Assembly (NCBI GenBank): GCA_026391455.1
Contig: JAPLEH010000017.1
Coordinates: forward strand, 1-56,228
DNA length: 56,228 nucleotides
Direction of reading: 5' to 3'
DNA from: Bacteroidota bacterium
Lineage (GTDB): Bacteria; Bacteroidota; Bacteroidia; Chitinophagales; Chitinophagaceae
Part shown: in pieces, positions 1 through 56,228 of the stretch
How the letters are laid out: each line of letters starts with the position of its first letter
Position numbering within the stretch: position 1 is the first letter of the stretch
Made by a program: the position numbers and the translations under genes
The notes under the pieces: generated by a model
What the model saw: only the letters and a program-made list of their open reading frames with translations
The model's database searches: none
What the model was told of the DNA's origin: nothing

Positions 1-180
1 ACAAAAGTGATATTATTTGGGAAAATACATACTTGCCCTGATTCATAATAAATGATTATCAGGACATTATACAAATTCTTAAGCAAATTAAATTCAAATC
101 GTTTCCAATTGTATTTTCGCTCAAACACAGTACAGACAAGGGTTTCAAAGAACTAATAAATAAAACAACGCAACGCTAGT

Positions 181-215
181 GGTAAGTGATAAGTTGTAAG
201 TCGTAAGTTTTAAGA
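181..215 (+). repeat. Degenerate 7-bp tandem repeat (GTAAGT heptads)
   Basis: Five consecutive heptads GGTAAGT, GATAAGT, TGTAAGT, CGTAAGT and TTTAAGA run in strict 7-bp phase. The TAAG core is constant and flanking bases vary. Heptad-phased tracts of other sequences recur at 11748-11786, 11819-11860 and 44411-44431. Confidence 0.75.
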
Positions 216-271
216 GGGGAGTTTTGATTGTCGGGTTAGAAGAAGAAAAGGGGTATCGGAAATCAACTGTA

Positions 272-325
272 TTCAACCTCTTGAACTTTTTCAACCTCTT
301 GAACTTCTTAAACCTTTCGAACCTC
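272..325 (+). repeat. Three 18-bp repeats built of 9-bp half-units
   Basis: Three 18-bp units at 272-289, 290-307 and 308-325. The first two (TTCAACCTCTTGAACTTT and the same ending in C) differ at one base; the third is diverged. Each unit splits into two related 9-bp halves, so the real period is 9 bp. The block ends 13 bp before the aroK start and so could sit in its leader. Confidence 0.8.
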
Positions 326-338
326 ACCCCCCCAACGT

Positions 339-845
339 ATGAAAATATTCCTCATCGGTTTTATGGGCTCAGGCAAAACGCACTGGGGACGCCGGCTGAG
401 CGAAAAACTCGGTATACGCTTCTTCGACCTCGACGAACAGGTAACAGAACAGGCCGGTAAATCTATTCCCGAAATATTTGCACAGGAAGGCGAAGAGCAT
501 TTTCGCCGAATGGAAAAAGAAGTGTTACATATCATATCCGAAAGTCATGACAGCTTTATCATGGCCTGCGGCGGAGGTACTCCCTGCTATTTTAATAATA
601 TCGGATATATGAATGAATCAGGTACAACCGTATGGATCAGTACGCCACAGGAAGTATTATTCGACCGGCTGGTAAAAGAAAAAGCCAACCGCCCCCTGAT
701 TCGTGAACTTTCCGACGATCAGCTCCGTTCCTTTATAGCAAAAAAATTTGCGGACCGGAAAATTTATTACGAACAGGCAAGGCTGAAAGTCGATGAACAA
801 CCGGTTCAAATTGAACAAATAATCGAAAAAATATTTCATGCATAA
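339..845 (+). CDS. aroK: Shikimate kinase
   Basis: Cytoplasmic kinase that phosphorylates shikimate to shikimate 3-phosphate in the chorismate pathway. The 168-residue length fits the family. A Walker A loop, GFMGSGKTHWG, lies at about residues 7-17; the Asp of FFDLDEQV and the substrate-binding glycine run CGGGTP follow at the expected places, and the lid segment with KANRPL is present. The start is the first ATG after a gene-free region. The stop overlaps the start of the next gene by 8 bp, suggesting coupled translation. The other shikimate-pathway gene here, aroE, is 12 kb away, so the pathway is dispersed. The assignment is firm. Confidence 0.96.
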   Translation: MKIFLIGFMGSGKTHWGRRLSEKLGIRFFDLDEQVTEQAGKSIPEIFAQEGEEHFRRMEKEVLHIISESHDSFIMACGGGTPCYFNNIGYMNESGTTVWISTPQEVLFDRLVKEKANRPLIRELSDDQLRSFIAKKFADRKIYYEQARLKVDEQPVQIEQIIEKIFHA

Positions 846-1236
846 AAACATTCTTGCAGCCGGAGCTTTATTGGGTGGTCTGGGTGTGGCCCTTGGTGCA
901 TTTGGCGCACATGGCTTGCAAAAACTCACTACCGATGCCACGATACTACATGGATACCAGACTGGTGTTCAATACCAGGTATACCATGCACTGACCCTTT
1001 TGGCCGTAGGTATCCTGGCTGCAAAAGCACATTCCGGTTTGCTCAAGTGGAGTGCAATCTTTTTTATAGCCGGCACTTTTTTATTCAGCGGTTCCTTATA
1101 CCTGCTGACTTTTTTGAAAATTCAAAACAGTACGGCCATCAAATGGGTGGGGCCAGTTACACCACTTGGAGGCGTTTGTTTTATTACAGGCTGGTTGCTG
1201 TTGCTGCTGGCGGTAAAGAAATCCTCCGCAAAATAA
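838..1236 (+). CDS. DUF423 family small membrane protein
   Basis: A 132-residue inner-membrane protein with about four hydrophobic segments. The N-terminal pattern (AAGALLGGLGVALGAFGAHGL) and the central YQ...YHALTLLAVG segment are typical of the DUF423 (YwdK/YgdD) family, whose biochemical function is unknown. The ATG lies inside the last codons of aroK (8-bp overlap), supporting a two-gene operon. The next gene is convergent, with one base between the stops. Family membership is good; no function is inferred. Confidence 0.9.
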   Translation: MHKNILAAGALLGGLGVALGAFGAHGLQKLTTDATILHGYQTGVQYQVYHALTLLAVGILAAKAHSGLLKWSAIFFIAGTFLFSGSLYLLTFLKIQNSTAIKWVGPVTPLGGVCFITGWLLLLLAVKKSSAK

Positions 1237-1237
1237 T

Positions 1238-3151
1238 TTACATAGGAAGCTCCAAAATCGTAACCGTGCCATTGGACGCTGCAATGTGAAAATGCCCGCC
1301 AATGCTTTCCATTCTGCGGTTGATATTTTTCAACCCGTTGCCAAATTGGCGGAGTTTTTCCAGATCAATACCCACACCATTATCTGCAATGGTAATTATC
1401 AATTTATCAGATATCGTAATCGTAATCGTCAGCCTGCTGGCCTTTGAATGTTTAAGTGCATTGTTGAGCGTTTCTTTCACACATAGGAAAATATTTCTAC
1501 GCTTATCTCCGCTTAATTCTTTTGCAGGAATATACTCCGGGGTGATCACATGGCAATCAACCGGAGTGTTTTCAAAATAATCATAGGCATAGGAACGGAT
1601 ATACGAAACCAGATTGTCAAGTGTATCATTTCCACTGTTCATACTCCAGATGATGGCATTCATCTTATTGAGTACTTCATTGGCCGATGAAGAGATACGG
1701 TCTATTTCAACAGGTGTATTTTCCTTCATTTTATTCCGGGCGATCTCACTCATCAGGCGGATGGCCGTCATACCTGCCCCCAATTCATCATGCATATCTG
1801 CCGAAATACGCTCCCTTTCCTGTTGCTGGGCTTTGAGAACGGCCAGTTGCTTTTCTATTTCCTGTAATTGATTCTGCGCTTTCAGCGATTCCCGTTCTTT
1901 GGTTTGTGCGATCAGTTCCTTCCTGTTTTTATAGTTAAGCCCCGCTAAAAACAAAACCAGTTCCAGAAATAAACCGATTTCATAATAAAATACGGCTGAA
2001 CCAAATATACCGGACACTGATTTGAATAAACTCTCCTGCATGACCGCCAGTTGCGATAAGAGCGAAAAAAGAAAGAGGAGTCCATTGCCCCAGAATAGAA
2101 AACGGAGAAGCTTGTCCGACCATTTGCGTATGCTGTAAATAAGAAAAATCACTATCATTACCAACAGCAATACCTTGGTTACATTTTCCACCATGTTCTG
2201 CAAAGGGAAATTATCTGTGAAATAATGCAATACGGTGTATGCCACGATAGCCGAAATCAGCAGGATGATGCCAAAATTATACAGCTTGTATAAAAAAGGG
2301 TGTTTCTGGCGCGTGTTCAAAAAACGCTGCATGAAGATCAGGTAAAACATATGCCCCAGGCACTGCATAATAAAGTCCAGGTAGCTCTCTACAAAAAAAC
2401 TGATAGGGGTGGCCCGGAAATCAAAAATGGCTTTGGCAAAAAGCATGCCTCCCACAAAAAAGGCATAACCGGAATAATAGAAAAATTCCCGATTGGCCCC
2501 CAGCAGAAAATTAGCCATCGAAAACAGGATCATCATCAGCAATAAACCACAGAACACATAGGTCACGAGATTGATATTACTGTGATCACTCCGTAGCGAT
2601 GACAGGAAGATCTCTGTTTGCTTTGCATGTACGAGCCGGGGCCGGATGGTATTCAGGTAGGTTTTAATGAAGCCTAATTCAGCAAAGATCACGGCTGAGT
2701 CATGCCCTTCCAGGGTAAGCAAACGGAAACCCGTACTGTCCCGGTTTTGCGGAAGCCGGGAGGGGAGTGGGATCAGTTGGTCACCACGGAGCCGGTACAA
2801 CTGAATATGATTATAATAAAAACCCGGGAAGAAAGAAATCGAATAAGCCGTATCCTGACTGTTGGCAAGTTGTATGCGGAGTACCAACCGTTTTATCACC
2901 ATATCGGTGGGCACCACTCCTTTGTAGGGTGTACCGGGAGCAAACCTGAGCTGGCGAAAATCATTTTCCAGCGATTGTCCGGGTGGAATAAATGCAGCGC
3001 TGACCGTTTTACTGATGGATTGAACAAACAATACTTTACTGATGTCAGTATAACTATCGGTTGGCGATGTTTGCCCCTGTACCTGTTTTGTATACAAAAG
3101 CAGTAAGGCGAACGCCGGGAAACAACATAATATGAACTTTTTTACAGACAT
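1238..3151 (-). CDS. Orphan 7TM-DISM sensor histidine kinase
   Basis: A 637-residue membrane sensor kinase. A signal peptide (residues 1-27) leads into an extracytoplasmic domain of the 7TMR-DISM-extracellular type (about 35-190), then seven transmembrane helices (about 195-405), a coiled coil rich in Gln/Glu (about 415-445) and a HisKA_3/HATPase_c module. The phospho-acceptor is His454 in DMHDELGAGM; the ATPase N-box (NNALKH) and the G-boxes DNGVGID and GNGLKNI are intact. HisKA_3 kinases normally signal to NarL/LuxR-type regulators, but none is adjacent, so it is orphaned here. It is convergent with the DUF423 gene and divergent from ftsK. The sensed ligand cannot be read from the sequence. 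Confidence 0.93.
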   Translation of the reverse strand: MSVKKFILCCFPAFALLLLYTKQVQGQTSPTDSYTDISKVLFVQSISKTVSAAFIPPGQSLENDFRQLRFAPGTPYKGVVPTDMVIKRLVLRIQLANSQDTAYSISFFPGFYYNHIQLYRLRGDQLIPLPSRLPQNRDSTGFRLLTLEGHDSAVIFAELGFIKTYLNTIRPRLVHAKQTEIFLSSLRSDHSNINLVTYVFCGLLLMMILFSMANFLLGANREFFYYSGYAFFVGGMLFAKAIFDFRATPISFFVESYLDFIMQCLGHMFYLIFMQRFLNTRQKHPFLYKLYNFGIILLISAIVAYTVLHYFTDNFPLQNMVENVTKVLLLVMIVIFLIYSIRKWSDKLLRFLFWGNGLLFLFSLLSQLAVMQESLFKSVSGIFGSAVFYYEIGLFLELVLFLAGLNYKNRKELIAQTKERESLKAQNQLQEIEKQLAVLKAQQQERERISADMHDELGAGMTAIRLMSEIARNKMKENTPVEIDRISSSANEVLNKMNAIIWSMNSGNDTLDNLVSYIRSYAYDYFENTPVDCHVITPEYIPAKELSGDKRRNIFLCVKETLNNALKHSKASRLTITITISDKLIITIADNGVGIDLEKLRQFGNGLKNINRRMESIGGHFHIAASNGTVTILELPM

Positions 3152-3273
3152 TTCAGCAGCAGCTTTCTCAAATGTAATACATCATCTTTGCTTCTGCCAG
3201 AAAAACAGCGTAGCAAATTCCCGGCTTCCGGTTGGACGAATCGTTAAAATTAAGCCGGAAATCACTGAATTGT

Positions 3274-3281
3274 TATCTTTG
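3274..3281 (+). promoter_or_regulatory. Bacteroidota -7 element TATCTTTG upstream of ftsK
   Basis: TATCTTTG matches the Bacteroidota primary-sigma -7 consensus TAnnTTTG. It ends only 5 nt before the ftsK ATG, so a transcript from it would be nearly leaderless. No good -33 TTTG is present. Confidence 0.5.
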
Positions 3282-3286
3282 CCCAC

Positions 3287-5914
3287 ATGGCTAATAAGCT
3301 GAAAAAGAAGACCAACAAAAGTCCTGAGAAAAAACCGGCCGCCTCGGAACTCACCCCCTTTCGGACAGAAAAGGAGGAGAAGATAGATATTAAAGCTATC
3401 GCCCGTGATGAACGTACCTGGAAGATCGTGGGGGCTGCCTTTCTCCTTATTTCCGTCTTTCTTTTTATCTCTTTTTTTTCGTATCTCTTTACCTGGAAGG
3501 AAGACATGGATATTGCCCAACAGGGTATGGGCACATTGCTGGATGACAACAAACCGGTAAATAATTTATTGGGCCGTTTTGGAGCGGTATCCTCTTATTT
3601 TTTTATCAATAAAGCTTTTGGTGTCGCATCCTTCTTGATCTGCACTTTTTTCTTTGTGGTGGGTATCAACCTGATGGTACGCCGCCGTGTGTTTTCTATC
3701 TGGCGAAACCTGAAATATGTAACACTAGGCCTGGTCGTATTGTCTGTATCGCTGGCTTTTTTATTTGGCAACAGTGCCTTTTCATTCGGTGGAGGCGTGG
3801 GCAATATGCTCAGTGATAAACTCACCGGTGCGGTAGGCAATATCGGAACGGCCGCTATATTATTATTGCTGGCCGTGGGTTATTTTATCTGGCAGTTTAA
3901 TCCCGCATTCAATTTACCGCAGAAGAAAACGAACACTTCTCCGGAGGAAAATATTAGCGCTGAAGAATTGGAAACAACCGCAACGGATTCCAACCTGCCG
4001 ACTGAAGCGGAAGCCATACCGGTAGCTGATACTGCCGTTAAAAGTGTCAACGAACTTTACAGCGAAAAACAGTCAGGCAATTCACTCAAGCAGGATGGGA
4101 GTATCATCATCAATTTCCCCGGTGAAGAACCGCAAATGTTGCATGAGTTCAAACTGACAGAAAAAGAAGAAACACCCGAAGAAGTAGTGGAAAAAATCGA
4201 AGAGGCACAACCCACCGTTGAAAATGAAGTGGTGAATGAATTATTGCACACCCATGAATTTACCATACCTGATGAACCGGAAGAAATCATACCTCCGGTA
4301 AAGGAAAAACCGGTAAGCAAAAAAACGGATGAACCGCTTGAACTGGAAATAAAAACAACCCCTGATATAAAAGAAGAGGAGGAATCAGAAGTACCTGTGG
4401 TGGAAAACCTGCCACCGTATGAACCCACGCTGGATCTGCGCGATTATAAATATCCTACGCTCAACCTGCTCGAAACCCATGGCAGTGAAAAGATCATTCA
4501 GGATGCGCAGGAATTGGAAAACAATAAGAATCAGATCATCGGCACGCTGCGGAATTATTCCATCGAGATACAAAAGATCAGTGCTACGGTAGGACCCACC
4601 GTTACCCTGTACGAGATCGTGCCGGCACCGGGTGTGCGGATATCCCGTATCAAAAACCTGGAAGACGATATTGCGCTGAGCCTTGCAGCATTGGGTATTC
4701 GTATCATTGCTCCTATACCCGGTAAGGGTACCATCGGTATTGAAGTACCCAACGTACGAAAGACCGTGGTGAGTATGAAGACATTGCTCGCTTCTGATAA
4801 ATTTCAGAACAACAATTTCAGCCTTCCTATTGCCATTGGAAAAAAGATCGACAACGAAAATTTCATTGTAGATCTGGCCAGTATGCCTCACCTGCTTATG
4901 GCGGGTGCTACCGGACAAGGTAAATCCGTGGGTTTAAATGCAATACTGGTGTCCTTACTCTACAAGAAGCACCCTTCGCAAATGAAATTTGTGCTCATTG
5001 ATCCCAAAAAAGTGGAACTGAGCATTTACCGGCAGATTGAAAAACATTTCCTTGCCAAATTACCGGGGGAAGAAGATGCCATTATCACCGATACCAAAAA
5101 AGTGGTGCATACACTCAATGCTTTATGTATTGAAATGGATAACCGCTACGACCTGCTGAAGGAAGCCGGGGCGCGTAATATCAAGGAATACAACGAGAAG
5201 TTTATAAAGCGTAAACTCAATCCCCAAAAAGGACACCAGTACCTGCCATTCATTGTACTGGTGATTGATGAGTTTGCCGACCTCATTATGACGGCCGGTA
5301 AAGAAGTGGAAATGCCCATTGCACGGTTGGCCCAATTGGCCCGTGCCATCGGTATTCACCTGATCATTGCTACACAGCGTCCTTCTGTAAATATTATCAC
5401 CGGTACCATTAAGGCCAACTTCCCGGCACGTATCGGATTTAAAGTGTCTTCCAAAATTGACTCACGTACTATCCTCGATACGGGTGGTGCCGAGCAATTG
5501 ATTGGTAAAGGGGATATGCTTATTTCGCATAATGGTGAAGTAACGCGTCTCCAATGTGCCTTTGTGGATACGCCCGAAGTGGAACAGATCGTCGAATTCA
5601 TCGGCGATCAGCGTGGCTATCCCCAGGCCTTTTTACTCCCCGAATATGTGGATGAAAAAGAACTAGAAGGAAAGGATTTTGACCTGGCCGACCGCGATTC
5701 CCTGTTCGAAGATGCGGCCCGGCTCATTGTGCAAAACCAGGTTGGCTCCACCTCCCTGCTTCAGCGCCGTATGAAACTGGGCTACAACAGGGCCGGGCGC
5801 CTCATGGACCAACTGGAAGCGGCCGGAGTAGTGGGCCCCAACCAGGGAAGTAAGGCCCGCGATGTGCTCATCAAGACCGAAATGGACCTGCAGCAATTGC
5901 TCGATGCCGGATAA
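3287..5914 (+). CDS. ftsK: DNA translocase FtsK/SpoIIIE
   Basis: Septum-associated ATPase that pumps chromosomal DNA during division. The 875-residue protein has a basic N-terminus, four transmembrane helices (about 45-205), a Glu/Pro-rich linker (about 210-400), the FtsK alpha/beta motor (about 400-790) with Walker A GATGQGKSVG near residue 540 and Walker B VIDEFADL, and a C-terminal winged-helix gamma domain (LLQRRMKLGYNRAGRLMDQLE) that reads KOPS-like sites. The length is typical of Bacteroidota FtsK. It starts at the first ATG behind a -7 promoter element and is followed by a LolA-like gene about 130 bp downstream. Function is confidently assigned from family knowledge. Confidence 0.97.
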   Translation: MANKLKKKTNKSPEKKPAASELTPFRTEKEEKIDIKAIARDERTWKIVGAAFLLISVFLFISFFSYLFTWKEDMDIAQQGMGTLLDDNKPVNNLLGRFGAVSSYFFINKAFGVASFLICTFFFVVGINLMVRRRVFSIWRNLKYVTLGLVVLSVSLAFLFGNSAFSFGGGVGNMLSDKLTGAVGNIGTAAILLLLAVGYFIWQFNPAFNLPQKKTNTSPEENISAEELETTATDSNLPTEAEAIPVADTAVKSVNELYSEKQSGNSLKQDGSIIINFPGEEPQMLHEFKLTEKEETPEEVVEKIEEAQPTVENEVVNELLHTHEFTIPDEPEEIIPPVKEKPVSKKTDEPLELEIKTTPDIKEEEESEVPVVENLPPYEPTLDLRDYKYPTLNLLETHGSEKIIQDAQELENNKNQIIGTLRNYSIEIQKISATVGPTVTLYEIVPAPGVRISRIKNLEDDIALSLAALGIRIIAPIPGKGTIGIEVPNVRKTVVSMKTLLASDKFQNNNFSLPIAIGKKIDNENFIVDLASMPHLLMAGATGQGKSVGLNAILVSLLYKKHPSQMKFVLIDPKKVELSIYRQIEKHFLAKLPGEEDAIITDTKKVVHTLNALCIEMDNRYDLLKEAGARNIKEYNEKFIKRKLNPQKGHQYLPFIVLVIDEFADLIMTAGKEVEMPIARLAQLARAIGIHLIIATQRPSVNIITGTIKANFPARIGFKVSSKIDSRTILDTGGAEQLIGKGDMLISHNGEVTRLQCAFVDTPEVEQIVEFIGDQRGYPQAFLLPEYVDEKELEGKDFDLADRDSLFEDAARLIVQNQVGSTSLLQRRMKLGYNRAGRLMDQLEAAGVVGPNQGSKARDVLIKTEMDLQQLLDAG

Positions 5915-5997
5915 CAGGGCGTTAGCAGCTTGTTAATAAGGACATTGCATTGCAACCCTGCAACTACTTTACAAGTCAACAAATGGCATTAATTAAC

Positions 5998-6005
5998 TAA
6001 CTTTG
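5998..6005 (+). promoter_or_regulatory. Bacteroidota -7 element TAACTTTG upstream of the LolA-like gene
   Basis: TAACTTTG fits TAnnTTTG and lies 42 nt upstream of the chosen ATG at 6048. This also argues against an upstream TTG start at 6003, which would overlap the promoter element itself. Confidence 0.55.
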
Positions 6006-6047
6006 CGCGTCCTTTCCGGAAGGAGAGGCCACCATCAAACTAGTATA

Positions 6048-6692
6048 ATGAAAAATATTTTTACCTTCTTTTTGGTAGTTCTAGCCTCCGGTGCGATTGC
6101 CCAAAAAAGCGACCCGGAAGCAAAAGCCTTACTCGATGCAGTAAGTGCTAAATTCAAGACCTTTACCACCGTTCAGGCTAATTTTTCTTACCAGGTTGAA
6201 AATGCAGCCGGAAAAGTACTCAGCAAGAAGAACGGCACCCTCATGATGAAGGGTACCAAATACCGCGTGAGCTTTGTCGGACAGGAAATATTCTGCAACG
6301 GATCCACAGTTTGGAACTATGACAAAAATGCCAACGAAGTAACCATCAGTAAACTGGATGCTTCCGCCGGAACTATCACCCCCCAAAAATTATTTACCAA
6401 TTTCTACGATAAAGATTTCCGCTACATTCTCAATGGAGAAAAGAAAGTGGGCAACAAAACACTGCAGGAAATAGAAATGACACCCCTCGATAAAAGCAAA
6501 CCCTTTCATAAGGTGTACCTGCTGATCGATAAGGCCACCAAAACGATCTACAGCACCAAAGTATTGGAAAACGCAGGCAACCGGTACACCTACACCGTTA
6601 CCTCCATGAAAACCAATGCGGCCATTGCCGATACCCAATTTACCTTTGATAAGAAAAATTATCCCGGCGTAGAAGAAGTGGACCTCCGCTGA
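6048..6692 (+). CDS. LolA-like outer-membrane lipoprotein carrier protein
   Basis: A 214-residue periplasmic protein. The signal peptide MKNIFTFFLVVLASGAIAQ ends at a typical Bacteroidota cleavage site. The mature part carries the LolA/LolB-like pattern: ANFSY followed by GTLMMKGTKYRVSF, VWNYDKNANEVTISKLD, and a C-terminal TPLDKSKPFHKVYLLIDKATKTI strand region. LolA shuttles lipoproteins from the inner to the outer membrane. An in-frame TTG 15 codons upstream was rejected because it precedes the signal peptide and overlaps the promoter. The reading frame ends shortly before an intrinsic terminator. Other LolA-fold proteins with different cargo exist, so the exact role is less certain than the fold. 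Confidence 0.85.
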   Translation: MKNIFTFFLVVLASGAIAQKSDPEAKALLDAVSAKFKTFTTVQANFSYQVENAAGKVLSKKNGTLMMKGTKYRVSFVGQEIFCNGSTVWNYDKNANEVTISKLDASAGTITPQKLFTNFYDKDFRYILNGEKKVGNKTLQEIEMTPLDKSKPFHKVYLLIDKATKTIYSTKVLENAGNRYTYTVTSMKTNAAIADTQFTFDKKNYPGVEEVDLR

Positions 6693-6717
6693 TCCCTGCG
6701 CTGTAAAGAATATACAG

Positions 6718-6745
6718 GCCCTGTTACGGTGACAGGGCTTTTTTT
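6718..6745 (+). terminator. Intrinsic terminator after the LolA-like gene
   Basis: A perfect 7-bp stem GCCCTGT/ACAGGGC with a 7-nt loop is followed by seven T residues, 25 bp after the LolA-like stop codon. Confidence 0.85.
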
Positions 6746-6918
6746 ATGCTTTAAAAACTTAGTCAGCGATCCACGGCCCCAATAGACCAGATCCCTCAAC
6801 GGCTTTATTGTCAGCAGATAAAGGCGGTTTTCCGGAAATAAAAACACATCTCTTTCTCTCTCTGCCGGTAAGCAGGTGCTGTTCGCCTGAAACCCGCTCC
6901 GGGTAACACAAAACCAGC

Positions 6919-6926
6919 TATCTTTG
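6919..6926 (+). promoter_or_regulatory. Bacteroidota -7 element TATCTTTG upstream of yidC
   Basis: TATCTTTG matches TAnnTTTG and leaves a leader of about 15 nt before the yidC ATG at 6947. No clear -33 element. Confidence 0.5.
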
Positions 6927-6946
6927 CCCACTCCAAAAAAACAAAA

Positions 6947-8809
6947 ATGAAGTTTGACCGTAATACCCTGATTGGTTTTGCGATTCTGGCCGTGTTATTC
7001 GCCGGATATTTCTATTTCACCACCAAGCAGCAAAATGAATACGAAGCCAAAAAAAGGGCAACCGCAGCCATTGAAAAGGCGCAGAAAGATTCCATCGACC
7101 GTTTGAACAAACCAAAGGATGATTCGATCAAACATGTTCAGGACTCAATTGCCGCGTTGACCAAGACCACTCTTTTTAAGAGCAATGGGGATACTACCGA
7201 AAAAACAATGCAGGTGGAAAATGATCTGGTAAAGATCACATTCACTAACAAAGGCGGACAAATAAAGAAAGTAGAACTAAAAAAATATAAGCATCAGGAC
7301 AGCACCCTGGTATCCATGGCGGGTACCGGATTCGATAAGTTCAGTTATCCCATCAATACCGGTAAAGGTGGTCCTAATGGCACTGCAGAAACAGCCGAAC
7401 AGTATTTCACCCCCGGCGATATCAAAAAGAATGCGGACGGCTCACAGGTGATCAGTTTCACCCTTACATCAGCAGACAGTGCGAGTGCCACTTCGATCAC
7501 CCATGAGTACCTTATCAAAAAGGATGATTACATGATCGACCTGAGTGTAAAGATGAAAGGAGCCAGCCAGCTTTTCACCGGAGGCCTGATGAACCTCAAC
7601 TGGCAATATGCCGCTTCTCAGCAGGAATCAGATATTTCCTATGAGAAACAAAATTCGCAGATCAGCTATGTAAAGGATGGCAGCTTCGACTACCATACTA
7701 TTTCACGCAAGAGCTCAAAGAACTTTGATGAGAATGTTTCCTGGATCGGTATCCGCCAGCGGTTTTTTATGGGAATTCTTACCGCCAGGAATAAGTTTAG
7801 CAGCGGCAATATGGAGTGGACCATTCCTTCCGATAGCTCCAAAACAGTGGTTCGCTCTACAGCCAACATGAAAATACAGGTACCTGCCGGTGCAGAATCA
7901 CTCATCCCCATGAGCTTGTACTATGGTCCTTCTGAGTACCATATTCTGAAGCATTACGATATGAAGTATGAAAAGGCCATCAACCTGGGTCAGGGTATCT
8001 ACTCCTTTGTTCGCCCGATCAACAGGTTTCTTATCATACCCATTTTCGATTTCCTGAAAGGATTTGCCGGCAGCATGGGATTGGCCATTGCATTGCTGAC
8101 GATGTTTATCAAACTGATTACTTCGCCTTTATTGTATAAGAGTTATCTCAGCGGGGCAAAAATGAAAGTACTGCGTCCTGAACTGGCTAAACTGAAAGAA
8201 AAACATGGCGGCGATCAGCAGGCGATGAGCATGGACCAGATGAAATTATTCCGCGAAGCAGGGGTGAACCCACTCGGGGGATGCTTGCCCGCATTATTGC
8301 AGATCCCGATCTTCTTTGCCCTTTTCAGCTTGTTCAACTCCGATGTAGCCCTCCGGGGAGCAGAATTTTTATGGAGTAAAGACCTGGCCGCCTATGATGA
8401 GGTGATCAAATTCGGCTTCAATATCCCCTTGCTGGGAAGCCACCTGAGCTTGTTCAACATCACGGCAGTAGTGACCAGCTTCATGATCTCCATATACAGT
8501 ATGAGCATGACGCCCGATCAGAGCAACCCGGTACTGAAGTACATGCCTTATATTTTCCCGATATTCCTGCTGTTCTTCTTTAACCGTCTCCCTGCAGCGC
8601 TTACCTGGTATTATACGGTGTCTAACCTCATTACCCTCGGGCTTCAATTTGTGATTCAGAACTATATTATTGACCACGATAAGATCATGGCCAAGATCGA
8701 AGAGAACCGCAAAAAACCCAAGGCTAAATCGAAATGGCAGGAGCGGGTCGAGCAAATGCAGGAACAACAGCGAAAAATGAAAGAAATGCAGCAAAAGAAT
8801 AAACGCTGA
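6947..8809 (+). CDS. yidC: Membrane protein insertase YidC
   Basis: Inserts proteins into the inner membrane alone or with SecYEG. The 620-residue protein has the Gram-negative layout: an N-terminal membrane anchor (about 7-26), a large periplasmic beta domain (about 60-345), then the conserved 60KD_IMP core with about five hydrophobic segments (SMGLAIALLTMFIKLITSPL; GGCLPALLQIPIFFALFSLF; LSLFNITAVVTSFMISIYSM; a Met/Pro/Phe-rich pair ending WYYTVSNLITLGLQF). The C-terminal 50 residues are Lys-rich and probably bind ribosomes. It has its own -7 promoter element and is followed by a strong terminator, so it is likely monocistronic. Confidence 0.97.
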   Translation: MKFDRNTLIGFAILAVLFAGYFYFTTKQQNEYEAKKRATAAIEKAQKDSIDRLNKPKDDSIKHVQDSIAALTKTTLFKSNGDTTEKTMQVENDLVKITFTNKGGQIKKVELKKYKHQDSTLVSMAGTGFDKFSYPINTGKGGPNGTAETAEQYFTPGDIKKNADGSQVISFTLTSADSASATSITHEYLIKKDDYMIDLSVKMKGASQLFTGGLMNLNWQYAASQQESDISYEKQNSQISYVKDGSFDYHTISRKSSKNFDENVSWIGIRQRFFMGILTARNKFSSGNMEWTIPSDSSKTVVRSTANMKIQVPAGAESLIPMSLYYGPSEYHILKHYDMKYEKAINLGQGIYSFVRPINRFLIIPIFDFLKGFAGSMGLAIALLTMFIKLITSPLLYKSYLSGAKMKVLRPELAKLKEKHGGDQQAMSMDQMKLFREAGVNPLGGCLPALLQIPIFFALFSLFNSDVALRGAEFLWSKDLAAYDEVIKFGFNIPLLGSHLSLFNITAVVTSFMISIYSMSMTPDQSNPVLKYMPYIFPIFLLFFFNRLPAALTWYYTVSNLITLGLQFVIQNYIIDHDKIMAKIEENRKKPKAKSKWQERVEQMQEQQRKMKEMQQKNKR

Positions 8810-8866
8810 TAAAGGAGGCTGACAGCAGCATTTTTGCCGCCAAACAATTGTTAATAGAATCATATT

Positions 8867-8903
8867 AAAAAGCGGGTGAATCAGGTATTCACCCGCTTTT
8901 TTT
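8867..8903 (+). terminator. Intrinsic terminator after yidC
   Basis: A perfect 11-bp stem (AGCGGGTGAAT with ATTCACCCGCT) with a 5-nt loop ends in a run of seven T. An upstream A-tract lets it work on the opposite strand too. Confidence 0.9.
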
Positions 8904-8993
8904 GCGATAAATGTTATAATACGGGCATTCCGGGCCAGTACTGCAACTTATTCATTAAATTGGCACGTCTTTTATATATAAGATTATAAGAAA

Positions 8994-9659
8994 ATGAAAA
9001 AGATTCTCCACATATCGTTACTGACACTCGGATTGTTCACCGCTGCTTCCCTGACTGCCCAGCGCAAGCTCACAGAAGCTACTATATCGTATGATATTGT
9101 GATCAATACCAGCAATGCCACACCCGGGGCCGCCGACCTGCTCGATGGCGCTACCAGTGTGATTTACCTCAAAGGGAATTCCAGCCGTTCAGAGATGATC
9201 AGTTCTTTAGGTACCCAGGCCACCATCATTGATGGCAAAACCGGCGATGTAACTGTATTAAAAGAGTATGGTGATCAGAAATATATGATCAAAATGACGG
9301 CTGACAACTGGAAAGAATCCAACAAAAAATATGATGGGGTGACGTTCGCCTATACCAATGAAGAAAAAGTGATAGCTGGTTATACCTGTTATAAGGCGAT
9401 CGGAACGCTGAAAGATGGTACCACATTCACCGTGTTTTATACCAAAGAATTGGTGGCTGCCAATATGGATTTTCAATACCTGAATAAGAATCTGCCCGGT
9501 CTGGCCATGCAGTATGAGGCATCCATCGGAAGTATGAAAGTAACTTATACAGTATCGAATATTAATTTCAAACCGGTATCACAATTGAAGTTTGACCTGC
9601 CCAAATCAGGATACAGAATTATCCCTTATGAAGAGACAATGGGAAAACAGGAAAATTAA
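8994..9659 (+). CDS. Secreted GLPGLI/DUF4412-like protein
   Basis: A 221-residue exported protein with a clear signal peptide (MKKILHISLLTLGLFTAASLTAQ). The mature chain is beta-rich: SYDIVINTSN at the start, then GNSSRSEM and a C-terminal NLPGLAMQYE segment that resembles the signature of the GLPGLI family of Bacteroidota envelope proteins; the middle YTCYKAIGTLKDGTTFTVFYTKE segment is also typical of DUF4412-like proteins. The function of these families is unknown. It is separated from yidC by a terminator and is convergent with a small exported protein. Family assignment is by motif recall. Confidence 0.7.
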   Translation: MKKILHISLLTLGLFTAASLTAQRKLTEATISYDIVINTSNATPGAADLLDGATSVIYLKGNSSRSEMISSLGTQATIIDGKTGDVTVLKEYGDQKYMIKMTADNWKESNKKYDGVTFAYTNEEKVIAGYTCYKAIGTLKDGTTFTVFYTKELVAANMDFQYLNKNLPGLAMQYEASIGSMKVTYTVSNINFKPVSQLKFDLPKSGYRIIPYEETMGKQEN

Positions 9660-9668
9660 AAAAGAAAA

Positions 9669-10010
9669 TTAATTACGTTGAAACTGGCGGTTGCCCAGAT
9701 CGATCTTCACATTGCCGATACCTACTTTCCGCTTAAGGGGAACAATGTAGGTCGTATTGCCTTTTTGAATGGTGGCAATCGTGTTCAGACGGATATACCT
9801 TTTTTCAGTTCCGGTATTCAGGAGCTGACTGCCACGGAAATTGTAGTTGGAACGGAGTGAAAAAGTGCCTGGCTTATTAGTACCCCTGTTAGAAAGAAAA
9901 CTCTTACGGGGTGAATTAACTGCGTTTTTATTACCATCACCTAAGGTGGCAAAAGAAGCGAAGCCTGTCGCTGCAATCAGCGATAGAACGATCAGCTTTT
10001 TACCGATCAT
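9669..10010 (-). CDS. Small exported hypothetical protein
   Basis: Not recognised. From the chosen ATG it encodes 113 residues with a signal peptide (MIGKKLIVLSLIAATGFASFA) and a basic mature part with a C-terminal strand pattern (RYIRLNTIATIQKGNTTYIVPLKRKVGIGNVKIDLG). An alternative ATG 11 codons upstream (10043) is possible, but a TAATTTTG -7 element at 10049-10056 would start transcription almost on top of it, which favours 10010. It is convergent with the GLPGLI-like gene, 9 bp between stops. Confidence 0.65.
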   Translation of the reverse strand: MIGKKLIVLSLIAATGFASFATLGDGNKNAVNSPRKSFLSNRGTNKPGTFSLRSNYNFRGSQLLNTGTEKRYIRLNTIATIQKGNTTYIVPLKRKVGIGNVKIDLGNRQFQRN

Positions 10011-10324
10011 ATTACGGATAATATGAAACTTGGGATGGTTCATTGTTACAAAATTAACGAAAAATAGGGATATAAAAAAAACCGCTTATCCAGAACTTTA
10101 ATACTTCATTAACGCGAAAGATGCCAAATTGTTACATTTCCTTGTAAATAAATTGGCGTTATTTTGCACATATGGGGAAAACATCGGCCACTATAAGCCG
10201 GATTTTTTCCCGTAACTTGTTGGTAATAACAACATTCAGGGGACAAAGGGATTTTGTTACCTGAGGGCTTTTCAAATTTCCGGTACACCTGAATAACCGG
10301 GTTTGCTCATTTAAAAGCGGATCG

Positions 10325-11749
10325 ATGAAAGAAAATAACCCTCACCGGGAAGACCGGGAAGAACTGCGGGAACTGCTTCAACAATTTGATAATCTGAAAA
10401 ATGGCCGTCGCCACTCCTTCATAGACGAAGATTCTTTTGAGCGTATCATCAATTATTTTCAGGATAAGGAGGATCTGGAAAAAGCCATGGATGCAGCAGT
10501 ATCAGGCAGCGAGCAATTTCCCTACTCGGCCTCCCTGCTGCTGAAAAAAGCGGATATTTTACTCTCCAACCGCCGCTATAAGGAAGCCCTTAAGGTGATC
10601 GAACAGGCCGGCCTGCTCGATGGCGGAGATATCAACCTCTATATTTTAAAAACCGATGCCTACCTGGCCCTCGATCAACAGGAAAAAGCGGTGGCTCTGC
10701 TGGAAGAAGCTTTAACCCTATTTGAAGGAGAAGAGCGGCTCGAGCTCCTCTTTGAACTGGCCGATGTATATGATGACTACGAAGATTTTGACAAGGTATT
10801 CGACTGCCTCAAGTTGATACTGGAAGAAGAGCCCAACAACGAAGAGGCTTTATATAAAATCTGCTTCTGGACCGACTTTACCGGGCGCAATGAAGAAAGT
10901 ATTCGCCTGCACCAGCATATCATCGATGAATACCCGTACAATGAACTGGCCTGGTTCAACCTTGGAGCCGCTTACCAGGGAATTAAACTATACGAAAAAT
11001 CCATCGATGCATACCAGTATGCCATTACCATTGATGAAAAATTCGATTATGCCTACCGCAATATGGGGGATGCCTATATCCGGGTCCGCAAATACAAAGA
11101 AGCTATTGAGGTACTGGAAAAAGTGAATGAACTGGCCAAGCCGGAAGAAGTGATTTTTGAAGCGATGGGGCATTGCTACGACCGGCTTAAAAATTTCGGA
11201 CAGGCACGTATCTACTACCGTAAAGCTTCGCACATGCGGCAGGACGACAGTAAACTTTTTTATAAGATAGCCTGCACTTATTTTAATGAAGGCTCCTGGG
11301 AAAGCTGCCTCAAACAGTTGGATACCGCTTTGCGGATCCACCGGAAGAACCCCGAATATAATTTATTGGCCGGTGAGTGTAAAATGCAACTTGGGTTGTA
11401 TAAAGAAGCGGTGCAATATTTTTCCAATGTGGTAGCAGCCCGTCCACGCAATACCGCAGGTTGGGATTCCCTGATCCGTTGTCTTTATAAAGGTGAATTT
11501 TTTGAAGAGGCCTTACAGCAAACCGATGCCGGACTTAATCTTACCGGAGGCAAACCCATCTTCCTTTTTTACAAAGCCGCTATTCTCTTCAGTCTGGGAA
11601 GCAGTAAAGAAGCCTTGCTACAACTGGAACTGGCTATGGAAAAAGCGCCCAAGCTGTTGAAAAAATTTGTTGAACTGAATCCATCTATTCTTCAAAATCA
11701 GATGGTAGTGGATATGGTGGCAAGGTTTAAGCGGAATAATAAGCTATGA
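10325..11749 (+). CDS. Cytoplasmic TPR-repeat protein
   Basis: A 474-residue protein made almost wholly of tetratricopeptide repeats, with no signal peptide or membrane segment. Successive 34-residue helical pairs carry the TPR pattern (for example ELAWFNLGAAYQGIKLYEKSIDAYQYAITID, then FDYAYRNMGDAYIRVRKYKEAIEVLEK). The N-terminal 50 residues are acidic and charged. Proteins of this type act as protein-interaction scaffolds; the partner cannot be deduced. The 281-bp upstream gap has no gene; it holds TTACA...TGTAA half-sites near 10133 and a weak bulged hairpin followed by T6 near 10186-10210. Confidence 0.85.
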   Translation: MKENNPHREDREELRELLQQFDNLKNGRRHSFIDEDSFERIINYFQDKEDLEKAMDAAVSGSEQFPYSASLLLKKADILLSNRRYKEALKVIEQAGLLDGGDINLYILKTDAYLALDQQEKAVALLEEALTLFEGEERLELLFELADVYDDYEDFDKVFDCLKLILEEEPNNEEALYKICFWTDFTGRNEESIRLHQHIIDEYPYNELAWFNLGAAYQGIKLYEKSIDAYQYAITIDEKFDYAYRNMGDAYIRVRKYKEAIEVLEKVNELAKPEEVIFEAMGHCYDRLKNFGQARIYYRKASHMRQDDSKLFYKIACTYFNEGSWESCLKQLDTALRIHRKNPEYNLLAGECKMQLGLYKEAVQYFSNVVAARPRNTAGWDSLIRCLYKGEFFEEALQQTDAGLNLTGGKPIFLFYKAAILFSLGSSKEALLQLELAMEKAPKLLKKFVELNPSILQNQMVVDMVARFKRNNKL

Positions 11750-11786
11750 GCTTCGAGCTGTGAGCTGCTAGCCGCAAGCTGCAAGT
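11748..11786 (+). repeat. Heptad-phased degenerate repeat (GAGCTGC type)
   Basis: GAGCTTC, GAGCTGT, GAGCTGC, TAGCCGC and AAGCTGC follow each other in 7-bp phase, starting inside the stop codon of the TPR gene. Same architecture as the tract at 181-215 but an unrelated heptad. Confidence 0.7.
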
Positions 11787-11818
11787 AAACAGCCACCGTG
11801 GACCAATTAATAACCATA

Positions 11819-11860
11819 AACGAGAAACGAGTAACCAGTAACCAGCAACCAACAACCAAC
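11819..11860 (+). repeat. Heptad-phased degenerate repeat (AACCAGT type)
   Basis: Six heptads AACGAGA, AACGAGT, AACCAGT, AACCAGC, AACCAAC, AACCAAC drift one base at a time, as if copied from neighbour to neighbour. A second tract of the same intergenic region lies at 11748-11786. Confidence 0.75.
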
Positions 11861-11880
11861 ACATTCTCCCGATTCTTCCC

Positions 11881-11888
11881 TATTTTTG
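11881..11888 (+). promoter_or_regulatory. Possible -7 element TATTTTTG upstream of the comA homologue
   Basis: TATTTTTG fits TAnnTTTG, 79 nt upstream of the ATG at 11968, directly after the heptad repeats. No -33 element seen. Confidence 0.4.
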
Positions 11889-11967
11889 TCGCCATTGCCC
11901 CGGGCACTTTTTTCCAATACAGCACGGTTGGCCGGCTTTAATTTCTGACTAAACAACGATTATACGC

Positions 11968-12732
11968 ATGAATTTTAATTTGTCGCAGATTCCTGACAGA
12001 AAACAGAAACCCCGTCAGTCGGGCATTACCATGGTCATGGATAAAGGATTAAGTGTGGAAGAGGCCCGTAATTTCCTGAGTGTATGTCATCCGCACGTGG
12101 ATATCATCAAATTGGGCTTTGGTACTTCGTTTGTAACGCCCAACCTCCGCGAAAAGCTGGAAGTGTACCGTTCGCACAATATCCCCATTTATTTTGGAGG
12201 CACTTTATTTGAAGCCTTCCTGATACGTAACCAGTTTGAAGATTATATCAATGTGTGTAAGGAATTTGGCATCAGTTATATGGAAGTAAGTGATGGTTCT
12301 ATCACTATTCCGCATGCGGAGAAATGCGGTTATATTGAAAAGCTCACCAAGCATGGCACCGTGCTGAGTGAAGTAGGCAGTAAGGACGCAGCGCATATCA
12401 TCCCTCCCTATAAATGGATTGAACTGATGCGGGCAGAACTGGAAGCCGGCTCTACCTATGTGATTGCAGAGGCCCGGGAAGCGGGTAACGTTGGTATTTA
12501 TCGCGGCAGCGGGGAAGTAAGGGAAGGACTGGTACAGGAGATACTTACACAGATACCCGGAGAAAAAGTAATTTGGGAAGCCCCGCAAAAAGCACAGCAA
12601 TTATATTTCATCGAAATATTAGGTTGCAATGTAAACCTTGGCAATATCGCCCCCACCGAAGTCATTCCCCTCGAGACCATGCGCATCGGTTTACGGGGCG
12701 ATACATTCAGTTTGTACCTCGATAAAAAATAA
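11968..12732 (+). CDS. Phosphosulfolactate synthase family protein (ComA-like)
   Basis: A 254-residue TIM-barrel protein of the ComA family, which joins sulfite to phosphoenolpyruvate to form 2-phospho-3-sulfolactate. Recognisable family segments are GITMVMDKGLSVEEARNFL, DIIKLGFGTSFV, IPIYFGGTLFEAF, YMEVSDGSI, VLSEVGSKD, VIAEAREAGN and a C-terminal LGCNVNLGNIAP. The enzyme is known from methanogens (coenzyme M) and Bacillus (sulfolactate); in Bacteroidota, which often make sulfonolipids from a sulfonated C3 precursor, its role is not settled and a sulfonate-supply role is my inference. It is followed 40 bp later by aroE on the same strand. Confidence 0.88.
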   Translation: MNFNLSQIPDRKQKPRQSGITMVMDKGLSVEEARNFLSVCHPHVDIIKLGFGTSFVTPNLREKLEVYRSHNIPIYFGGTLFEAFLIRNQFEDYINVCKEFGISYMEVSDGSITIPHAEKCGYIEKLTKHGTVLSEVGSKDAAHIIPPYKWIELMRAELEAGSTYVIAEAREAGNVGIYRGSGEVREGLVQEILTQIPGEKVIWEAPQKAQQLYFIEILGCNVNLGNIAPTEVIPLETMRIGLRGDTFSLYLDKK

Positions 12733-12772
12733 CTTACATGAACCCCCAAATGCCCGTTGAGGTTGCAGGACT

Positions 12773-13504
12773 ATGAGACAGTTCGGACTGATAGGGTATC
12801 CTTTGTCGCATTCTTTTTCCAAAAGATATTTTACGGAAAAATTTGAAAAAGAAGGATTGGGTGGCTGTAGTTATGAATTGTATCCGCTTACTGCCATTGA
12901 AGAATTGAAGGATTTGGTTGCTGCACAACTTTTCCTTGCAGGATTGAATGTAACGATCCCTTACAAGAAAAAAGTATTACCCTTTCTTGATCAATCAGCA
13001 TTGCCTGCCGGATTAGATGCCTGTAACTGTATCCGTATTCAAAACGGCAAACTGACCGGGTATAATACCGACAGCATTGGCTTTGAAAAAAGTCTTCGCC
13101 CATTATTGCGACCCCATCACCGGCAGGCACTGGTATTCGGAAACGGAGGCGCGGCGGAAGCTGTGGTGTATGTATTGAGAAAAATAGGAATAGCGGTCAG
13201 GTTGGTAAGCCGCTCCCTGCATGCGGGCTCAGACATGACCTATGCAGATATAACGGAGATGCATATGCGCGAATACACATTGCTGGTAAACACGACCCCA
13301 TTGGGTATGTACCCGGCCGTGGATACCTGTCCGGACATTCCATATTCCCTTATTACACACCAACACCTGCTCTATGACCTGGTATATAATCCGGCTAAAA
13401 CACTTTTCCTCCAAAAAGGGGAGGAGCAGGGAGCATTGATCAAGAACGGGGAAGAAATGCTGGTACTACAGGCAGAAGAAAGCTGGCGAATCTGGAATAG
13501 TTGA
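12773..13504 (+). CDS. aroE: Shikimate dehydrogenase
   Basis: NADP-dependent reduction of 3-dehydroshikimate to shikimate. The N-terminal substrate domain shows FGLIGYPLSHSFSKRYF (Ser pair for the carboxylate), LNVTIPYKKKVLPFLD (catalytic Lys) and CNCIRIQNGKLTGYNTDSIGF (Asn/Asp substrate ligands). The NADP Rossmann motif is VFGNGGAAEAVVYVLR, followed by VNTTPLGMYP and YDLVYNPAKT. The 243-residue length is a little short compared with the enterobacterial enzyme but usual for Bacteroidota. The gene is probably co-transcribed with the ComA-like gene upstream and converges with the thioesterase gene, two bases between stops. Confidence 0.95.
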   Translation: MRQFGLIGYPLSHSFSKRYFTEKFEKEGLGGCSYELYPLTAIEELKDLVAAQLFLAGLNVTIPYKKKVLPFLDQSALPAGLDACNCIRIQNGKLTGYNTDSIGFEKSLRPLLRPHHRQALVFGNGGAAEAVVYVLRKIGIAVRLVSRSLHAGSDMTYADITEMHMREYTLLVNTTPLGMYPAVDTCPDIPYSLITHQHLLYDLVYNPAKTLFLQKGEEQGALIKNGEEMLVLQAEESWRIWNS

Positions 13505-13506
13505 TA

Positions 13507-13938
13507 TCAGCACTCCATTTTCACCTTTGCTTCGTCGGGTACTGCTACCACTTTTTTACGGTCGTAATCATAACAAACCATACCGGTTTTTGCCGCTGCC
13601 ACTAGTACAGTTTTATCAGTATTTTGTTTTTCGAGCCGGTAATACAATTCAAATCCCACTTTGGAAAATGCACTGGCTGCTACGGAAACGATGACCTCTT
13701 CGCCATAGAACAACTCATTTTTGAATTCAATGCCAACGTCGGCCATAATGAGGCCGGTGCCGGCAAATTTCAACTCGGTATATCCCAACTGGTGCAGGTA
13801 CTGCATGCGAGCTTCATGAATGATCGAGAGAATCGAATCATTTCCCACATGATTGCCATAATTGATATCTGCTATCCGTATTGGTATGGTACAGGTAAAA
13901 GAAAATACTTCAGGAAGTTCTATTTTGATTCGTGCCAT
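13507..13938 (-). CDS. Acyl-CoA thioesterase, 4HBT hot-dog fold
   Basis: A 143-residue protein of the YbgC/4-hydroxybenzoyl-CoA thioesterase type. The diagnostic segment is IADINYGNHVGNDSILSIIHEARMQYLHQLG, giving the conserved Asp/Asn-Tyr-Gly-His region and the central hot-dog helix; the later YGEEVIVSVAASAFSKVGFELYYRLE strand pattern is also typical. The substrate is unknown. It is the last gene of the minus-strand run that begins at 17468, 71 bp after the putative anti-sigma gene. Confidence 0.85.
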   Translation of the reverse strand: MARIKIELPEVFSFTCTIPIRIADINYGNHVGNDSILSIIHEARMQYLHQLGYTELKFAGTGLIMADVGIEFKNELFYGEEVIVSVAASAFSKVGFELYYRLEKQNTDKTVLVAAAKTGMVCYDYDRKKVVAVPDEAKVKMEC

Positions 13939-14009
13939 GGAATAGAAACAATTGTATGTGGAAAACAGTTGCCGGTTGCCGTAAAATTAGGGATTGCAAG
14001 ACAAAAAGA

Positions 14010-15050
14010 TCAATTCTCCTGTTGCAATGCATGGGCCATGGTGAGGATGTCCATGAAATTGCCCGTAGAATGTGTGGCGGGTGAGCAGGCGAGTTTCTCT
14101 CTCCATTTCTGCATCTGGTCCTTACAGTCTTTATCCTGTTCTTCACCGGATACACAGCAAACCATATTGCTTAGTTTTTTTGACATCCGGATGATATTCC
14201 CTTCCGGTGTGAGGAGCATAATATAGCGGCTCGGTTCACTGGAGGGGTCAGGTGTGTATTGTGGTACATCATTATCGTCACCGACATGCAAACCCCGGGA
14301 TGTAACGGTAATGGCGGGATCGGAAAAATAGAAATCCGCAGCAGCTTTTATTTTACTTGCCGGGCTGACATCCAGTTTGGCAAATGTTTTCTTGCTTTCT
14401 TCCAGCGCAGCATCATTGCGGGCTTCATCCACCATCTCTGTTTCGGTATCGGTTTGTGTAATGTTGGTTTCCGGTTTAATATCGGTTGCAGGCGTACTGC
14501 TATGATCTTCGCTGGAGGGCACTACCGGAGTGGTGGCAGCTACGGAAGGATCGTTCTGCTGTCCGTTATTGAGTAAACGCACACCTCCCCATGCCAATAT
14601 GCCAACAAGCACTGCGGCGGCTGTATAGCGGAGCCAGGGTAATATCTTTCTCTTTTCGGTATTGGGCGTTTCTTCTGCTGTATTGAGTGTTTGTGCGATT
14701 TTATTCCAGGCAGCGGCAGGCGGTGGTACCGTTAATGCGGCCAATTTTGCAGATACGGTATCGGCAGGTACTTCTTCATCAAGTGCAGCCACTATTTTAG
14801 ACCAGGTAGCTGGCGGAGGGATATGTGCAGCCTCATAAAGCGTATGGGGGAATCGCATCCCTTGCCCCGCATCATCCAGCGCTGCTTCAATGTGGGACCA
14901 TGCAGAAATGGGTGCTGTATGCGTAGCCTGGAGTAATGTAGAGGGAAATGTCATTCCCTGTCCTGCATCATCCAGTTCGCTGTCGATGCGTTGCCAAACT
15001 CCCGCAGGGGGTGTTATCTCAAGTTTATATAATTTTTCTTTCGTACGCAC
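14010..15050 (-). CDS. Putative anti-sigma protein with four tandem Trp modules
   Basis: A 346-residue protein with no N-terminal signal. Residues 1-125 are four consecutive 32-residue units, each with a Pro-x-x-x-Trp-x-x-Ile-x-x-x-Leu core (PPAGVWQRIDSEL, APISAWSHIEAAL, PPPATWSKIVAAL, PPAAAWNKIAQTL); the Trp residues fall at 19, 51, 83 and 115, exactly 32 apart. One transmembrane helix follows (about 138-157), then a Thr/Asp-rich stretch and a C-terminal domain with a Cys pair (MVCCVSG) and further Cys residues. The operon also encodes an ECF sigma factor two genes upstream, and Bacteroidota anti-sigma proteins often begin with one such Trp motif, so I infer a membrane anti-sigma role. No annotated anti-sigma domain was confirmed. 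Confidence 0.6.
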   Translation of the reverse strand: MRTKEKLYKLEITPPAGVWQRIDSELDDAGQGMTFPSTLLQATHTAPISAWSHIEAALDDAGQGMRFPHTLYEAAHIPPPATWSKIVAALDEEVPADTVSAKLAALTVPPPAAAWNKIAQTLNTAEETPNTEKRKILPWLRYTAAAVLVGILAWGGVRLLNNGQQNDPSVAATTPVVPSSEDHSSTPATDIKPETNITQTDTETEMVDEARNDAALEESKKTFAKLDVSPASKIKAAADFYFSDPAITVTSRGLHVGDDNDVPQYTPDPSSEPSRYIMLLTPEGNIIRMSKKLSNMVCCVSGEEQDKDCKDQMQKWREKLACSPATHSTGNFMDILTMAHALQQEN

Positions 15051-15059
15051 GGTCTGTTA

Positions 15060-15704
15060 TCACTCTTTTGTATTAAAGGTTCCCATCAGGATATAATCGG
15101 CTGCTGCTCCCTTAATGGCCAACCGCCAATGTGTATAATCGGTGGCATTCTCGCAAAAATTACCGCGTCCCTGCAGAATCAATGTATAGGAGGCAGGTTT
15201 AGTAAGCCCGGAACTGCAAAAGCCGGTAGCGCTTTGTACGGTACCTTTTATCCGGTATTCTTTGTAAAGTACCACCATGGAATTCTCATCGCCTTCATGT
15301 ATATCGACACCAAAACTTTCCATTTTCAACGGAATAGCCAGGTTCAGGGTGCCTGTCTTGCCATTGGCAGTCGTGAAACTGAATTTCCAGGTTTTGGCAG
15401 TCACATTGCTTTGTGTGCTAAAGAACTTGTTACCAGTGACGGTATCAGTACCTGCCCACTCATTATATGCATTTTCAATGCTTTTTATTCCTTTGAACCA
15501 CTCTTCTTCGCCCTCGTTCATGTAAATATCTGTTCCTTTATTCATTTTCATTTCCTGGAGAAGGCTCAGTTTTTCCTTATCTATTTTTACAGATTCGGTA
15601 TAGTGGTCACCTCTTTCGGCACAGCAGGCACAATAATAGCGGGTACCCGGCCGGAAAGAAACCAGTACAAAAAATGAAAGAATAATAAGGGTGACCTTTT
15701 GCAT
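15060..15704 (-). CDS. Secreted hypothetical protein between sigma and anti-sigma genes
   Basis: Not recognised. 214 residues with a signal peptide (MQKVTLIILSFFVLVSFRPG) and a Cys-containing N-terminus of the mature protein (YYCACCAERGDHY). The rest looks like an extracytoplasmic beta-rich domain (WKFSFTTANGKTGTLNLAIP, YKEYRIKGTVQSATGFC, ASYTLILQGRGNFC, HWRLAIKG). It sits 24 bp after the sigma gene and 9 bp before the Trp-module gene, so all three are probably one transcript; an envelope-side partner of the sigma/anti-sigma pair is an inference from position only. Confidence 0.65.
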   Translation of the reverse strand: MQKVTLIILSFFVLVSFRPGTRYYCACCAERGDHYTESVKIDKEKLSLLQEMKMNKGTDIYMNEGEEEWFKGIKSIENAYNEWAGTDTVTGNKFFSTQSNVTAKTWKFSFTTANGKTGTLNLAIPLKMESFGVDIHEGDENSMVVLYKEYRIKGTVQSATGFCSSGLTKPASYTLILQGRGNFCENATDYTHWRLAIKGAAADYILMGTFNTKE

Positions 15705-15728
15705 ATACTTGGGTTGTGATGGTTGGAA

Positions 15729-16304
15729 TTATTTTTCCCTTACACTTCGCTGGGTGTCGATAAATGCTCTCACCATATCCTGTAAAATCACCTTCGCACG
15801 GGAAAGTTGAGATTTACTGGTGCCCTCGCTGATGCCCAGCATATCGGCAATCTCTTTATGTGTATAGCCTTCCACTACATACATATTGAAAACCGTGCGG
15901 TAACCGGGCGATAGTTCCTGCACGAGTGCAAGAATATCTTTGGCGCCAAGATCATCCAGTACAGAATTGTACTTTCCTTCGATGGTATTCTCTTCTTTTT
16001 CCGTAACGGGCATCAGGTATCGCTTGCGGCGAAAATGTTCAATGGCCGTGTTCACAAAAATGCGTCGTATCCATCCTTCGAAAGAGCCTTCGTTTCGGAA
16101 ACTGTCCAGCTTTTTAAAGACCTTAATAAATCCTTCCTGCAGGATGTCTTCGGCCTCTTCGGAATTGCCGGCGTAGCGCAGACAAACTGCGTACATCCGG
16201 GAAGAGAAGCGGTTGTAGAGTTCTTCTTGCATCCGCCTGTTGCCTTCCATACATCCTTTAATAAGGTCGCTTTCTGCTGTATTTTGGTTGCGTTCGGGAG
16301 TCAA
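15729..16304 (-). CDS. ECF-type RNA polymerase sigma factor
   Basis: A 191-residue sigma-70 family factor with only regions 2 and 4. Region 2 is visible as YNRFSSRMYAVCLRYAGNSEEAEDILQEGFIKVFKKLDSF and GSFEGWIRRIFVNTAIEHFRR; region 4 contains LSPGYRTVFNMYVVEGYTHKEIADMLGISEGTSKSQLSRAK, the helix-turn-helix for the -35-like element. The first codon is two bases after the rdgB stop, so it is transcribed with or from inside rdgB. The downstream Trp-module membrane protein is its likely regulator. Confidence 0.93.
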   Translation of the reverse strand: MTPERNQNTAESDLIKGCMEGNRRMQEELYNRFSSRMYAVCLRYAGNSEEAEDILQEGFIKVFKKLDSFRNEGSFEGWIRRIFVNTAIEHFRRKRYLMPVTEKEENTIEGKYNSVLDDLGAKDILALVQELSPGYRTVFNMYVVEGYTHKEIADMLGISEGTSKSQLSRAKVILQDMVRAFIDTQRSVREK

Positions 16305-16306
16305 AA

Positions 16307-16894
16307 TCAGTGGTTTAATTTATAGCTGTTCAAAAATGCTACCAATTTTTCGGTGGCCCTGGCACGATGACTGTATTTGCTTTTTTCTGCCAGATTCATT
16401 TCCGCAAAAGTCCGCAAATCTCCCTCGGGGATGAACACCGGATCGTAACCAAACCCTCTTTCCCCTCTTTTTTCCATGATAATCTGTCCGTTACATATTC
16501 CTTCAAACTGGGTCTCCTTTCCATCTATTAACAGGGATATAACAGTCCGGAAACGGGCTTTGCGGTTGTTTTGCCCCGCCAAATTAATCAAAAGCTTTTC
16601 AATATTAGCATCAAAGGATCGGCTTTCACCGGCATAGCGGGCACTTTTTACACCTGGCTCGCCATTCAGTGCTTCCACTTCCAGACCCGTGTCTTCGCTG
16701 AAACAATTCGCTCCGGTCATGTCATAGATGGCCCTTGATTTGCCCAGAGCATTTTCTTCGAGGGTGTCAAAAGGCTCGGGAATATCGGTATCAATACCCG
16801 CTTCTTTCAGGGTGATGAGTTGAATATCGCCGGATAACAGCGGTCGTAGCTCCTCGATTTTGTGCTGGTTGTTGGTGGCAAATATGAGTTTCAA
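16307..16894 (-). CDS. rdgB: Non-canonical purine NTP pyrophosphatase (HAM1/RdgB)
   Basis: Hydrolyses dITP, XTP and similar damaged purine nucleotides to protect DNA. The 195-residue protein shows the family signatures: KLIFATNNQHKIEELRPLL at the N-terminus, FSEDTGLEVEALNGEPGVKSARYAG with the catalytic acidic residues, GERGFGYDPVFIPEG, TFAEMNLAEKSKYSHRARA for base recognition. The start is the only sensible ATG. It heads or follows closely the psi-like gene (34 bp upstream) and precedes the sigma gene by two bases. Confidence 0.96.
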   Translation of the reverse strand: MKLIFATNNQHKIEELRPLLSGDIQLITLKEAGIDTDIPEPFDTLEENALGKSRAIYDMTGANCFSEDTGLEVEALNGEPGVKSARYAGESRSFDANIEKLLINLAGQNNRKARFRTVISLLIDGKETQFEGICNGQIIMEKRGERGFGYDPVFIPEGDLRTFAEMNLAEKSKYSHRARATEKLVAFLNSYKLNH

Positions 16895-16928
16895 GTAAAA
16901 AAGTTTTGTGATGGAAGAATAGCAAGAC

Positions 16929-17468
16929 CTACAGGTTAAACAATCTTTTCAGGCAAACCCACAATTTACTTTTTTCCACCCGGTCGTTTTCCAGTTCTTT
17001 CAGTGAAGGTGAAAATAAAAACGTGTTACCTGCAAATGGTTGCAATTGGTAATGGGGAAAGCTCATCGGCAGTCCGAACGCGGCGGGCTCCGTATCAAAC
17101 AACAACACGATCCGGCTCTGAAAATGAGTAATGAGTTCTTTGTAATCCATACCGGTATGATTGCTGTAATTCACAATGGCCACATCATCCAGCGATAGTT
17201 TACAGGCGCCGAGCACACCCGTCAGAAATTGAAGTTCGGGATCGGTCATAAAGGCCACTCCACTGTTATTCACCACCACCAGTATATTTTTCTGGTTATT
17301 TCCCAGCGACCGGTAAGCGGCTTCCGGTTTATCGGTCCGGTCAGGTCCGGTCTCCGCAGGAGGTAATATGACCGGAGCTGGTACAGTATTCTCCCCGGTA
17401 TCGATCAGCGAATCGGTATAAAGTGCGGCGATCACAAACGGAGGAAGGGAAATTGAATTGATATCCAT
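16929..17468 (-). CDS. Hypothetical protein, possibly DNA polymerase III psi-like
   Basis: A 179-residue soluble protein. After a Pro-rich N-terminal 50 residues comes NILVVVNNSGVAFMTDPELQFLTGVLGACKLSLDDVAIVNYSN, then a strand/loop region, and a C-terminal LFSPSLKELENDRVEKSKLWVCLKRLF. The order (hydrophobic strand, Asp-containing loop, helix with L..vL.a...s.ddv, then a proline-Ser-Leu and Lys-x-x-Leu-Trp helix) resembles the HolD/psi subunit of the DNA polymerase III clamp loader. This is remote-similarity reasoning only. It could equally be an unrelated conserved protein. It leads the minus-strand run into rdgB. Confidence 0.5.
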   Translation of the reverse strand: MDINSISLPPFVIAALYTDSLIDTGENTVPAPVILPPAETGPDRTDKPEAAYRSLGNNQKNILVVVNNSGVAFMTDPELQFLTGVLGACKLSLDDVAIVNYSNHTGMDYKELITHFQSRIVLLFDTEPAAFGLPMSFPHYQLQPFAGNTFLFSPSLKELENDRVEKSKLWVCLKRLFNL

Positions 17469-17571
17469 GTACAGACCGAAATATAGAATAAATTATAATA
17501 TAAACGTTGATAAGATGCGAATGAGTGTTAGCTTTTTTTTCGTTTCTTTGACCCTGCAAAATTAACCTTTT

Positions 17572-18636
17572 ATGACTGCAGCTATGGACATTTCTATAAC
17601 AAAAGTGGAAAGAAGTAAGCTATTGGATATGAGTCTGGAAAATCTTCCTTTCGGGAAGTATTTTACCGATCATATGCTGGAAGCGGACTTCGAAAACGGC
17701 GAATGGAAGAATATTGAGATCAAACCCTACCAGCCATTGCTGCTTAGCCCTTCCCTGGCCGCACTGCATTACGGTCAGGCGATCTTTGAAGGTATAAAGG
17801 CCTACAAAAATGAAGAGGGTGATGCTTTTATCTTCCGGCCACACGATAATTTCAACCGCTTCAATATTTCTGCGGAAAGAATGCAAATGCCGCAGGTACC
17901 GGAGGAACTGTTCATGGAAGGCATGCGCCAGTTGATCGAACTCGATAAGAACTGGATCCCTTTCAAAGAAGATCATTCTTTATATATCCGTCCCTTTATG
18001 TTCTCTTCGGATGAACTGATCGGGGTACGTCCTTCGGATAATTATAAGTTCATGATTATCCTGAGCCCTACCGGGCCTTATTACAGCACACCAATGCGGA
18101 TCTATGTGGAAGAGCAATATGTACGGGCTGCACCCGGCGGGGTAGGCTATGCCAAAGCGGCCGGTAATTATGGTGCCGCCATGTATGCTACTGCTGAGGC
18201 AAAGAAAAAAGGATACGACCAGGTGTTGTGGATGGATGCGTATGAACACAAATATGTGCAGGAATGCGGAACTATGAACGTGTTTTTCATCATTGGTAAT
18301 ACGGCCATTACCCCCGGGCTTGAGCAGGGTACCATACTCAACGGTGTAACCCGCCAGAGTACGATCGCATTATTGAAAGAAATGGGTTTCACCGTAGAGG
18401 AAAGAGAGCTGAGTATTCATGATATCATTGATGCCTATAAAGCCGGATTATTGTATGAAGTATTTGGCACAGGTACTGCGGCCACTATTACATTGATAAA
18501 GGAATTGCGGTATAAAGACTTTGATATGAAGTTTGATGTGGAGCAATGGAAGACCGCTCCCACGATAAAAAGATGGCTGGCCGACATCCGTGAAGGCAGA
18601 AGGGAGGACAAATACGGATGGATGGTGAAAGTATAA
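17572..18636 (+). CDS. ilvE: Branched-chain amino acid aminotransferase
   Basis: PLP enzyme that makes Val, Leu and Ile from their 2-oxo acids, and runs in reverse in catabolism. The 354-residue protein has the eukaryote-like BCAT layout. Recognisable are FGKYFTDHMLEADF, LHYGQAIFEGIKAYKNEEG, IRPFMFSSDELIGVRPS, the PLP lysine in GYAKAAGNYGAAMYATAEAKKKG (Lys near residue 195), VQECGTMNVFFI, LNGVTRQSTIALLKEMG and FGTGTAATIT. Two ATGs (17572 and 17584) are possible; the first is used. A terminator follows directly, so it appears monocistronic. Confidence 0.97.
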   Translation: MTAAMDISITKVERSKLLDMSLENLPFGKYFTDHMLEADFENGEWKNIEIKPYQPLLLSPSLAALHYGQAIFEGIKAYKNEEGDAFIFRPHDNFNRFNISAERMQMPQVPEELFMEGMRQLIELDKNWIPFKEDHSLYIRPFMFSSDELIGVRPSDNYKFMIILSPTGPYYSTPMRIYVEEQYVRAAPGGVGYAKAAGNYGAAMYATAEAKKKGYDQVLWMDAYEHKYVQECGTMNVFFIIGNTAITPGLEQGTILNGVTRQSTIALLKEMGFTVEERELSIHDIIDAYKAGLLYEVFGTGTAATITLIKELRYKDFDMKFDVEQWKTAPTIKRWLADIREGRREDKYGWMVKV

Positions 18637-18655
18637 AGAAAAGGATTATTTTAGA

Positions 18656-18678
18656 GGGCCGCTGATGCGGCCCTTTTT
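18656..18678 (+). terminator. Intrinsic terminator after ilvE
   Basis: Perfect 7-bp GC stem GGGCCGC/GCGGCCC with a TGAT loop and five T residues, 20 bp past the ilvE stop. Confidence 0.9.
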
Positions 18679-18744
18679 CTTGTATTCCGTTCCTTTGAAT
18701 GACTGATTTTTGCTTGCCAGGCATACTAACCAAAACTAACTTGC

Positions 18745-20967
18745 ATGCAGCATGTCACGTTCAGAATTCTATTTTGCCTGACCGGCTTGTTATTCGCTTC
18801 CGGGGCCTTTGCACAAGTAAACCCGATTCCCTTAACAGGTTTTAATCAGGATGGTATTGCAGAAGCAGGCCCGAGTTCTATTGCTACCACCACTCTTCAG
18901 CTTGATGGTGGGTCATCCAACAAAGTGATGTACACCAATGCTTTTCGCACATTTGCTGGTATTGCCGGTGGAGGTCTTCCTGATAATGGCACTATCGTGT
19001 CGGGCGGGGATACGTATCAGCTCGCTCCCTATACCGGAAACAACGCCTTGTATGTATACCGCAATGAAACACGAAGTCTTTCATTGGTTACGCCCACCTC
19101 TTTTGCCCGTATCCGCGTATTGGCATTGACCACGGAAGGATCAAGTTCAATGAATATCAGTTTAAACTTTACCGACGGTAGTACCATTTCCTATCTCAGC
19201 GGATATACCATATCGGATTGGTTCAATGGTGCTGCTAATATAGTGTTGCAGGGCTTTGGCCGTTGCGACCGGTCTGCTGGGCCGGCGTATAATGCAGATG
19301 CCTTTCCGTCCAATCCCAGAATGTATTTCATCGATATTCCGCTTACCTGTACGGACAAGAGTAAATTATTACAGTCCATCACTTTTGCCAACGTAAGCAC
19401 TTTTCCAAATAATGCGCCCTTTCCCAATGCAGTAATTCTGGCCGCATCCGGTATCGGTTATACACAAACAATCACTCCGCTGATCACCCCCTGCGATTGC
19501 AGCGGACCCAATGGCAGTATTGCCTTGACGGTAACCGGTTCTACCAGTCCTTATACTTATTCCTGGAACACCACACCGGTACAAACAGGAGCTACGGCCA
19601 CGGGTTTGGCGTCCGGATCTTATACCTGTACCATTACCGATGCAGGGGGATGTACCAGCAGCTATAGTGGAACTGTTCCGTTGAATAATAATGCTGCCAT
19701 GAATGCAACGGCCAACCCACTGGCCGTATGCCCGGGTACTTCCGCTACACTTATAGCTAATGTAACTACCGGCAACCTGACCTCATTTACCTGGAATCCC
19801 GGCGCTTTGACCGGTGCTTCCGTTGTGGTAACACCCGCAAACACCACCACCTATACCGTAAATGGTACCAATACACTGGGATGCACGGTTAATGCGCAAG
19901 TGACCGTTACCGTGAATCCGGTACCGGCCGCACCGGTTGTAAGTAATATCACAGTTTGTCCCGGGGCCAACGCGGTGCTGCAAATACAGGGGCCACTCGC
20001 CGGTCATATATATTATTGGTATGATGCTGCCACGGGTGGTACGTTGTTGGGTACGGGCACCTCGTACACCCTTACGAATGTAACAACGAATACAACGGTC
20101 TATACGGAAGCAGAGAATGGCACCGGATGCAAAAGTGCGACCCGCACACCGGTAACGGTTACGGTGGATGTATTACCAACTGCCCCGACAGTAAATAATG
20201 TTACTGTTTGCCCGTTTACAGATGCTACGCTGCAAATTCAAAACCCGCAGGCAGGCTTCACGTATCAATGGTATACTACGGCTACCGGAGGCAGCCCGGT
20301 GGGTACAGGTGTATCGTATACAGTAACTAATGTTACGGGCAACACTACCATTTATGCCGAAGCCGTAAATGCAGGGGGGTGTGTAAGCGCTGCCCGCACT
20401 GCTGTCACCATTACCTTATTGCAACCATTAGCATCTCCTGCAGTAACAGTTACCAATGTAACGTTCACGTCCCTTACTTTTTCCTGGAACCCGGTGCCCG
20501 GTGCAGTATCCTATGAAGTAAGTACGAATGGCGGTACAACATATACTCTGCCTTCTTCGGGCGCTGCCGGTACTACGCACACTGTAAGCGGATTGGCCGG
20601 TAACACTACAGTTACGCTGCTGGTACGTGCATTGCGAAACCAGCCCTGTGAGACCAGTACGCCCGGCTCGGCCACAGGTACCACACTGAGCAGCAAAGAA
20701 ATTTTTGTGCCCAATGTATTTACACCCAATGGCGACGGGAAAAATGATGTGTTGTTTGTTTATGGGAATTATGTGGCCACGATCCGGTTAAGTATATTCA
20801 ATCAATGGGGGCAACTGATCTTTGAGTCAGCGAATATCAATACCGGTTGGAATGGCACTTATAAAGGGCAACAACAACCGGTAGGGGTGTATGCCTACAC
20901 ACTGAAAGTGGTGTTGCAGGATGGTACCATCATTAATAAAAAAGGTTCTGTTAATCTAATACGATAA
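18745..20967 (+). CDS. T9SS type B surface protein with SprB-like, Ig-like and FN3 modules
   Basis: A 740-residue exported protein. Signal peptide at 1-24 (ending GAFAQ); an N-terminal beta domain (about 25-245); a SprB-like repeat with the CDCSGPNGSI...YSWN...TGLASGSYTCTITDAGGC pattern (about 250-310); three Ig-like units, two of them near-copies beginning VNNVTVCP or VSNITVCP and ending with TYT or TIYAEA (about 315-560); a fibronectin-III-like unit (about 570-645); and the type B gliding-motility C-terminal domain (FVPNVFTPNGDGKNDV ... INKKGSVNLIR). That C-terminal domain directs export through the type IX system. One base separates its stop from the PorP/SprF gene, a pairing known to matter for type B substrates. 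Confidence 0.92.
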   Translation: MQHVTFRILFCLTGLLFASGAFAQVNPIPLTGFNQDGIAEAGPSSIATTTLQLDGGSSNKVMYTNAFRTFAGIAGGGLPDNGTIVSGGDTYQLAPYTGNNALYVYRNETRSLSLVTPTSFARIRVLALTTEGSSSMNISLNFTDGSTISYLSGYTISDWFNGAANIVLQGFGRCDRSAGPAYNADAFPSNPRMYFIDIPLTCTDKSKLLQSITFANVSTFPNNAPFPNAVILAASGIGYTQTITPLITPCDCSGPNGSIALTVTGSTSPYTYSWNTTPVQTGATATGLASGSYTCTITDAGGCTSSYSGTVPLNNNAAMNATANPLAVCPGTSATLIANVTTGNLTSFTWNPGALTGASVVVTPANTTTYTVNGTNTLGCTVNAQVTVTVNPVPAAPVVSNITVCPGANAVLQIQGPLAGHIYYWYDAATGGTLLGTGTSYTLTNVTTNTTVYTEAENGTGCKSATRTPVTVTVDVLPTAPTVNNVTVCPFTDATLQIQNPQAGFTYQWYTTATGGSPVGTGVSYTVTNVTGNTTIYAEAVNAGGCVSAARTAVTITLLQPLASPAVTVTNVTFTSLTFSWNPVPGAVSYEVSTNGGTTYTLPSSGAAGTTHTVSGLAGNTTVTLLVRALRNQPCETSTPGSATGTTLSSKEIFVPNVFTPNGDGKNDVLFVYGNYVATIRLSIFNQWGQLIFESANINTGWNGTYKGQQQPVGVYAYTLKVVLQDGTIINKKGSVNLIR

Positions 20968-20968
20968 G

Positions 20969-21967
20969 GTGAGAAAATATTTAGTAACACTGATTTTGTT
21001 TACCGGTTGCGCTATGAAAATGCAAGCGCAGGTAGATCCGCATTTTACGCAGTTCTATGCCTACCCCATGTGGCTCAATCCCGGTATGACGGGAGTGATG
21101 GATGGCAATATCCGTGTTACTGCATTGTACCGAACTCAATGGAGTGATGTGATGGTACCCTTTAATACGGCGGGCTTATCGATGGATATGGCCACCGAAA
21201 AGAATATCAATGTGGGGGTAAGTTTTTTGAATCAGTCTGCAGGTGATGCAGGCTACCGCTATCTCAATGCGTATGGCAGCATTGCTTATAGCGGGGTAAA
21301 ATTCGGAACGGACAATAACCAGCATATTACGATCGGGATACAGGCAGGATTATTGAACCGGCATTTTGACCCTTCTAAATTTCAATTTGGCGATCAGTGG
21401 AATCCCGTTACCGGATATGATCCCGGTGCAGTATCTGCCGATCGAATCGCCTATACTTCGGTGGCGGTGCTGGATGTGGGTGCGGGCATATCTTATTACG
21501 ATGCCACTCCGGATAAGAAAGTGAATCTTTTTGCCGGGGCGGCGGCCATACATCTTACCCAACCGGAGGATCCTTTTTACAATGCAGGGGCAAAACAAAA
21601 ACTTCCGGTCAGGTATAGTTTTCATGCCGGGGCTCGAATACAGGTAAATGAGATGTTCAGCATAACACCCAATCTGCTTTATTTGCGCCAGGGCAATGCG
21701 GATGAAAAGATGGCCGGGCTTTTTGCCCAGTTCAGGGCCAATGAGTATACGGATGTACTTTTCGGAGCCAATTACCGGGTAAATGATGCCGTGGCACCCT
21801 ACGTAGGGGTGGCTTTTCATAATTTTGTGGTGGGGGCCAGCTACGATGTAAATATTTCTGACCTTGGAAAAGCGGTGACCGGAGCCAATAGTATGGAAAT
21901 TTCCCTGACTTATATAGGCCGAAAAAGCGGAAAACCATTGCGTTACCTCGGATGCCCCCGATTTTAA
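20969..21967 (+). CDS. PorP/SprF family type IX secretion outer-membrane protein
   Basis: A 332-residue outer-membrane beta-barrel. The N-terminal pattern VDPHFTQFYAYPMWLNPGMTGVMDGNIRVTALYRTQWSDV and the later ISYYD, LFAGAAAIHLTQPEDPFY, VGASYDVNISDL segments are hallmarks of the PorP/SprF family. A GTG start at 20969 is chosen because it yields a complete signal peptide (MRKYLVTLILFTGCAMKMQAQ); the first in-frame ATG lies inside that peptide. It begins one base after the stop of the type B protein, so translation is likely coupled and the barrel probably anchors or helps export that partner. Confidence 0.93.
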   Translation: MRKYLVTLILFTGCAMKMQAQVDPHFTQFYAYPMWLNPGMTGVMDGNIRVTALYRTQWSDVMVPFNTAGLSMDMATEKNINVGVSFLNQSAGDAGYRYLNAYGSIAYSGVKFGTDNNQHITIGIQAGLLNRHFDPSKFQFGDQWNPVTGYDPGAVSADRIAYTSVAVLDVGAGISYYDATPDKKVNLFAGAAAIHLTQPEDPFYNAGAKQKLPVRYSFHAGARIQVNEMFSITPNLLYLRQGNADEKMAGLFAQFRANEYTDVLFGANYRVNDAVAPYVGVAFHNFVVGASYDVNISDLGKAVTGANSMEISLTYIGRKSGKPLRYLGCPRF

Positions 21968-22036
21968 GCCTGAAAAAGGCCCCTAAACAAGGGTTTTCCA
22001 CATCGGGCGCGAAAATTTAAAAAGGGCCTGTAATTT

Positions 22037-22068
22037 TTTGGTTATTATGGGTTCGACCGTTACCTTTG
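22037..22068 (+). promoter_or_regulatory. Full Bacteroidota promoter of rpsL
   Basis: TTTG at 22037-22040 and TACCTTTG at 22061-22068 are separated by 20 bp, matching the -33/-7 spacing of Bacteroidota primary-sigma promoters. Transcription would start near 22075, giving a short leader before the ATG at 22094. Confidence 0.75.
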
Positions 22069-22093
22069 CCCTCCCAAAAATAAGGGTCAAAGA

Positions 22094-22474
22094 ATGCCTA
22101 CAATTCAACAATTAGTAAGAAAAGGAAGAGAAATTATCAGGGCTAAGAGTAAATCCAGGGCCCTGGATGAGTGTCCCCAGCGCCGTGGCGTTTGTACAAG
22201 GGTGTACACAACTACTCCCAAAAAACCAAACTCTGCGCTGCGTAAAGTAGCCAAAGTTCGTTTGACCAATAAAGTTGAGGTGATCGCCTATATTCCCGGA
22301 GAAGGTCATAACCTGCAGGAGCACTCTATCGTGCTGATCCGTGGCGGAAGGGTAAAAGATTTACCAGGTGTACGTTATCATATTGTACGTGGTTCTTTGG
22401 ATACTGCGGGTGTAAAAGACCGTAAGAAGAGCCGTTCTAAATATGGTACCAAGAAAGAGAAAGCGAAGAAGTAG
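22094..22474 (+). CDS. rpsL: 30S ribosomal protein S12
   Basis: Decoding-centre protein of the small subunit. The 126-residue sequence is the standard form: [13 protein letters not shown] at the start, [29 protein letters not shown] around the streptomycin-sensitive loop (Lys of TPKKPNS), then [32 protein letters not shown] and a Lys-rich C-terminus. It is first in a two-gene operon with rpsG and has a well-matched promoter. Its stop codon G is the first base of a 22-bp palindrome. Confidence 0.99.
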
Positions 22475-22495
22475 AATCAACGCATGCGTTGATTC
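22474..22495. repeat. REP-like perfect palindrome between rpsL and rpsG (first copy)
   Basis: A 22-bp perfect palindrome centred on GCATGC: GAATCAAC on the left, GTTGATTC on the right. It begins in the rpsL stop codon. It shares the CAACGCATGCGTTG core with the second copy 18 bp downstream. Confidence 0.85.
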
Positions 22496-22512
22496 AGCAG
22501 AGGCAACGCTAG

Positions 22513-22532
22513 AGACAACGCATGCGTTGTCT
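22513..22532. repeat. REP-like perfect palindrome between rpsL and rpsG (second copy)
   Basis: AGACAACGCATGCGTTGTCT, a 20-bp perfect palindrome, preceded by CTAG. Its AGACA...TGTCT arms and GCATGC centre are the same as in the palindrome inside the RAYT gene at 56149-56176, differing in the two bases on each side of the centre (AC/GT here, GG/CC there). Confidence 0.85.
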
Positions 22533-22569
22533 GTACAAATAAATAAAAAAGCAATTCAATAAATAAGTC

Positions 22570-23037
22570 ATGCGGAAAGCACAAGCGAAAAAGCTGCCCT
22601 TAGCACCAGATCCCCGGTTTAATGATAAACTGGTTACCCGTTTTGTAAATAACCTGATGTGGGAAGGTAAGAAAAGCGGGGCTTTCACCATTTTCTACGA
22701 CGCTCTTGAGAAAGTAGCGAAGCAGACCAATGAAGAAGGTTATGAAGTTTGGAAAAGGGCCCTGGCCAATGTAACTCCCGGAGTGGAAGTGCGCAGCCGC
22801 CGTATCGGTGGTGCTACCTTTCAGATCCCTTCAGAGGTACGTCCTGACAGGAAGGTATCGTTGAGCATTAAATGGCTCATCCGCTACAGCCGCGAAAGAA
22901 ATGGTCGCAGCATGGCTGATAAGCTGGCTGGTGAAATCGTAGCTGCATCTAAAGGTGAAGGTGCTGCATTCAAAAAGAAAGAGGATACCCATCGTATGGC
23001 AGAAGCCAACAAGGCATTTGCTCACTTCCGGGTATAA
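22570..23037 (+). CDS. rpsG: 30S ribosomal protein S7
   Basis: Primary 16S rRNA-binding protein of the 30S head. The 155-residue sequence is typical: [39 protein letters not shown], then [32 protein letters not shown], and a C-terminal [18 protein letters not shown]. It lies 95 bp after rpsL with two palindromes in the gap. A strong terminator 23 bp downstream ends the operon; fusA, which commonly follows in this phylum, is absent. Confidence 0.99.
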
Positions 23038-23060
23038 AAGATACAAGAACACGTTCCTCA

Positions 23061-23092
23061 AACCATTCTGTGTAAACAGAATGGTTTTTTTT
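23061..23092 (+). terminator. Intrinsic terminator after rpsG
   Basis: An 11-bp perfect stem (AACCATTCTGT/ACAGAATGGTT) with a GTAA tetraloop runs into eight T residues (23085-23092). Confidence 0.9.
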
Positions 23093-23118
23093 ATGTCTTC
23101 ACTGCTCAGGCAGGAATA

Positions 23119-23598
23119 TCAATGCAGGCTTATTACCCGGGTAATTTTCCATTGTCCATTTTCTTTGTGCCAAATTTGGACGAATTTGGAAAAATGAATC
23201 TTATGTCCGGGCTCCTGGTTATTATGAAACGCATGCAGCCCCATTTCCACAGCACCATATCCGGCGATGGGATAGACTTCAATACTGCCGGGCAATAATT
23301 CCCGGGTCACTTTGCCACAGATGTTTTTCTTCAATGCTTCCATCAGTTGTGGTTGTGAAGTGGAGAGTCCGCCCTGATCGTGATAGAATTCAATATTGTG
23401 AGACAGCATCGTATCCATTACAGCCAACCGGCAATTATTATACGCTTCAAAGAAAATACTGTCCATGCGTACGATGGTATCATGAAGGGCTCTATCCGTT
23501 GGGGTATAGTTGTAGGCCGACTGTTGTACGGCGGTACGGGTTTGTACACAGCCCATTACCAACAGGCAAGCCCCGATCATCCAGGAGGATTTTTTCAT
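23119..23598 (-). CDS. SnoaL/DUF4440-like lipoprotein
   Basis: A 159-residue protein with a lipoprotein signal (MKKSSWMIGACLLVMGC, Cys17 as acyl site). The mature part has the NTF2-like cone layout of DUF4440 proteins: an amphipathic helix (LHDTIVRMDSIFFEAYNNCRLAVMDTMLSHNIEFYHDQGG), a middle helix and a sheet ending in FSKFVQIWHKENGQWKITRVISLH, which is the usual C-terminal strand of this family. Such proteins bind small molecules or act as immunity/catalytic modules; no catalytic residue can be named. It stands alone on the minus strand. Confidence 0.78.
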   Translation of the reverse strand: MKKSSWMIGACLLVMGCVQTRTAVQQSAYNYTPTDRALHDTIVRMDSIFFEAYNNCRLAVMDTMLSHNIEFYHDQGGLSTSQPQLMEALKKNICGKVTRELLPGSIEVYPIAGYGAVEMGLHAFHNNQEPGHKIHFSKFVQIWHKENGQWKITRVISLH

Positions 23599-23674
23599 TT
23601 ATCAGAATGTCGTTTATTTCGAAAATAAATACCTGATAAATATAGCGAACCCGATTGGTGATCGCGGACTGCCA

Positions 23675-24379
23675 TCAAGATTTTTTATGGAGGATCAACT
23701 GCCGTATGGTTGCCAGGTGTGAAAGCAGGACAAGCGGTACGATTACTGAAGGCAACCATACATAGGGAAAATACAGAATGGCTATATTAGGCTGATCGAA
23801 TGCCAGTTGTTGAATAGGAGATGGCGCAGATAGGATCGCGTGTATTACAATGTTTAGTAATAATCCCAGGGAAACAATATTCCATAGCAGCAATCTGTTT
23901 GTACTAACCGGCTTTGTTCGCCGCATCAACCACCATATGAGCGGGGCGGTAATACCGGCGAGTATATCCAAATTCCTTCCTTCAAAGGTCATTAATACAG
24001 GAATCATCTTATGTATCGAAAGCAACAATAACACTATTTCCACGGGTATCCGCACCACATGCAGTAAGGTCAATGCAGGTCTGTCCAATTGATCCAAAAA
24101 GCGGCGGCCAGATCGGGATACGAATAACCTGATGATCAGGAAAAGGGGAGGAGCCGCCAATAGCATAAAGCGGGGTGGGGTGGCATTGGTTATCGTATAG
24201 AAACCTTGCCAGGCGAGCACAGCCTGTAGCCCCGCCCACACAGCGATCACGGCCAGTATGATTACCCGGGAACTGCTGGTGGCCATTAAGAACAATAAAA
24301 CAGTTGCCAGGGTTGTAAGAATGAATAGGAGATTGATGTATAATGGTACCGGCAGCATAACAATTGGTTTATGATGCAA
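23675..24379 (-). CDS. Seven-helix integral membrane protein, unknown
   Basis: Not recognised. A 234-residue protein with seven hydrophobic segments and short loops (for example YINLLFILTTLATVLLFLMA, VIILAVIAVWAGLQAVLAW, RFMLLAAPPLFLIIRLFV, VEIVLLLLSIHKM, ILYFPYVWLPSVIVPLVLLS). It has conserved-looking Pro and Trp residues within helices but no motif I can assign. It lies 62 bp downstream of a Crp/Fnr regulator on the same strand and may be its target or co-transcribed partner. Confidence 0.65.
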   Translation of the reverse strand: MHHKPIVMLPVPLYINLLFILTTLATVLLFLMATSSSRVIILAVIAVWAGLQAVLAWQGFYTITNATPPRFMLLAAPPLFLIIRLFVSRSGRRFLDQLDRPALTLLHVVRIPVEIVLLLLSIHKMIPVLMTFEGRNLDILAGITAPLIWWLMRRTKPVSTNRLLLWNIVSLGLLLNIVIHAILSAPSPIQQLAFDQPNIAILYFPYVWLPSVIVPLVLLSHLATIRQLILHKKS

Positions 24380-24441
24380 AGCAACCGGATTTTGCTTTGT
24401 GTCCGCTTAGCAAATGGCAAGAAACGATTCCATGAATTTTA

Positions 24442-25038
24442 TTACTGCGCTGCTTTGCTGTGTTTTTGCGCCATTTCTTTCCGGATTCGGCTGAGTGATG
24501 TATCTGTGATTCCGAGGTAGGAGGCGATATATTTCAGCGGTACATGTTGTAATAAAGCGGGTCTGGTGGCGAGCAGTTGTTCATAACGTTGTTCAGCAGT
24601 ATCGCTGATGAGAGCCAGGGTACGTTGTTTAAATGCAATGAACCCGTTGACGAGTATCATTCGGCCCAGTTCCCTGAATTCAGGCACGGCATGAAAAAGG
24701 GTTTGCAGGTCATCGAACGTAATATACTGCCCTGTACAATCTTCCAGGGCCTGATAGTTTTCTGCTGCCGGTACTTTTTTAAAGAAGGAGGCCACTTCGA
24801 ATACCACCTGCTGGGGAAGGTAAAGCTCCGTGGTCACTTCTGTTCCGGACGTATCCATTGCGTACGCCCGCATACAACCCGTTTCTAAAAAAAGATAGCG
24901 GTTGCTCACTTGCCCCTTTTTTACAAAGTACGTCCCTTTTTGCAACGAAACTGGCTGAAAGGCAGCAGCGATTTGCATGGCTTTTTCTTCCGTAAGGGGG
25001 AGGGTTTGCTGAAAGAACTGAATGAGGCTACCGGTCAT
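24442..25038 (-). CDS. Crp/Fnr family transcriptional regulator
   Basis: A 198-residue protein with an N-terminal cyclic-nucleotide-binding-type beta roll (LQKGTYFVKKGQVSNRYLFLETGCMRAYAMD and TELYLPQQVVFEVASFF) and a C-terminal helix-turn-helix (LQHVPLKYIASYLGITDTSLSRIRKEM). It lacks the Arg/Glu phosphate-binding cassette residues expected for cAMP, as is common in Bacteroidota members, so its ligand is unknown. It lies 20 bp downstream of pdxJ and upstream of a membrane protein gene. Confidence 0.88.
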   Translation of the reverse strand: MTGSLIQFFQQTLPLTEEKAMQIAAAFQPVSLQKGTYFVKKGQVSNRYLFLETGCMRAYAMDTSGTEVTTELYLPQQVVFEVASFFKKVPAAENYQALEDCTGQYITFDDLQTLFHAVPEFRELGRMILVNGFIAFKQRTLALISDTAEQRYEQLLATRPALLQHVPLKYIASYLGITDTSLSRIRKEMAQKHSKAAQ

Positions 25039-25058
25039 CTATATGCGCTTTTACATTG

Positions 25059-25781
25059 TCATTGCATCAGTTGCCGTTTGTACAACTGCACCGTATTTTC
25101 ATATCCCAGGTACAGGGCATCGCAGATCAGGGCATGGCCGATACTCACTTCCAGCGTTTGCGGAATATGCTGAATGAAATAATGCAGGTTGTGCAGGTCG
25201 AGGTCATGACCGGCATTGATGCCCAGCCCCAGTTCGGAGGCTCTTGTTGCAGCGGCAACATAAGGAGCAATGGCCGCTTCTTTTTGCCCACTGGCAAACA
25301 GGCGGGCATATCCTTCTGTATAGAGTTCGATACGATCGGTACCGGTAGCTGCTGCACCTTCCACCATTTGCGGATCCGGATCGCAAAAAATGGAGGTGCG
25401 GATACCGGCCTTATGAAAAACACTGATCATGTCCACCAGGTAATCTTTATGGGTAATGGTATCCCAGCCATGATCGGAAGTAAGTTGTCCTTCTGCATCC
25501 GGCACCAGCGTTACCTGATTGGGTTTGTTTTCGAGTACCAGATCAATGAATTTTTGCTCGCGGCAATTGCCTTCTATATTAAATTCAGTAGTGATCACAT
25601 TTTTAATATCCCGTACATCCGCATAGCGGATATGCCGTTCATCGGGTCGCGGATGTACTGTTATTCCTTCGGCACCGAATTGCTGTGCATCTATCGCGGC
25701 TTTGACCAGATCGGGATTGTTGCCACCACGTGCATTCCGGAGTGTGGCGAATTTGTTGAGATTGACGGAGAGTTTTGTCAT
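25059..25781 (-). CDS. pdxJ: Pyridoxine 5'-phosphate synthase
   Basis: Condenses 3-amino-2-oxopropyl phosphate with deoxyxylulose 5-phosphate in the last ring-closing step of vitamin B6 synthesis. The 240-residue TIM barrel shows [41 protein letters not shown] with the active-site His, [11 protein letters not shown] with the catalytic Glu, [31 protein letters not shown] and [14 protein letters not shown]. It starts 15 bp after the SET-domain gene on the same strand. No pdxA is nearby. Confidence 0.96.
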
Positions 25782-25796
25782 GCCACAAAATTACAA

Positions 25797-26207
25797 TTAA
25801 ATATATCCTCTGCAATTGCGGGCTCCGCAGCGGCAGGGCAGGGTGCCTTCGTGGTGGGTTTCTCCATAGTCGCAGGTAAGCTCTTCTCCTTTTTTGATAT
25901 TCCGGATGGCATAGTATTCCACTTTTTGATAGGCCCTTCGCATAAATACATTGGGGTCGCAGGAATGATTGATAAAGCGCAGTTCATTGCTTTTTACACT
26001 GGCATCGAGGGCGATATCTTCGTTGTCGAATTCCACCATGAATAACACGTTGCCGGGTTGCTGTTTTACTCTTTTTTGTGCTTCCCGGTAGGAGATGATT
26101 TCTCCTTCCATATTGCCGATCTTTTTGCGGGCGGGAATGGATTGTGCGGCATAGGCGCCGGTACCGGCGATCTTACTCTTTTTAATTTCTATTTTGAACC
26201 GGAGCAT
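25797..26207 (-). CDS. SET-domain protein (putative lysine methyltransferase)
   Basis: A compact 136-residue SET protein. Visible motifs are the N-terminal KSKIAGTGAYAAQSIPA, GEIISYREAQKR, the AdoMet/knot-forming ELRFINHSCDPNVFM (NHSC), a Tyr-containing IRNIKKGEELTCDYGET and a post-SET zinc-type CRCGARNCRGYI. All the catalytic elements expected of a SET lysine methyltransferase are present. Substrate unknown; bacterial examples modify ribosomal proteins or host histones. It is followed 15 bp later by pdxJ. Confidence 0.88.
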   Translation of the reverse strand: MLRFKIEIKKSKIAGTGAYAAQSIPARKKIGNMEGEIISYREAQKRVKQQPGNVLFMVEFDNEDIALDASVKSNELRFINHSCDPNVFMRRAYQKVEYYAIRNIKKGEELTCDYGETHHEGTLPCRCGARNCRGYI

Positions 26208-26270
26208 ACGGGCGTGTAGATTTAAGTCACTGATAAAGTGGCATGAAGATAAAAATAATAAGCTTGCGTT

Positions 26271-27059
26271 TTATAATTCTTTCCAGGTATGATCGGCCAG
26301 TAATTGCACTGCGGCCATAAATTTTTTGAAAGGGCCATTGCCGCCCCATTCTTTAGGCGATACCAGAGAGAGCATGAAGCTGTCGTCCTGTTTTTCGTAC
26401 AGGTAATAAGTTTGTCCGATATTGGGCTTAAAGGAAAGACGGGCATTATAGATCATCATTGACAGCTCTTTCCTTTTTTGTATCTCATGGGCCTGTAATG
26501 CGAGCAACTCGATTTGTTTACGAATCTGATCCAGTTGCATATTGGTCTGCTCTTCCATGGCCGTAAGTGCCTTGTGCTTGATGATACCCTCTTCATTGGG
26601 CTTTATCACCGCACCGGATACGGAAGCGGAGTAGGGTAATACGCTCAATTGCTTGTGATAGATCTCGGTATTGGTATAAGCACTGCCATCATTTTTATGG
26701 CCCTGTTGTGTTATTTTAAGATAGCCATTGGGTAAAATCTCATGTGCTACATGCAACACCACTTCCCCTTTTTTATAAAAGTGGATCTCAAAATTGATCC
26801 CATCAGGAAAACTGGCCTGTACTTTATCTGCCAGTGCTGTATCGGAAAAGTCGTTGAGTGCCCCGTCGGCCAAGAGGGAATATACGGAAGAGTAGGCCTG
26901 GTTTTCGAGCGTGACCCAATTGTGAAAGATCTTTAATTCCTTACTGTCGGGTACAGATTCAATCTTATAAATACCGCTTTTGGGACGGTCCCCGTTCTCA
27001 TAAGTGCCTTTTTCGGGAAAAAGCTGCCAGGAAGCCAGAAAATTATATGCCTGTACCAT
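26271..27059 (-). CDS. DUF2452-like protein with an added N-terminal domain
   Basis: A 262-residue protein from the ATG at 27059. The C-terminal third (about 175-262) has a helix of Gln/Glu-rich residues, then IGQTYYLYEKQDDSFMLSLVSPKEWGGNGPFKKFMAAVQLLADHTW, which matches the DUF2452 pattern (YxLYE...SPxEWG...W). The N-terminal 150 residues form a separate beta-rich region (ASWQLFPEKGTYENGDRPKSGIYKIE, HNWVTLENQAYSSVYSLLADG). The longer open frame begins 53 codons earlier, but its extra part is basic and low in sense, so the inner ATG next to MVQAYNFLASWQLFP is preferred. Function unknown. Confidence 0.7.
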   Translation of the reverse strand: MVQAYNFLASWQLFPEKGTYENGDRPKSGIYKIESVPDSKELKIFHNWVTLENQAYSSVYSLLADGALNDFSDTALADKVQASFPDGINFEIHFYKKGEVVLHVAHEILPNGYLKITQQGHKNDGSAYTNTEIYHKQLSVLPYSASVSGAVIKPNEEGIIKHKALTAMEEQTNMQLDQIRKQIELLALQAHEIQKRKELSMMIYNARLSFKPNIGQTYYLYEKQDDSFMLSLVSPKEWGGNGPFKKFMAAVQLLADHTWKEL

Positions 27060-27201
27060 AGTTTGATGAGATGCGGGCTGCCTGGGAAATGTGGAGGTAG
27101 CGCCTTTTTGACCCGCAAAGGTTTTGATTTTGACGGATATAACAAAAGATAAGTCCTTTTGTTTGGTATATTTTTTAACAGGGGGAGAGCCAGGCCTTAT
27201 A

Positions 27202-27209
27202 TATCTTTG
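27202..27209 (+). promoter_or_regulatory. -7 element TATCTTTG and overlapping inverted repeat before the M48 gene
   Basis: TATCTTTG fits TAnnTTTG, 18 nt before the ATG at 27228. Immediately after it, TTGGTC (27211-27216) and GACCAA (27223-27228) form an inverted repeat around A6; the last base is the A of the start codon. The predicted transcription start falls inside this repeat, so it could be an operator. Confidence 0.55.
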
Positions 27210-27227
27210 TTTGGTCAAAAAAGACCA

Positions 27228-28298
27228 ATGAAAAGTTATTTTGCTTCATTTGTTCAGTCGCCCGGAGCAGCGCCGGTGGAAGCCACCGTATTGGTGTTTG
27301 ATAAGAACATCAGTATAGGTTATCGCCGGGAAGATGGCAGTAATGTTATGCTGAACTGGCCATTGAAAGAACTGAATGTGCATGCTGATTTCGGCCGTCA
27401 GGGTACCCGTATCACACATGCCCAACAGGCCGGTGAAGTTTCCATTGAGGGAAAAGAGGCGGCAGCGTATATTAACCAGTTGCTGGCAGAACGGCAAAAG
27501 CCCTGGCATCAACGAAGCAGCGGTAAGGAATGGGTTCGAAACTCGATACTTTTCCTGGGTATCATTGGTGTGCTGGTATCTCTCTACCTGCTGATCGTAC
27601 CCTGGTTGTCGGAAAAAATGGCCTCCCGGGTATCTGTAAAAACGGAACAACAATTGGGTGATGCCGTATATGATGCCATGGATTTTTCCGCATTGGAAGA
27701 TAAGCAGGCTACGATGGTGATCAATGATTTTTTTGCAGCCATGAAAGTACCCACCAGTTATTCCATTCGTATCAGTGTGGTGAATGATAATGTGGTGAAT
27801 GCTTTTGCATTACCCGGTGGCAGGATTGTGGTGTATAGTGCTTTGTTGAAACAGATCACCACCTACCCGGAGCTGGCAGCGTTGTTGAGTCATGAGTTTA
27901 CCCATGTGAATAACAAGCACGCCACGAAATCCATTTTCCGCCGGTTGGGCTCCAAAGTTTTCCTGAGTATTTTATTCGGAAGATTTGGTACGGTTACCTC
28001 CGTACTGGTCAATCATGCGGATGATTTGAAATCATTGACGTACTCCCGTAAACTGGAAAAAGAAGCAGATGTGGAAGGGCTGGCATTGCTTACCGAACGA
28101 AAGATCGATCCGCAGGGGTTCACCGACCTGTTTGAACATCTCAAGGCATCAGCACCACTAAACAGTATGCCGGAATTTCTGGCCAGTCACCCGGACGTGG
28201 ATAAACGAATCGCTTATGTACAGGAAAAAGCAAAGGGCGCAACGGTCGCTGAAAATGAAGAACTAAAAGCTATTTTTGATAAACTAAAAAGCAAATAA
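27228..28298 (+). CDS. M48 family zinc metallopeptidase
   Basis: A 356-residue membrane-anchored protease. An N-terminal domain of about 100 residues (cytoplasmic, beta-rich: VLVFDKNISIGYRREDG) precedes one transmembrane helix (about 105-127). The periplasmic catalytic domain has the zinc motif HEFTH at residues 222-226, the third ligand in SRKLEKEADVEGL and the usual VNAFALPGGRIVVYSALL upstream strand. The start was moved from the longest frame to the ATG after the promoter at 27202. YbjQ and a thioredoxin-like gene follow closely, making a three-gene operon probably devoted to envelope quality control. Confidence 0.92.
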   Translation: MKSYFASFVQSPGAAPVEATVLVFDKNISIGYRREDGSNVMLNWPLKELNVHADFGRQGTRITHAQQAGEVSIEGKEAAAYINQLLAERQKPWHQRSSGKEWVRNSILFLGIIGVLVSLYLLIVPWLSEKMASRVSVKTEQQLGDAVYDAMDFSALEDKQATMVINDFFAAMKVPTSYSIRISVVNDNVVNAFALPGGRIVVYSALLKQITTYPELAALLSHEFTHVNNKHATKSIFRRLGSKVFLSILFGRFGTVTSVLVNHADDLKSLTYSRKLEKEADVEGLALLTERKIDPQGFTDLFEHLKASAPLNSMPEFLASHPDVDKRIAYVQEKAKGATVAENEELKAIFDKLKSK

Positions 28299-28299
28299 C

Positions 28300-28617
28300 A
28301 TGTTAATCACCACAACAAGTACAGTAGAAGGAAAACCAGTAAAAGATTACCTGGGTGTCATCAATGCGCAAAGCATTATCGGCGCTAATATTTTCAAAGA
28401 TATTTTTGCCGGCCTCCGCGATGTATTTGGCGGACGGAGTAAAACATATGAAAAAGTATTGGAGCAGGCCAAAGAGGACGCGCTCCGTGAATTGTCAGAA
28501 AAAGCACAGGCTATGGGTGCCAATGGTATTTTGGGAGTAGATCTGGATTTTGAAACCGTCGGAAGCGGTGGCAGTATGCTGATGGTGATCGCTACCGGAA
28601 CGGCAGTGCGTTTATAA
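28300..28617 (+). CDS. YbjQ/DUF74 family protein
   Basis: A 105-residue cytoplasmic protein of the YbjQ (UPF0145) family: LITTTSTVEGKPVKDYLGVINAQSIIGANIFKDIFAGLRDVFGGRSKTYEKVL, then ALRELSEKAQAMGANGILGVDLDFETVG. The family forms pentamers and has been linked to metal or small-molecule binding, but no activity is established. One base separates it from the M48 gene, so the two are translated from one mRNA. Confidence 0.93.
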   Translation: MLITTTSTVEGKPVKDYLGVINAQSIIGANIFKDIFAGLRDVFGGRSKTYEKVLEQAKEDALRELSEKAQAMGANGILGVDLDFETVGSGGSMLMVIATGTAVRL

Positions 28618-28635
28618 TTAAACCCCTTATACGAA

Positions 28636-29193
28636 ATGAAAAAAACAGCAGCAACTTTATTGTTGCTAATCCTGCTCCACGTTGTTTCAGCAGGTCAGCA
28701 GGTAAATGGAGTGCCGGATACCAAACAGATCATGGCGGATGCGTATGCAAAAGCACAGCGTGAAAAGAAAAGTGTATTCGTAATGTTTCATGCGTCCTGG
28801 TGTACATGGTGTCAAAAAATGGATGCCAGTATGAAGGATCCGGCCTGCAGTACCTTCTTCGATCAGCAGTTTGTAATGGTACACCTGGTAGTGGATGAAG
28901 CGAAAGATAAAAAGCAACTGGAAACGCCTGGTGCTGCTGATATGCGTAAGCAATACGGAGGTGAAGGCCAGGGTATTCCCTATTGGCTAATGTTTGATCG
29001 CAATGGGAAACTGATCAGTGATTCCAAGCTACATACCGCTGCGGATAAAAATGATTTTGGTGAAAATGTAGGTTGCCCGGCTTCAGCAGCCGAAGTTGAT
29101 TTTTTTATCGGTGCGTTGAAAAAGTGTACGCTGCTTTCCGCCGAACAGGAATCAGCCATAAGGGAAAGATTCCGGAAGAATGAAGTACAATGA
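28636..29193 (+). CDS. Exported thioredoxin-like protein
   Basis: A 185-residue periplasmic protein. Signal peptide to about residue 20; thioredoxin fold with the SVFVMFHASWCTWCQKMD segment, giving a C56-T-W-C59 redox motif of the Thioredoxin_7/DUF255-like class rather than CGPC. A later IPYWLMFDRNGK segment supplies the cis-Pro. Third gene of the M48 operon, 18 bp after YbjQ. A disulfide-reducing or chaperone role for envelope proteins is likely from family knowledge. Confidence 0.88.
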   Translation: MKKTAATLLLLILLHVVSAGQQVNGVPDTKQIMADAYAKAQREKKSVFVMFHASWCTWCQKMDASMKDPACSTFFDQQFVMVHLVVDEAKDKKQLETPGAADMRKQYGGEGQGIPYWLMFDRNGKLISDSKLHTAADKNDFGENVGCPASAAEVDFFIGALKKCTLLSAEQESAIRERFRKNEVQ

Positions 29194-29227
29194 TGCGAAT
29201 CGAAAATAACGGGGTGGTGATGCTGTC

Positions 29228-31837
29228 TTACCGGATAAGTGTCACCACTCCTTTTTCAAAGTAAGCTTTGCCCATATAATCAATAGCTTTTACCATCCAC
29301 ACAAAGGTGCCGGATGATTGCGGTTGCCCGTTCACCAGACCATCCCAACCTTTTGCATTTGATACACTGCTGAATAATAATTGCCCCCAGCGGTTATAAA
29401 TACGGAAATACTCAATCTCTTTCATACCTGCTGAAATGGGACGGAGAATATCGTTCAGGCCATCATTGTTTGGTGTAAATCCTGTTGGCACAAAAACTAC
29501 CGGACCTGCACGGAATACTTTCACCCATACATACGCGGAATCCTTACAGCCGTATGAATCGGAACCGATCACTTTATACCGGATACCTGCAGAAGGTTCG
29601 TTGTAGATCGCTGTCGGATTATCAATGAAAACATTGGAAAGACCGATGGCCGGACTCCAGCTATAATTTTCAGCACCGGTTGCTTGCAGATGCAGGGGTT
29701 GGCCGATCACTACAGCGGTATCATGTCCGGCGCTTACGCGCATTTTTGGAAGCACGGTCACTGTCATGGTATCCCTGCCGGGTTTAGGGCAGCCCTTTGT
29801 ATCGAATGCTGTAAGAATAAAATCAAGTGTACGGGGAGGGTATGCCAGGGTTTGTAACACAGTGGGCGCATTTACGCGCGATGGGGGCGACCATTGCCAG
29901 CTACTTCCGTCGGTTGTGCCGGAAAGCAGTGCTGCCTTGTTATAGCAGATCACCTGATCGGGTCCTGCATTCACCGCCGGATAGGGGATGGGTGTTACCC
30001 GAATCTGGTCGGTAGCCACACAGCCACCAATAGTAGCGGTAACGGTATAATCGGTTATTGTATGAGTAATGGCCAATGGAAATTTGACCAAAGGGTTGAT
30101 AAAATTGGCAGCAGGTGTCCAGGCGTACTGAAGTCCGTCTGACCGGACGCGTAATTGTATGGTGTCGCCTTTACAGATCGTAGTGTCGCTCATGGCGGAA
30201 AGCGTTACATGGTCTACTACATTCACCTTTACAGAATCACGATTCTTACATCCATTGTCATCTATATCCACATAATAGGTGGTGGTGGTAATTGGCGAAA
30301 CGGTAGGAGTGGCCGTATTCGCATTGATGATATTAATAGGCGGCGTCCAGGAAAATGTTCCGGATCCACCCGCAAGAAGTGTCAGCACATCATTGACACA
30401 GATCAGTGTATCCCGAAAGGCCAGGGCGATGGGAGGTCTGTCGATAATGGTGATCGTTTTGATCACCGTATCCCTGCATCCTTTGGTATCGGTGGCAATC
30501 AGGCGTACATTTTTTGTGCCCATTGTGGGATAGGTATAGGTGGGATGTTGTAGCGTTGATATATCAGATATAACGGTCGGTTCGCCAAAGTCCCAGGTCC
30601 AAGTATCCGGAACGCCGTATACGGATGTGGTGAAATCACGAAACAGGGTGGGCTTGGTAAAACAGATGCCCTGTGATGAAAAATCGGGATGGAAGCCGGG
30701 AAATACTTTAATGGTGGATTCCGATGAATCAGCGCATTGCTGGTTGCGGTTGATGACCAGTTTGATGGTAAAAACACCGATGGAAGGGAATGTATAGGTC
30801 ATGACAAAACCGGCCGTGGTATGAATGACTGATCCGGTGTTGTCTTTGATCTCCCAGTCCTGTGTAAGTATGAGGGGGCTTACCGACAGATTGGTGATGG
30901 AGATCGTTTGTGTGTTTTTACAGAGATAATATTCTGGAAGCAGGGAAGCCGAAGCTACATTACAATCTGCCACATTGATCTGCAGGTCTTTTCGCTGTAC
31001 TGCAATGACGGAACCATTTCGTATCTCTTCCACGCATATGGTTACCACATAGATACCCCCATTGGGAGCGAGGCCTGTAATAAGTCCGGTAGTGGCATCA
31101 ATGGAAACAGCATTACCGAGTGGCCGATCCTGGTCAAAGTCGGGGAAGTTATAGGGAACAGGAGGATAGGGTGGGGCGTTGGGTGGAACCGATGTGCCAC
31201 CACCGGTTGTGGTGCTGTTGAAGGCGCTGCAAAAGGAATAACGAAGTTGGTCGCCATCTGCATCCTGTGCGCCAAAACTGTAATTGAAATTGTTGCCGGC
31301 ACATACAATCACCAGGTCGTTGCCATCAAATGTGGCACTGTTGTTTTGGGGGCCGCTCACTACCGCATTGATACCCGGAATTTCAGCAGTATAAGTAGCG
31401 CCTACATTACCGGATCCGGTAAGATTGTTAATACCATTGATACGGTAATTGACCTGGCTGGCTATTACATATCCCTCCTGGCTGGCAGGTAAGGATACAC
31501 TGAAAGTATAGAAGGCGATATCATAACAAACTTCCGGCGGATTGCTGATGCAGGGATCCGGATTGGTAATACTGATCGTGGTGGTATTGTCAATCGAAAC
31601 CTGGTAATCGTTGACCCTTGCGCCGGTGCCTTTATCAAAAATAGAGATGATGATCGGGTTGGGAAACTGGCGACCACTTCCGCAACGTTGAAATAGTTTA
31701 AGTGTAACGGTATACTGATAATTGGAGCCGCTCACCCCATCCCAGGTATAATACATTTCCCCGCCGGTAATATGACTGGCATTTAATTCGGTAGTCAGCA
31801 AAAGTGCCAACAAAATATAAAGGAAGCGGGGTTTCAA
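29228..31837 (-). CDS. Large PKD-domain T9SS type B surface protein
   Basis: An 869-residue secreted protein. Signal peptide (to about residue 20), an N-terminal domain starting HITGGEMYYTWDGVSGSNYQYTVTLKL that is common at the N-termini of gliding-motility-associated giants, cadherin/PKD-like units (a clear PKD at about 390-465 with TWTWDFGEP and ATDTKGCRDTV), several Ig-like units with CKN/CKD starts, and the type B C-terminal domain (FVPTGFTPNNDGLNDIL ... FEKGVVTLIR). It is presumably exported by the type IX system and surface-exposed as an adhesin. No PorP/SprF gene adjoins it, unlike the type B protein at 18745. A 16-bp palindrome lies 12 bp before its start codon. Confidence 0.9.
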   Translation of the reverse strand: MKPRFLYILLALLLTTELNASHITGGEMYYTWDGVSGSNYQYTVTLKLFQRCGSGRQFPNPIIISIFDKGTGARVNDYQVSIDNTTTISITNPDPCISNPPEVCYDIAFYTFSVSLPASQEGYVIASQVNYRINGINNLTGSGNVGATYTAEIPGINAVVSGPQNNSATFDGNDLVIVCAGNNFNYSFGAQDADGDQLRYSFCSAFNSTTTGGGTSVPPNAPPYPPVPYNFPDFDQDRPLGNAVSIDATTGLITGLAPNGGIYVVTICVEEIRNGSVIAVQRKDLQINVADCNVASASLLPEYYLCKNTQTISITNLSVSPLILTQDWEIKDNTGSVIHTTAGFVMTYTFPSIGVFTIKLVINRNQQCADSSESTIKVFPGFHPDFSSQGICFTKPTLFRDFTTSVYGVPDTWTWDFGEPTVISDISTLQHPTYTYPTMGTKNVRLIATDTKGCRDTVIKTITIIDRPPIALAFRDTLICVNDVLTLLAGGSGTFSWTPPINIINANTATPTVSPITTTTYYVDIDDNGCKNRDSVKVNVVDHVTLSAMSDTTICKGDTIQLRVRSDGLQYAWTPAANFINPLVKFPLAITHTITDYTVTATIGGCVATDQIRVTPIPYPAVNAGPDQVICYNKAALLSGTTDGSSWQWSPPSRVNAPTVLQTLAYPPRTLDFILTAFDTKGCPKPGRDTMTVTVLPKMRVSAGHDTAVVIGQPLHLQATGAENYSWSPAIGLSNVFIDNPTAIYNEPSAGIRYKVIGSDSYGCKDSAYVWVKVFRAGPVVFVPTGFTPNNDGLNDILRPISAGMKEIEYFRIYNRWGQLLFSSVSNAKGWDGLVNGQPQSSGTFVWMVKAIDYMGKAYFEKGVVTLIR

Positions 31838-31848
31838 AATAGGCAGGT

Positions 31849-31864
31849 GTATCTTTAAAGATAC
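31849..31864 (-). promoter_or_regulatory. Palindrome GTATCTTTAAAGATAC in front of the PKD gene
   Basis: A perfect 16-bp palindrome containing the -7-like TATCTTTA on both strands, 12 nt upstream of the minus-strand ATG. It could be a symmetric promoter/operator; the last base deviates from the TAnnTTTG consensus. Confidence 0.4.
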
Positions 31865-31905
31865 TTAAAAAACGCAGTACATGTGCCCCGGGTTGCCCCC
31901 TTCGA

Positions 31906-32526
31906 TCAAGGCATGTATTTATCCAGTTTGTTGGGTAGCAGGTAGAGTACCGGCGTAATCACATAGATAATGAGGCTGATATACGGGAACCAGAATGAAA
32001 TCAGAATGGCAATTCCGTATACCACTGGTGAAAGCAGGAATAATGTGCGTGCTTCTTTTCTTACTTCATCGTTCAGTTCTATTTCCATCAGGGATTTACG
32101 ACGAACACCATAAAGCCATTGTGCATAGAGAGTAAGATTACAAAGGCTCAGGTTGAGACCATATACCAGTATGGATTGCCATTGTACCTGCTGGGCCAGA
32201 AAGCGGGTGCTAAAAGGTACGAGGCAAACCACCATATAAAATAATACGCCAAGGAAAATAAAATAACGGTTGGTTCGGGCGATGAATTCAAACATCATCC
32301 GGTGGCCGAACCACATGATACCCAATACAACAAAGCTGATCATATAACAGAGCAGGCCGGGCCAGGTATGCTGGAGGGCTGCTGTAAAACCCGCCCAGCC
32401 ACCCGAGATCATTTTTGGGAGTTCCAGCTCAATGACGAGTATGGTCATGGCCACGCTAAAAATTCCATCGCCCAGGGCTTCCAGGCGGCCAGACAGCATG
32501 GGGAGTTTCTTGATTGGGGAACTCAT
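31906..32526 (-). CDS. TMEM175/DUF1211 family membrane protein (putative K+ channel)
   Basis: A 206-residue membrane protein with about six hydrophobic helices. The first helix begins RLEALGDGIFSVAMTILVIELELP, the hallmark of the TMEM175 family, whose bacterial members are potassium-permeable channels with a hydrophobic Ile/Leu gate. The usual RxxxFSD signature here reads R-LEA-LGD, that is Phe-Ser replaced by Leu-Gly, so ion selectivity may differ. The ATG at 32526 was chosen because it starts directly before this helix; the longest frame adds 26 unlikely residues. It lies downstream of nothing on its strand and next to the PKD protein gene (68 bp). Confidence 0.85.
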   Translation of the reverse strand: MSSPIKKLPMLSGRLEALGDGIFSVAMTILVIELELPKMISGGWAGFTAALQHTWPGLLCYMISFVVLGIMWFGHRMMFEFIARTNRYFIFLGVLFYMVVCLVPFSTRFLAQQVQWQSILVYGLNLSLCNLTLYAQWLYGVRRKSLMEIELNDEVRKEARTLFLLSPVVYGIAILISFWFPYISLIIYVITPVLYLLPNKLDKYMP

Positions 32527-32700
32527 GCACCTAAGATAAATTAATTTTGAAAGATCAGCATTGCCTTTGGCGAAATGTATACTGGAGCTGCAACCTATGG
32601 CCATTTTTAACGGTCTGACTGATTCCGGTACTGCGGAAATGATTAATTTTATACGGATGAATACCTGCGGTTTCGATACTGCTGATTAAAACCCACGACA

Positions 32701-33207
32701 ATGCGAGTAGTAACTTTTTTGACCCTTTCTTTCTTTTTTCTGGTTCCGATGGCCACTATGGCTCAGGAGTGTAAGCTGATCAGAGAAACTGACCCTTATA
32801 CCAAACAGACAAAGCTGACAACCGGTTTTGTACATGTGGATGGGGGCTCCATTTCGATTGATGCAGACAGTAAAGAGATTATCGTATTGTTTTCACTCGA
32901 CGGGCCGGAAAAATGTTTTGATGATAACTCCACCGCCGAAGTATACTTTGAAGGACTGAAGTCAAAAACACTCAGCCGCAACCAGGGTACCATGAATTGC
33001 GAAGGACTGTTTCAATTTGTATTCCGCAATTCCAACAGCAATCCTACCACCATGCTGCAACGAATCATGACCAAAAAGATGACGCATATTATTTTTACCG
33101 GTAACGGGAAAAAACCGGTTACGGTAACCATTGGCCCGGCTGAACAGGAATCGCTGATGGCATTGGCCACCTGTTTGGTGAATGAGGCGAAGACGCTGAT
33201 CAAATAG
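32701..33207 (+). CDS. Secreted hypothetical protein
   Basis: Not recognised. 168 residues with a signal peptide (MRVVTFLTLSFFFLVPMATMAQ) and a mature domain containing three Cys (ECKLIRETDPYTKQTKLTTGFV, EKCFDDNS, MNCEGLFQF). The pattern KLIRETDPYTKQTKLTTGFVHVDGGSISID suggests an antiparallel beta domain found in small Bacteroidota envelope proteins. No catalytic motif is apparent. Isolated gene, divergent from the TMEM175-like gene. Confidence 0.7.
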   Translation: MRVVTFLTLSFFFLVPMATMAQECKLIRETDPYTKQTKLTTGFVHVDGGSISIDADSKEIIVLFSLDGPEKCFDDNSTAEVYFEGLKSKTLSRNQGTMNCEGLFQFVFRNSNSNPTTMLQRIMTKKMTHIIFTGNGKKPVTVTIGPAEQESLMALATCLVNEAKTLIK

Positions 33208-33927
33208 CTATACTTAGTTCATTTCTTCAAAAAAAATATTTCTCCACTCTTTTTTTCAAAGGGTAAAAAGCGAAGTTTTTACGTAAGTAAAAAGACTTGC
33301 GTTATACGTATTTGCGTCTATGTTTAAATTTTTCTGAATTTTATCATAGAGATATTCCCATTATTTTTAACATAGCCGGAGGCTATACGAGCTGTTACGA
33401 TTGATCAGATGTCAGGATGTTTTTATTATTTTTCATCCGTTGGGTGAAAAAAAGTGAAAGTGAGAAAATTATATTGAATCCTCTGGTCTCATGTTTAAAA
33501 GGCATGTTCACAGTCGCATTACTTCTGCTTGAAATGGTGATGATCCTTCGATCTCTTAGTTGGCATTTTCGATTATTTCCTGCCGCCATCGACCCACCTG
33601 CTATCATTGATATCTTCTGTTACTCTAAAGCATTACTTCCATATAGTGCCATACAGCATTTTTCTAGGGATGCTGTGATGAAAGGGAAAATATCGGAACC
33701 GGACATCAAAGGGGGCAAACGATTTTTAATTAATAAACTAGCATTACTGTTATGGCTATATCCATCATATTACCGTAAACGAAAGACGGTTCTTCCGGCT
33801 TTACCAACTAACTATTGGTAAGCCTTCAGGATATTTTATTTCTGATAAATGGGCAGCTATCTGATACAGAGAAGAGTGAAGGGGCTTGAACCAATATCCT
33901 GACAGAAACATAAAAAACTTTATTGAG
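33208..33927. other. 720-bp gene-poor region before the TPR histidine kinase
   Basis: AT-rich. An open frame at 33417-33821 gives a protein without recognisable features and is not supported. Notable structure: inverted repeat TTTTTAC/GTAAAAA at 33276-33293 containing ACGTAAGT; and TCAGGATATT (33826-33835) with its exact reverse complement AATATCCTGA (33893-33902) just upstream of the kinase. The ATCCTG motif also recurs in the non-coding region on the far side of the kinase/regulator pair. Confidence 0.5.
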
Positions 33928-35943
33928 ATGAATACTTATTACAAGCTGATCATATTTACAGCGCTTATTTTTTGTGGAAAGGGTTTAAAGGCTCAAATAT
34001 CAGATAGTTTGTATAGCATATTACCCGCCAATTTAAAGCCGGCAGATCCTAAAGCGCTTTCGCGAAATGAAAAAATGTTGTTGTTGAAAAATGCAGGAAC
34101 ATTACCTGTTAAATTTTGGAATGAATTTGAAATATTCGCAGAGCAAATAGCAAAAGACAACAAAAAAAATATTGGTCGTGAGCAATTAGTCATTGAGTCA
34201 GGTATCATGGGAAATTTTTATAAGATATATGCCATGAATAGTAAAATGCCGGAAACCGGATATGCCCGTTATCGCATAGCGATCAATTATTTCAAAAGGG
34301 TTATAGAATTGGGTGAGTCCATGCCAGAATTTCACCGTGTTGTAAGCGATGCTTATAGTTATCTCAGTTTTATTTATATCGAAAACAACGTATATGATTC
34401 CGCCTCTTTTTTTTCCGGTAAATGCATAAACAACAGCATACAGTATAAGGACAGTCTATCACTTTTTGGTGGCTATTGCCTCCTCGCCGATCTCTATATG
34501 ATAATGGATTCGATGGATAGGGCACTTAATATTAATAGTCTTGCCATACAATTGGTGCCGCAGGATTGGGAGGGGCGTTTTCTTGACCGGCATTATTTCA
34601 AGATGCGCTGCTACAAAACGCTTTATGAACAAACAAAGAATATGTCTTATGTTGACACTGCAAAAAAAATTGCAGATGATATTTTTCAGCATGCACCCAA
34701 ACAATCCTCTATCATCTACAGGGTATATGAGCAGTTGGGTAAGTTGTATTTTGCAATGAAAATGTATAGGAAATCGATTTTGTATCTGGATTCAAGCCTG
34801 GCCGAAGGCCAGTCAAATACAAATTTGGAATATCTCGCAGTCCCGGGATTTATGCGGGAACTTTGTCTGATCAGGCTGGGAAATAAAGCTCGTATAGAAT
34901 ATTTACTGGACAGTATTCCGGCGGGTAGCTACAATACCCTGCGACTCCTATACGAGGAATTATATCAGCAGGCAGTGGATGAAAATGAATGGCAAAATGC
35001 CTACCTGTATTACCGGGAATACAATAAATACAAAGACTCATTGAAGATTTCTGATGTGAATAGGCATATTAAGGAAGCAGAACAGAAGTATGAAGCGGCG
35101 GAAAAGCAGGCGAGGATTGCTGCGCTGGAAAATAAAAGCCTGATAAGGCAAAAAGAGCAACGGAAAATTATTACTGTTGTTGTTGGGGTAGCGTTCTTTT
35201 TCCTTGTTGCCCTGGGCTTTGTTGCAGGTATGTACCGCTACCTCCACATCAAACGTAAAAGCGAAGTACAATTGCTTTCTGCAGAGTTGTACAATGTGGA
35301 AGCAGCTATTCATGATGAAAAATTACAACAACAGGAACTGGTCAATGCCCAGCGGAAGAAAATTGCTGAGGATATGCACGATGAAGTGAGCAGTGGGCTG
35401 GCGGCATTCCGTTTTTATATTATCGACCTGAAGTCCCGGGCTAATAATGAAGAGACAGCACTGATGCTGTCAACCCTGGAGTCGGAAGCACAGGTTTTAT
35501 ACCAGCATGTGAGGACATTTATGCATAATTTGAATACGGACAGTACAGCGGCAGGATATCATGTTTGTGAACTCGCCGATCAGTTGTCTGCCCGTTTCAA
35601 CAATAAAAAACTACTCGCCATACATACGCTGATCGACCGGTCAGGCGTAGAGGAGCACTTTACCGGAGACATGCACCATGAATTATACCTTGTGATAAAA
35701 GAGGCGGTAGCCAACAGTATCAAACACGCAGGCGCCAGTTTGATTCAAATCTCCATTTCATTCAACGATCAACACTGTTTCTTTGCTATCACGGATAATG
35801 GCAAAGGATTTAAGACCAGAAATGCCGATACCGAAGGTATTGGCCTGAAAAGTATGGCCAGCCGTATACATGCCATCAGCGGCGATTTTACTATGCGTAC
35901 CGGCAGTCAGGGTACTGTTGTCGAAGGCTCTTTTCCCGTTTGA
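33928..35943 (+). CDS. TPR-type sensor histidine kinase
   Basis: A 671-residue membrane kinase. Signal peptide (MNTYYKLIIFTALIFCGKGLKAQ), a periplasmic TPR-rich region (about 30-400), a transmembrane helix (about 412-436), a coiled coil and a HisKA_3/HATPase_c unit. His484 in AEDMHDEVSSGL is the phospho-acceptor; the N-box AVANSIKHAG and G-boxes DNGKGF and GIGLKSM are intact. The ATG at 33928 was chosen because it starts the signal peptide; the longer frame adds 14 residues. The NarL-type regulator at 35973-36626 converges on it and is the obvious partner. Its codon choice is more AT-rich than that of the housekeeping genes nearby. Confidence 0.92.
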   Translation: MNTYYKLIIFTALIFCGKGLKAQISDSLYSILPANLKPADPKALSRNEKMLLLKNAGTLPVKFWNEFEIFAEQIAKDNKKNIGREQLVIESGIMGNFYKIYAMNSKMPETGYARYRIAINYFKRVIELGESMPEFHRVVSDAYSYLSFIYIENNVYDSASFFSGKCINNSIQYKDSLSLFGGYCLLADLYMIMDSMDRALNINSLAIQLVPQDWEGRFLDRHYFKMRCYKTLYEQTKNMSYVDTAKKIADDIFQHAPKQSSIIYRVYEQLGKLYFAMKMYRKSILYLDSSLAEGQSNTNLEYLAVPGFMRELCLIRLGNKARIEYLLDSIPAGSYNTLRLLYEELYQQAVDENEWQNAYLYYREYNKYKDSLKISDVNRHIKEAEQKYEAAEKQARIAALENKSLIRQKEQRKIITVVVGVAFFFLVALGFVAGMYRYLHIKRKSEVQLLSAELYNVEAAIHDEKLQQQELVNAQRKKIAEDMHDEVSSGLAAFRFYIIDLKSRANNEETALMLSTLESEAQVLYQHVRTFMHNLNTDSTAAGYHVCELADQLSARFNNKKLLAIHTLIDRSGVEEHFTGDMHHELYLVIKEAVANSIKHAGASLIQISISFNDQHCFFAITDNGKGFKTRNADTEGIGLKSMASRIHAISGDFTMRTGSQGTVVEGSFPV

Positions 35944-35972
35944 AAATGCGGAACTACGTTCAGGATATACCA

Positions 35973-36626
35973 CTATTTAGGTAACTCGCCGGATGGATTG
36001 TATAAACCATTCCGTATGGCGAAAACAATCAGGTCGACGGTGCGGTTGAGATTGAATTTTTTCATGATGGTTTTATAATAGGTCTGTACGGTATTAGCAC
36101 TTAGCCCCATATCATAAGCGGTCTCTTTGATGGTTTTTCCGGAGCAAACCATAACCAGTACTTCTTTTTCACGGGGCGATAAATTGTAAACGGTGCGATC
36201 CTCTGTGATGGAATTGCGCATTACGGCGTTTCGAAGGCTTTCACCAATATATACTTCTCCCTGATGCACGGTAAGTATCGCATCGGCTAGTTCTTCCGGC
36301 GAACTGTCCTTACACAGGTAGCCAAATGCTCCGTTTCGCAATGCATGGCGTACGGTTGGCACTTCCGTAACAGAGGTAAGAAGGATGATCCGGGCTTTAC
36401 TCTTGTGTTTACTAAATGCATCCAGCAGATCTATACCAGACATTTCCGGCATCATGAGATCGGAAATGATGATGTCCACTTCCGTTTCTCCCTTCAGAAA
36501 TTCTTTTGGGTTTGAGTAAATGGTGATCGAGTTAATGAATTCGTATTTGCTCAACAGATTGGACAGAGAAGTAGTCAGTAACCGGTGATCATCGATCAGT
36601 GCAAGGTTTAATTTTTGATCTGTCAT
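35973..36626 (-). CDS. NarL/LuxR-family response regulator
   Basis: A 217-residue two-domain regulator. Receiver: acidic pair Asp12/Asp13, phospho-acceptor Asp56 (IIISDLMMPEMSG), the switch Thr in ILLTS and Lys in YLCKDSS. C-terminal NarL-type helix-turn-helix: LSPREKEVLVMVCSGKTIKETAYDMGLSANTVQTYYKTIMKKFNL. It faces the TPR kinase tail to tail (29 bp between stops), an unusual arrangement for a cognate pair, so each gene has its own promoter. Two inverted repeats lie upstream of its promoter and may be its own binding sites. Confidence 0.95.
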   Translation of the reverse strand: MTDQKLNLALIDDHRLLTTSLSNLLSKYEFINSITIYSNPKEFLKGETEVDIIISDLMMPEMSGIDLLDAFSKHKSKARIILLTSVTEVPTVRHALRNGAFGYLCKDSSPEELADAILTVHQGEVYIGESLRNAVMRNSITEDRTVYNLSPREKEVLVMVCSGKTIKETAYDMGLSANTVQTYYKTIMKKFNLNRTVDLIVFAIRNGLYNPSGELPK

Positions 36627-36642
36627 ATAGTATAGTTTCCGT

Positions 36643-36650
36643 CAAAACTA
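36643..36650 (-). promoter_or_regulatory. -7 element TAGTTTTG of the response regulator
   Basis: Read on the minus strand, TAGTTTTG matches TAnnTTTG and leaves about 10 nt of leader before the ATG at 36626. No -33 TTTG is visible; instead the inverted repeat at 36673-36690 occupies the activator position. Confidence 0.6.
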
Positions 36651-36672
36651 TTATATCCTTCCTTGTTTTTAC

Positions 36673-36690
36673 TACCCCAATTTTGGGGTA
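36673..36690. promoter_or_regulatory. Perfect inverted repeat TACCCCAA-TT-TTGGGGTA (putative operator)
   Basis: Two 8-bp arms around TT, centred about 46 bp upstream of the predicted transcription start of the response regulator gene. The TACCCC half-site resembles the TACYYMT heptamers bound as inverted pairs by NarL-type helix-turn-helix proteins. Confidence 0.55.
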
Positions 36691-36705
36691 TCTGTCCCCC
36701 TCAAT

Positions 36706-36731
36706 TTACGTGTAGGTATTTTTTCACGTAA
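36706..36731. promoter_or_regulatory. Second inverted repeat TTACGTG-N12-CACGTAA
   Basis: Seven-bp arms separated by 12 bp, 15 bp upstream of the TACCCC repeat. The ACGTAAGT string is shared with the inverted repeat at 33276-33293 on the kinase side of the locus. Confidence 0.4.
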
Positions 36732-36865
36732 GTGTTCGATCCCTGCTCACCCAATTTTATGGAAGAAATATTGACCTCATTTAGGGGTTTGGAAACACTT
36801 TCCGGGTTACTATTTTTACATCGTCAACCTGATACAATAACAATGTTGATTAGCGCTGACAAGTT

Positions 36866-37470
36866 CCTTGACATACTGAAATCCCGGCAGACTGAGCGAT
36901 GGTGTTTTCCGTTTTAATACCAGTTGTCCGTTTTACCGTATCCGTTTGAAAACTAAATCATCCTTTGAAAAACCAATAGAGAACAACGATAAAACACAGC
37001 ATGTATCCGAAATTAACCTGACACTTTCCACAATCCAATACCTATGAATGCTATATCCAAATCCTGAAAACCCGTTTCCGATAATACGGAAACAATTATC
37101 CCTGACCACCAAACTGGAGCTGCTATCTTCATGCTGCCGGATTTCTGTATAAGGAAAGGAATAGTAGCTCCTTGACATACTGATACCCGGACATTTGAGT
37201 CATTGTAATACTCAAAAAACCATCTGATCTTATTTACCCATTAATTTGAGAATCGCTTATCCTTTGAAAACCTGAAATCCATATCCTGAATAACCGAAGC
37301 CAAAATCCGAATTATCCTGACACTTCCATTATCCAATACCTTTGAATTATTCATCCATATCCTATTACCAACCGCCAGGATTACCGGATCAGACGGCTTA
37401 CTGATCACCAATAGATGTATACAATATTCAAAATGCCCGATTGATGTATGTCTTCCCGGAGTTAATTTTT
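36866..37470. repeat. Decayed ~300-bp tandem duplication in non-coding DNA
   Basis: The 36651-37617 gap has no supportable gene. Two diverged units at a constant offset of 298-304 bp are visible: CCTTGACATACTGA at 36866 and 37170; TCCTTTGAAAA at 36961 and 37260; CCTGACACTT at 37018 and 37316; CCAATACCT at 37035 and 37333. A further TATCCTG-TTGAAAAACC fragment at 37494-37510 suggests a third partial unit. ATCCTG recurs about five times in the region. Confidence 0.65.
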
Positions 37471-37524
37471 TCTTGTGTGTGTTCAAGTCCAATTATCCTG
37501 TTGAAAAACCAATCCAAATCCTGT

Positions 37525-37557
37525 AAAAACTGCCATCCGGAATCAACCGGATGGCAG
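37525..37557 (-). terminator. Intrinsic terminator of the four-gene minus-strand module
   Basis: Perfect 11-bp stem CTGCCATCCGG/CCGGATGGCAG with a 6-nt loop; on the minus strand it is followed by five T. It lies 60 bp after the last gene of the module (stop at 37618). Confidence 0.8.
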
Positions 37558-37617
37558 CTACAGCGATTGTTTACTTCATCTTTCTGCGGCAGTGGTTCCA
37601 ACTGCCTTTATTTTTTT

Positions 37618-37839
37618 TTACAGGGGTACCTCCAGTGCCGGCAACTCTTTCATATAGGGAGCGTCCCGTTTATCCACCCATATGGTGTCACCGTTATTCC
37701 GGAATATGTACATCCTCCCGGTGATATTACCATTCAGGGAAAGGGGTGTTTCTGTAAGCAGCCGCACTGGAATCATTCCTTTTTGCTGTTCGGTAGCGGT
37801 GCTGCTGTATTGCATACGTTGCTGATTGCAATTGCACAT
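37618..37839 (-). CDS. Small 73-residue Cys-containing protein of the DUF1360 module
   Basis: No signal peptide. It begins MCNCNQQRM, a Cys-x-Cys start, and its second half reads LNGNITGRMYIFRNNGDTIWVDKRDAPYMKEL, a small beta domain that looks like short proteins (MCNC..., YxF...VDxRDxP) found in phage-like and accessory regions of other bacteria. That recall is not proof. It starts two bases after the DUF1360 stop and ends at a terminator, so it is the last gene of the operon. The Cys pair could bind metal. Confidence 0.65.
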   Translation of the reverse strand: MCNCNQQRMQYSSTATEQQKGMIPVRLLTETPLSLNGNITGRMYIFRNNGDTIWVDKRDAPYMKELPALEVPL

Positions 37840-37841
37840 GG

Positions 37842-38135
37842 TTACACAAAGTTTTTATTAGTTAATTTTTCCAGTAAAATGGCAGCCCCTGAGTAATACA
37901 GGCAAAGTATTATCACCTGGTCCCATTGGCGGGTGACATATAGCGCTGCGGCGATACCTATCCAGATGCTGAGGCAATAGAAACAGTCCATCAGTTTGCC
38001 AAAGAAACCATTGCCCGCTCTTTTTCGCAGTTTGATGATGATATCGAAGGGACCATCTTCGGCACTGATCAGGTGAGTAAGCCGCCATACAATGATCACA
38101 GGGATACCATATGTTACGAGATCGGTCATGCGCAT
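37842..38135 (-). CDS. DUF1360 family membrane protein
   Basis: A 97-residue membrane protein. VTYGIPVIIVWRLTHLISAEDGPFDIIIKLRKRAG and DCFYCLSIWIGIAAALYV are the conserved parts of DUF1360 (a first helix, the Asp-Gly-Pro-Phe-Asp loop and the CxxC-type FYCLS helix). About three helices are predicted. Members are found near sporulation genes and prophages, with no known function. It lies between the 699-residue protein and the 73-residue protein in the same direction. Confidence 0.82.
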   Translation of the reverse strand: MRMTDLVTYGIPVIIVWRLTHLISAEDGPFDIIIKLRKRAGNGFFGKLMDCFYCLSIWIGIAAALYVTRQWDQVIILCLYYSGAAILLEKLTNKNFV

Positions 38136-38248
38136 TTTTTATAAAAGGTGAGACCGCTGCACAATCAACAAGCTTACGATTATTGAACGTTTTATTCAAT
38201 GCCGGGCCTTTTGTGTCTGTACAGCAATCTCACCGTTTGGTTTATCTG

Positions 38249-40348
38249 TTAGGGTTTAAGACAGATATTGTAATGAGCGGATACATGATGCCCTACGCTC
38301 TGGCTGTTGATAATGGTTTTATCGTGAGCCGAGAGGTACACAGCTCCGCACGGGCTTCCTGCCGCCGTAGTAGCAATACTGAACGGTGTACCGGGTAATG
38401 CTGCTGTATTGGCATTTCCGCTTTGTGAACCTCCCCAGTTGCTGCTAAAGCTCCATTGTGAAATATAAAGGTCATTCACATAGAAATGGCCGGTTATGGT
38501 ATCGCCCTTTTTATACTTGGTGCAATCACCTCCGTCGTCAACCGAAACTTTGATGACCGGCTCTACATTATCCATTTGTATTACTTTGGCGAATACACCG
38601 GGTATGCCCAATACGTCCATTTCCACCAGTAAGCGGTCATTGGTGCCGGGTGTAAACCGTGCCAGCACATTCAGCACATTTTTGTTCGGAGGAAGGAAAT
38701 CATAGTAATTCGATGCATCGGGTGTCTGTGTAAACAAAGGTGAATTGGGCGGTGTATTTGACCAGCCTTCAGTTTCCAGTGCATTTGACAGGTAATAGGA
38801 AGCGAGCGTAGTCAGGTTCGTAACTTTAAACCTGTATTTGTGGCCCACAAATGAAGGTCCGTTGATTACAATCTTACCATCGAACGGTGCTCCGGTAGGA
38901 ACAGGCAGTGCATTGTATGCAAATATGGAGCCGGGCTTGGTAAGGCCGGTCACATCATTTACATGGTCTACATCAACCCCACCGATTATGGTATACAATG
39001 CTTTGGGATTGTTGGGATCCAATACACGTCCGGGTTTGATCTGTACATGCGCATCCACCCTGTTTCCGTAGAATTCCAATTTATCAGGATCCGTTGTAGA
39101 AGGGGGTACATTCCAGGAAAGTACACCTCTTACCTGCACCAGGTTGGGTGTGCTGCACAACTGACGGTGGAAGGTAGCATCCAGCGGCAGGGTTACACTG
39201 TAGCACAGATGATCTGTTGTCATTTCGATATCATGCACGTTCAGTTGAACCGTGTTGATATACTCCCAACCACAGGGCGTATTCCAATTAACCCAAAAAG
39301 CAATATACTCCCTGCTTCCGATGCCGCAGAGGTTGGTGGAGAAACCTGATTTTTTCTTAATGCGGAGAGTGGCCACCAGTGTTTCTGTGTTATAGTCCAA
39401 TCCCACACATTCGAGTTCTTCATAGTCCACATTAGCTTTTGTCTTATCAACGGGTAAGGGGATTGCCAGTTCATCAATGATTTTAGTGAAATCAATTTTT
39501 GCTTCGGTAAACTGCAATTTGTCGGACATGGTAATATCTGAAACCGGGTACTTGATCATATTGTACACGGTCTTGTAAGCAAAGCGGGACGCAGGTACTT
39601 TTAACTCAGCAGCTTGTTTTACCACATCATTGAATTTGGGAGGCAGCGGTTGCGGATTCAATGCTGCAAGATCAAGCCCGCTGATGGCGGCAGCCTGCTT
39701 CAGGTTGAGTGAAGGAGAACTGACGGCCAGGTCAAGGAAGGAGGAGAAGTCAATACTAAAATCACCGGGGTTGAAAATGCGCTGTGGTTTTAATTGTACT
39801 TCACATTCCATCACATTGCCCCATACCGGTTTCCAGTTGGGTGAGTTGGCTGGCGGGTCATTATTCCAGGATAGTATGGCCCGGAGTGTGGGTAAGGAAG
39901 GTTTGGAGCAACTGGAGAATTTTCTTGTTTTTTTCGCCAAAGAAGCTGAATAGATAATCGGGAATTGTGATTGTCCGGTGCAGTCATTGCCTGCAGGAAT
40001 ATCATGTACGTTGATGGCCACGCTGCCCTGGTCTATAAAACCGGCACCATCATGAAAATCGAGATAGAAACGGACATGTTCGAATGAACCGGTGCTGCAC
40101 AGCTTTCCGGAATAGCCCACACTGCGTTTGATAGCGAATGTTGCTTCCATCAGTTGTGTGTCGGGGTTGTACCCCACGCAGGTGAGTTGCTCATAACTGG
40201 TATCCGTTATGAGTTTGAAATTGGGTTCTAACTGGCTTCCCGGAATATTACCAAAGTAATTCGGGTTTTTGGCCAGCATAAAATGGAAGTGGGTCCTTTC
40301 GGGTTGCACTTCGATCTTTACGGGGGGAACTGAAACAGCTTTTGCCAT
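38249..40348 (-). CDS. 699-residue protein with an internal duplication, unknown
   Basis: Not recognised. No signal peptide or transmembrane segment. Two homologous halves are clear: copy one at about 55-192 (TCVGYNPDTQLMEATFAIKR, GYSGKLCSTGSFEHVRFYLDF, VAINVHDIP, LPTLRAILSWN, VWGNVMECEVQLKPQRI) and copy two at about 310-445 (ECVGLDYNTETLVATLRIKK, GFSTNLCGIGSREYIAFWVNW, VQLNVHDIE, LVQVRGVLSWN, FYGNRVDAHVQIKPGR). A C-terminal region (about 480-699) holds two further beta domains (FVGHKYRFKVTNLTTL; PVIKVSVDDGGDCTKYKKGDTITGHFYV). It resembles an extracellular structural protein but has no Sec signal. Second gene of the module. Confidence 0.75.
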   Translation of the reverse strand: MAKAVSVPPVKIEVQPERTHFHFMLAKNPNYFGNIPGSQLEPNFKLITDTSYEQLTCVGYNPDTQLMEATFAIKRSVGYSGKLCSTGSFEHVRFYLDFHDGAGFIDQGSVAINVHDIPAGNDCTGQSQFPIIYSASLAKKTRKFSSCSKPSLPTLRAILSWNNDPPANSPNWKPVWGNVMECEVQLKPQRIFNPGDFSIDFSSFLDLAVSSPSLNLKQAAAISGLDLAALNPQPLPPKFNDVVKQAAELKVPASRFAYKTVYNMIKYPVSDITMSDKLQFTEAKIDFTKIIDELAIPLPVDKTKANVDYEELECVGLDYNTETLVATLRIKKKSGFSTNLCGIGSREYIAFWVNWNTPCGWEYINTVQLNVHDIEMTTDHLCYSVTLPLDATFHRQLCSTPNLVQVRGVLSWNVPPSTTDPDKLEFYGNRVDAHVQIKPGRVLDPNNPKALYTIIGGVDVDHVNDVTGLTKPGSIFAYNALPVPTGAPFDGKIVINGPSFVGHKYRFKVTNLTTLASYYLSNALETEGWSNTPPNSPLFTQTPDASNYYDFLPPNKNVLNVLARFTPGTNDRLLVEMDVLGIPGVFAKVIQMDNVEPVIKVSVDDGGDCTKYKKGDTITGHFYVNDLYISQWSFSSNWGGSQSGNANTAALPGTPFSIATTAAGSPCGAVYLSAHDKTIINSQSVGHHVSAHYNICLKP

Positions 40349-40528
40349 AATGATAAGGTTTATAAATTGCCTACTCTTGGATCGGATTTTCGGCTAGCTC
40401 CGTATGAATGAAAATATTCCGGCAGGCGGGGACAGAACCCGTCATATACCGGGCAGGGCTTTGTGCAGGTTGGGAAACAGCATCCCGTCTTTCCAACTTG
40501 CAAAAACCCAATGTTGTGTGCTGTTTGT

Positions 40529-41314
40529 TTAAAGCTTTTCAATAACGGCGATATTATTGTTGCCTTCGGAATCGCCATGTTGCTGACATCTTGTGGGGTC
40601 AGTCTTGCTGTCAACTTTTGCCCAGCCGTCTGGAATTGGCTGTCCATTGCAAATTTCTTTTCTTGTCCCTTGTGCCGTTTGAGACAAACTGTTCATACTG
40701 GCAATGGTAGTTTCAAGCTCTTTAATCTTATTCCTTAAATTATTCAAATCAGACGCCATTGCTTTTATTAAGGCAAGTACATCTGAATTTTCCATAATTA
40801 GTTTTCCAGTAATATTTACATTTCCTTCGAAAAGTCCGGCAAGGTTTTTTCCCTTTCCAAAAATCCCTGCTCCACCTGTTGTACTTTCTGAAATGCCTGC
40901 AACACCATGCCAGGTGCCACCCTCTCCTAAAACTCCAGCACCTTTTCCTTTTCCATAAATACCGACTCCACCTGTTGTGCTTTCTGAAATGCCTGCAACA
41001 CCATGCCAAGTGCCACCTTCGCCTAACATACCAGCACCATTCCCTTTACCATAAACACCAACACCACCTGTTGTACTGTCTGAAAATCCCGCAACCCCAT
41101 GCCAGGTTTCGCTTTGTCCCCAAACACCTGTGCCTCGGCTTTTGCCAAATACACCTGGTCCAGCCGTGGGAGTCGTATTGTCATTAATTCCGACAACAGC
41201 TCCGTGAGAATCACCAGCATGTGAAATCCCACGCACGGCTTCAAATAAATCTGATTCTCCCATGATTGCAGCATTTTCCGCTGTTTCTGATTTTCCTTTG
41301 ATTAAATTTTCCAT
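40529..41314 (-). CDS. Fibre-like repeat protein, first gene of the module
   Basis: A 261-residue protein without a signal peptide. Residues about 50-150 are tandem 32-residue units (GVGVYGKGNGAGMLGEGGTWHGVAGISESTTG type), three near-identical copies plus degenerate ones at the N-side, like the G-V-Y-G repeats of tail fibres and other beta-helical proteins. A short helix rich in charged residues (about 175-200, LIKAMASDLNNLRNKIKELE) is a likely trimerising coiled coil, followed by a Cys-containing tail (EICNGQPIPDGWAKVD, PTRCQQHGD). AT-richer than the genes around the module. Partner genes follow on the same strand. Confidence 0.75.
   Translation of the reverse strand: MENLIKGKSETAENAAIMGESDLFEAVRGISHAGDSHGAVVGINDNTTPTAGPGVFGKSRGTGVWGQSETWHGVAGFSDSTTGGVGVYGKGNGAGMLGEGGTWHGVAGISESTTGGVGIYGKGKGAGVLGEGGTWHGVAGISESTTGGAGIFGKGKNLAGLFEGNVNITGKLIMENSDVLALIKAMASDLNNLRNKIKELETTIASMNSLSQTAQGTRKEICNGQPIPDGWAKVDSKTDPTRCQQHGDSEGNNNIAVIEKL
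40873..41160 (-). repeat. Exact 96-bp tandem repeats coding for the fibre units
   Basis: The string CACCTGTTGT recurs at 40873, 40969 and 41065, exactly 96 bp apart, within near-identical units. The high DNA identity shows recent expansion rather than an old duplication. Confidence 0.85.
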
Positions 41315-41663
41315 TTTCTTGTTTTATAATGTAATAATAGTATCGCAAGTATAATGGCAGGTACCTGCCGGTAGAGGTATATCCGGACTGCCTTTTTTTT
41401 GTTACCCCTGTGCCGGGTAATTTTTTTCGTTGATTTAAGATTGCCAGCAGAAATACGAGGTTAATACTTGCAAGTATCTTGATTGCCATTGATGAAAGCT
41501 CAATACATACTCATGTAATGGGTGTACGGAAGGGGGACTATAGAAAATTCAGGTTCAATCTATTGTAAGCCTGTATTACAGAAAGGGATATCGGGTGTAC
41601 TAATTGTATAAATCGCGGATTAGCATAAACAGGGTAATTTCGCAACCTGTAATACTAAGCTGT
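41315..41663. other. Gene-free spacer between the module and the zinc-ribbon gene
   Basis: AT-rich spacer between two divergent genes. No coding region, RNA gene, terminator or well-formed promoter is evident; a T8 run lies near 41393. Confidence 0.5.
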
Positions 41664-41993
41664 ATGGCATTTATAATTTATGGTATCAAAAAGGCCCCGG
41701 TGGGGATTACGGAAGAGATGGAGCGTTGTCCCCATTGTGAGACGGACAATTTTTCTGATATCTATGTAACGAGTAATTATTATCATATTTATTTCATTCC
41801 GATTTTCCCTTTCGAAAAAGAAGTAACGGTCGTGTGTCAGCGATGCGGCTTACGCAGAGTAAATATGCCGTTTGACAGGAATCTGCTCCGGAGTTATGAT
41901 GCGCTCAATAATCGATTCAGACATTCCTGGTATCTCTACGCATTCCCCTTGTTTGTAGCGTTTTTGATTTTGATAGGGATAATTTTCGGATAA
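41664..41993 (+). CDS. Membrane-anchored zinc-ribbon protein
   Basis: A 109-residue protein from the ATG at 41664 (the longer frame adds 20 residues without meaning). A zinc ribbon with two CxxC pairs, CPHCETDNF and CQRCGLRRV, encloses YHIYFIPIFPFEKEVTVV, the signature of the zinc-ribbon_15 type; a single C-terminal transmembrane helix (LYAFPLFVAFLILIGIIF) follows. Such proteins probably act as membrane adaptors. It is convergent with ahcY. Confidence 0.82.
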   Translation: MAFIIYGIKKAPVGITEEMERCPHCETDNFSDIYVTSNYYHIYFIPIFPFEKEVTVVCQRCGLRRVNMPFDRNLLRSYDALNNRFRHSWYLYAFPLFVAFLILIGIIFG

Positions 41994-42008
41994 GCGTATG
42001 CGGGGCAT

Positions 42009-42040
42009 AAAAAAAGCCGCTCTCCAAAGAAAGCGGCTTT
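42009..42040 (-). terminator. Intrinsic terminator of ahcY
   Basis: Stem AAAGCCGCT/AGCGGCTTT (9 bp, 10-nt loop); on the minus strand it is followed by seven T (42009-42015). It lies 20 bp past the ahcY stop. Confidence 0.85.
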
Positions 42041-42059
42041 GTATTTCGTTTGAAAGAAA

Positions 42060-43385
42060 TCAATAACGGTAGTGTTCTGCTTTGAACGGACCTTCTTTGG
42101 TGATACCGAGGTATTCAGCCTGAGCATCGGTCAATTCATCCAGTTCCACACCGATTTTAGAAAGGTGCAGACGGGCCACTTTCTCATCGAGGTGTTTGGG
42201 CAGTACATATACTTTGTTTTCGTAATTGCTGTGGTTTTGCCAGAGTTCGATCTGCGCCAGGGTCTGGTTGCTAAACGAGTTACTCATTACAAAAGAAGGG
42301 TGACCGGTAGCGCAACCCAGGTTTACCAGGCGGCCTTCAGCGAGGATGATGATATCTTTTCCTTCTACATTGTAAATATCCACTTGTGGTTTGATGGTGT
42401 CTTTGGTATGACCATAGTTGGTATTCAACCAGGCAATATCAATTTCAATATCAAAGTGGCCGATATTACATACGATCACTTTGTCTTTCATCAGTTTGAA
42501 ATGTTCACCACGGATCAGGTCGCGGCAACCGGAAGCGGTAACAACGATATCGGCTTCTTTTACGGCATCAATCATTTTCTTTACTTCAAAACCGTCCATA
42601 GCAGCCTGGAGGGCGCAAATAGGATCGATCTCTGTTACGATCACGCGGCAACCGGCACCTGCCAGTGAAGCTGCGGAACCTTTACCTACATCACCATAAC
42701 CACCTACTACGGCGATCTTACCGGCGAGCATTACATCGGTAGCACGGCGGATAGAGTCCACGAGTGATTCTTTACAACCGTATTTATTGTCGAATTTAGA
42801 TTTGGTCACGGAGTCATTCACGTTGATAGCGGGCATGGGCAGTGTGCCTTTTGCCACTCTTTCATACAGGCGGTGTACACCCGTAGTGGTTTCTTCAGAA
42901 ATACCTTTTACATGCTGTACCAGTTCAGGATAGGTGTCGAGTACCATATTGGTCAGGTCACCACCATCATCGAGGATCATGTTCAGGGGTTTGTCTTTAG
43001 CACCGAAAAACAGTGTTTGTTCGATACACCAGTCAGCTTCTTCCTGGGTTTGTCCTTTCCAGGCGAAAACACCGATACCGGCAGCGGCGATAGCAGCAGC
43101 GGCATGGTCTTGTGTGGAGAATATATTGCAGGAGCTCCATTTTACTTCAGCACCCAGGGCTACCAGTGTTTCGATCAGTACGGCAGTCTGAATGGTCATG
43201 TGCAGGCAACCGGCCACGCGGGCACCTTTAAGGGGTTGAGAAGGACCGTATTCTTTACGGATACTCATCAGACCGGGCATTTCTGCTTCAGCCAGACGGA
43301 TTTCTTTGCGGCCCCATTCGGCCAGTGAAATATCAGCCACTTTGTAAGGCAGGCTGAAATCAATGGATTTAGATACAGTTGACAT
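42060..43385 (-). CDS. ahcY: Adenosylhomocysteinase
   Basis: NAD-dependent hydrolase of S-adenosylhomocysteine to adenosine and homocysteine; keeps methylation reactions running. The 441-residue protein contains the expected blocks: [77 protein letters not shown], the NAD fold [17 protein letters not shown] and a C-terminal [22 protein letters not shown] with the KxEHYRY end. It is monocistronic with its own promoter element and terminator. The SET-domain protein at 25797 is one possible SAH producer elsewhere in the window. Confidence 0.98.
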
Positions 43386-43410
43386 TTTTTTACGTTTGTT
43401 TTTATGGCGG

Positions 43411-43418
43411 CAAAGGTA
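43411..43418 (-). promoter_or_regulatory. -7 element TACCTTTG of ahcY
   Basis: On the minus strand TACCTTTG fits TAnnTTTG, 25 nt upstream of the ahcY ATG. The same element drives rpsL. No riboswitch fold was recognised in the 218-bp gap. Confidence 0.6.
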
Positions 43419-43579
43419 CTGTTTATCTCGTTAAAAACCGCTCGCGAAGGGCGTTTCAACACCTTTATTTTGCACATTTTATACGGCTATTGCTTGTTCT
43501 TCCGTCTCCGATTCTGTCATTTAATCGTAATGTGCATGATTTGGTGTTTACGGGAGCCTGAGTATTAAACAAATAGGAA

Positions 43580-43587
43580 TAACTTTG
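43580..43587 (+). promoter_or_regulatory. -7 element TAACTTTG before the small protein at 43604
   Basis: TAACTTTG matches TAnnTTTG and sits 16 nt upstream of the ATG at 43604. Confidence 0.5.
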
Positions 43588-43603
43588 AAAAAAGTACGGG
43601 TTT

Positions 43604-43903
43604 ATGCACCATTATGATACCCTGTCCGAAGCAATCAATGGCCTTAAGCAACGAGGTTATACAATGGATTTTAACCTGGCCGAAAATTGCCTTATTTGCA
43701 ACAACGACCGGTTTGATGTGACCGATTTTGAGATTACCGAATTCTATCGTTTCGAAGGAAATACCGATCCGTCTGATGAGGCGATTGTATATGCTATCGA
43801 ATCAACGAATGGCCTCAAAGGTGTATTGGTGAGTGGCTATGGGATAGCAGCAGAAGGCATGAGCGCAGAAATGGCAAAAAAACTGTCTGTACACCGGCCG
43901 TGA
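43604..43903 (+). CDS. Small cytoplasmic protein, 99 residues
   Basis: Starts HHYDTLSEAINGLKQRGYTMDFNLAENCLICNNDRFDVTDFEITEFYRFEG, a pattern I recall from short Bacteroidota proteins that databases sometimes label phosphoribosylpyrophosphate synthetase. It has none of the PRPP synthetase motifs and is far too short, so that label should not be trusted. The fold appears alpha/beta with a Cys-x-x-Cys. Function unknown; expressed from its own promoter and followed 43 bp later by the M23-like gene. Confidence 0.8.
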   Translation: MHHYDTLSEAINGLKQRGYTMDFNLAENCLICNNDRFDVTDFEITEFYRFEGNTDPSDEAIVYAIESTNGLKGVLVSGYGIAAEGMSAEMAKKLSVHRP

Positions 43904-43946
43904 TACCAGCCAAACCAACGTACCTACCCCCTAAACAGCTTCCATT

Positions 43947-44414
43947 ATGAATCGATCTGCGATACTTGCCATTCTAGTTTTTCTGCTTCCTGCTTTACCC
44001 GTTTCTGCACAGCAGGATAGTATCCGCCTTATTTGTCCGCTCAATGATGCCATTGTGGTACCTCCACCTAAAAACGTGATCCATTACGATCAGGAAGATC
44101 TTTGTGTGGTATTGAAAAGTATTCCGGATTCGGTTGTAAAATCTGCCGGCACAGGGCGCGTTACCAATACCGAATACACCGAAGAATCGAAGAATGGGGT
44201 GGTGCTCTACCTGAAATTAAAAGGCAAGGATTATTATATCTGGTATACGGGGTTGGATAAATTATTGGTGAAGCGCAATGATGTGGTGAAGATCGGGCAG
44301 CCATTGGGATACATTAACTCCGGAGGGAAGCTGGAATTGGTGATGTATCAGTTTGAAACTCCGGTGGACCCTATAAAGTTTTTTGATTGTAAGGGTGTGT
44401 TGGGGAGGCAGTAG
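43947..44414 (+). CDS. Exported M23-like domain protein lacking catalytic residues
   Basis: A 155-residue periplasmic protein with a signal peptide ending VSAQQ. The mature part follows the LytM/M23 beta fold: SAGTGRVTNTEYTEESKNGVVLYLKLKGKDYYIWYTGLDKLLVKRNDVVKIGQPLGYINSGGKLELVMYQFETPVDP. The strand order matches M23 peptidases, but the zinc ligands (His-x3-Asp and His-x-His) are absent: the position of HLHFE reads LELVMYQFE. It is likely a non-enzymatic regulator or binding module, like EnvC-type inactive LytM domains. Its downstream stop lies within a heptad repeat tract. Confidence 0.75.
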   Translation: MNRSAILAILVFLLPALPVSAQQDSIRLICPLNDAIVVPPPKNVIHYDQEDLCVVLKSIPDSVVKSAGTGRVTNTEYTEESKNGVVLYLKLKGKDYYIWYTGLDKLLVKRNDVVKIGQPLGYINSGGKLELVMYQFETPVDPIKFFDCKGVLGRQ

Positions 44415-44431
44415 TTAGCAGTTAACAGTTG
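44411..44431 (+). repeat. Heptad-phased degenerate repeat (CAGTTA type)
   Basis: GTAGTTA, GCAGTTA and ACAGTTG follow in 7-bp phase across the stop codon of the M23-like gene. Fourth location of this architecture in the window. Confidence 0.6.
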
Positions 44432-44695
44432 AGGTATTTGCCAAGTAAAGACTTGCCTAACTATGCTTGCTTTGACTTTATTGGATTGCTTATTGATTAT
44501 AAACCCACAAGTTTATTAGAAAGCAATAGTCAAAAGGGATATATTTTAAATGTGAAATTAATTACTCATCCAGAAATAGAAGATTTTTTTTCAATAGACA
44601 TTTTTGTTACACAGGAGAATATGCGTTTTAAAGAACTTATAAAAGGAATGAAAATAAGCGGAATGTTTCAAATGCAAGGGCAAATTGCGGATTAA
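44429..44695 (+). pseudogene. Orphan 88-residue frame, probable N-terminally truncated remnant
   Basis: No ATG is available at the N-terminus; the frame begins after a TAA with a TTG. The sequence is protein-like (YKPTSLLESNSQKGYILNVKLITHPEIEDFFSIDIFVTQENMRFKELIKGMKISGMFQMQGQIAD) with an OB-fold-like strand pattern. Base use is markedly more AT-rich than the neighbours. It sits directly after a heptad tract, which suggests an inserted or decayed fragment. It could also be a real gene with a TTG start. Confidence 0.45.
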
Positions 44696-44864
44696 AACAC
44701 TGCCACACATTAACTAAAGTTTCGTTGGTTTAGTAGCATCAACAATGAACCCGAATGTTGAACGTTACATTTGAATTTTGGAGTTGTGCTGGTTTGTGAG
44801 GAGTTTTCATTAAGCAGGGCATACTGCGAAAAAAGACACCTTAAAAAAAGGTAGTAGTTAGTCC

Positions 44865-45365
44865 TCATACAATACCTGGCAGCGATAACTCCATAATATA
44901 ATCGTCCATAATATATCCTTTGCCGATATCGAACTGTACTTCCCGGATAGCTTTGAATCCGGCTTTTTCATAAAATTGTTTTGCTTTATTGTTCCTGTTT
45001 ACCTGTAATTGTAATGCACAGGGGCCATCTGTACTGATCTTTTCAATGATATGATCAATCAGTCTCCTTCCGGCGCCCTTTCCCTGCTGGGAGGGTAATA
45101 CATACAGTTTATGTAATTTATATAATCCGGGTTCCATCATCTGGTAGGAAGCAAAGCCCACCGGGTTATCATTTTCATATAAGATGATGAACTGTGCCCC
45201 GCTTTCTATTTGTTCCTGTAATGATCGCTCGCTGTACATCATGTCGAGCATGTAGTCGATCTGTTCCGCAGAAATGATTCCTGCATAGGTTTGGGGCCAA
45301 ACCTGCCAGGTGAGCTCACGGATCAATGTAATATCGCCGGTGCCGGCATTCCTTATTTTATACAT
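44865..45365 (-). CDS. GNAT family N-acetyltransferase
   Basis: A 166-residue acetyl-CoA-dependent transferase. The AcCoA loop is KLYVLPSQQGKGAGRRLIDHII (Gln-Gln-Gly-Lys-Gly-Ala-Gly), preceded by VGFASYQM and followed by ALQLQVNRNNKAKQFYEKAGFKAIREVQF, the usual motif B and Tyr/Phe end. Substrate unknown. The start codon lies 8 bp inside the end of the PrsW-like gene, so both are probably translated from one mRNA. Confidence 0.93.
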   Translation of the reverse strand: MYKIRNAGTGDITLIRELTWQVWPQTYAGIISAEQIDYMLDMMYSERSLQEQIESGAQFIILYENDNPVGFASYQMMEPGLYKLHKLYVLPSQQGKGAGRRLIDHIIEKISTDGPCALQLQVNRNNKAKQFYEKAGFKAIREVQFDIGKGYIMDDYIMELSLPGIV

Positions 45366-46080
45366 GGTTATTTTTTTCGTTAAAGGCTTGGCGGGATATC
45401 TCTTTATGTTCCCGGATCATTTTTCTGCTCATGATGAGGCATACAATATACGAGCCGATGGCACCGCCTGCCAGGAGGATATTTCCTGTCTCTTCGCCAA
45501 TGGCAGTGAATCGCGGTATGAACAGAAAGAAATCATACGTGCCATGGAAGAACACAGCCGTAAGCAGGCCCCTTAGCAAATAGAAGGATCCTTTACCGGG
45601 ACTGAATTTCGCTTTACCCGCATAGTATCCCATTACCACAGCAAAAGATGCATGGGCCGGCACACTCAGCAACATCCGTTGAATACCTACCTGCAAACCC
45701 TGGCCCTGGGCCGCATAATTCATTACATAAAATACATTTTCCAATGTGGCAAAACCCATACTTACCATTACGCTGTACACAATTCCGTCCAGCGGTTCAT
45801 CAAAACTTTTTTTAGGATAGGCATACAGCCGCAACGCGATGAACTTGCTTCCTTCTTCGCTGAACGCCACCACTCCATAGGCAAATAATGCCACGGCACT
45901 GATTGTGTTGCCGTTTATAATAAACAGTTGTTCAAAAAAAATGGCAGGTATTATGGCCAGGCAACCCAGAAAAAAACTGACCACGAGATTCAGCTTTGGT
46001 TCCCGGTTGTAAACATCCTTATAAAATATATAGATGCAGATTGCAATTCCGGGAGCAAGTGCCAATGCTATATATTCCAT
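45358..46080 (-). CDS. PrsW-family intramembrane protease
   Basis: A 240-residue polytopic membrane protein, about eight helices. The catalytic-type motifs of the PrsW group are present: AFSEEGSKFIALR (EExxK), ATLENVFYV, PAHASFAVVMGY and FFHGTYDFFL (conserved Glu and His residues inside helices). PrsW in Bacillus performs site-1 cleavage of an anti-sigma factor; the target here is unknown. It is translationally coupled to the GNAT gene downstream. Confidence 0.88.
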   Translation of the reverse strand: MEYIALALAPGIAICIYIFYKDVYNREPKLNLVVSFFLGCLAIIPAIFFEQLFIINGNTISAVALFAYGVVAFSEEGSKFIALRLYAYPKKSFDEPLDGIVYSVMVSMGFATLENVFYVMNYAAQGQGLQVGIQRMLLSVPAHASFAVVMGYYAGKAKFSPGKGSFYLLRGLLTAVFFHGTYDFFLFIPRFTAIGEETGNILLAGGAIGSYIVCLIMSRKMIREHKEISRQAFNEKNNHV

Positions 46081-46150
46081 GTGATAATTTTGAGAATAGA
46101 AAATAGTAATGCAGGGATACCTTTACGGAAAGATAAAAAATAAACAGGCA

Positions 46151-46184
46151 AAAAAAAGGTATTAAAACAATTTGCTTTAATACC
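46151..46184 (-). terminator. Intrinsic terminator of the penicillin-binding protein gene
   Basis: Stem GGTATTAAA/TTTAATACC (9 bp, 9-nt loop); minus-strand reading gives seven T after it. It lies 23 bp past the stop at 46207. Confidence 0.75.
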
Positions 46185-46206
46185 CTGATTATTACAGTAA
46201 ATCCGT

Positions 46207-48600
46207 TCAGTTATTCTTTTTCTTTTTGGGATCTTCCACCAATGACCCGATAGGTTTTGCATTGGGTTCTTCCTTTTTAGCCGGCGATTTGGGCAGCGTG
46301 TCTTTTTTCACCGGTTGCGGAGAAGGTTTGGTATTATTCTCGTCCATATAGTCTTTTGATTCAGGGCCCAGCGAATCTGATCCGTATTCGTCATAGTCTG
46401 TAGCATCGCCTACGCCCTGGTCTATACCTTCACCGGCGGGGTTGGGGTCTGAATCGCTGATCATGATATCGGCACTGTTGATTTCATTTTCCAATTCTGC
46501 CGGCTTCACGAATTTGGCATCTTTATCAATGCCGAGTTTCTTATCGGCAAGTACTTTACGGAAAAAATATTCAGTGATGGGGCGGGCAATACGGGAGCCA
46601 TCTCCCTGGTTGCGCATAAATGTATATTCAAAACCCACCCATGAACCGGCCAGCAGTTGTGGCGTATAGCCCATGAACCAGGCATCCGCATTATCATCGG
46701 TGGTTCCGGTTTTGCCGCCCATTTCGGAAGCTCCTACACGGGTACGCATGCCCCGGGCTGTACCTTTATCCACGGTGCCCTGCATCATACGGGCCATGGT
46801 ATACGCGGTAACTTCACTGATCGCTTCTTTTCTGTTCACACTATAATCAAAGCGCTTGATCACATTTCCATTGCGGTCTTCAATACGGCTGATGCTGTAT
46901 GGTTTGGTTGAAAATCCACGGCCTGCAAAAATGGTATAGCCCCACAACATTTCATATAAGGAAAGATCGCAGGTACCCAAACAAATCGAAGGGAAGGGCT
47001 TCACTGGTGTGGGTATACCAATGCGGCTAAGAAAATCGGCAAATTGTTTTGGCCCCACCTGTTTCATGATGTAGGCCGTTGCGCAGTTTTTGGAATAAGC
47101 CAGGGCATTGGCCATACTCATGGAACCACCGCCGCATTTTTTACCGGAAGGCACCCAGCCTGAGCCGGGGAATAATTGAGCCACATTTTCACATTCTGTT
47201 TCCGGTGTGAACCCTCTTTCTTCCATCGCCTGCGTGTATAAAAAAGGCTTGATCGTAGAACCCACTTGTCGTTTCGTCTTCAGGTTCACGTGGTCATTTT
47301 TATAGGTCTTATAATGTATGCCGCCCACCCAGGCTTTTACTTCGCCGGTAATGGGGTCCATGGCCATAAAGCAGGCCTGCTCCATTTGCAGGTGATATTT
47401 GATGGAATCGATCGGTGTCATGGTGGTATCTCTTTCCCGTTTTGCATTCCAGGAAAACACACGCATGGGCACTTTTACCTCAAAACTGGCCCTGATCTCT
47501 TTATCGCTCAATCCGTCTTCTTCGCCATTCTTCCAGCGGTCTGATTCACGAATGGCTTTCTCCAGTTTTTTTTCGTGATCTTTCCAGATCGTTCCCGCTT
47601 TAAAATCATTTCTAGCATTGATACCTTTTTGCAGCATGGCCATATGCTGGGCCATGCCTTCTTCGGCATATTGCTGCATGGGCAGATTGATGGTGGTATA
47701 GATCTTCAGTCCATCATCATAAATATCATAGCTGTCGCCATTCGATTTTTTTATATCCTTGAGTGCTTCTTTTACTTCGCCTTTCAATACTTCACGGAAA
47801 TAGGGTGCATAACCGGTATTCTCATCCAGTTTACGATAGTTGAGCTTAATGGGCAGAGCTTTAAATTTCGACGCTTCTGCAGAAGTAATATTACCGTTTT
47901 CTTCCATCCGGCTGATTACGAGGTTCCGGCGGTCCATAGCTGCTTTGGGATTGCGGCGGGGGTTGTACAGGCCGGGCCCGTTGATCATACCCACCAATAA
48001 GGCCGCTTCATCCACAGTGAGGCGGTCGGGTTCTTTCTGAAAAAAAGTACGGGAGGCATTGCGTATTCCAAATACGTTGTCAGAATACGGCACAGTATTC
48101 AGGTAGAGGGCAATGATCTCTTCTTTGGTAAAATTCTTTTCGAGTTTCACGGCCACGATCCACTCTTTCAGTTTTTCGATCATCCTCCGTAAGCCGCTTA
48201 CCCTTCCCTGATCGAGCAGGGCTTTGGCCAATTGTTGGGTAATGGTACTGCCACCTCCCTGCATACCTCCGGTAAATACGGCGCGCAGGGTACCTTTCAT
48301 ATCAATACCGGAGTGGGTATAAAATCGTTTGTCTTCTGTAGCGATCAACCCGTTGATGATATAGGGAGAGATGTCGCGGTATTTTACCACGCTGCGGTTT
48401 CCATTTTCCCGATAGTATTTACCCATCAGGGTGCCGTCTTCGGCATACACTTCAGAAGCCTGCAGAATGGATGGATTTTCCAGGTCGGTAAGCGTAGGCA
48501 TTTTGCCAAAAACGCCAAAATTGGCCATCAGCAACAGCGTAATAAAGATGCCTAAGCCACCAAAGAAAACGTACCAGAAAATACGAACAGCTTTTTTCAT
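46207..48600 (-). CDS. Class A penicillin-binding protein (PBP1A type)
   Basis: Bifunctional peptidoglycan synthase of the inner membrane. One N-terminal transmembrane helix (about 8-30), a glycosyltransferase family 51 domain (catalytic Glu in ATEDKRFYTHSGID; GGSTITQQLAKALL; NTVPYSDNVFGIRNASRTFF) and a transpeptidase domain with active Ser448 in QVGSTIKP, SKN in AYSKNCATAY and KTGT in GGKTGTTDDNADAW. The C-terminal 90 residues are Pro/Asp/Lys-rich and disordered, a common Bacteroidota extension. 797 residues fits the family. It follows the SprE-like gene on the same strand by 164 bp. Confidence 0.96.
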   Translation of the reverse strand: MKKAVRIFWYVFFGGLGIFITLLLMANFGVFGKMPTLTDLENPSILQASEVYAEDGTLMGKYYRENGNRSVVKYRDISPYIINGLIATEDKRFYTHSGIDMKGTLRAVFTGGMQGGGSTITQQLAKALLDQGRVSGLRRMIEKLKEWIVAVKLEKNFTKEEIIALYLNTVPYSDNVFGIRNASRTFFQKEPDRLTVDEAALLVGMINGPGLYNPRRNPKAAMDRRNLVISRMEENGNITSAEASKFKALPIKLNYRKLDENTGYAPYFREVLKGEVKEALKDIKKSNGDSYDIYDDGLKIYTTINLPMQQYAEEGMAQHMAMLQKGINARNDFKAGTIWKDHEKKLEKAIRESDRWKNGEEDGLSDKEIRASFEVKVPMRVFSWNAKRERDTTMTPIDSIKYHLQMEQACFMAMDPITGEVKAWVGGIHYKTYKNDHVNLKTKRQVGSTIKPFLYTQAMEERGFTPETECENVAQLFPGSGWVPSGKKCGGGSMSMANALAYSKNCATAYIMKQVGPKQFADFLSRIGIPTPVKPFPSICLGTCDLSLYEMLWGYTIFAGRGFSTKPYSISRIEDRNGNVIKRFDYSVNRKEAISEVTAYTMARMMQGTVDKGTARGMRTRVGASEMGGKTGTTDDNADAWFMGYTPQLLAGSWVGFEYTFMRNQGDGSRIARPITEYFFRKVLADKKLGIDKDAKFVKPAELENEINSADIMISDSDPNPAGEGIDQGVGDATDYDEYGSDSLGPESKDYMDENNTKPSPQPVKKDTLPKSPAKKEEPNAKPIGSLVEDPKKKKNN

Positions 48601-48764
48601 ATTGATGAATGGTTGGAATGATTCATGGAGTGTAAGCAGCTAACGCCGCAATTGTTTTATTTACCAGATATCCGGTTGTTCCCGCTGCTTTATAACCCGA
48701 AAATACATATTTAGATTCCGGCAAATAACAGGCCGGGCATTAATTTTTTGCCAAAAATCTGAGA

Positions 48765-51719
48765 TTAAAACTTCCCGGGAAAATACTGGTTGAGGAATGT
48801 TTTATATCCTTCCAGGTTCTGATTCTTTTTCAGCAATTCAAAATTGGCCTGATTCAGGATCGCGTAGTAGTATTTCCCATCTTTGAGCCAGGGCACGATC
48901 TCAGCAGCCGTACGGGGCTTGGCTTTATCAATATAAGTTAGTGCATCTGCTGCTGTCGCAAACGGAGAAATCAGGAGCAAACGGTTATCCGGGTTCAGTT
49001 CAAACAGATCGAGCGAATAACTCTTATTGTAAAAATTATCCCGGTTAAAACGACTAAAGGCTTGCTTGGCTTCGTTGGAGAATACCACATCCACTTTATT
49101 CAATACAAGCACCACATAATGGGGCTCATTGGGAGCATTGGTGAACGGTGTATTATTCGGAATCGGAGGTTTGACAGCCACCGTATCTTTCGGCGGTACC
49201 ACCGTAGGAGTGGTAATCACGGTTGGGTTTGTTTTCTTCGTGGTGTCTGCAACCGGCTTGGGTATCACTGCCACGGGTGTTACAGTGGCAGGTGCTTTAG
49301 TAGCAGAAGAGTCAACGGCTCTCGTTATTACCAGCTTCTCCAGTTCTTCTTCGATCTGTGCCCTGCGTTCCAGTACACTCAGCAGATTAGCGGCTTTTAG
49401 TGCCAGCGGGGTTCCGGCAAACTGGTTGATGATCGATGACAAAACTGTTTTGGCCGTGCTGTCTTCCCGTTGTTTGATATAATACACAGCCTCTATATAG
49501 AGCAATTGAGGTGTCCAGTAATTTTTTCCATAAATACTGTCTGCCGCTTTTTTCTCTGCTATGGCCTGGTTGAATTTACCTTCTATGAAAAGGTCGTATA
49601 TCGCTTCGTATTTTTTGGTGGCATCTGTATTTCCTGATTTAGACTGGGGATTTTTGCCCGTAGTAACGATGGTGGTAAAATTGCTGGCACTGAATTTATC
49701 ATTCATCAGTTTTTTTATAGCACCAGCTTTAGACGTTTCGCCGTATTTGTTATAGCAATAATAAAGATTGAAGAGCACTTCATCCATCGGATCAAATGCG
49801 GGGAAGCGAGTGCGTAACTGCTCCAATGTTTCCGTTCCTTTCGTACAATTTTCAATTTCCTGAATTAATACTTTGCCCAGGGCAAACATCGCTTTTTGAA
49901 TAGAATCATCCGATGCTTTTATCTTTTCGGGCGTAAGCGGCAGATTGTCATACAGCCCGTCGAATGTGATCTCACCACTGTTTTGCTGCTGGTTCACACC
50001 ACGGTCGGTATTCAATTGCTGCTGGTTGGATACAATGGCGGCACCCACGGCGCTGCTCCTTCGCCAGTTGTCAATATTGGGTCTTGTACCCCAGCGGGAT
50101 TTGAATTCATTGAGGCCCCTCGTACGGGCGGCAGTATTATAAAAATACCATTCACCCTTGGGCTGATTATTTCCCGTTGGGAAAAGGGTGGGGGTGGCAA
50201 TCGGATTGGTAAGGGGCAACCCGCCTTCATCTTTTAGTCCCTGTTGCTTACGTAATTGCTTCACCAGTTTTTTTACAAATTCTTTTCTTTCCTCTTCGGC
50301 CATACCGGCTACACGCTGCAGGCTGTCCTGCCGCTCGATGATCTCCATATTGGTAGCGAGAATGCCCAGTGATTTTTTACGTGCTGTGATCTCTTCGGGA
50401 TTCCGGATGGATGTATCACCGAGTTGAATACTATCGTAAAAATTATAGGATTGGCGATACCGTTGTTTGTTGTAGGTCATCTCCGCCAACTGCAAAAAAG
50501 CCTTATTCCGCTGAGCCGGGTTATTACTAGCATACTGGGTGCTTTTTATCAGCAGGTTGATCGCGCTTTCATAATTGCTGCCATCGCCTTTTGGATCAGA
50601 AAGCAATTGCATCTGGGCGGCCATATAGTAAATGATGTCGCGGTAGTCCAGGTACTTATCTCTTTTGGCCATACGCTCCAGCTCAGCCACATTTTTCTCA
50701 ATGCTTTTATCGGTGCCGTCTTTATCTACCCGGATGGCGGCCAGACGGGCATAAATATCCAGAATGGGGTCGGTGGTATGTCCGCTTACTTTGGAATAGA
50801 GTTTTTCCGCATCGCTGTTATGACCACTCATTTCATACAATTGGGCGGTCAGGAATTCCCAACGTGCTTTTTCCTGTTTATTGGTGGCATTGCTCAGGGC
50901 CTGTTCCAGGTGAACAGCCGCACTGTCCCACATACTTTGTTTATAAAACCAATAGGCCTGCACCTCATGCAGGTCATTGAACAAACGTTTGGGGAAAAGC
51001 GGATCTGATTTAAGTGCCACGATAAGGCTTGCCGCTTCGGCCATCTCATCAATGGCGAGATGGTTCCGTATTTGCCAGATGAATGCATCATTCCGGCTGG
51101 GCGGTTCTGAGAATATTTTTTTTGGCAGGGAATTCTTTTCCTTGGTGGAAATGCTCAATGCTGAGTTTCCGTCTTTGCCGCTTCCGATCGTTTTGTAATA
51201 CCCATCTTTTTCTTTTTGGGCAAAGGCATAGTTGATGAACTGAAACATCAGGTAGGCGGAGTCAAATTTCTTCTGCAGGTAAAAGGAGGCTCCCCAAAGG
51301 AGATATAGGTTATCCACCCAATCGTTCCGCAGGTCATGAAGGGCAATACCGGTGGAAGACTTATAGGTGATGGAATCCAGTTGTATGCTGTCGCCGGCAG
51401 TTACGTCCAGCGAATAGTTGTAAAAAGGCAGTAAGCGGGAATAATCGTCTTTAAAAGCCTCTTTAGCCCTTTCCAATACTTCGTTCAGCTTGAGATTGGC
51501 ATTATAATAGTAATTGAAATGGGTAACCGTATTTTGAATGAACCGGCGGGGCAGGGTAAACTTCTTTTGGTCCGATTTTTCTGACCGGAGCACCCGTTCG
51601 TCGTATTCTTTGGGTTTTTTAATGTCGAACGATATACCCATCTGTCCGTAGGCCGGTATGATGACCTGAAGGAGCAGAATGGCTATAGCAGTAGTAATGG
51701 TATTTCTGATGGGTCGCAT
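48765..51719 (-). CDS. SprE/PorW-like TPR protein of the type IX secretion system
   Basis: A 984-residue exported TPR protein. The N-terminal mature sequence (TLPRRFIQNTVTHFNYYYNANLKLNEVLERAKEAFKDDYSRLLPFYNYS) and the C-terminal (HYVVLVLNKVDVVFSNEAKQAFSRFNRDNFYNKSYSLDLFELNPDNRLLLISPFATAADALTYIDKAK) are characteristic of SprE/PorW, which is required for gliding and T9SS function. A Pro/Thr-rich linker lies between (about 810-870). SprE/PorW proteins are usually lipoproteins, but the signal peptide here (ending AYGQMG) has no lipobox Cys. The type B proteins at 18745 and 29228 are possible cargo. Confidence 0.88.
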   Translation of the reverse strand: MRPIRNTITTAIAILLLQVIIPAYGQMGISFDIKKPKEYDERVLRSEKSDQKKFTLPRRFIQNTVTHFNYYYNANLKLNEVLERAKEAFKDDYSRLLPFYNYSLDVTAGDSIQLDSITYKSSTGIALHDLRNDWVDNLYLLWGASFYLQKKFDSAYLMFQFINYAFAQKEKDGYYKTIGSGKDGNSALSISTKEKNSLPKKIFSEPPSRNDAFIWQIRNHLAIDEMAEAASLIVALKSDPLFPKRLFNDLHEVQAYWFYKQSMWDSAAVHLEQALSNATNKQEKARWEFLTAQLYEMSGHNSDAEKLYSKVSGHTTDPILDIYARLAAIRVDKDGTDKSIEKNVAELERMAKRDKYLDYRDIIYYMAAQMQLLSDPKGDGSNYESAINLLIKSTQYASNNPAQRNKAFLQLAEMTYNKQRYRQSYNFYDSIQLGDTSIRNPEEITARKKSLGILATNMEIIERQDSLQRVAGMAEEERKEFVKKLVKQLRKQQGLKDEGGLPLTNPIATPTLFPTGNNQPKGEWYFYNTAARTRGLNEFKSRWGTRPNIDNWRRSSAVGAAIVSNQQQLNTDRGVNQQQNSGEITFDGLYDNLPLTPEKIKASDDSIQKAMFALGKVLIQEIENCTKGTETLEQLRTRFPAFDPMDEVLFNLYYCYNKYGETSKAGAIKKLMNDKFSASNFTTIVTTGKNPQSKSGNTDATKKYEAIYDLFIEGKFNQAIAEKKAADSIYGKNYWTPQLLYIEAVYYIKQREDSTAKTVLSSIINQFAGTPLALKAANLLSVLERRAQIEEELEKLVITRAVDSSATKAPATVTPVAVIPKPVADTTKKTNPTVITTPTVVPPKDTVAVKPPIPNNTPFTNAPNEPHYVVLVLNKVDVVFSNEAKQAFSRFNRDNFYNKSYSLDLFELNPDNRLLLISPFATAADALTYIDKAKPRTAAEIVPWLKDGKYYYAILNQANFELLKKNQNLEGYKTFLNQYFPGKF

Positions 51720-51862
51720 TTACCGGCGCAATCTAAAGTCTTATTAACTGAATTTCAAATAATTTAGTATAAAAATAAGGCAATTTTTCTCCCCAATTTT
51801 GACAGGCGGTTTTGGGGGGAAAAGGCTTGCAATGCTTACCTTTAGTATCCAAAAATCTGGTT

Positions 51863-52264
51863 ATGCTTAAATTAGATGCCGGTTCTACCCTGAAAAGGCT
51901 CCGGAACCGATACCGGCTGGTGGTGATGAATGATGACACGTATGAGGAAGTGGTCACTTTTAAGTTATCCAGGCTGAGCGTATATATCATGTTGAGCACA
52001 ATATTTGTGCTGCTGGTGGGGCTCACTGTTGCCCTGATCGTATTCACCCCCCTGAAATATTATATTCCGGGAGCGAGTTCAGACTATAAATCGGTACAGG
52101 AGCAACGGCAGTTGAAAATCAAAGTGGATAATGCAGAGAAAAAGATGGCTCAACTCGAGCAATATGTGGGTTCTCTGAAAAAAGGTCCGCTCAACTCGGG
52201 CAATACGATTCCCCTGGATACCAACAAGCTGAACGTACCCAAAGAGGAGGAATCGAACGACTAA
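51863..52264 (+). CDS. Membrane protein resembling the leader part of Bacteroidota M23 peptidases
   Basis: A 133-residue protein from the ATG at 51863: a cytoplasmic start (LKRLRNRYRLVVMNDDTYEEVVTFKLSRLSVYIML), one transmembrane helix (about 47-70), then a coiled coil (SVQEQRQLKIKVDNAEKKMAQLEQYVGSL) and a short disordered end. The RLVVMNDDTYEE...LSRL motif is what precedes the peptidase domain in M23 proteins next to bactofilins in this phylum, but no peptidase domain follows here. It is 13 bp upstream of the bactofilin gene and probably anchors or recruits it to the membrane. Confidence 0.72.
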   Translation: MLKLDAGSTLKRLRNRYRLVVMNDDTYEEVVTFKLSRLSVYIMLSTIFVLLVGLTVALIVFTPLKYYIPGASSDYKSVQEQRQLKIKVDNAEKKMAQLEQYVGSLKKGPLNSGNTIPLDTNKLNVPKEEESND

Positions 52265-52277
52265 AAGCACGGCATCT

Positions 52278-52691
52278 ATGTTCAATACCAAAAACAAAAC
52301 CGACATGCAACAACCCTCAACCAATGGCACAGGTGCCACACTGATCAGTGCGGGCACCACGCTGAAAGGCGATATAAGCTCTAACAGCGACCTGCGTATA
52401 GACGGTACGGTGATCGGGAATATTAAAAGCTCCTCCAAGATCATAATCGGCAGCACCGGCGTGGTGGAAGGCGATATTTCTGTGAACCAGGCCGATATAG
52501 CCGGAACGGTGACCGGCAGTATCCGCTCGAAAGAATTGCTCCAACTAAGAGGGCAATGCGTGGTAAAAGGCAATCTTTATGCAGGTAAGTTGCAGGTGGA
52601 GCCTTCCGCCACCTTCAACGGTCAGGTACATATGGGGGCCAATGTTGTAGAGATGAATAACACCAATGAGCAAGCAGCCGCAGCCAAATAA
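52278..52691 (+). CDS. Bactofilin
   Basis: A 137-residue polymer-forming cytoskeletal protein. The right-handed beta-helix of short repeats is plain: LISAGTTLKGDISSNSDLRIDGTVIGNIKSSSKIIIGSTGVVEGDISVNQADIAGTVTGSIRSKELLQLRGQCVVKGNLYAGKLQVEPSATFNGQVHMG. Flanking tails are polar. Bactofilins build membrane-linked filaments that position wall enzymes. The gene overlaps the start of AtpZ by 26 bp. Confidence 0.95.
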   Translation: MFNTKNKTDMQQPSTNGTGATLISAGTTLKGDISSNSDLRIDGTVIGNIKSSSKIIIGSTGVVEGDISVNQADIAGTVTGSIRSKELLQLRGQCVVKGNLYAGKLQVEPSATFNGQVHMGANVVEMNNTNEQAAAAK

Positions 52692-52893
52692 ACCCGGCAG
52701 TAATAAGGAATTTTTCATAAAGTATGCCAGCCTTGGCTCACAACTGCTGGCGGCATTAGGGATCGGTGTGTTCGGAGGGTTGCAACTGGATAAATGGCTG
52801 CATATATCCCCGTTGTTCGCCTGTGTCTTACCTTTGCTCATCCTGACAGGCATATTCTATAAACTGTTCAGGGAAACAAGCCGAAAAAAATAA
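52666..52893 (+). CDS. AtpZ-family F0F1-ATPase assembly-type protein
   Basis: A 75-residue membrane protein with two helices; FFIKYASLGSQLLAALGIGVFGGLQLDKWLH is the conserved AtpZ/AtpI-like signature (PF09527). It starts inside the last codons of the bactofilin gene in another frame. In many Bacteroidota this protein precedes atpB; here no ATP synthase subunit follows, so the association with the synthase is not shown by the context. Confidence 0.85.
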   Translation: MSKQPQPNKPGSNKEFFIKYASLGSQLLAALGIGVFGGLQLDKWLHISPLFACVLPLLILTGIFYKLFRETSRKK

Positions 52894-52894
52894 A

Positions 52895-53296
52895 ATGGAT
52901 ACAACGAATTGGAGATCGCTGCGATCAGTACTCATATTGTTCATGGTGGTGAACGGCCTTTGTTTTGCAGGCAAAGCATGGCTAGAAAAGAACGGGGTCA
53001 GCCTGCCGGTACTGCTGGGAGGAAACCTGTTACTTGCCGGAGTAAGTGTATTAGCCTACCTGCTGATGCGAAAGGCACTCCGTACCAATACAGGGCAGGC
53101 TTTTGTGCGGGCTATGTACAGCGGGTTCATGCTTCGGTTTTTTCTGGTGGCCATCGCCGCCTTTGTATACATTATGGTTGAAAAGAGCAAAGTGAATAAG
53201 CCGGCACTGATCGCCTGTGCCGGGCTGTATATTCTCTATACGGCCATTGAAACAAGATCATTGCTCCATACGCTGAAGCAAAACAAAAATGCCTAA
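52895..53296 (+). CDS. Small four-helix membrane protein (AtpI-like position)
   Basis: A 133-residue protein with four hydrophobic helices (VLILFMVVNGLCFAG, LPVLLGGNLLLAGVSVLAYLL, FMLRFFLVAIAAFVYIMV, ALIACAGLYILYTAI). It starts one base after AtpZ and overlaps the SprT-like gene by 8 bp. The layout is that of the uncharacterised AtpI-like protein between atpZ and atpB in related genomes; sequence similarity to a named family is not certain. Confidence 0.7.
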   Translation: MDTTNWRSLRSVLILFMVVNGLCFAGKAWLEKNGVSLPVLLGGNLLLAGVSVLAYLLMRKALRTNTGQAFVRAMYSGFMLRFFLVAIAAFVYIMVEKSKVNKPALIACAGLYILYTAIETRSLLHTLKQNKNA

Positions 53297-53909
53297 GAAA
53301 GAAGTACCGATCCAACATTTACAACAATTTCTACCAGCCGGCACCGGCGATGCAGTACTGGCTTACCTGCACCAATATAGAGTGCATCTCACCATCGCCA
53401 GAGAACGAAAAAGTATATTAGGTGACTACCGGCACCGCACACCGGGCACCAATCACCGGATCAGTGTAAACGGAAACCTTAACCCTTATTCCTTCCTCGT
53501 TACCTTGCTGCATGAAATAGCCCACCTGCTTACGTTTGAACAATACGGGCGAACCGTTGCCGCACATGGTAAAGAATGGAAAAACATTTTCGGGCAGTTG
53601 CTCAAACAATTCCTGGAACATAAAATCTTTCCCGCTGATATTGAAAAGGAATTGCTCTTATCGCTGAAGAATCCTGCCGCAAGCAGTTGCGCTGAAGACG
53701 GACTATTGCGTGTGCTCCGTAAGTATGATAAAGATGCCACCCTTATGCACCTGGTGGAAGACCTTCCTGCCAACGGACTGTTTCGTATCAAAGACGGGAG
53801 GGTTTTTCAAAAAGGCATACAATTACGGAAACGATTCAAATGCACGGAAGTACAAACAGGTAGAATATACTTATTCAGCCCGGTTTATGAGGTAGAACCT
53901 CTGTCATAA
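53289..53909 (+). CDS. SprT-like zinc metalloprotein
   Basis: A 206-residue SprT-domain protein. The zinc helix is LLHEIAHLLTF with HEIAH at 75-79, followed by AAHGKEWKNIFGQLL which supplies the third His. The C-terminal 80 residues (FRIKDGRVFQKGIQLRKRFKCTEVQTGRIYLFSPVYEVEPL) replace the zinc ribbon usually present in SprT-like proteins. SprT/Spartan-like enzymes process DNA-protein crosslinks, but the bacterial members are little studied. Its start overlaps the preceding gene by 8 bp. Confidence 0.9.
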   Translation: MPKKEVPIQHLQQFLPAGTGDAVLAYLHQYRVHLTIARERKSILGDYRHRTPGTNHRISVNGNLNPYSFLVTLLHEIAHLLTFEQYGRTVAAHGKEWKNIFGQLLKQFLEHKIFPADIEKELLLSLKNPAASSCAEDGLLRVLRKYDKDATLMHLVEDLPANGLFRIKDGRVFQKGIQLRKRFKCTEVQTGRIYLFSPVYEVEPLS

Positions 53910-53931
53910 TTTCGTTTTTCCCACTCTATGA

Positions 53932-53963
53932 TTTGTTAGCTGCCCTTCACTGACTTACTTTTG
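53932..53963 (+). promoter_or_regulatory. Full Bacteroidota promoter of the outer-membrane barrel gene
   Basis: TTTG at 53932-53935 and TACTTTTG at 53956-53963 are 20 bp apart, the same spacing as at rpsL. About 20 nt to the ATG at 53984. Confidence 0.7.
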
Positions 53964-53983
53964 CACCACAAAAAAAGTACAAT

Positions 53984-54517
53984 ATGAAAAAAGTAATTGC
54001 TACCATTTTAGTAATAACTGGTGTGATCTCTGCACAGGCGCAGACTGCGAAAAATGACTGGATGGTGGGTGGAAGTTTCCGCCTCAATACATCTGATAAT
54101 AATACACAGATCGGGTTCTCTCCATCTGCGGGTTTGTTTATCCTGGACAATCTTGCACTCGGTGGAAACCTGGGTGTGAACTATACCAAGTTTGGAGATG
54201 CCAAATCCACTTCATTCAACATTGGTCCGTTTGTACGGTATTATTTCACTACTGAATCGCAGGCGGTTCGTCCTATATTGCAGGGCACGTTCAATTTTCT
54301 TACTACCAAACAGACCGCCATTAATTTCTCCACCACCAATACCGGTATCAATTTCTTTGTAGGTGGGGGAGCTGCCATGTTTATCAGCGAAAATGTATCC
54401 ATCGATGCTTTGGTCGGTTATGACCGTACAAAGATTGAGAGCCAGTCGGGCCGCGGAGGTTTCGCCTTCAATGTTGGATTTCAGGTATACCTGCTGAAAG
54501 GCAAAGTAAAAAAATAA
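53984..54517 (+). CDS. Outer-membrane beta-barrel protein
   Basis: A 177-residue exported protein. Signal peptide MKKVIATILVITGVISAQAQ, then alternating strands typical of an eight-stranded OmpX/OMP_b-brl barrel: WMVGGSFRLNTSDNNTQIGFSPSAGLFI, LALGGNLGVNYTKF, TSFNIGPFVRYYF, VRPILQGTFNFLTTK, INFFVGGGAAMFIS, IDALVGYDRTKIE, GGFAFNVGFQVYLLKGK. It ends with a short basic tail after the last strand. Monocistronic between a full promoter and a terminator. Function as a small porin or adhesin is not known. Confidence 0.9.
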   Translation: MKKVIATILVITGVISAQAQTAKNDWMVGGSFRLNTSDNNTQIGFSPSAGLFILDNLALGGNLGVNYTKFGDAKSTSFNIGPFVRYYFTTESQAVRPILQGTFNFLTTKQTAINFSTTNTGINFFVGGGAAMFISENVSIDALVGYDRTKIESQSGRGGFAFNVGFQVYLLKGKVKK

Positions 54518-54540
54518 AAATTCACGAAATAAAATCGAGA

Positions 54541-54566
54541 AAGGAGGCTGAACGGCCTCTTTTTTT
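54541..54566 (+). terminator. Intrinsic terminator after the barrel gene
   Basis: Stem GAGGC/GCCTC with a TGAACG loop followed by seven T. It reaches the stop of the convergent lipoprotein gene. Confidence 0.7.
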
Positions 54567-55242
54567 ATTGAAACTCCACCCTGCCGATTATACGATAGTT
54601 GGATTTTCGGAGCGTGACTGATCCGATCGCTTTTTCTTTCAGGGCACAGCGCGGGGCATACACCCCTGAATGAATAAAATATACATCCCGGCCATCGTTC
54701 AGTATGAAACCGGTATGATTATCGAGCCCGGTAATGTAAAGGCCAAATCCCATCTTCCGTACACTTTGCACGAAATCATCCAATGATACATTACTAAAAC
54801 GTTTCAACCCGGAGCAGTTCGTTCGAACCAGTTGTTCACTCGCACATTGGGCCATTTTCACCCGATCTATTTTCATACCTGCATCCTGTAAGGTGGTAGT
54901 TACAAAATAACCACAAGCGATAGCTCCCTTCTGAGGAGTACGGGTAGTGCCATTAAAATCCCAGGGTGTACCATACCAGCAGGGAAGTAACGAATCTGCA
55001 AAAAATTGTATTAGTTTTTTCCGGTTCACCTCAACCGGTGATTGTTTATACAACTGAAAGATGTTACGGCATTTTATTTTTTGTGTTTCATAATCACAAT
55101 TGAACGTTGGTGCTGCAATCGCAGAAGTGGGTGTTACGATATCGGTAGAATTGAGTTGACGGGCAGGTTTGTTCAAACAACCCAGAAGGATCGCCGGAAG
55201 AAACATCCGCAATAACCATATAGGGACTGATTTTTTTTTCAT
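54565..55242 (-). CDS. Lipoprotein with a papain/NlpC-like pattern
   Basis: A 225-residue lipoprotein (MKKKSVPIWLLRMFLPAILLGC). The mature part has YGTPWDFNGTTRTPQKGAIACGYFVTTTLQDAG with a Cys at a helix start, and later GLDNHTGFILNDGRDVYFIHSGV with a His. The Cys/His order suggests an NlpC-like cysteine peptidase fold, though no family was confirmed. The ATG at 55242 overlaps the GNAT stop by 4 bp (ATGA), which supports this start over one 10 codons upstream and implies coupled translation. Confidence 0.7.
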   Translation of the reverse strand: MKKKSVPIWLLRMFLPAILLGCLNKPARQLNSTDIVTPTSAIAAPTFNCDYETQKIKCRNIFQLYKQSPVEVNRKKLIQFFADSLLPCWYGTPWDFNGTTRTPQKGAIACGYFVTTTLQDAGMKIDRVKMAQCASEQLVRTNCSGLKRFSNVSLDDFVQSVRKMGFGLYITGLDNHTGFILNDGRDVYFIHSGVYAPRCALKEKAIGSVTLRKSNYRIIGRVEFQ

Positions 55243-55724
55243 GAAAGTTCTTTCATCATCCACAACGTACAACCGGTATGGCCGCTGTTGCCCATCGGTT
55301 CATGAAGATACCTGAATCCGGATTTTTCATACACCCCCAATGCATTTATTAATTCCGGCATGGTTTCGATATACATTTTTTGAAATCCATACTGCAAGGC
55401 CGTGCGGATGGCATTTTCGATCAGCAATTTGCCTAGCCCTATTCCGCGGGCTTCTGGCAGCAAATACATTTTTACCAGTTCGCAGGTATCAGGAGGTAAC
55501 CCATCCGTAGGGAAAATGCCGCCACCTCCCACCATTTTTCCATTGAGTTCGACAATGGTGTACATGGATTTTTCAGTTCGGAAAAATTCATACAAGGCAT
55601 CGGTGGAGGCATCATAATAGACCGTTCCGGGATGATTGGCCCCGAATTCAGCCAGCGTATTCCGGATGATACGGGCAATGTGCGGGTTATCTGCTGCCTC
55701 AATGGGCCTTAACCGAAAATTCAT
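55239..55724 (-). CDS. GNAT family N-acetyltransferase
   Basis: A 161-residue acetyltransferase from the ATG at 55724: NFRLRPIEAADNPHIARIIRNTLAEFG, then VGGGGIFP, LVKMYLLPEARGIGLGKLLIENAIRTAL with the Gly-rich AcCoA loop, MYIETMPELINALGVYEKSGFRYL. The longest open frame begins 55 codons earlier in hairpin DNA and is not credible. Coupled by ATGA to the lipoprotein downstream. Substrate unknown. Confidence 0.92.
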   Translation of the reverse strand: MNFRLRPIEAADNPHIARIIRNTLAEFGANHPGTVYYDASTDALYEFFRTEKSMYTIVELNGKMVGGGGIFPTDGLPPDTCELVKMYLLPEARGIGLGKLLIENAIRTALQYGFQKMYIETMPELINALGVYEKSGFRYLHEPMGNSGHTGCTLWMMKELS

Positions 55725-55744
55725 GCGGTAAATATAATCATAAC

Positions 55745-55785
55745 AAAAACCCCGTCCCAGCCTGCCATGGCAGGTGGAACGGGGT
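55745..55785 (-). terminator. Terminator-like hairpin behind the RAYT gene
   Basis: Stem ACCCCGT/ACGGGGT encloses a second perfect palindrome CCTGCCATGGCAGG; the minus strand then has five T. It lies about 120 bp after the RAYT stop and just before the GNAT start, so it separates the two; it may also be a REP-like element. Confidence 0.65.
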
Positions 55786-55906
55786 AAACCATCAATATGA
55801 AACCCTGTCTGCCGGACATCCCCCACTGGCAACCGGGGAGCAGACAAGCCGTTGCGTTCGTTGATCAATACGAATGATGCCCTATACAATACAATTACAC
55901 AGCCCC

Positions 55907-56228
55907 TCAGGGTTGTTTATTTTTATGAAACCTGTCCTCCTTCCAATTCGCGGGATTGTTCAAAATATAATCGGCGATACGCCCATATTCCATATGGTTG
56001 CGTATGATATGGTCGTGAAACCGGGTTTGCCATCCGAATTCAGGATTTATGGAACGGGATAATCGCGTGACCGCCGATTTAAACGATCCAACCATCGTGG
56101 AAATGGTATTTTTTCCGGGATTGCGGAATCGGTAATGGCGTTGTTGTTGTAGAGACAGGGCATGCCCTGTCTCTACGTCGTTGACGTGGACGTCGTTGTC
56201 GGCGCCGCCGTCAACGACGTCCACGTCC
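55907..56228 (-). CDS. REP-associated tyrosine transposase (RAYT), C-terminal part, cut by the window edge
   Basis: Partial. The recognisable C-terminus is FRNPGKNTISTMVGSFKSAVTRLSR, FGWQTRFHDHIIRNHMEYGRIADYILNNPANWKEDRF, the end of the Y1/RAYT (IS200-like REP transposase) family. RAYTs are single-copy, domesticated transposases that act on REP palindromes. Upstream of this, the open frame passes without a stop through two long palindromes (56149-56176 and 56183-56227), adding a low-complexity DVVDGGADNDVHVNDVETGHALSLQQQ stretch. The N-terminal HUH part lies beyond the window. Its start codon is not visible. Confidence 0.85.
   Translation of the reverse strand, partial: DVDVVDGGADNDVHVNDVETGHALSLQQQRHYRFRNPGKNTISTMVGSFKSAVTRLSRSINPEFGWQTRFHDHIIRNHMEYGRIADYILNNPANWKEDRFHKNKQP
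56149..56176. repeat. 28-bp perfect palindrome inside the RAYT gene
   Basis: GTAGAGACAGGG and CCCTGTCTCTAC arms around a CATG centre, without mismatch. The TAGAGACA arm, GCATGC centre and TGTCTCTA arm match the family seen between rpsL and rpsG. Confidence 0.9.
56183..56227. repeat. 16-bp-arm inverted repeat inside the RAYT gene
   Basis: GACGTGGACGTCGTTG at 56183-56198 and its exact complement at 56212-56227, loop of 13 bp. Directly adjacent to the 28-bp palindrome, and in frame with the RAYT reading. Confidence 0.9.

Follow-up and report, generated by a model that had tools for sequence, protein, structure and literature searches.

A REP palindrome in the coding frame of a RAYT gene and a palindrome-rich linker in its relatives

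The stretch of DNA analyzed here (the window; 56,228 nucleotides, G000:C63:1-56228 of a 5.5-Mb draft genome) ends within a RAYT (TnpA_REP) gene that carries a REP in the reading frame of its C-terminal half. REPs inside RAYT genes are real, ordinary for the family and published in kind. The internal palindrome belongs to the same family as the flanking REP and other REPs of the genome, and the linker between the HUH motif and the catalytic tyrosine is a palindrome hot spot in relatives. The reading that we consider probable is that these REPs are self-inflicted insertions that a loop tolerates and that persist in the same way as neighboring REPs; self-insertion is deduced here from sequence patterns and not from an insertion event seen as such.

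The RAYT is encoded on the minus strand. Its C-terminal half (55907..56228, stop codon at 55907-55909) has a frame, 55907-56227, that is free of stops as far as the window edge and contains the variable linker, WQ and the tyrosine motif YILNNP. Base 56228 is the last one before a run of 29 N (C63:56229-56257), and past this run, outside the window and on the same strand, lies the N-terminal half (C63:56258-56537), with the HUH motif NHTH in the stretch MPNHTHGI and a start ATG at C63:56537. The NCBIfam model NF047646 (REP_Tyr_transpos) matches the N-terminal half at model positions 10-67 (5.3e-7, 29.6 bits) and the C-terminal half at positions 67-131 (3.4e-8, 33.5 bits), both scores being below the cut-off of 80 bits that applies to the whole protein. 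The RAYT motif order, a HUH motif (NHTH, N half) followed by WQ and YILNNP (C half), is borne out. In the neighborhood of this gene, an imperfect inverted repeat at 55749-55785, found as a self-match and not REP-like, lies in the 5' part of an ORF (55239-55889, minus strand) that was interpreted as encoding an acetyltransferase; the true start of this ORF may come after the repeat.

Two palindromes can be observed within the C half. The internal REP (56149..56176) is a perfect 28-bp palindrome composed of two 14-nt arms with zero spacer, has GTAG at both feet and is translated in frame as VETGHALSL. The second inverted repeat (56183..56227, 45 bp) is rich in GAC and GTC, has no GTAG foot and ends one base short of the N run; its arms (56183-56204 and 56206-56227) are 22 nt long and 95% complementary. 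Among the eight window palindromes scoring at least 10, the 45-bp repeat ranks first and the 28-bp palindrome third. The 45-bp repeat was rejected as another REP because of the missing foot and because a search of the 5.5-Mb genome returned no further match to it at E<=0.001. The initial annotation, made from the window alone, had called the gene a RAYT, and the NF047646 matches and the motifs in both halves confirm it. The perfect 28-bp palindrome was likewise correctly described and placed within the frame of the C half, while the arms of 16 bp given for the other repeat had to be corrected. The HUH half, which was to be sought past the window edge, was found there, and its continuity with the C half is masked by the 29 N.

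The proposal that the palindrome is a genomic REP also held, as the 28-mer type occurs in seven copies at up to 3 mismatches in the 5.5-Mb genome, and the reversed control gave 0. One copy is that of the window RAYT, one (C63:56607-56634) lies about 70 bp upstream of the RAYT start codon, two are in mnmA, and the other three are located near the start of the guaB ORF, between the genes for ribosomal proteins S12 and S7, and between L3 and L4 (mnmA is backed by Pfam; the other names were read from translations). A REP therefore flanks the window gene on its upstream side, and on the downstream side none of this type was found at up to 3 mismatches. The S12/S7 intergenic region contains a degenerate REP pair (22474..22536, consisting of 22474-22495 and 22509-22536). 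In mnmA (G000:C71:23730-23808; L016, L018), two full REPs and one partial REP lie in frame near the C-terminus, where the gene of this genome reads VETGHALSLRSTGHALSVETRHALS and where 15 of the 17 aligned sequences have a short turn (the comparison used an ORF passing the filter from 17 of 20 loci). The other mnmA carrier, G010, belongs to the same genus, has its own version of the REP and is 93% identical across the gene. The in-frame REP in mnmA indicates that the REP of this genome enters coding frames outside the RAYT as well. The genome encodes a further RAYT (L020, G000:C19:191253-191723), which is bordered on either side by repeats of a different type (GACTACAAGTCTCGCAC...); six palindromes were listed at this locus, all of them outside the RAYT ORF.

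Relatives were taken from 17 named loci and from searches of 97 and 394 genomes. The search of 394 genomes contributed 30 loci and 80 stretches, mostly the best-scoring matches listed, and this choice over-represents strong matches to a profile for which REP-bearing genes were part of the seed. From 166 ORFs matched in loci L026-L182, 144 were full length, and the removal of cores at least 95% identical gave a set of 132 genes, which leaves out 22 ORFs short of full length and every disrupted gene. A linker palindrome is present in 83 of these 132 non-redundant, full-length, open RAYTs; additionally, the available part of Quentin et al. 2018 (PMC6006769) calls in-gene REP insertions predominant in TnpA_REP subclass 2.4, so the impression that the window gene is an oddity does not hold. 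The 132 genes contain 99 palindromes: the linker (model columns 86-128) holds 90, columns 40-46 hold 6 and the other columns 3, where one gene may count in two zones. Per kb, this corresponds to 5.37 palindromes in the linker, 1.63 in columns 40-46 and 0.055 in the rest, and synonymous shuffles gave 0.119, 0.054 and 0.02, respectively. The linker is thus about 100 times as dense in palindromes as the remainder of the gene and 45 times as dense as the shuffled linkers. Columns 40-46 form a second, rarer palindrome site, used in 6 of the 132 genes (L053, L057, L059, L087, L097 and L098).

Loci whose titles name Bacteroidetes, Anaerolineales, Shapirobacteria and Kuenenbacteria are among the carriers. 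No palindrome above the threshold was found in either insertion zone of 46 of the 132 genes, and 21 of these 46 have one nearby. The linkers of L080, L098, L099 and L049 were read as holding decayed REP copies, so that several apparent absences are, on this reading, due to decay. The linkers themselves are varied: that of L085 (G259:C62) holds three tandem copies of a REP-bearing unit, in frame, those of L044 and L083 hold repeats of other kinds, and those of L052, L056 and L058 consist mostly of peptide tandem repeats. In G009 (C14:15574-15601; L047 2055-2082), the RAYT stop codon shares bases with a flanking REP-like palindrome. An AlphaFold2 model of L026, built with 10 sequences (mean pLDDT 70.7, pTM 0.67), combines an ordered core with pLDDT below 50 at residues 92-118 and 120-146, which are the linker holding its palindrome; the linker is thus predicted to be disordered in L026, the one relative modeled.

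Several comparisons bear on whether DNA or peptide is shared. A flanking palindrome was found within 700 bp in 37 of 86 carriers, counting REPs that lie beyond the stop-to-stop ORF extension. In these 37 loci, the internal REP and the flanking REP have a median identity of 0.93, with 22 of 37 at 0.85 or more and 15 of 37 internal REPs below 0.85 to the best flanking one; when REPs were swapped between loci, the median was 0.50, and 58 of 896 comparisons reached 0.85. In two pairs of related genes, L026/L073 (core 81% identical) and L147/L150 (core 78% identical), near-identical palindromes stand in different codon phases and encode different peptides, and a conserved peptide is consequently unsupported. 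The palindromes of L085/L107 are far more alike than the fourfold sites (0.89 vs 0.08), whereas those of L128/L163 (0.29 vs 0.63) and L089/L131 (0.46 vs 0.79) are less alike, as expected if palindromes are both replaced and inherited.

Characters were also placed on a RAYT tree, built from few columns and with many open forks. For 59 labeled genes, the tree requires 13 changes of foot sequence (shuffles 19-26), 38 of spacer (shuffles 46-51) and 14 of codon phase (shuffles 9-22); palindrome presence requires 32 changes (shuffled labels 32-46, mean 40). REP type is therefore consistent with the RAYT tree, codon phase is not, and presence is barely so. The scatter of presence over the tree speaks against a single ancestral insertion, although the threshold misses decayed copies. 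Among the 57 palindromes with a recognized foot, phase 0 accounts for 35 and phase 1 for 22. Phase 2 is empty by the construction of the set, since a GTAG foot there puts TAG in frame and open ORFs alone were kept, and a codon-phase preference was discarded on these grounds.

Taken together, the linker hot spot, the likeness of internal and flanking REPs and the frame switches make self-inflicted insertion, which the initial annotation had offered as one option, the best-supported origin. According to this proposal, REPs would enter the linker, often from neighboring copies, either by the RAYT's own single-strand activity, for which cleavage of its single-stranded REP is a putative activity, or by gene conversion, and frame-preserving insertions would be the ones that get seen. 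The inserted REPs would be tolerated in the linker that connects the HUH strand to the catalytic-tyrosine helix and may then decay and be renewed, the internal REP being replaced from neighboring copies by local homogenization. Hairpins in the mRNA, which the initial annotation had offered as the other option, are by default regarded as a by-product. Counting against self-insertion are the 46 genes without a palindrome in either insertion zone, the 15 internal REPs below 0.85 identity to their best flanking copy, and close pairs such as L128/L163 and L089/L131, whose palindromes are less alike than their fourfold sites.

The strongest rival, in our estimation possible but rather unlikely, is that usefulness explains why the internal REP is kept: it could be bound by the RAYT, in the gene itself or in its mRNA, or could serve as a seed from which the gene founds a REP family at each place it moves to; a variant in which the hairpin in the coding region serves self-regulation is equally tentative. 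In a phylum sample of 394 genomes that was not hand-picked, 165 genomes have this RAYT type (E<=1e-15), and 110 of these contain exact double-foot REPs, as do 30 of the 229 genomes without it. A total of 322 exact copies was found in 84 genomes, and 36 of them lie within the linkers of 104 retrieved RAYTs, whose genes, linkers and all, make up less than 0.04% of the DNA of those genomes (a bound obtained by applying the smallest genome size to all 84); this concentration argues for some such role. This count refers to the aligned part of the retrieved RAYTs, where all 36 are in the linker, with one further copy in an ORF extension, and copies of any other RAYT are missed by it; a further 21 exact copies lie within 700 bp of RAYT ORFs. 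Because so many copies lie in so small a fraction of the DNA, a bias to land or to stay at the RAYT is needed beyond mere tolerance of the loop.

Moreover, 17 of the 84 genomes have exactly one copy. In 5 of them it is located in the RAYT linker; in the other 12 it lies outside the retrieved RAYTs, which weakens the case for a useful REP. A set of 15 RAYT genomes was hand-picked, in part because of internal REPs, and in 5 of the 15 (G009, G394, G228, G222 and G163) all self-complementary GTAGAGAC-type copies (up to 2 mismatches) are in or beside the RAYT. The same search in 8 genomes lacking a RAYT match at 1e-15 returned nothing in 7 of them, and the eighth, G241, gave two GTAGAGAC matches read as not self-complementary. 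The predicted RNA fold of both window palindromes together is also in favor of usefulness (-60.6 kcal/mol vs -27.9, sd 3.4, for 200 shuffles; z -9.67). Against it, the 46 genes mentioned above lack the REP, several copies are decayed, its presence agrees with the tree only slightly better than shuffled labels do, and in mnmA, where such a role would not be expected, the same REP is also found in frame. The fuller proposal, in which the element maintains its in-gene REP as a heritable seed and as a self-regulating operator (mRNA hairpin or DNA site), with selection acting on the DNA and not on the peptide, seems to us doubtful.

It is quite improbable that the window RAYT is a dead or mis-assembled gene in which the palindromes and the gap mark breakage. 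The 29 N do adjoin the second repeat at its foot, the two halves are in different frames if the N count of exactly 29 is taken literally, and the same 11 bases are found at both edges of the gap, while the frame across the join is unreadable because the N cover it. However, a stop just past the window edge, which would have pointed to a dead fragment, was looked for, and both halves are free of stops; WQ and YILNNP are conserved, and linker palindromes occur in the 83 open relatives, some of them on multi-megabase contigs (e.g. L104 on G204:C1 and L112 on G282:C1). A chance origin from codon bias in a low-complexity linker, suggested by the largely GAC and GTC codons of the second repeat, which are complementary to each other, can for the REP be dismissed on the strength of the shuffled linkers and of the genomic recurrence with no control matches, and is extremely improbable overall, as 1 of 5000 codon-order shuffles (a post hoc test) reached the score of the 45-bp repeat, which makes codon make-up alone an unlikely cause of that repeat.

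Self-inflicted insertion agrees with what is published. In the available part of PMC6006769, REPs of subclass 2.4 are described as inserted within tnpA_REP genes with the frame kept, generally between the HuH and Y motifs, in a peripheral region where they may have little impact on activity. The same part gives double-foot REPs, a length-variable linker with short repeats, hosts in Cyanobacteria, Bacteroidetes and other phyla, and the motifs NH[IFV]H, WQ and YIxNNP. The window RAYT resembles this subclass in its double-foot REP in the linker, within the frame of the C half, and in its WQ and YILNNP. It differs from the motif table in the third HUH-motif residue, which is T (NHTH) instead of I, F or V (among the 132 relatives, T occurs in 10, L in 14 and M in 8), and from the subclass as described there in the second inverted repeat without a GTAG foot beside the REP. 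It thus looks like a new member of subclass 2.4, likened to it by motifs and REP site and not by the published clusters or tree. By sequence, the HUH and Tyr blocks align with E. coli TnpA_REP (PDB 4er8, 2.7e-9), which gave the better match among the two solved chains found at E<=0.01; in 4er8, 14 residues separate the aligned blocks, which leaves no room for a REP insert.

Short GTAG-tagged palindromes lying in frame within genes, singly or grouped, resemble the intragenic GTAG/CGTC REPs of Di Nocera et al. 2013 (PMC3733652), whose available part names replication, repair and other genes as hosts, whereas the host gene here is the RAYT itself. Rickettsia palindromic elements, treated in the same part, also lie in frame in coding genes but are CGTC-tagged and of a type without a dedicated transposase. 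REP recognition is treated in PMC8266576. The available parts of these three papers contain no frame-switch, copy-number or mnmA results of the present kind, and no other account of REPs inside RAYT genes was found by title, in a search that left most subscription journals outside.

The RAYT family thus offers a clear case in which a transposase gene hosts, in its coding frame, the DNA thought to be mobilized by its product. If the maintained role were true, genomes whose sole copy lies inside the RAYT would represent the founding state of a REP family. Genomes whose sole exact copy is there make the founding and upkeep of REP families testable in any case.
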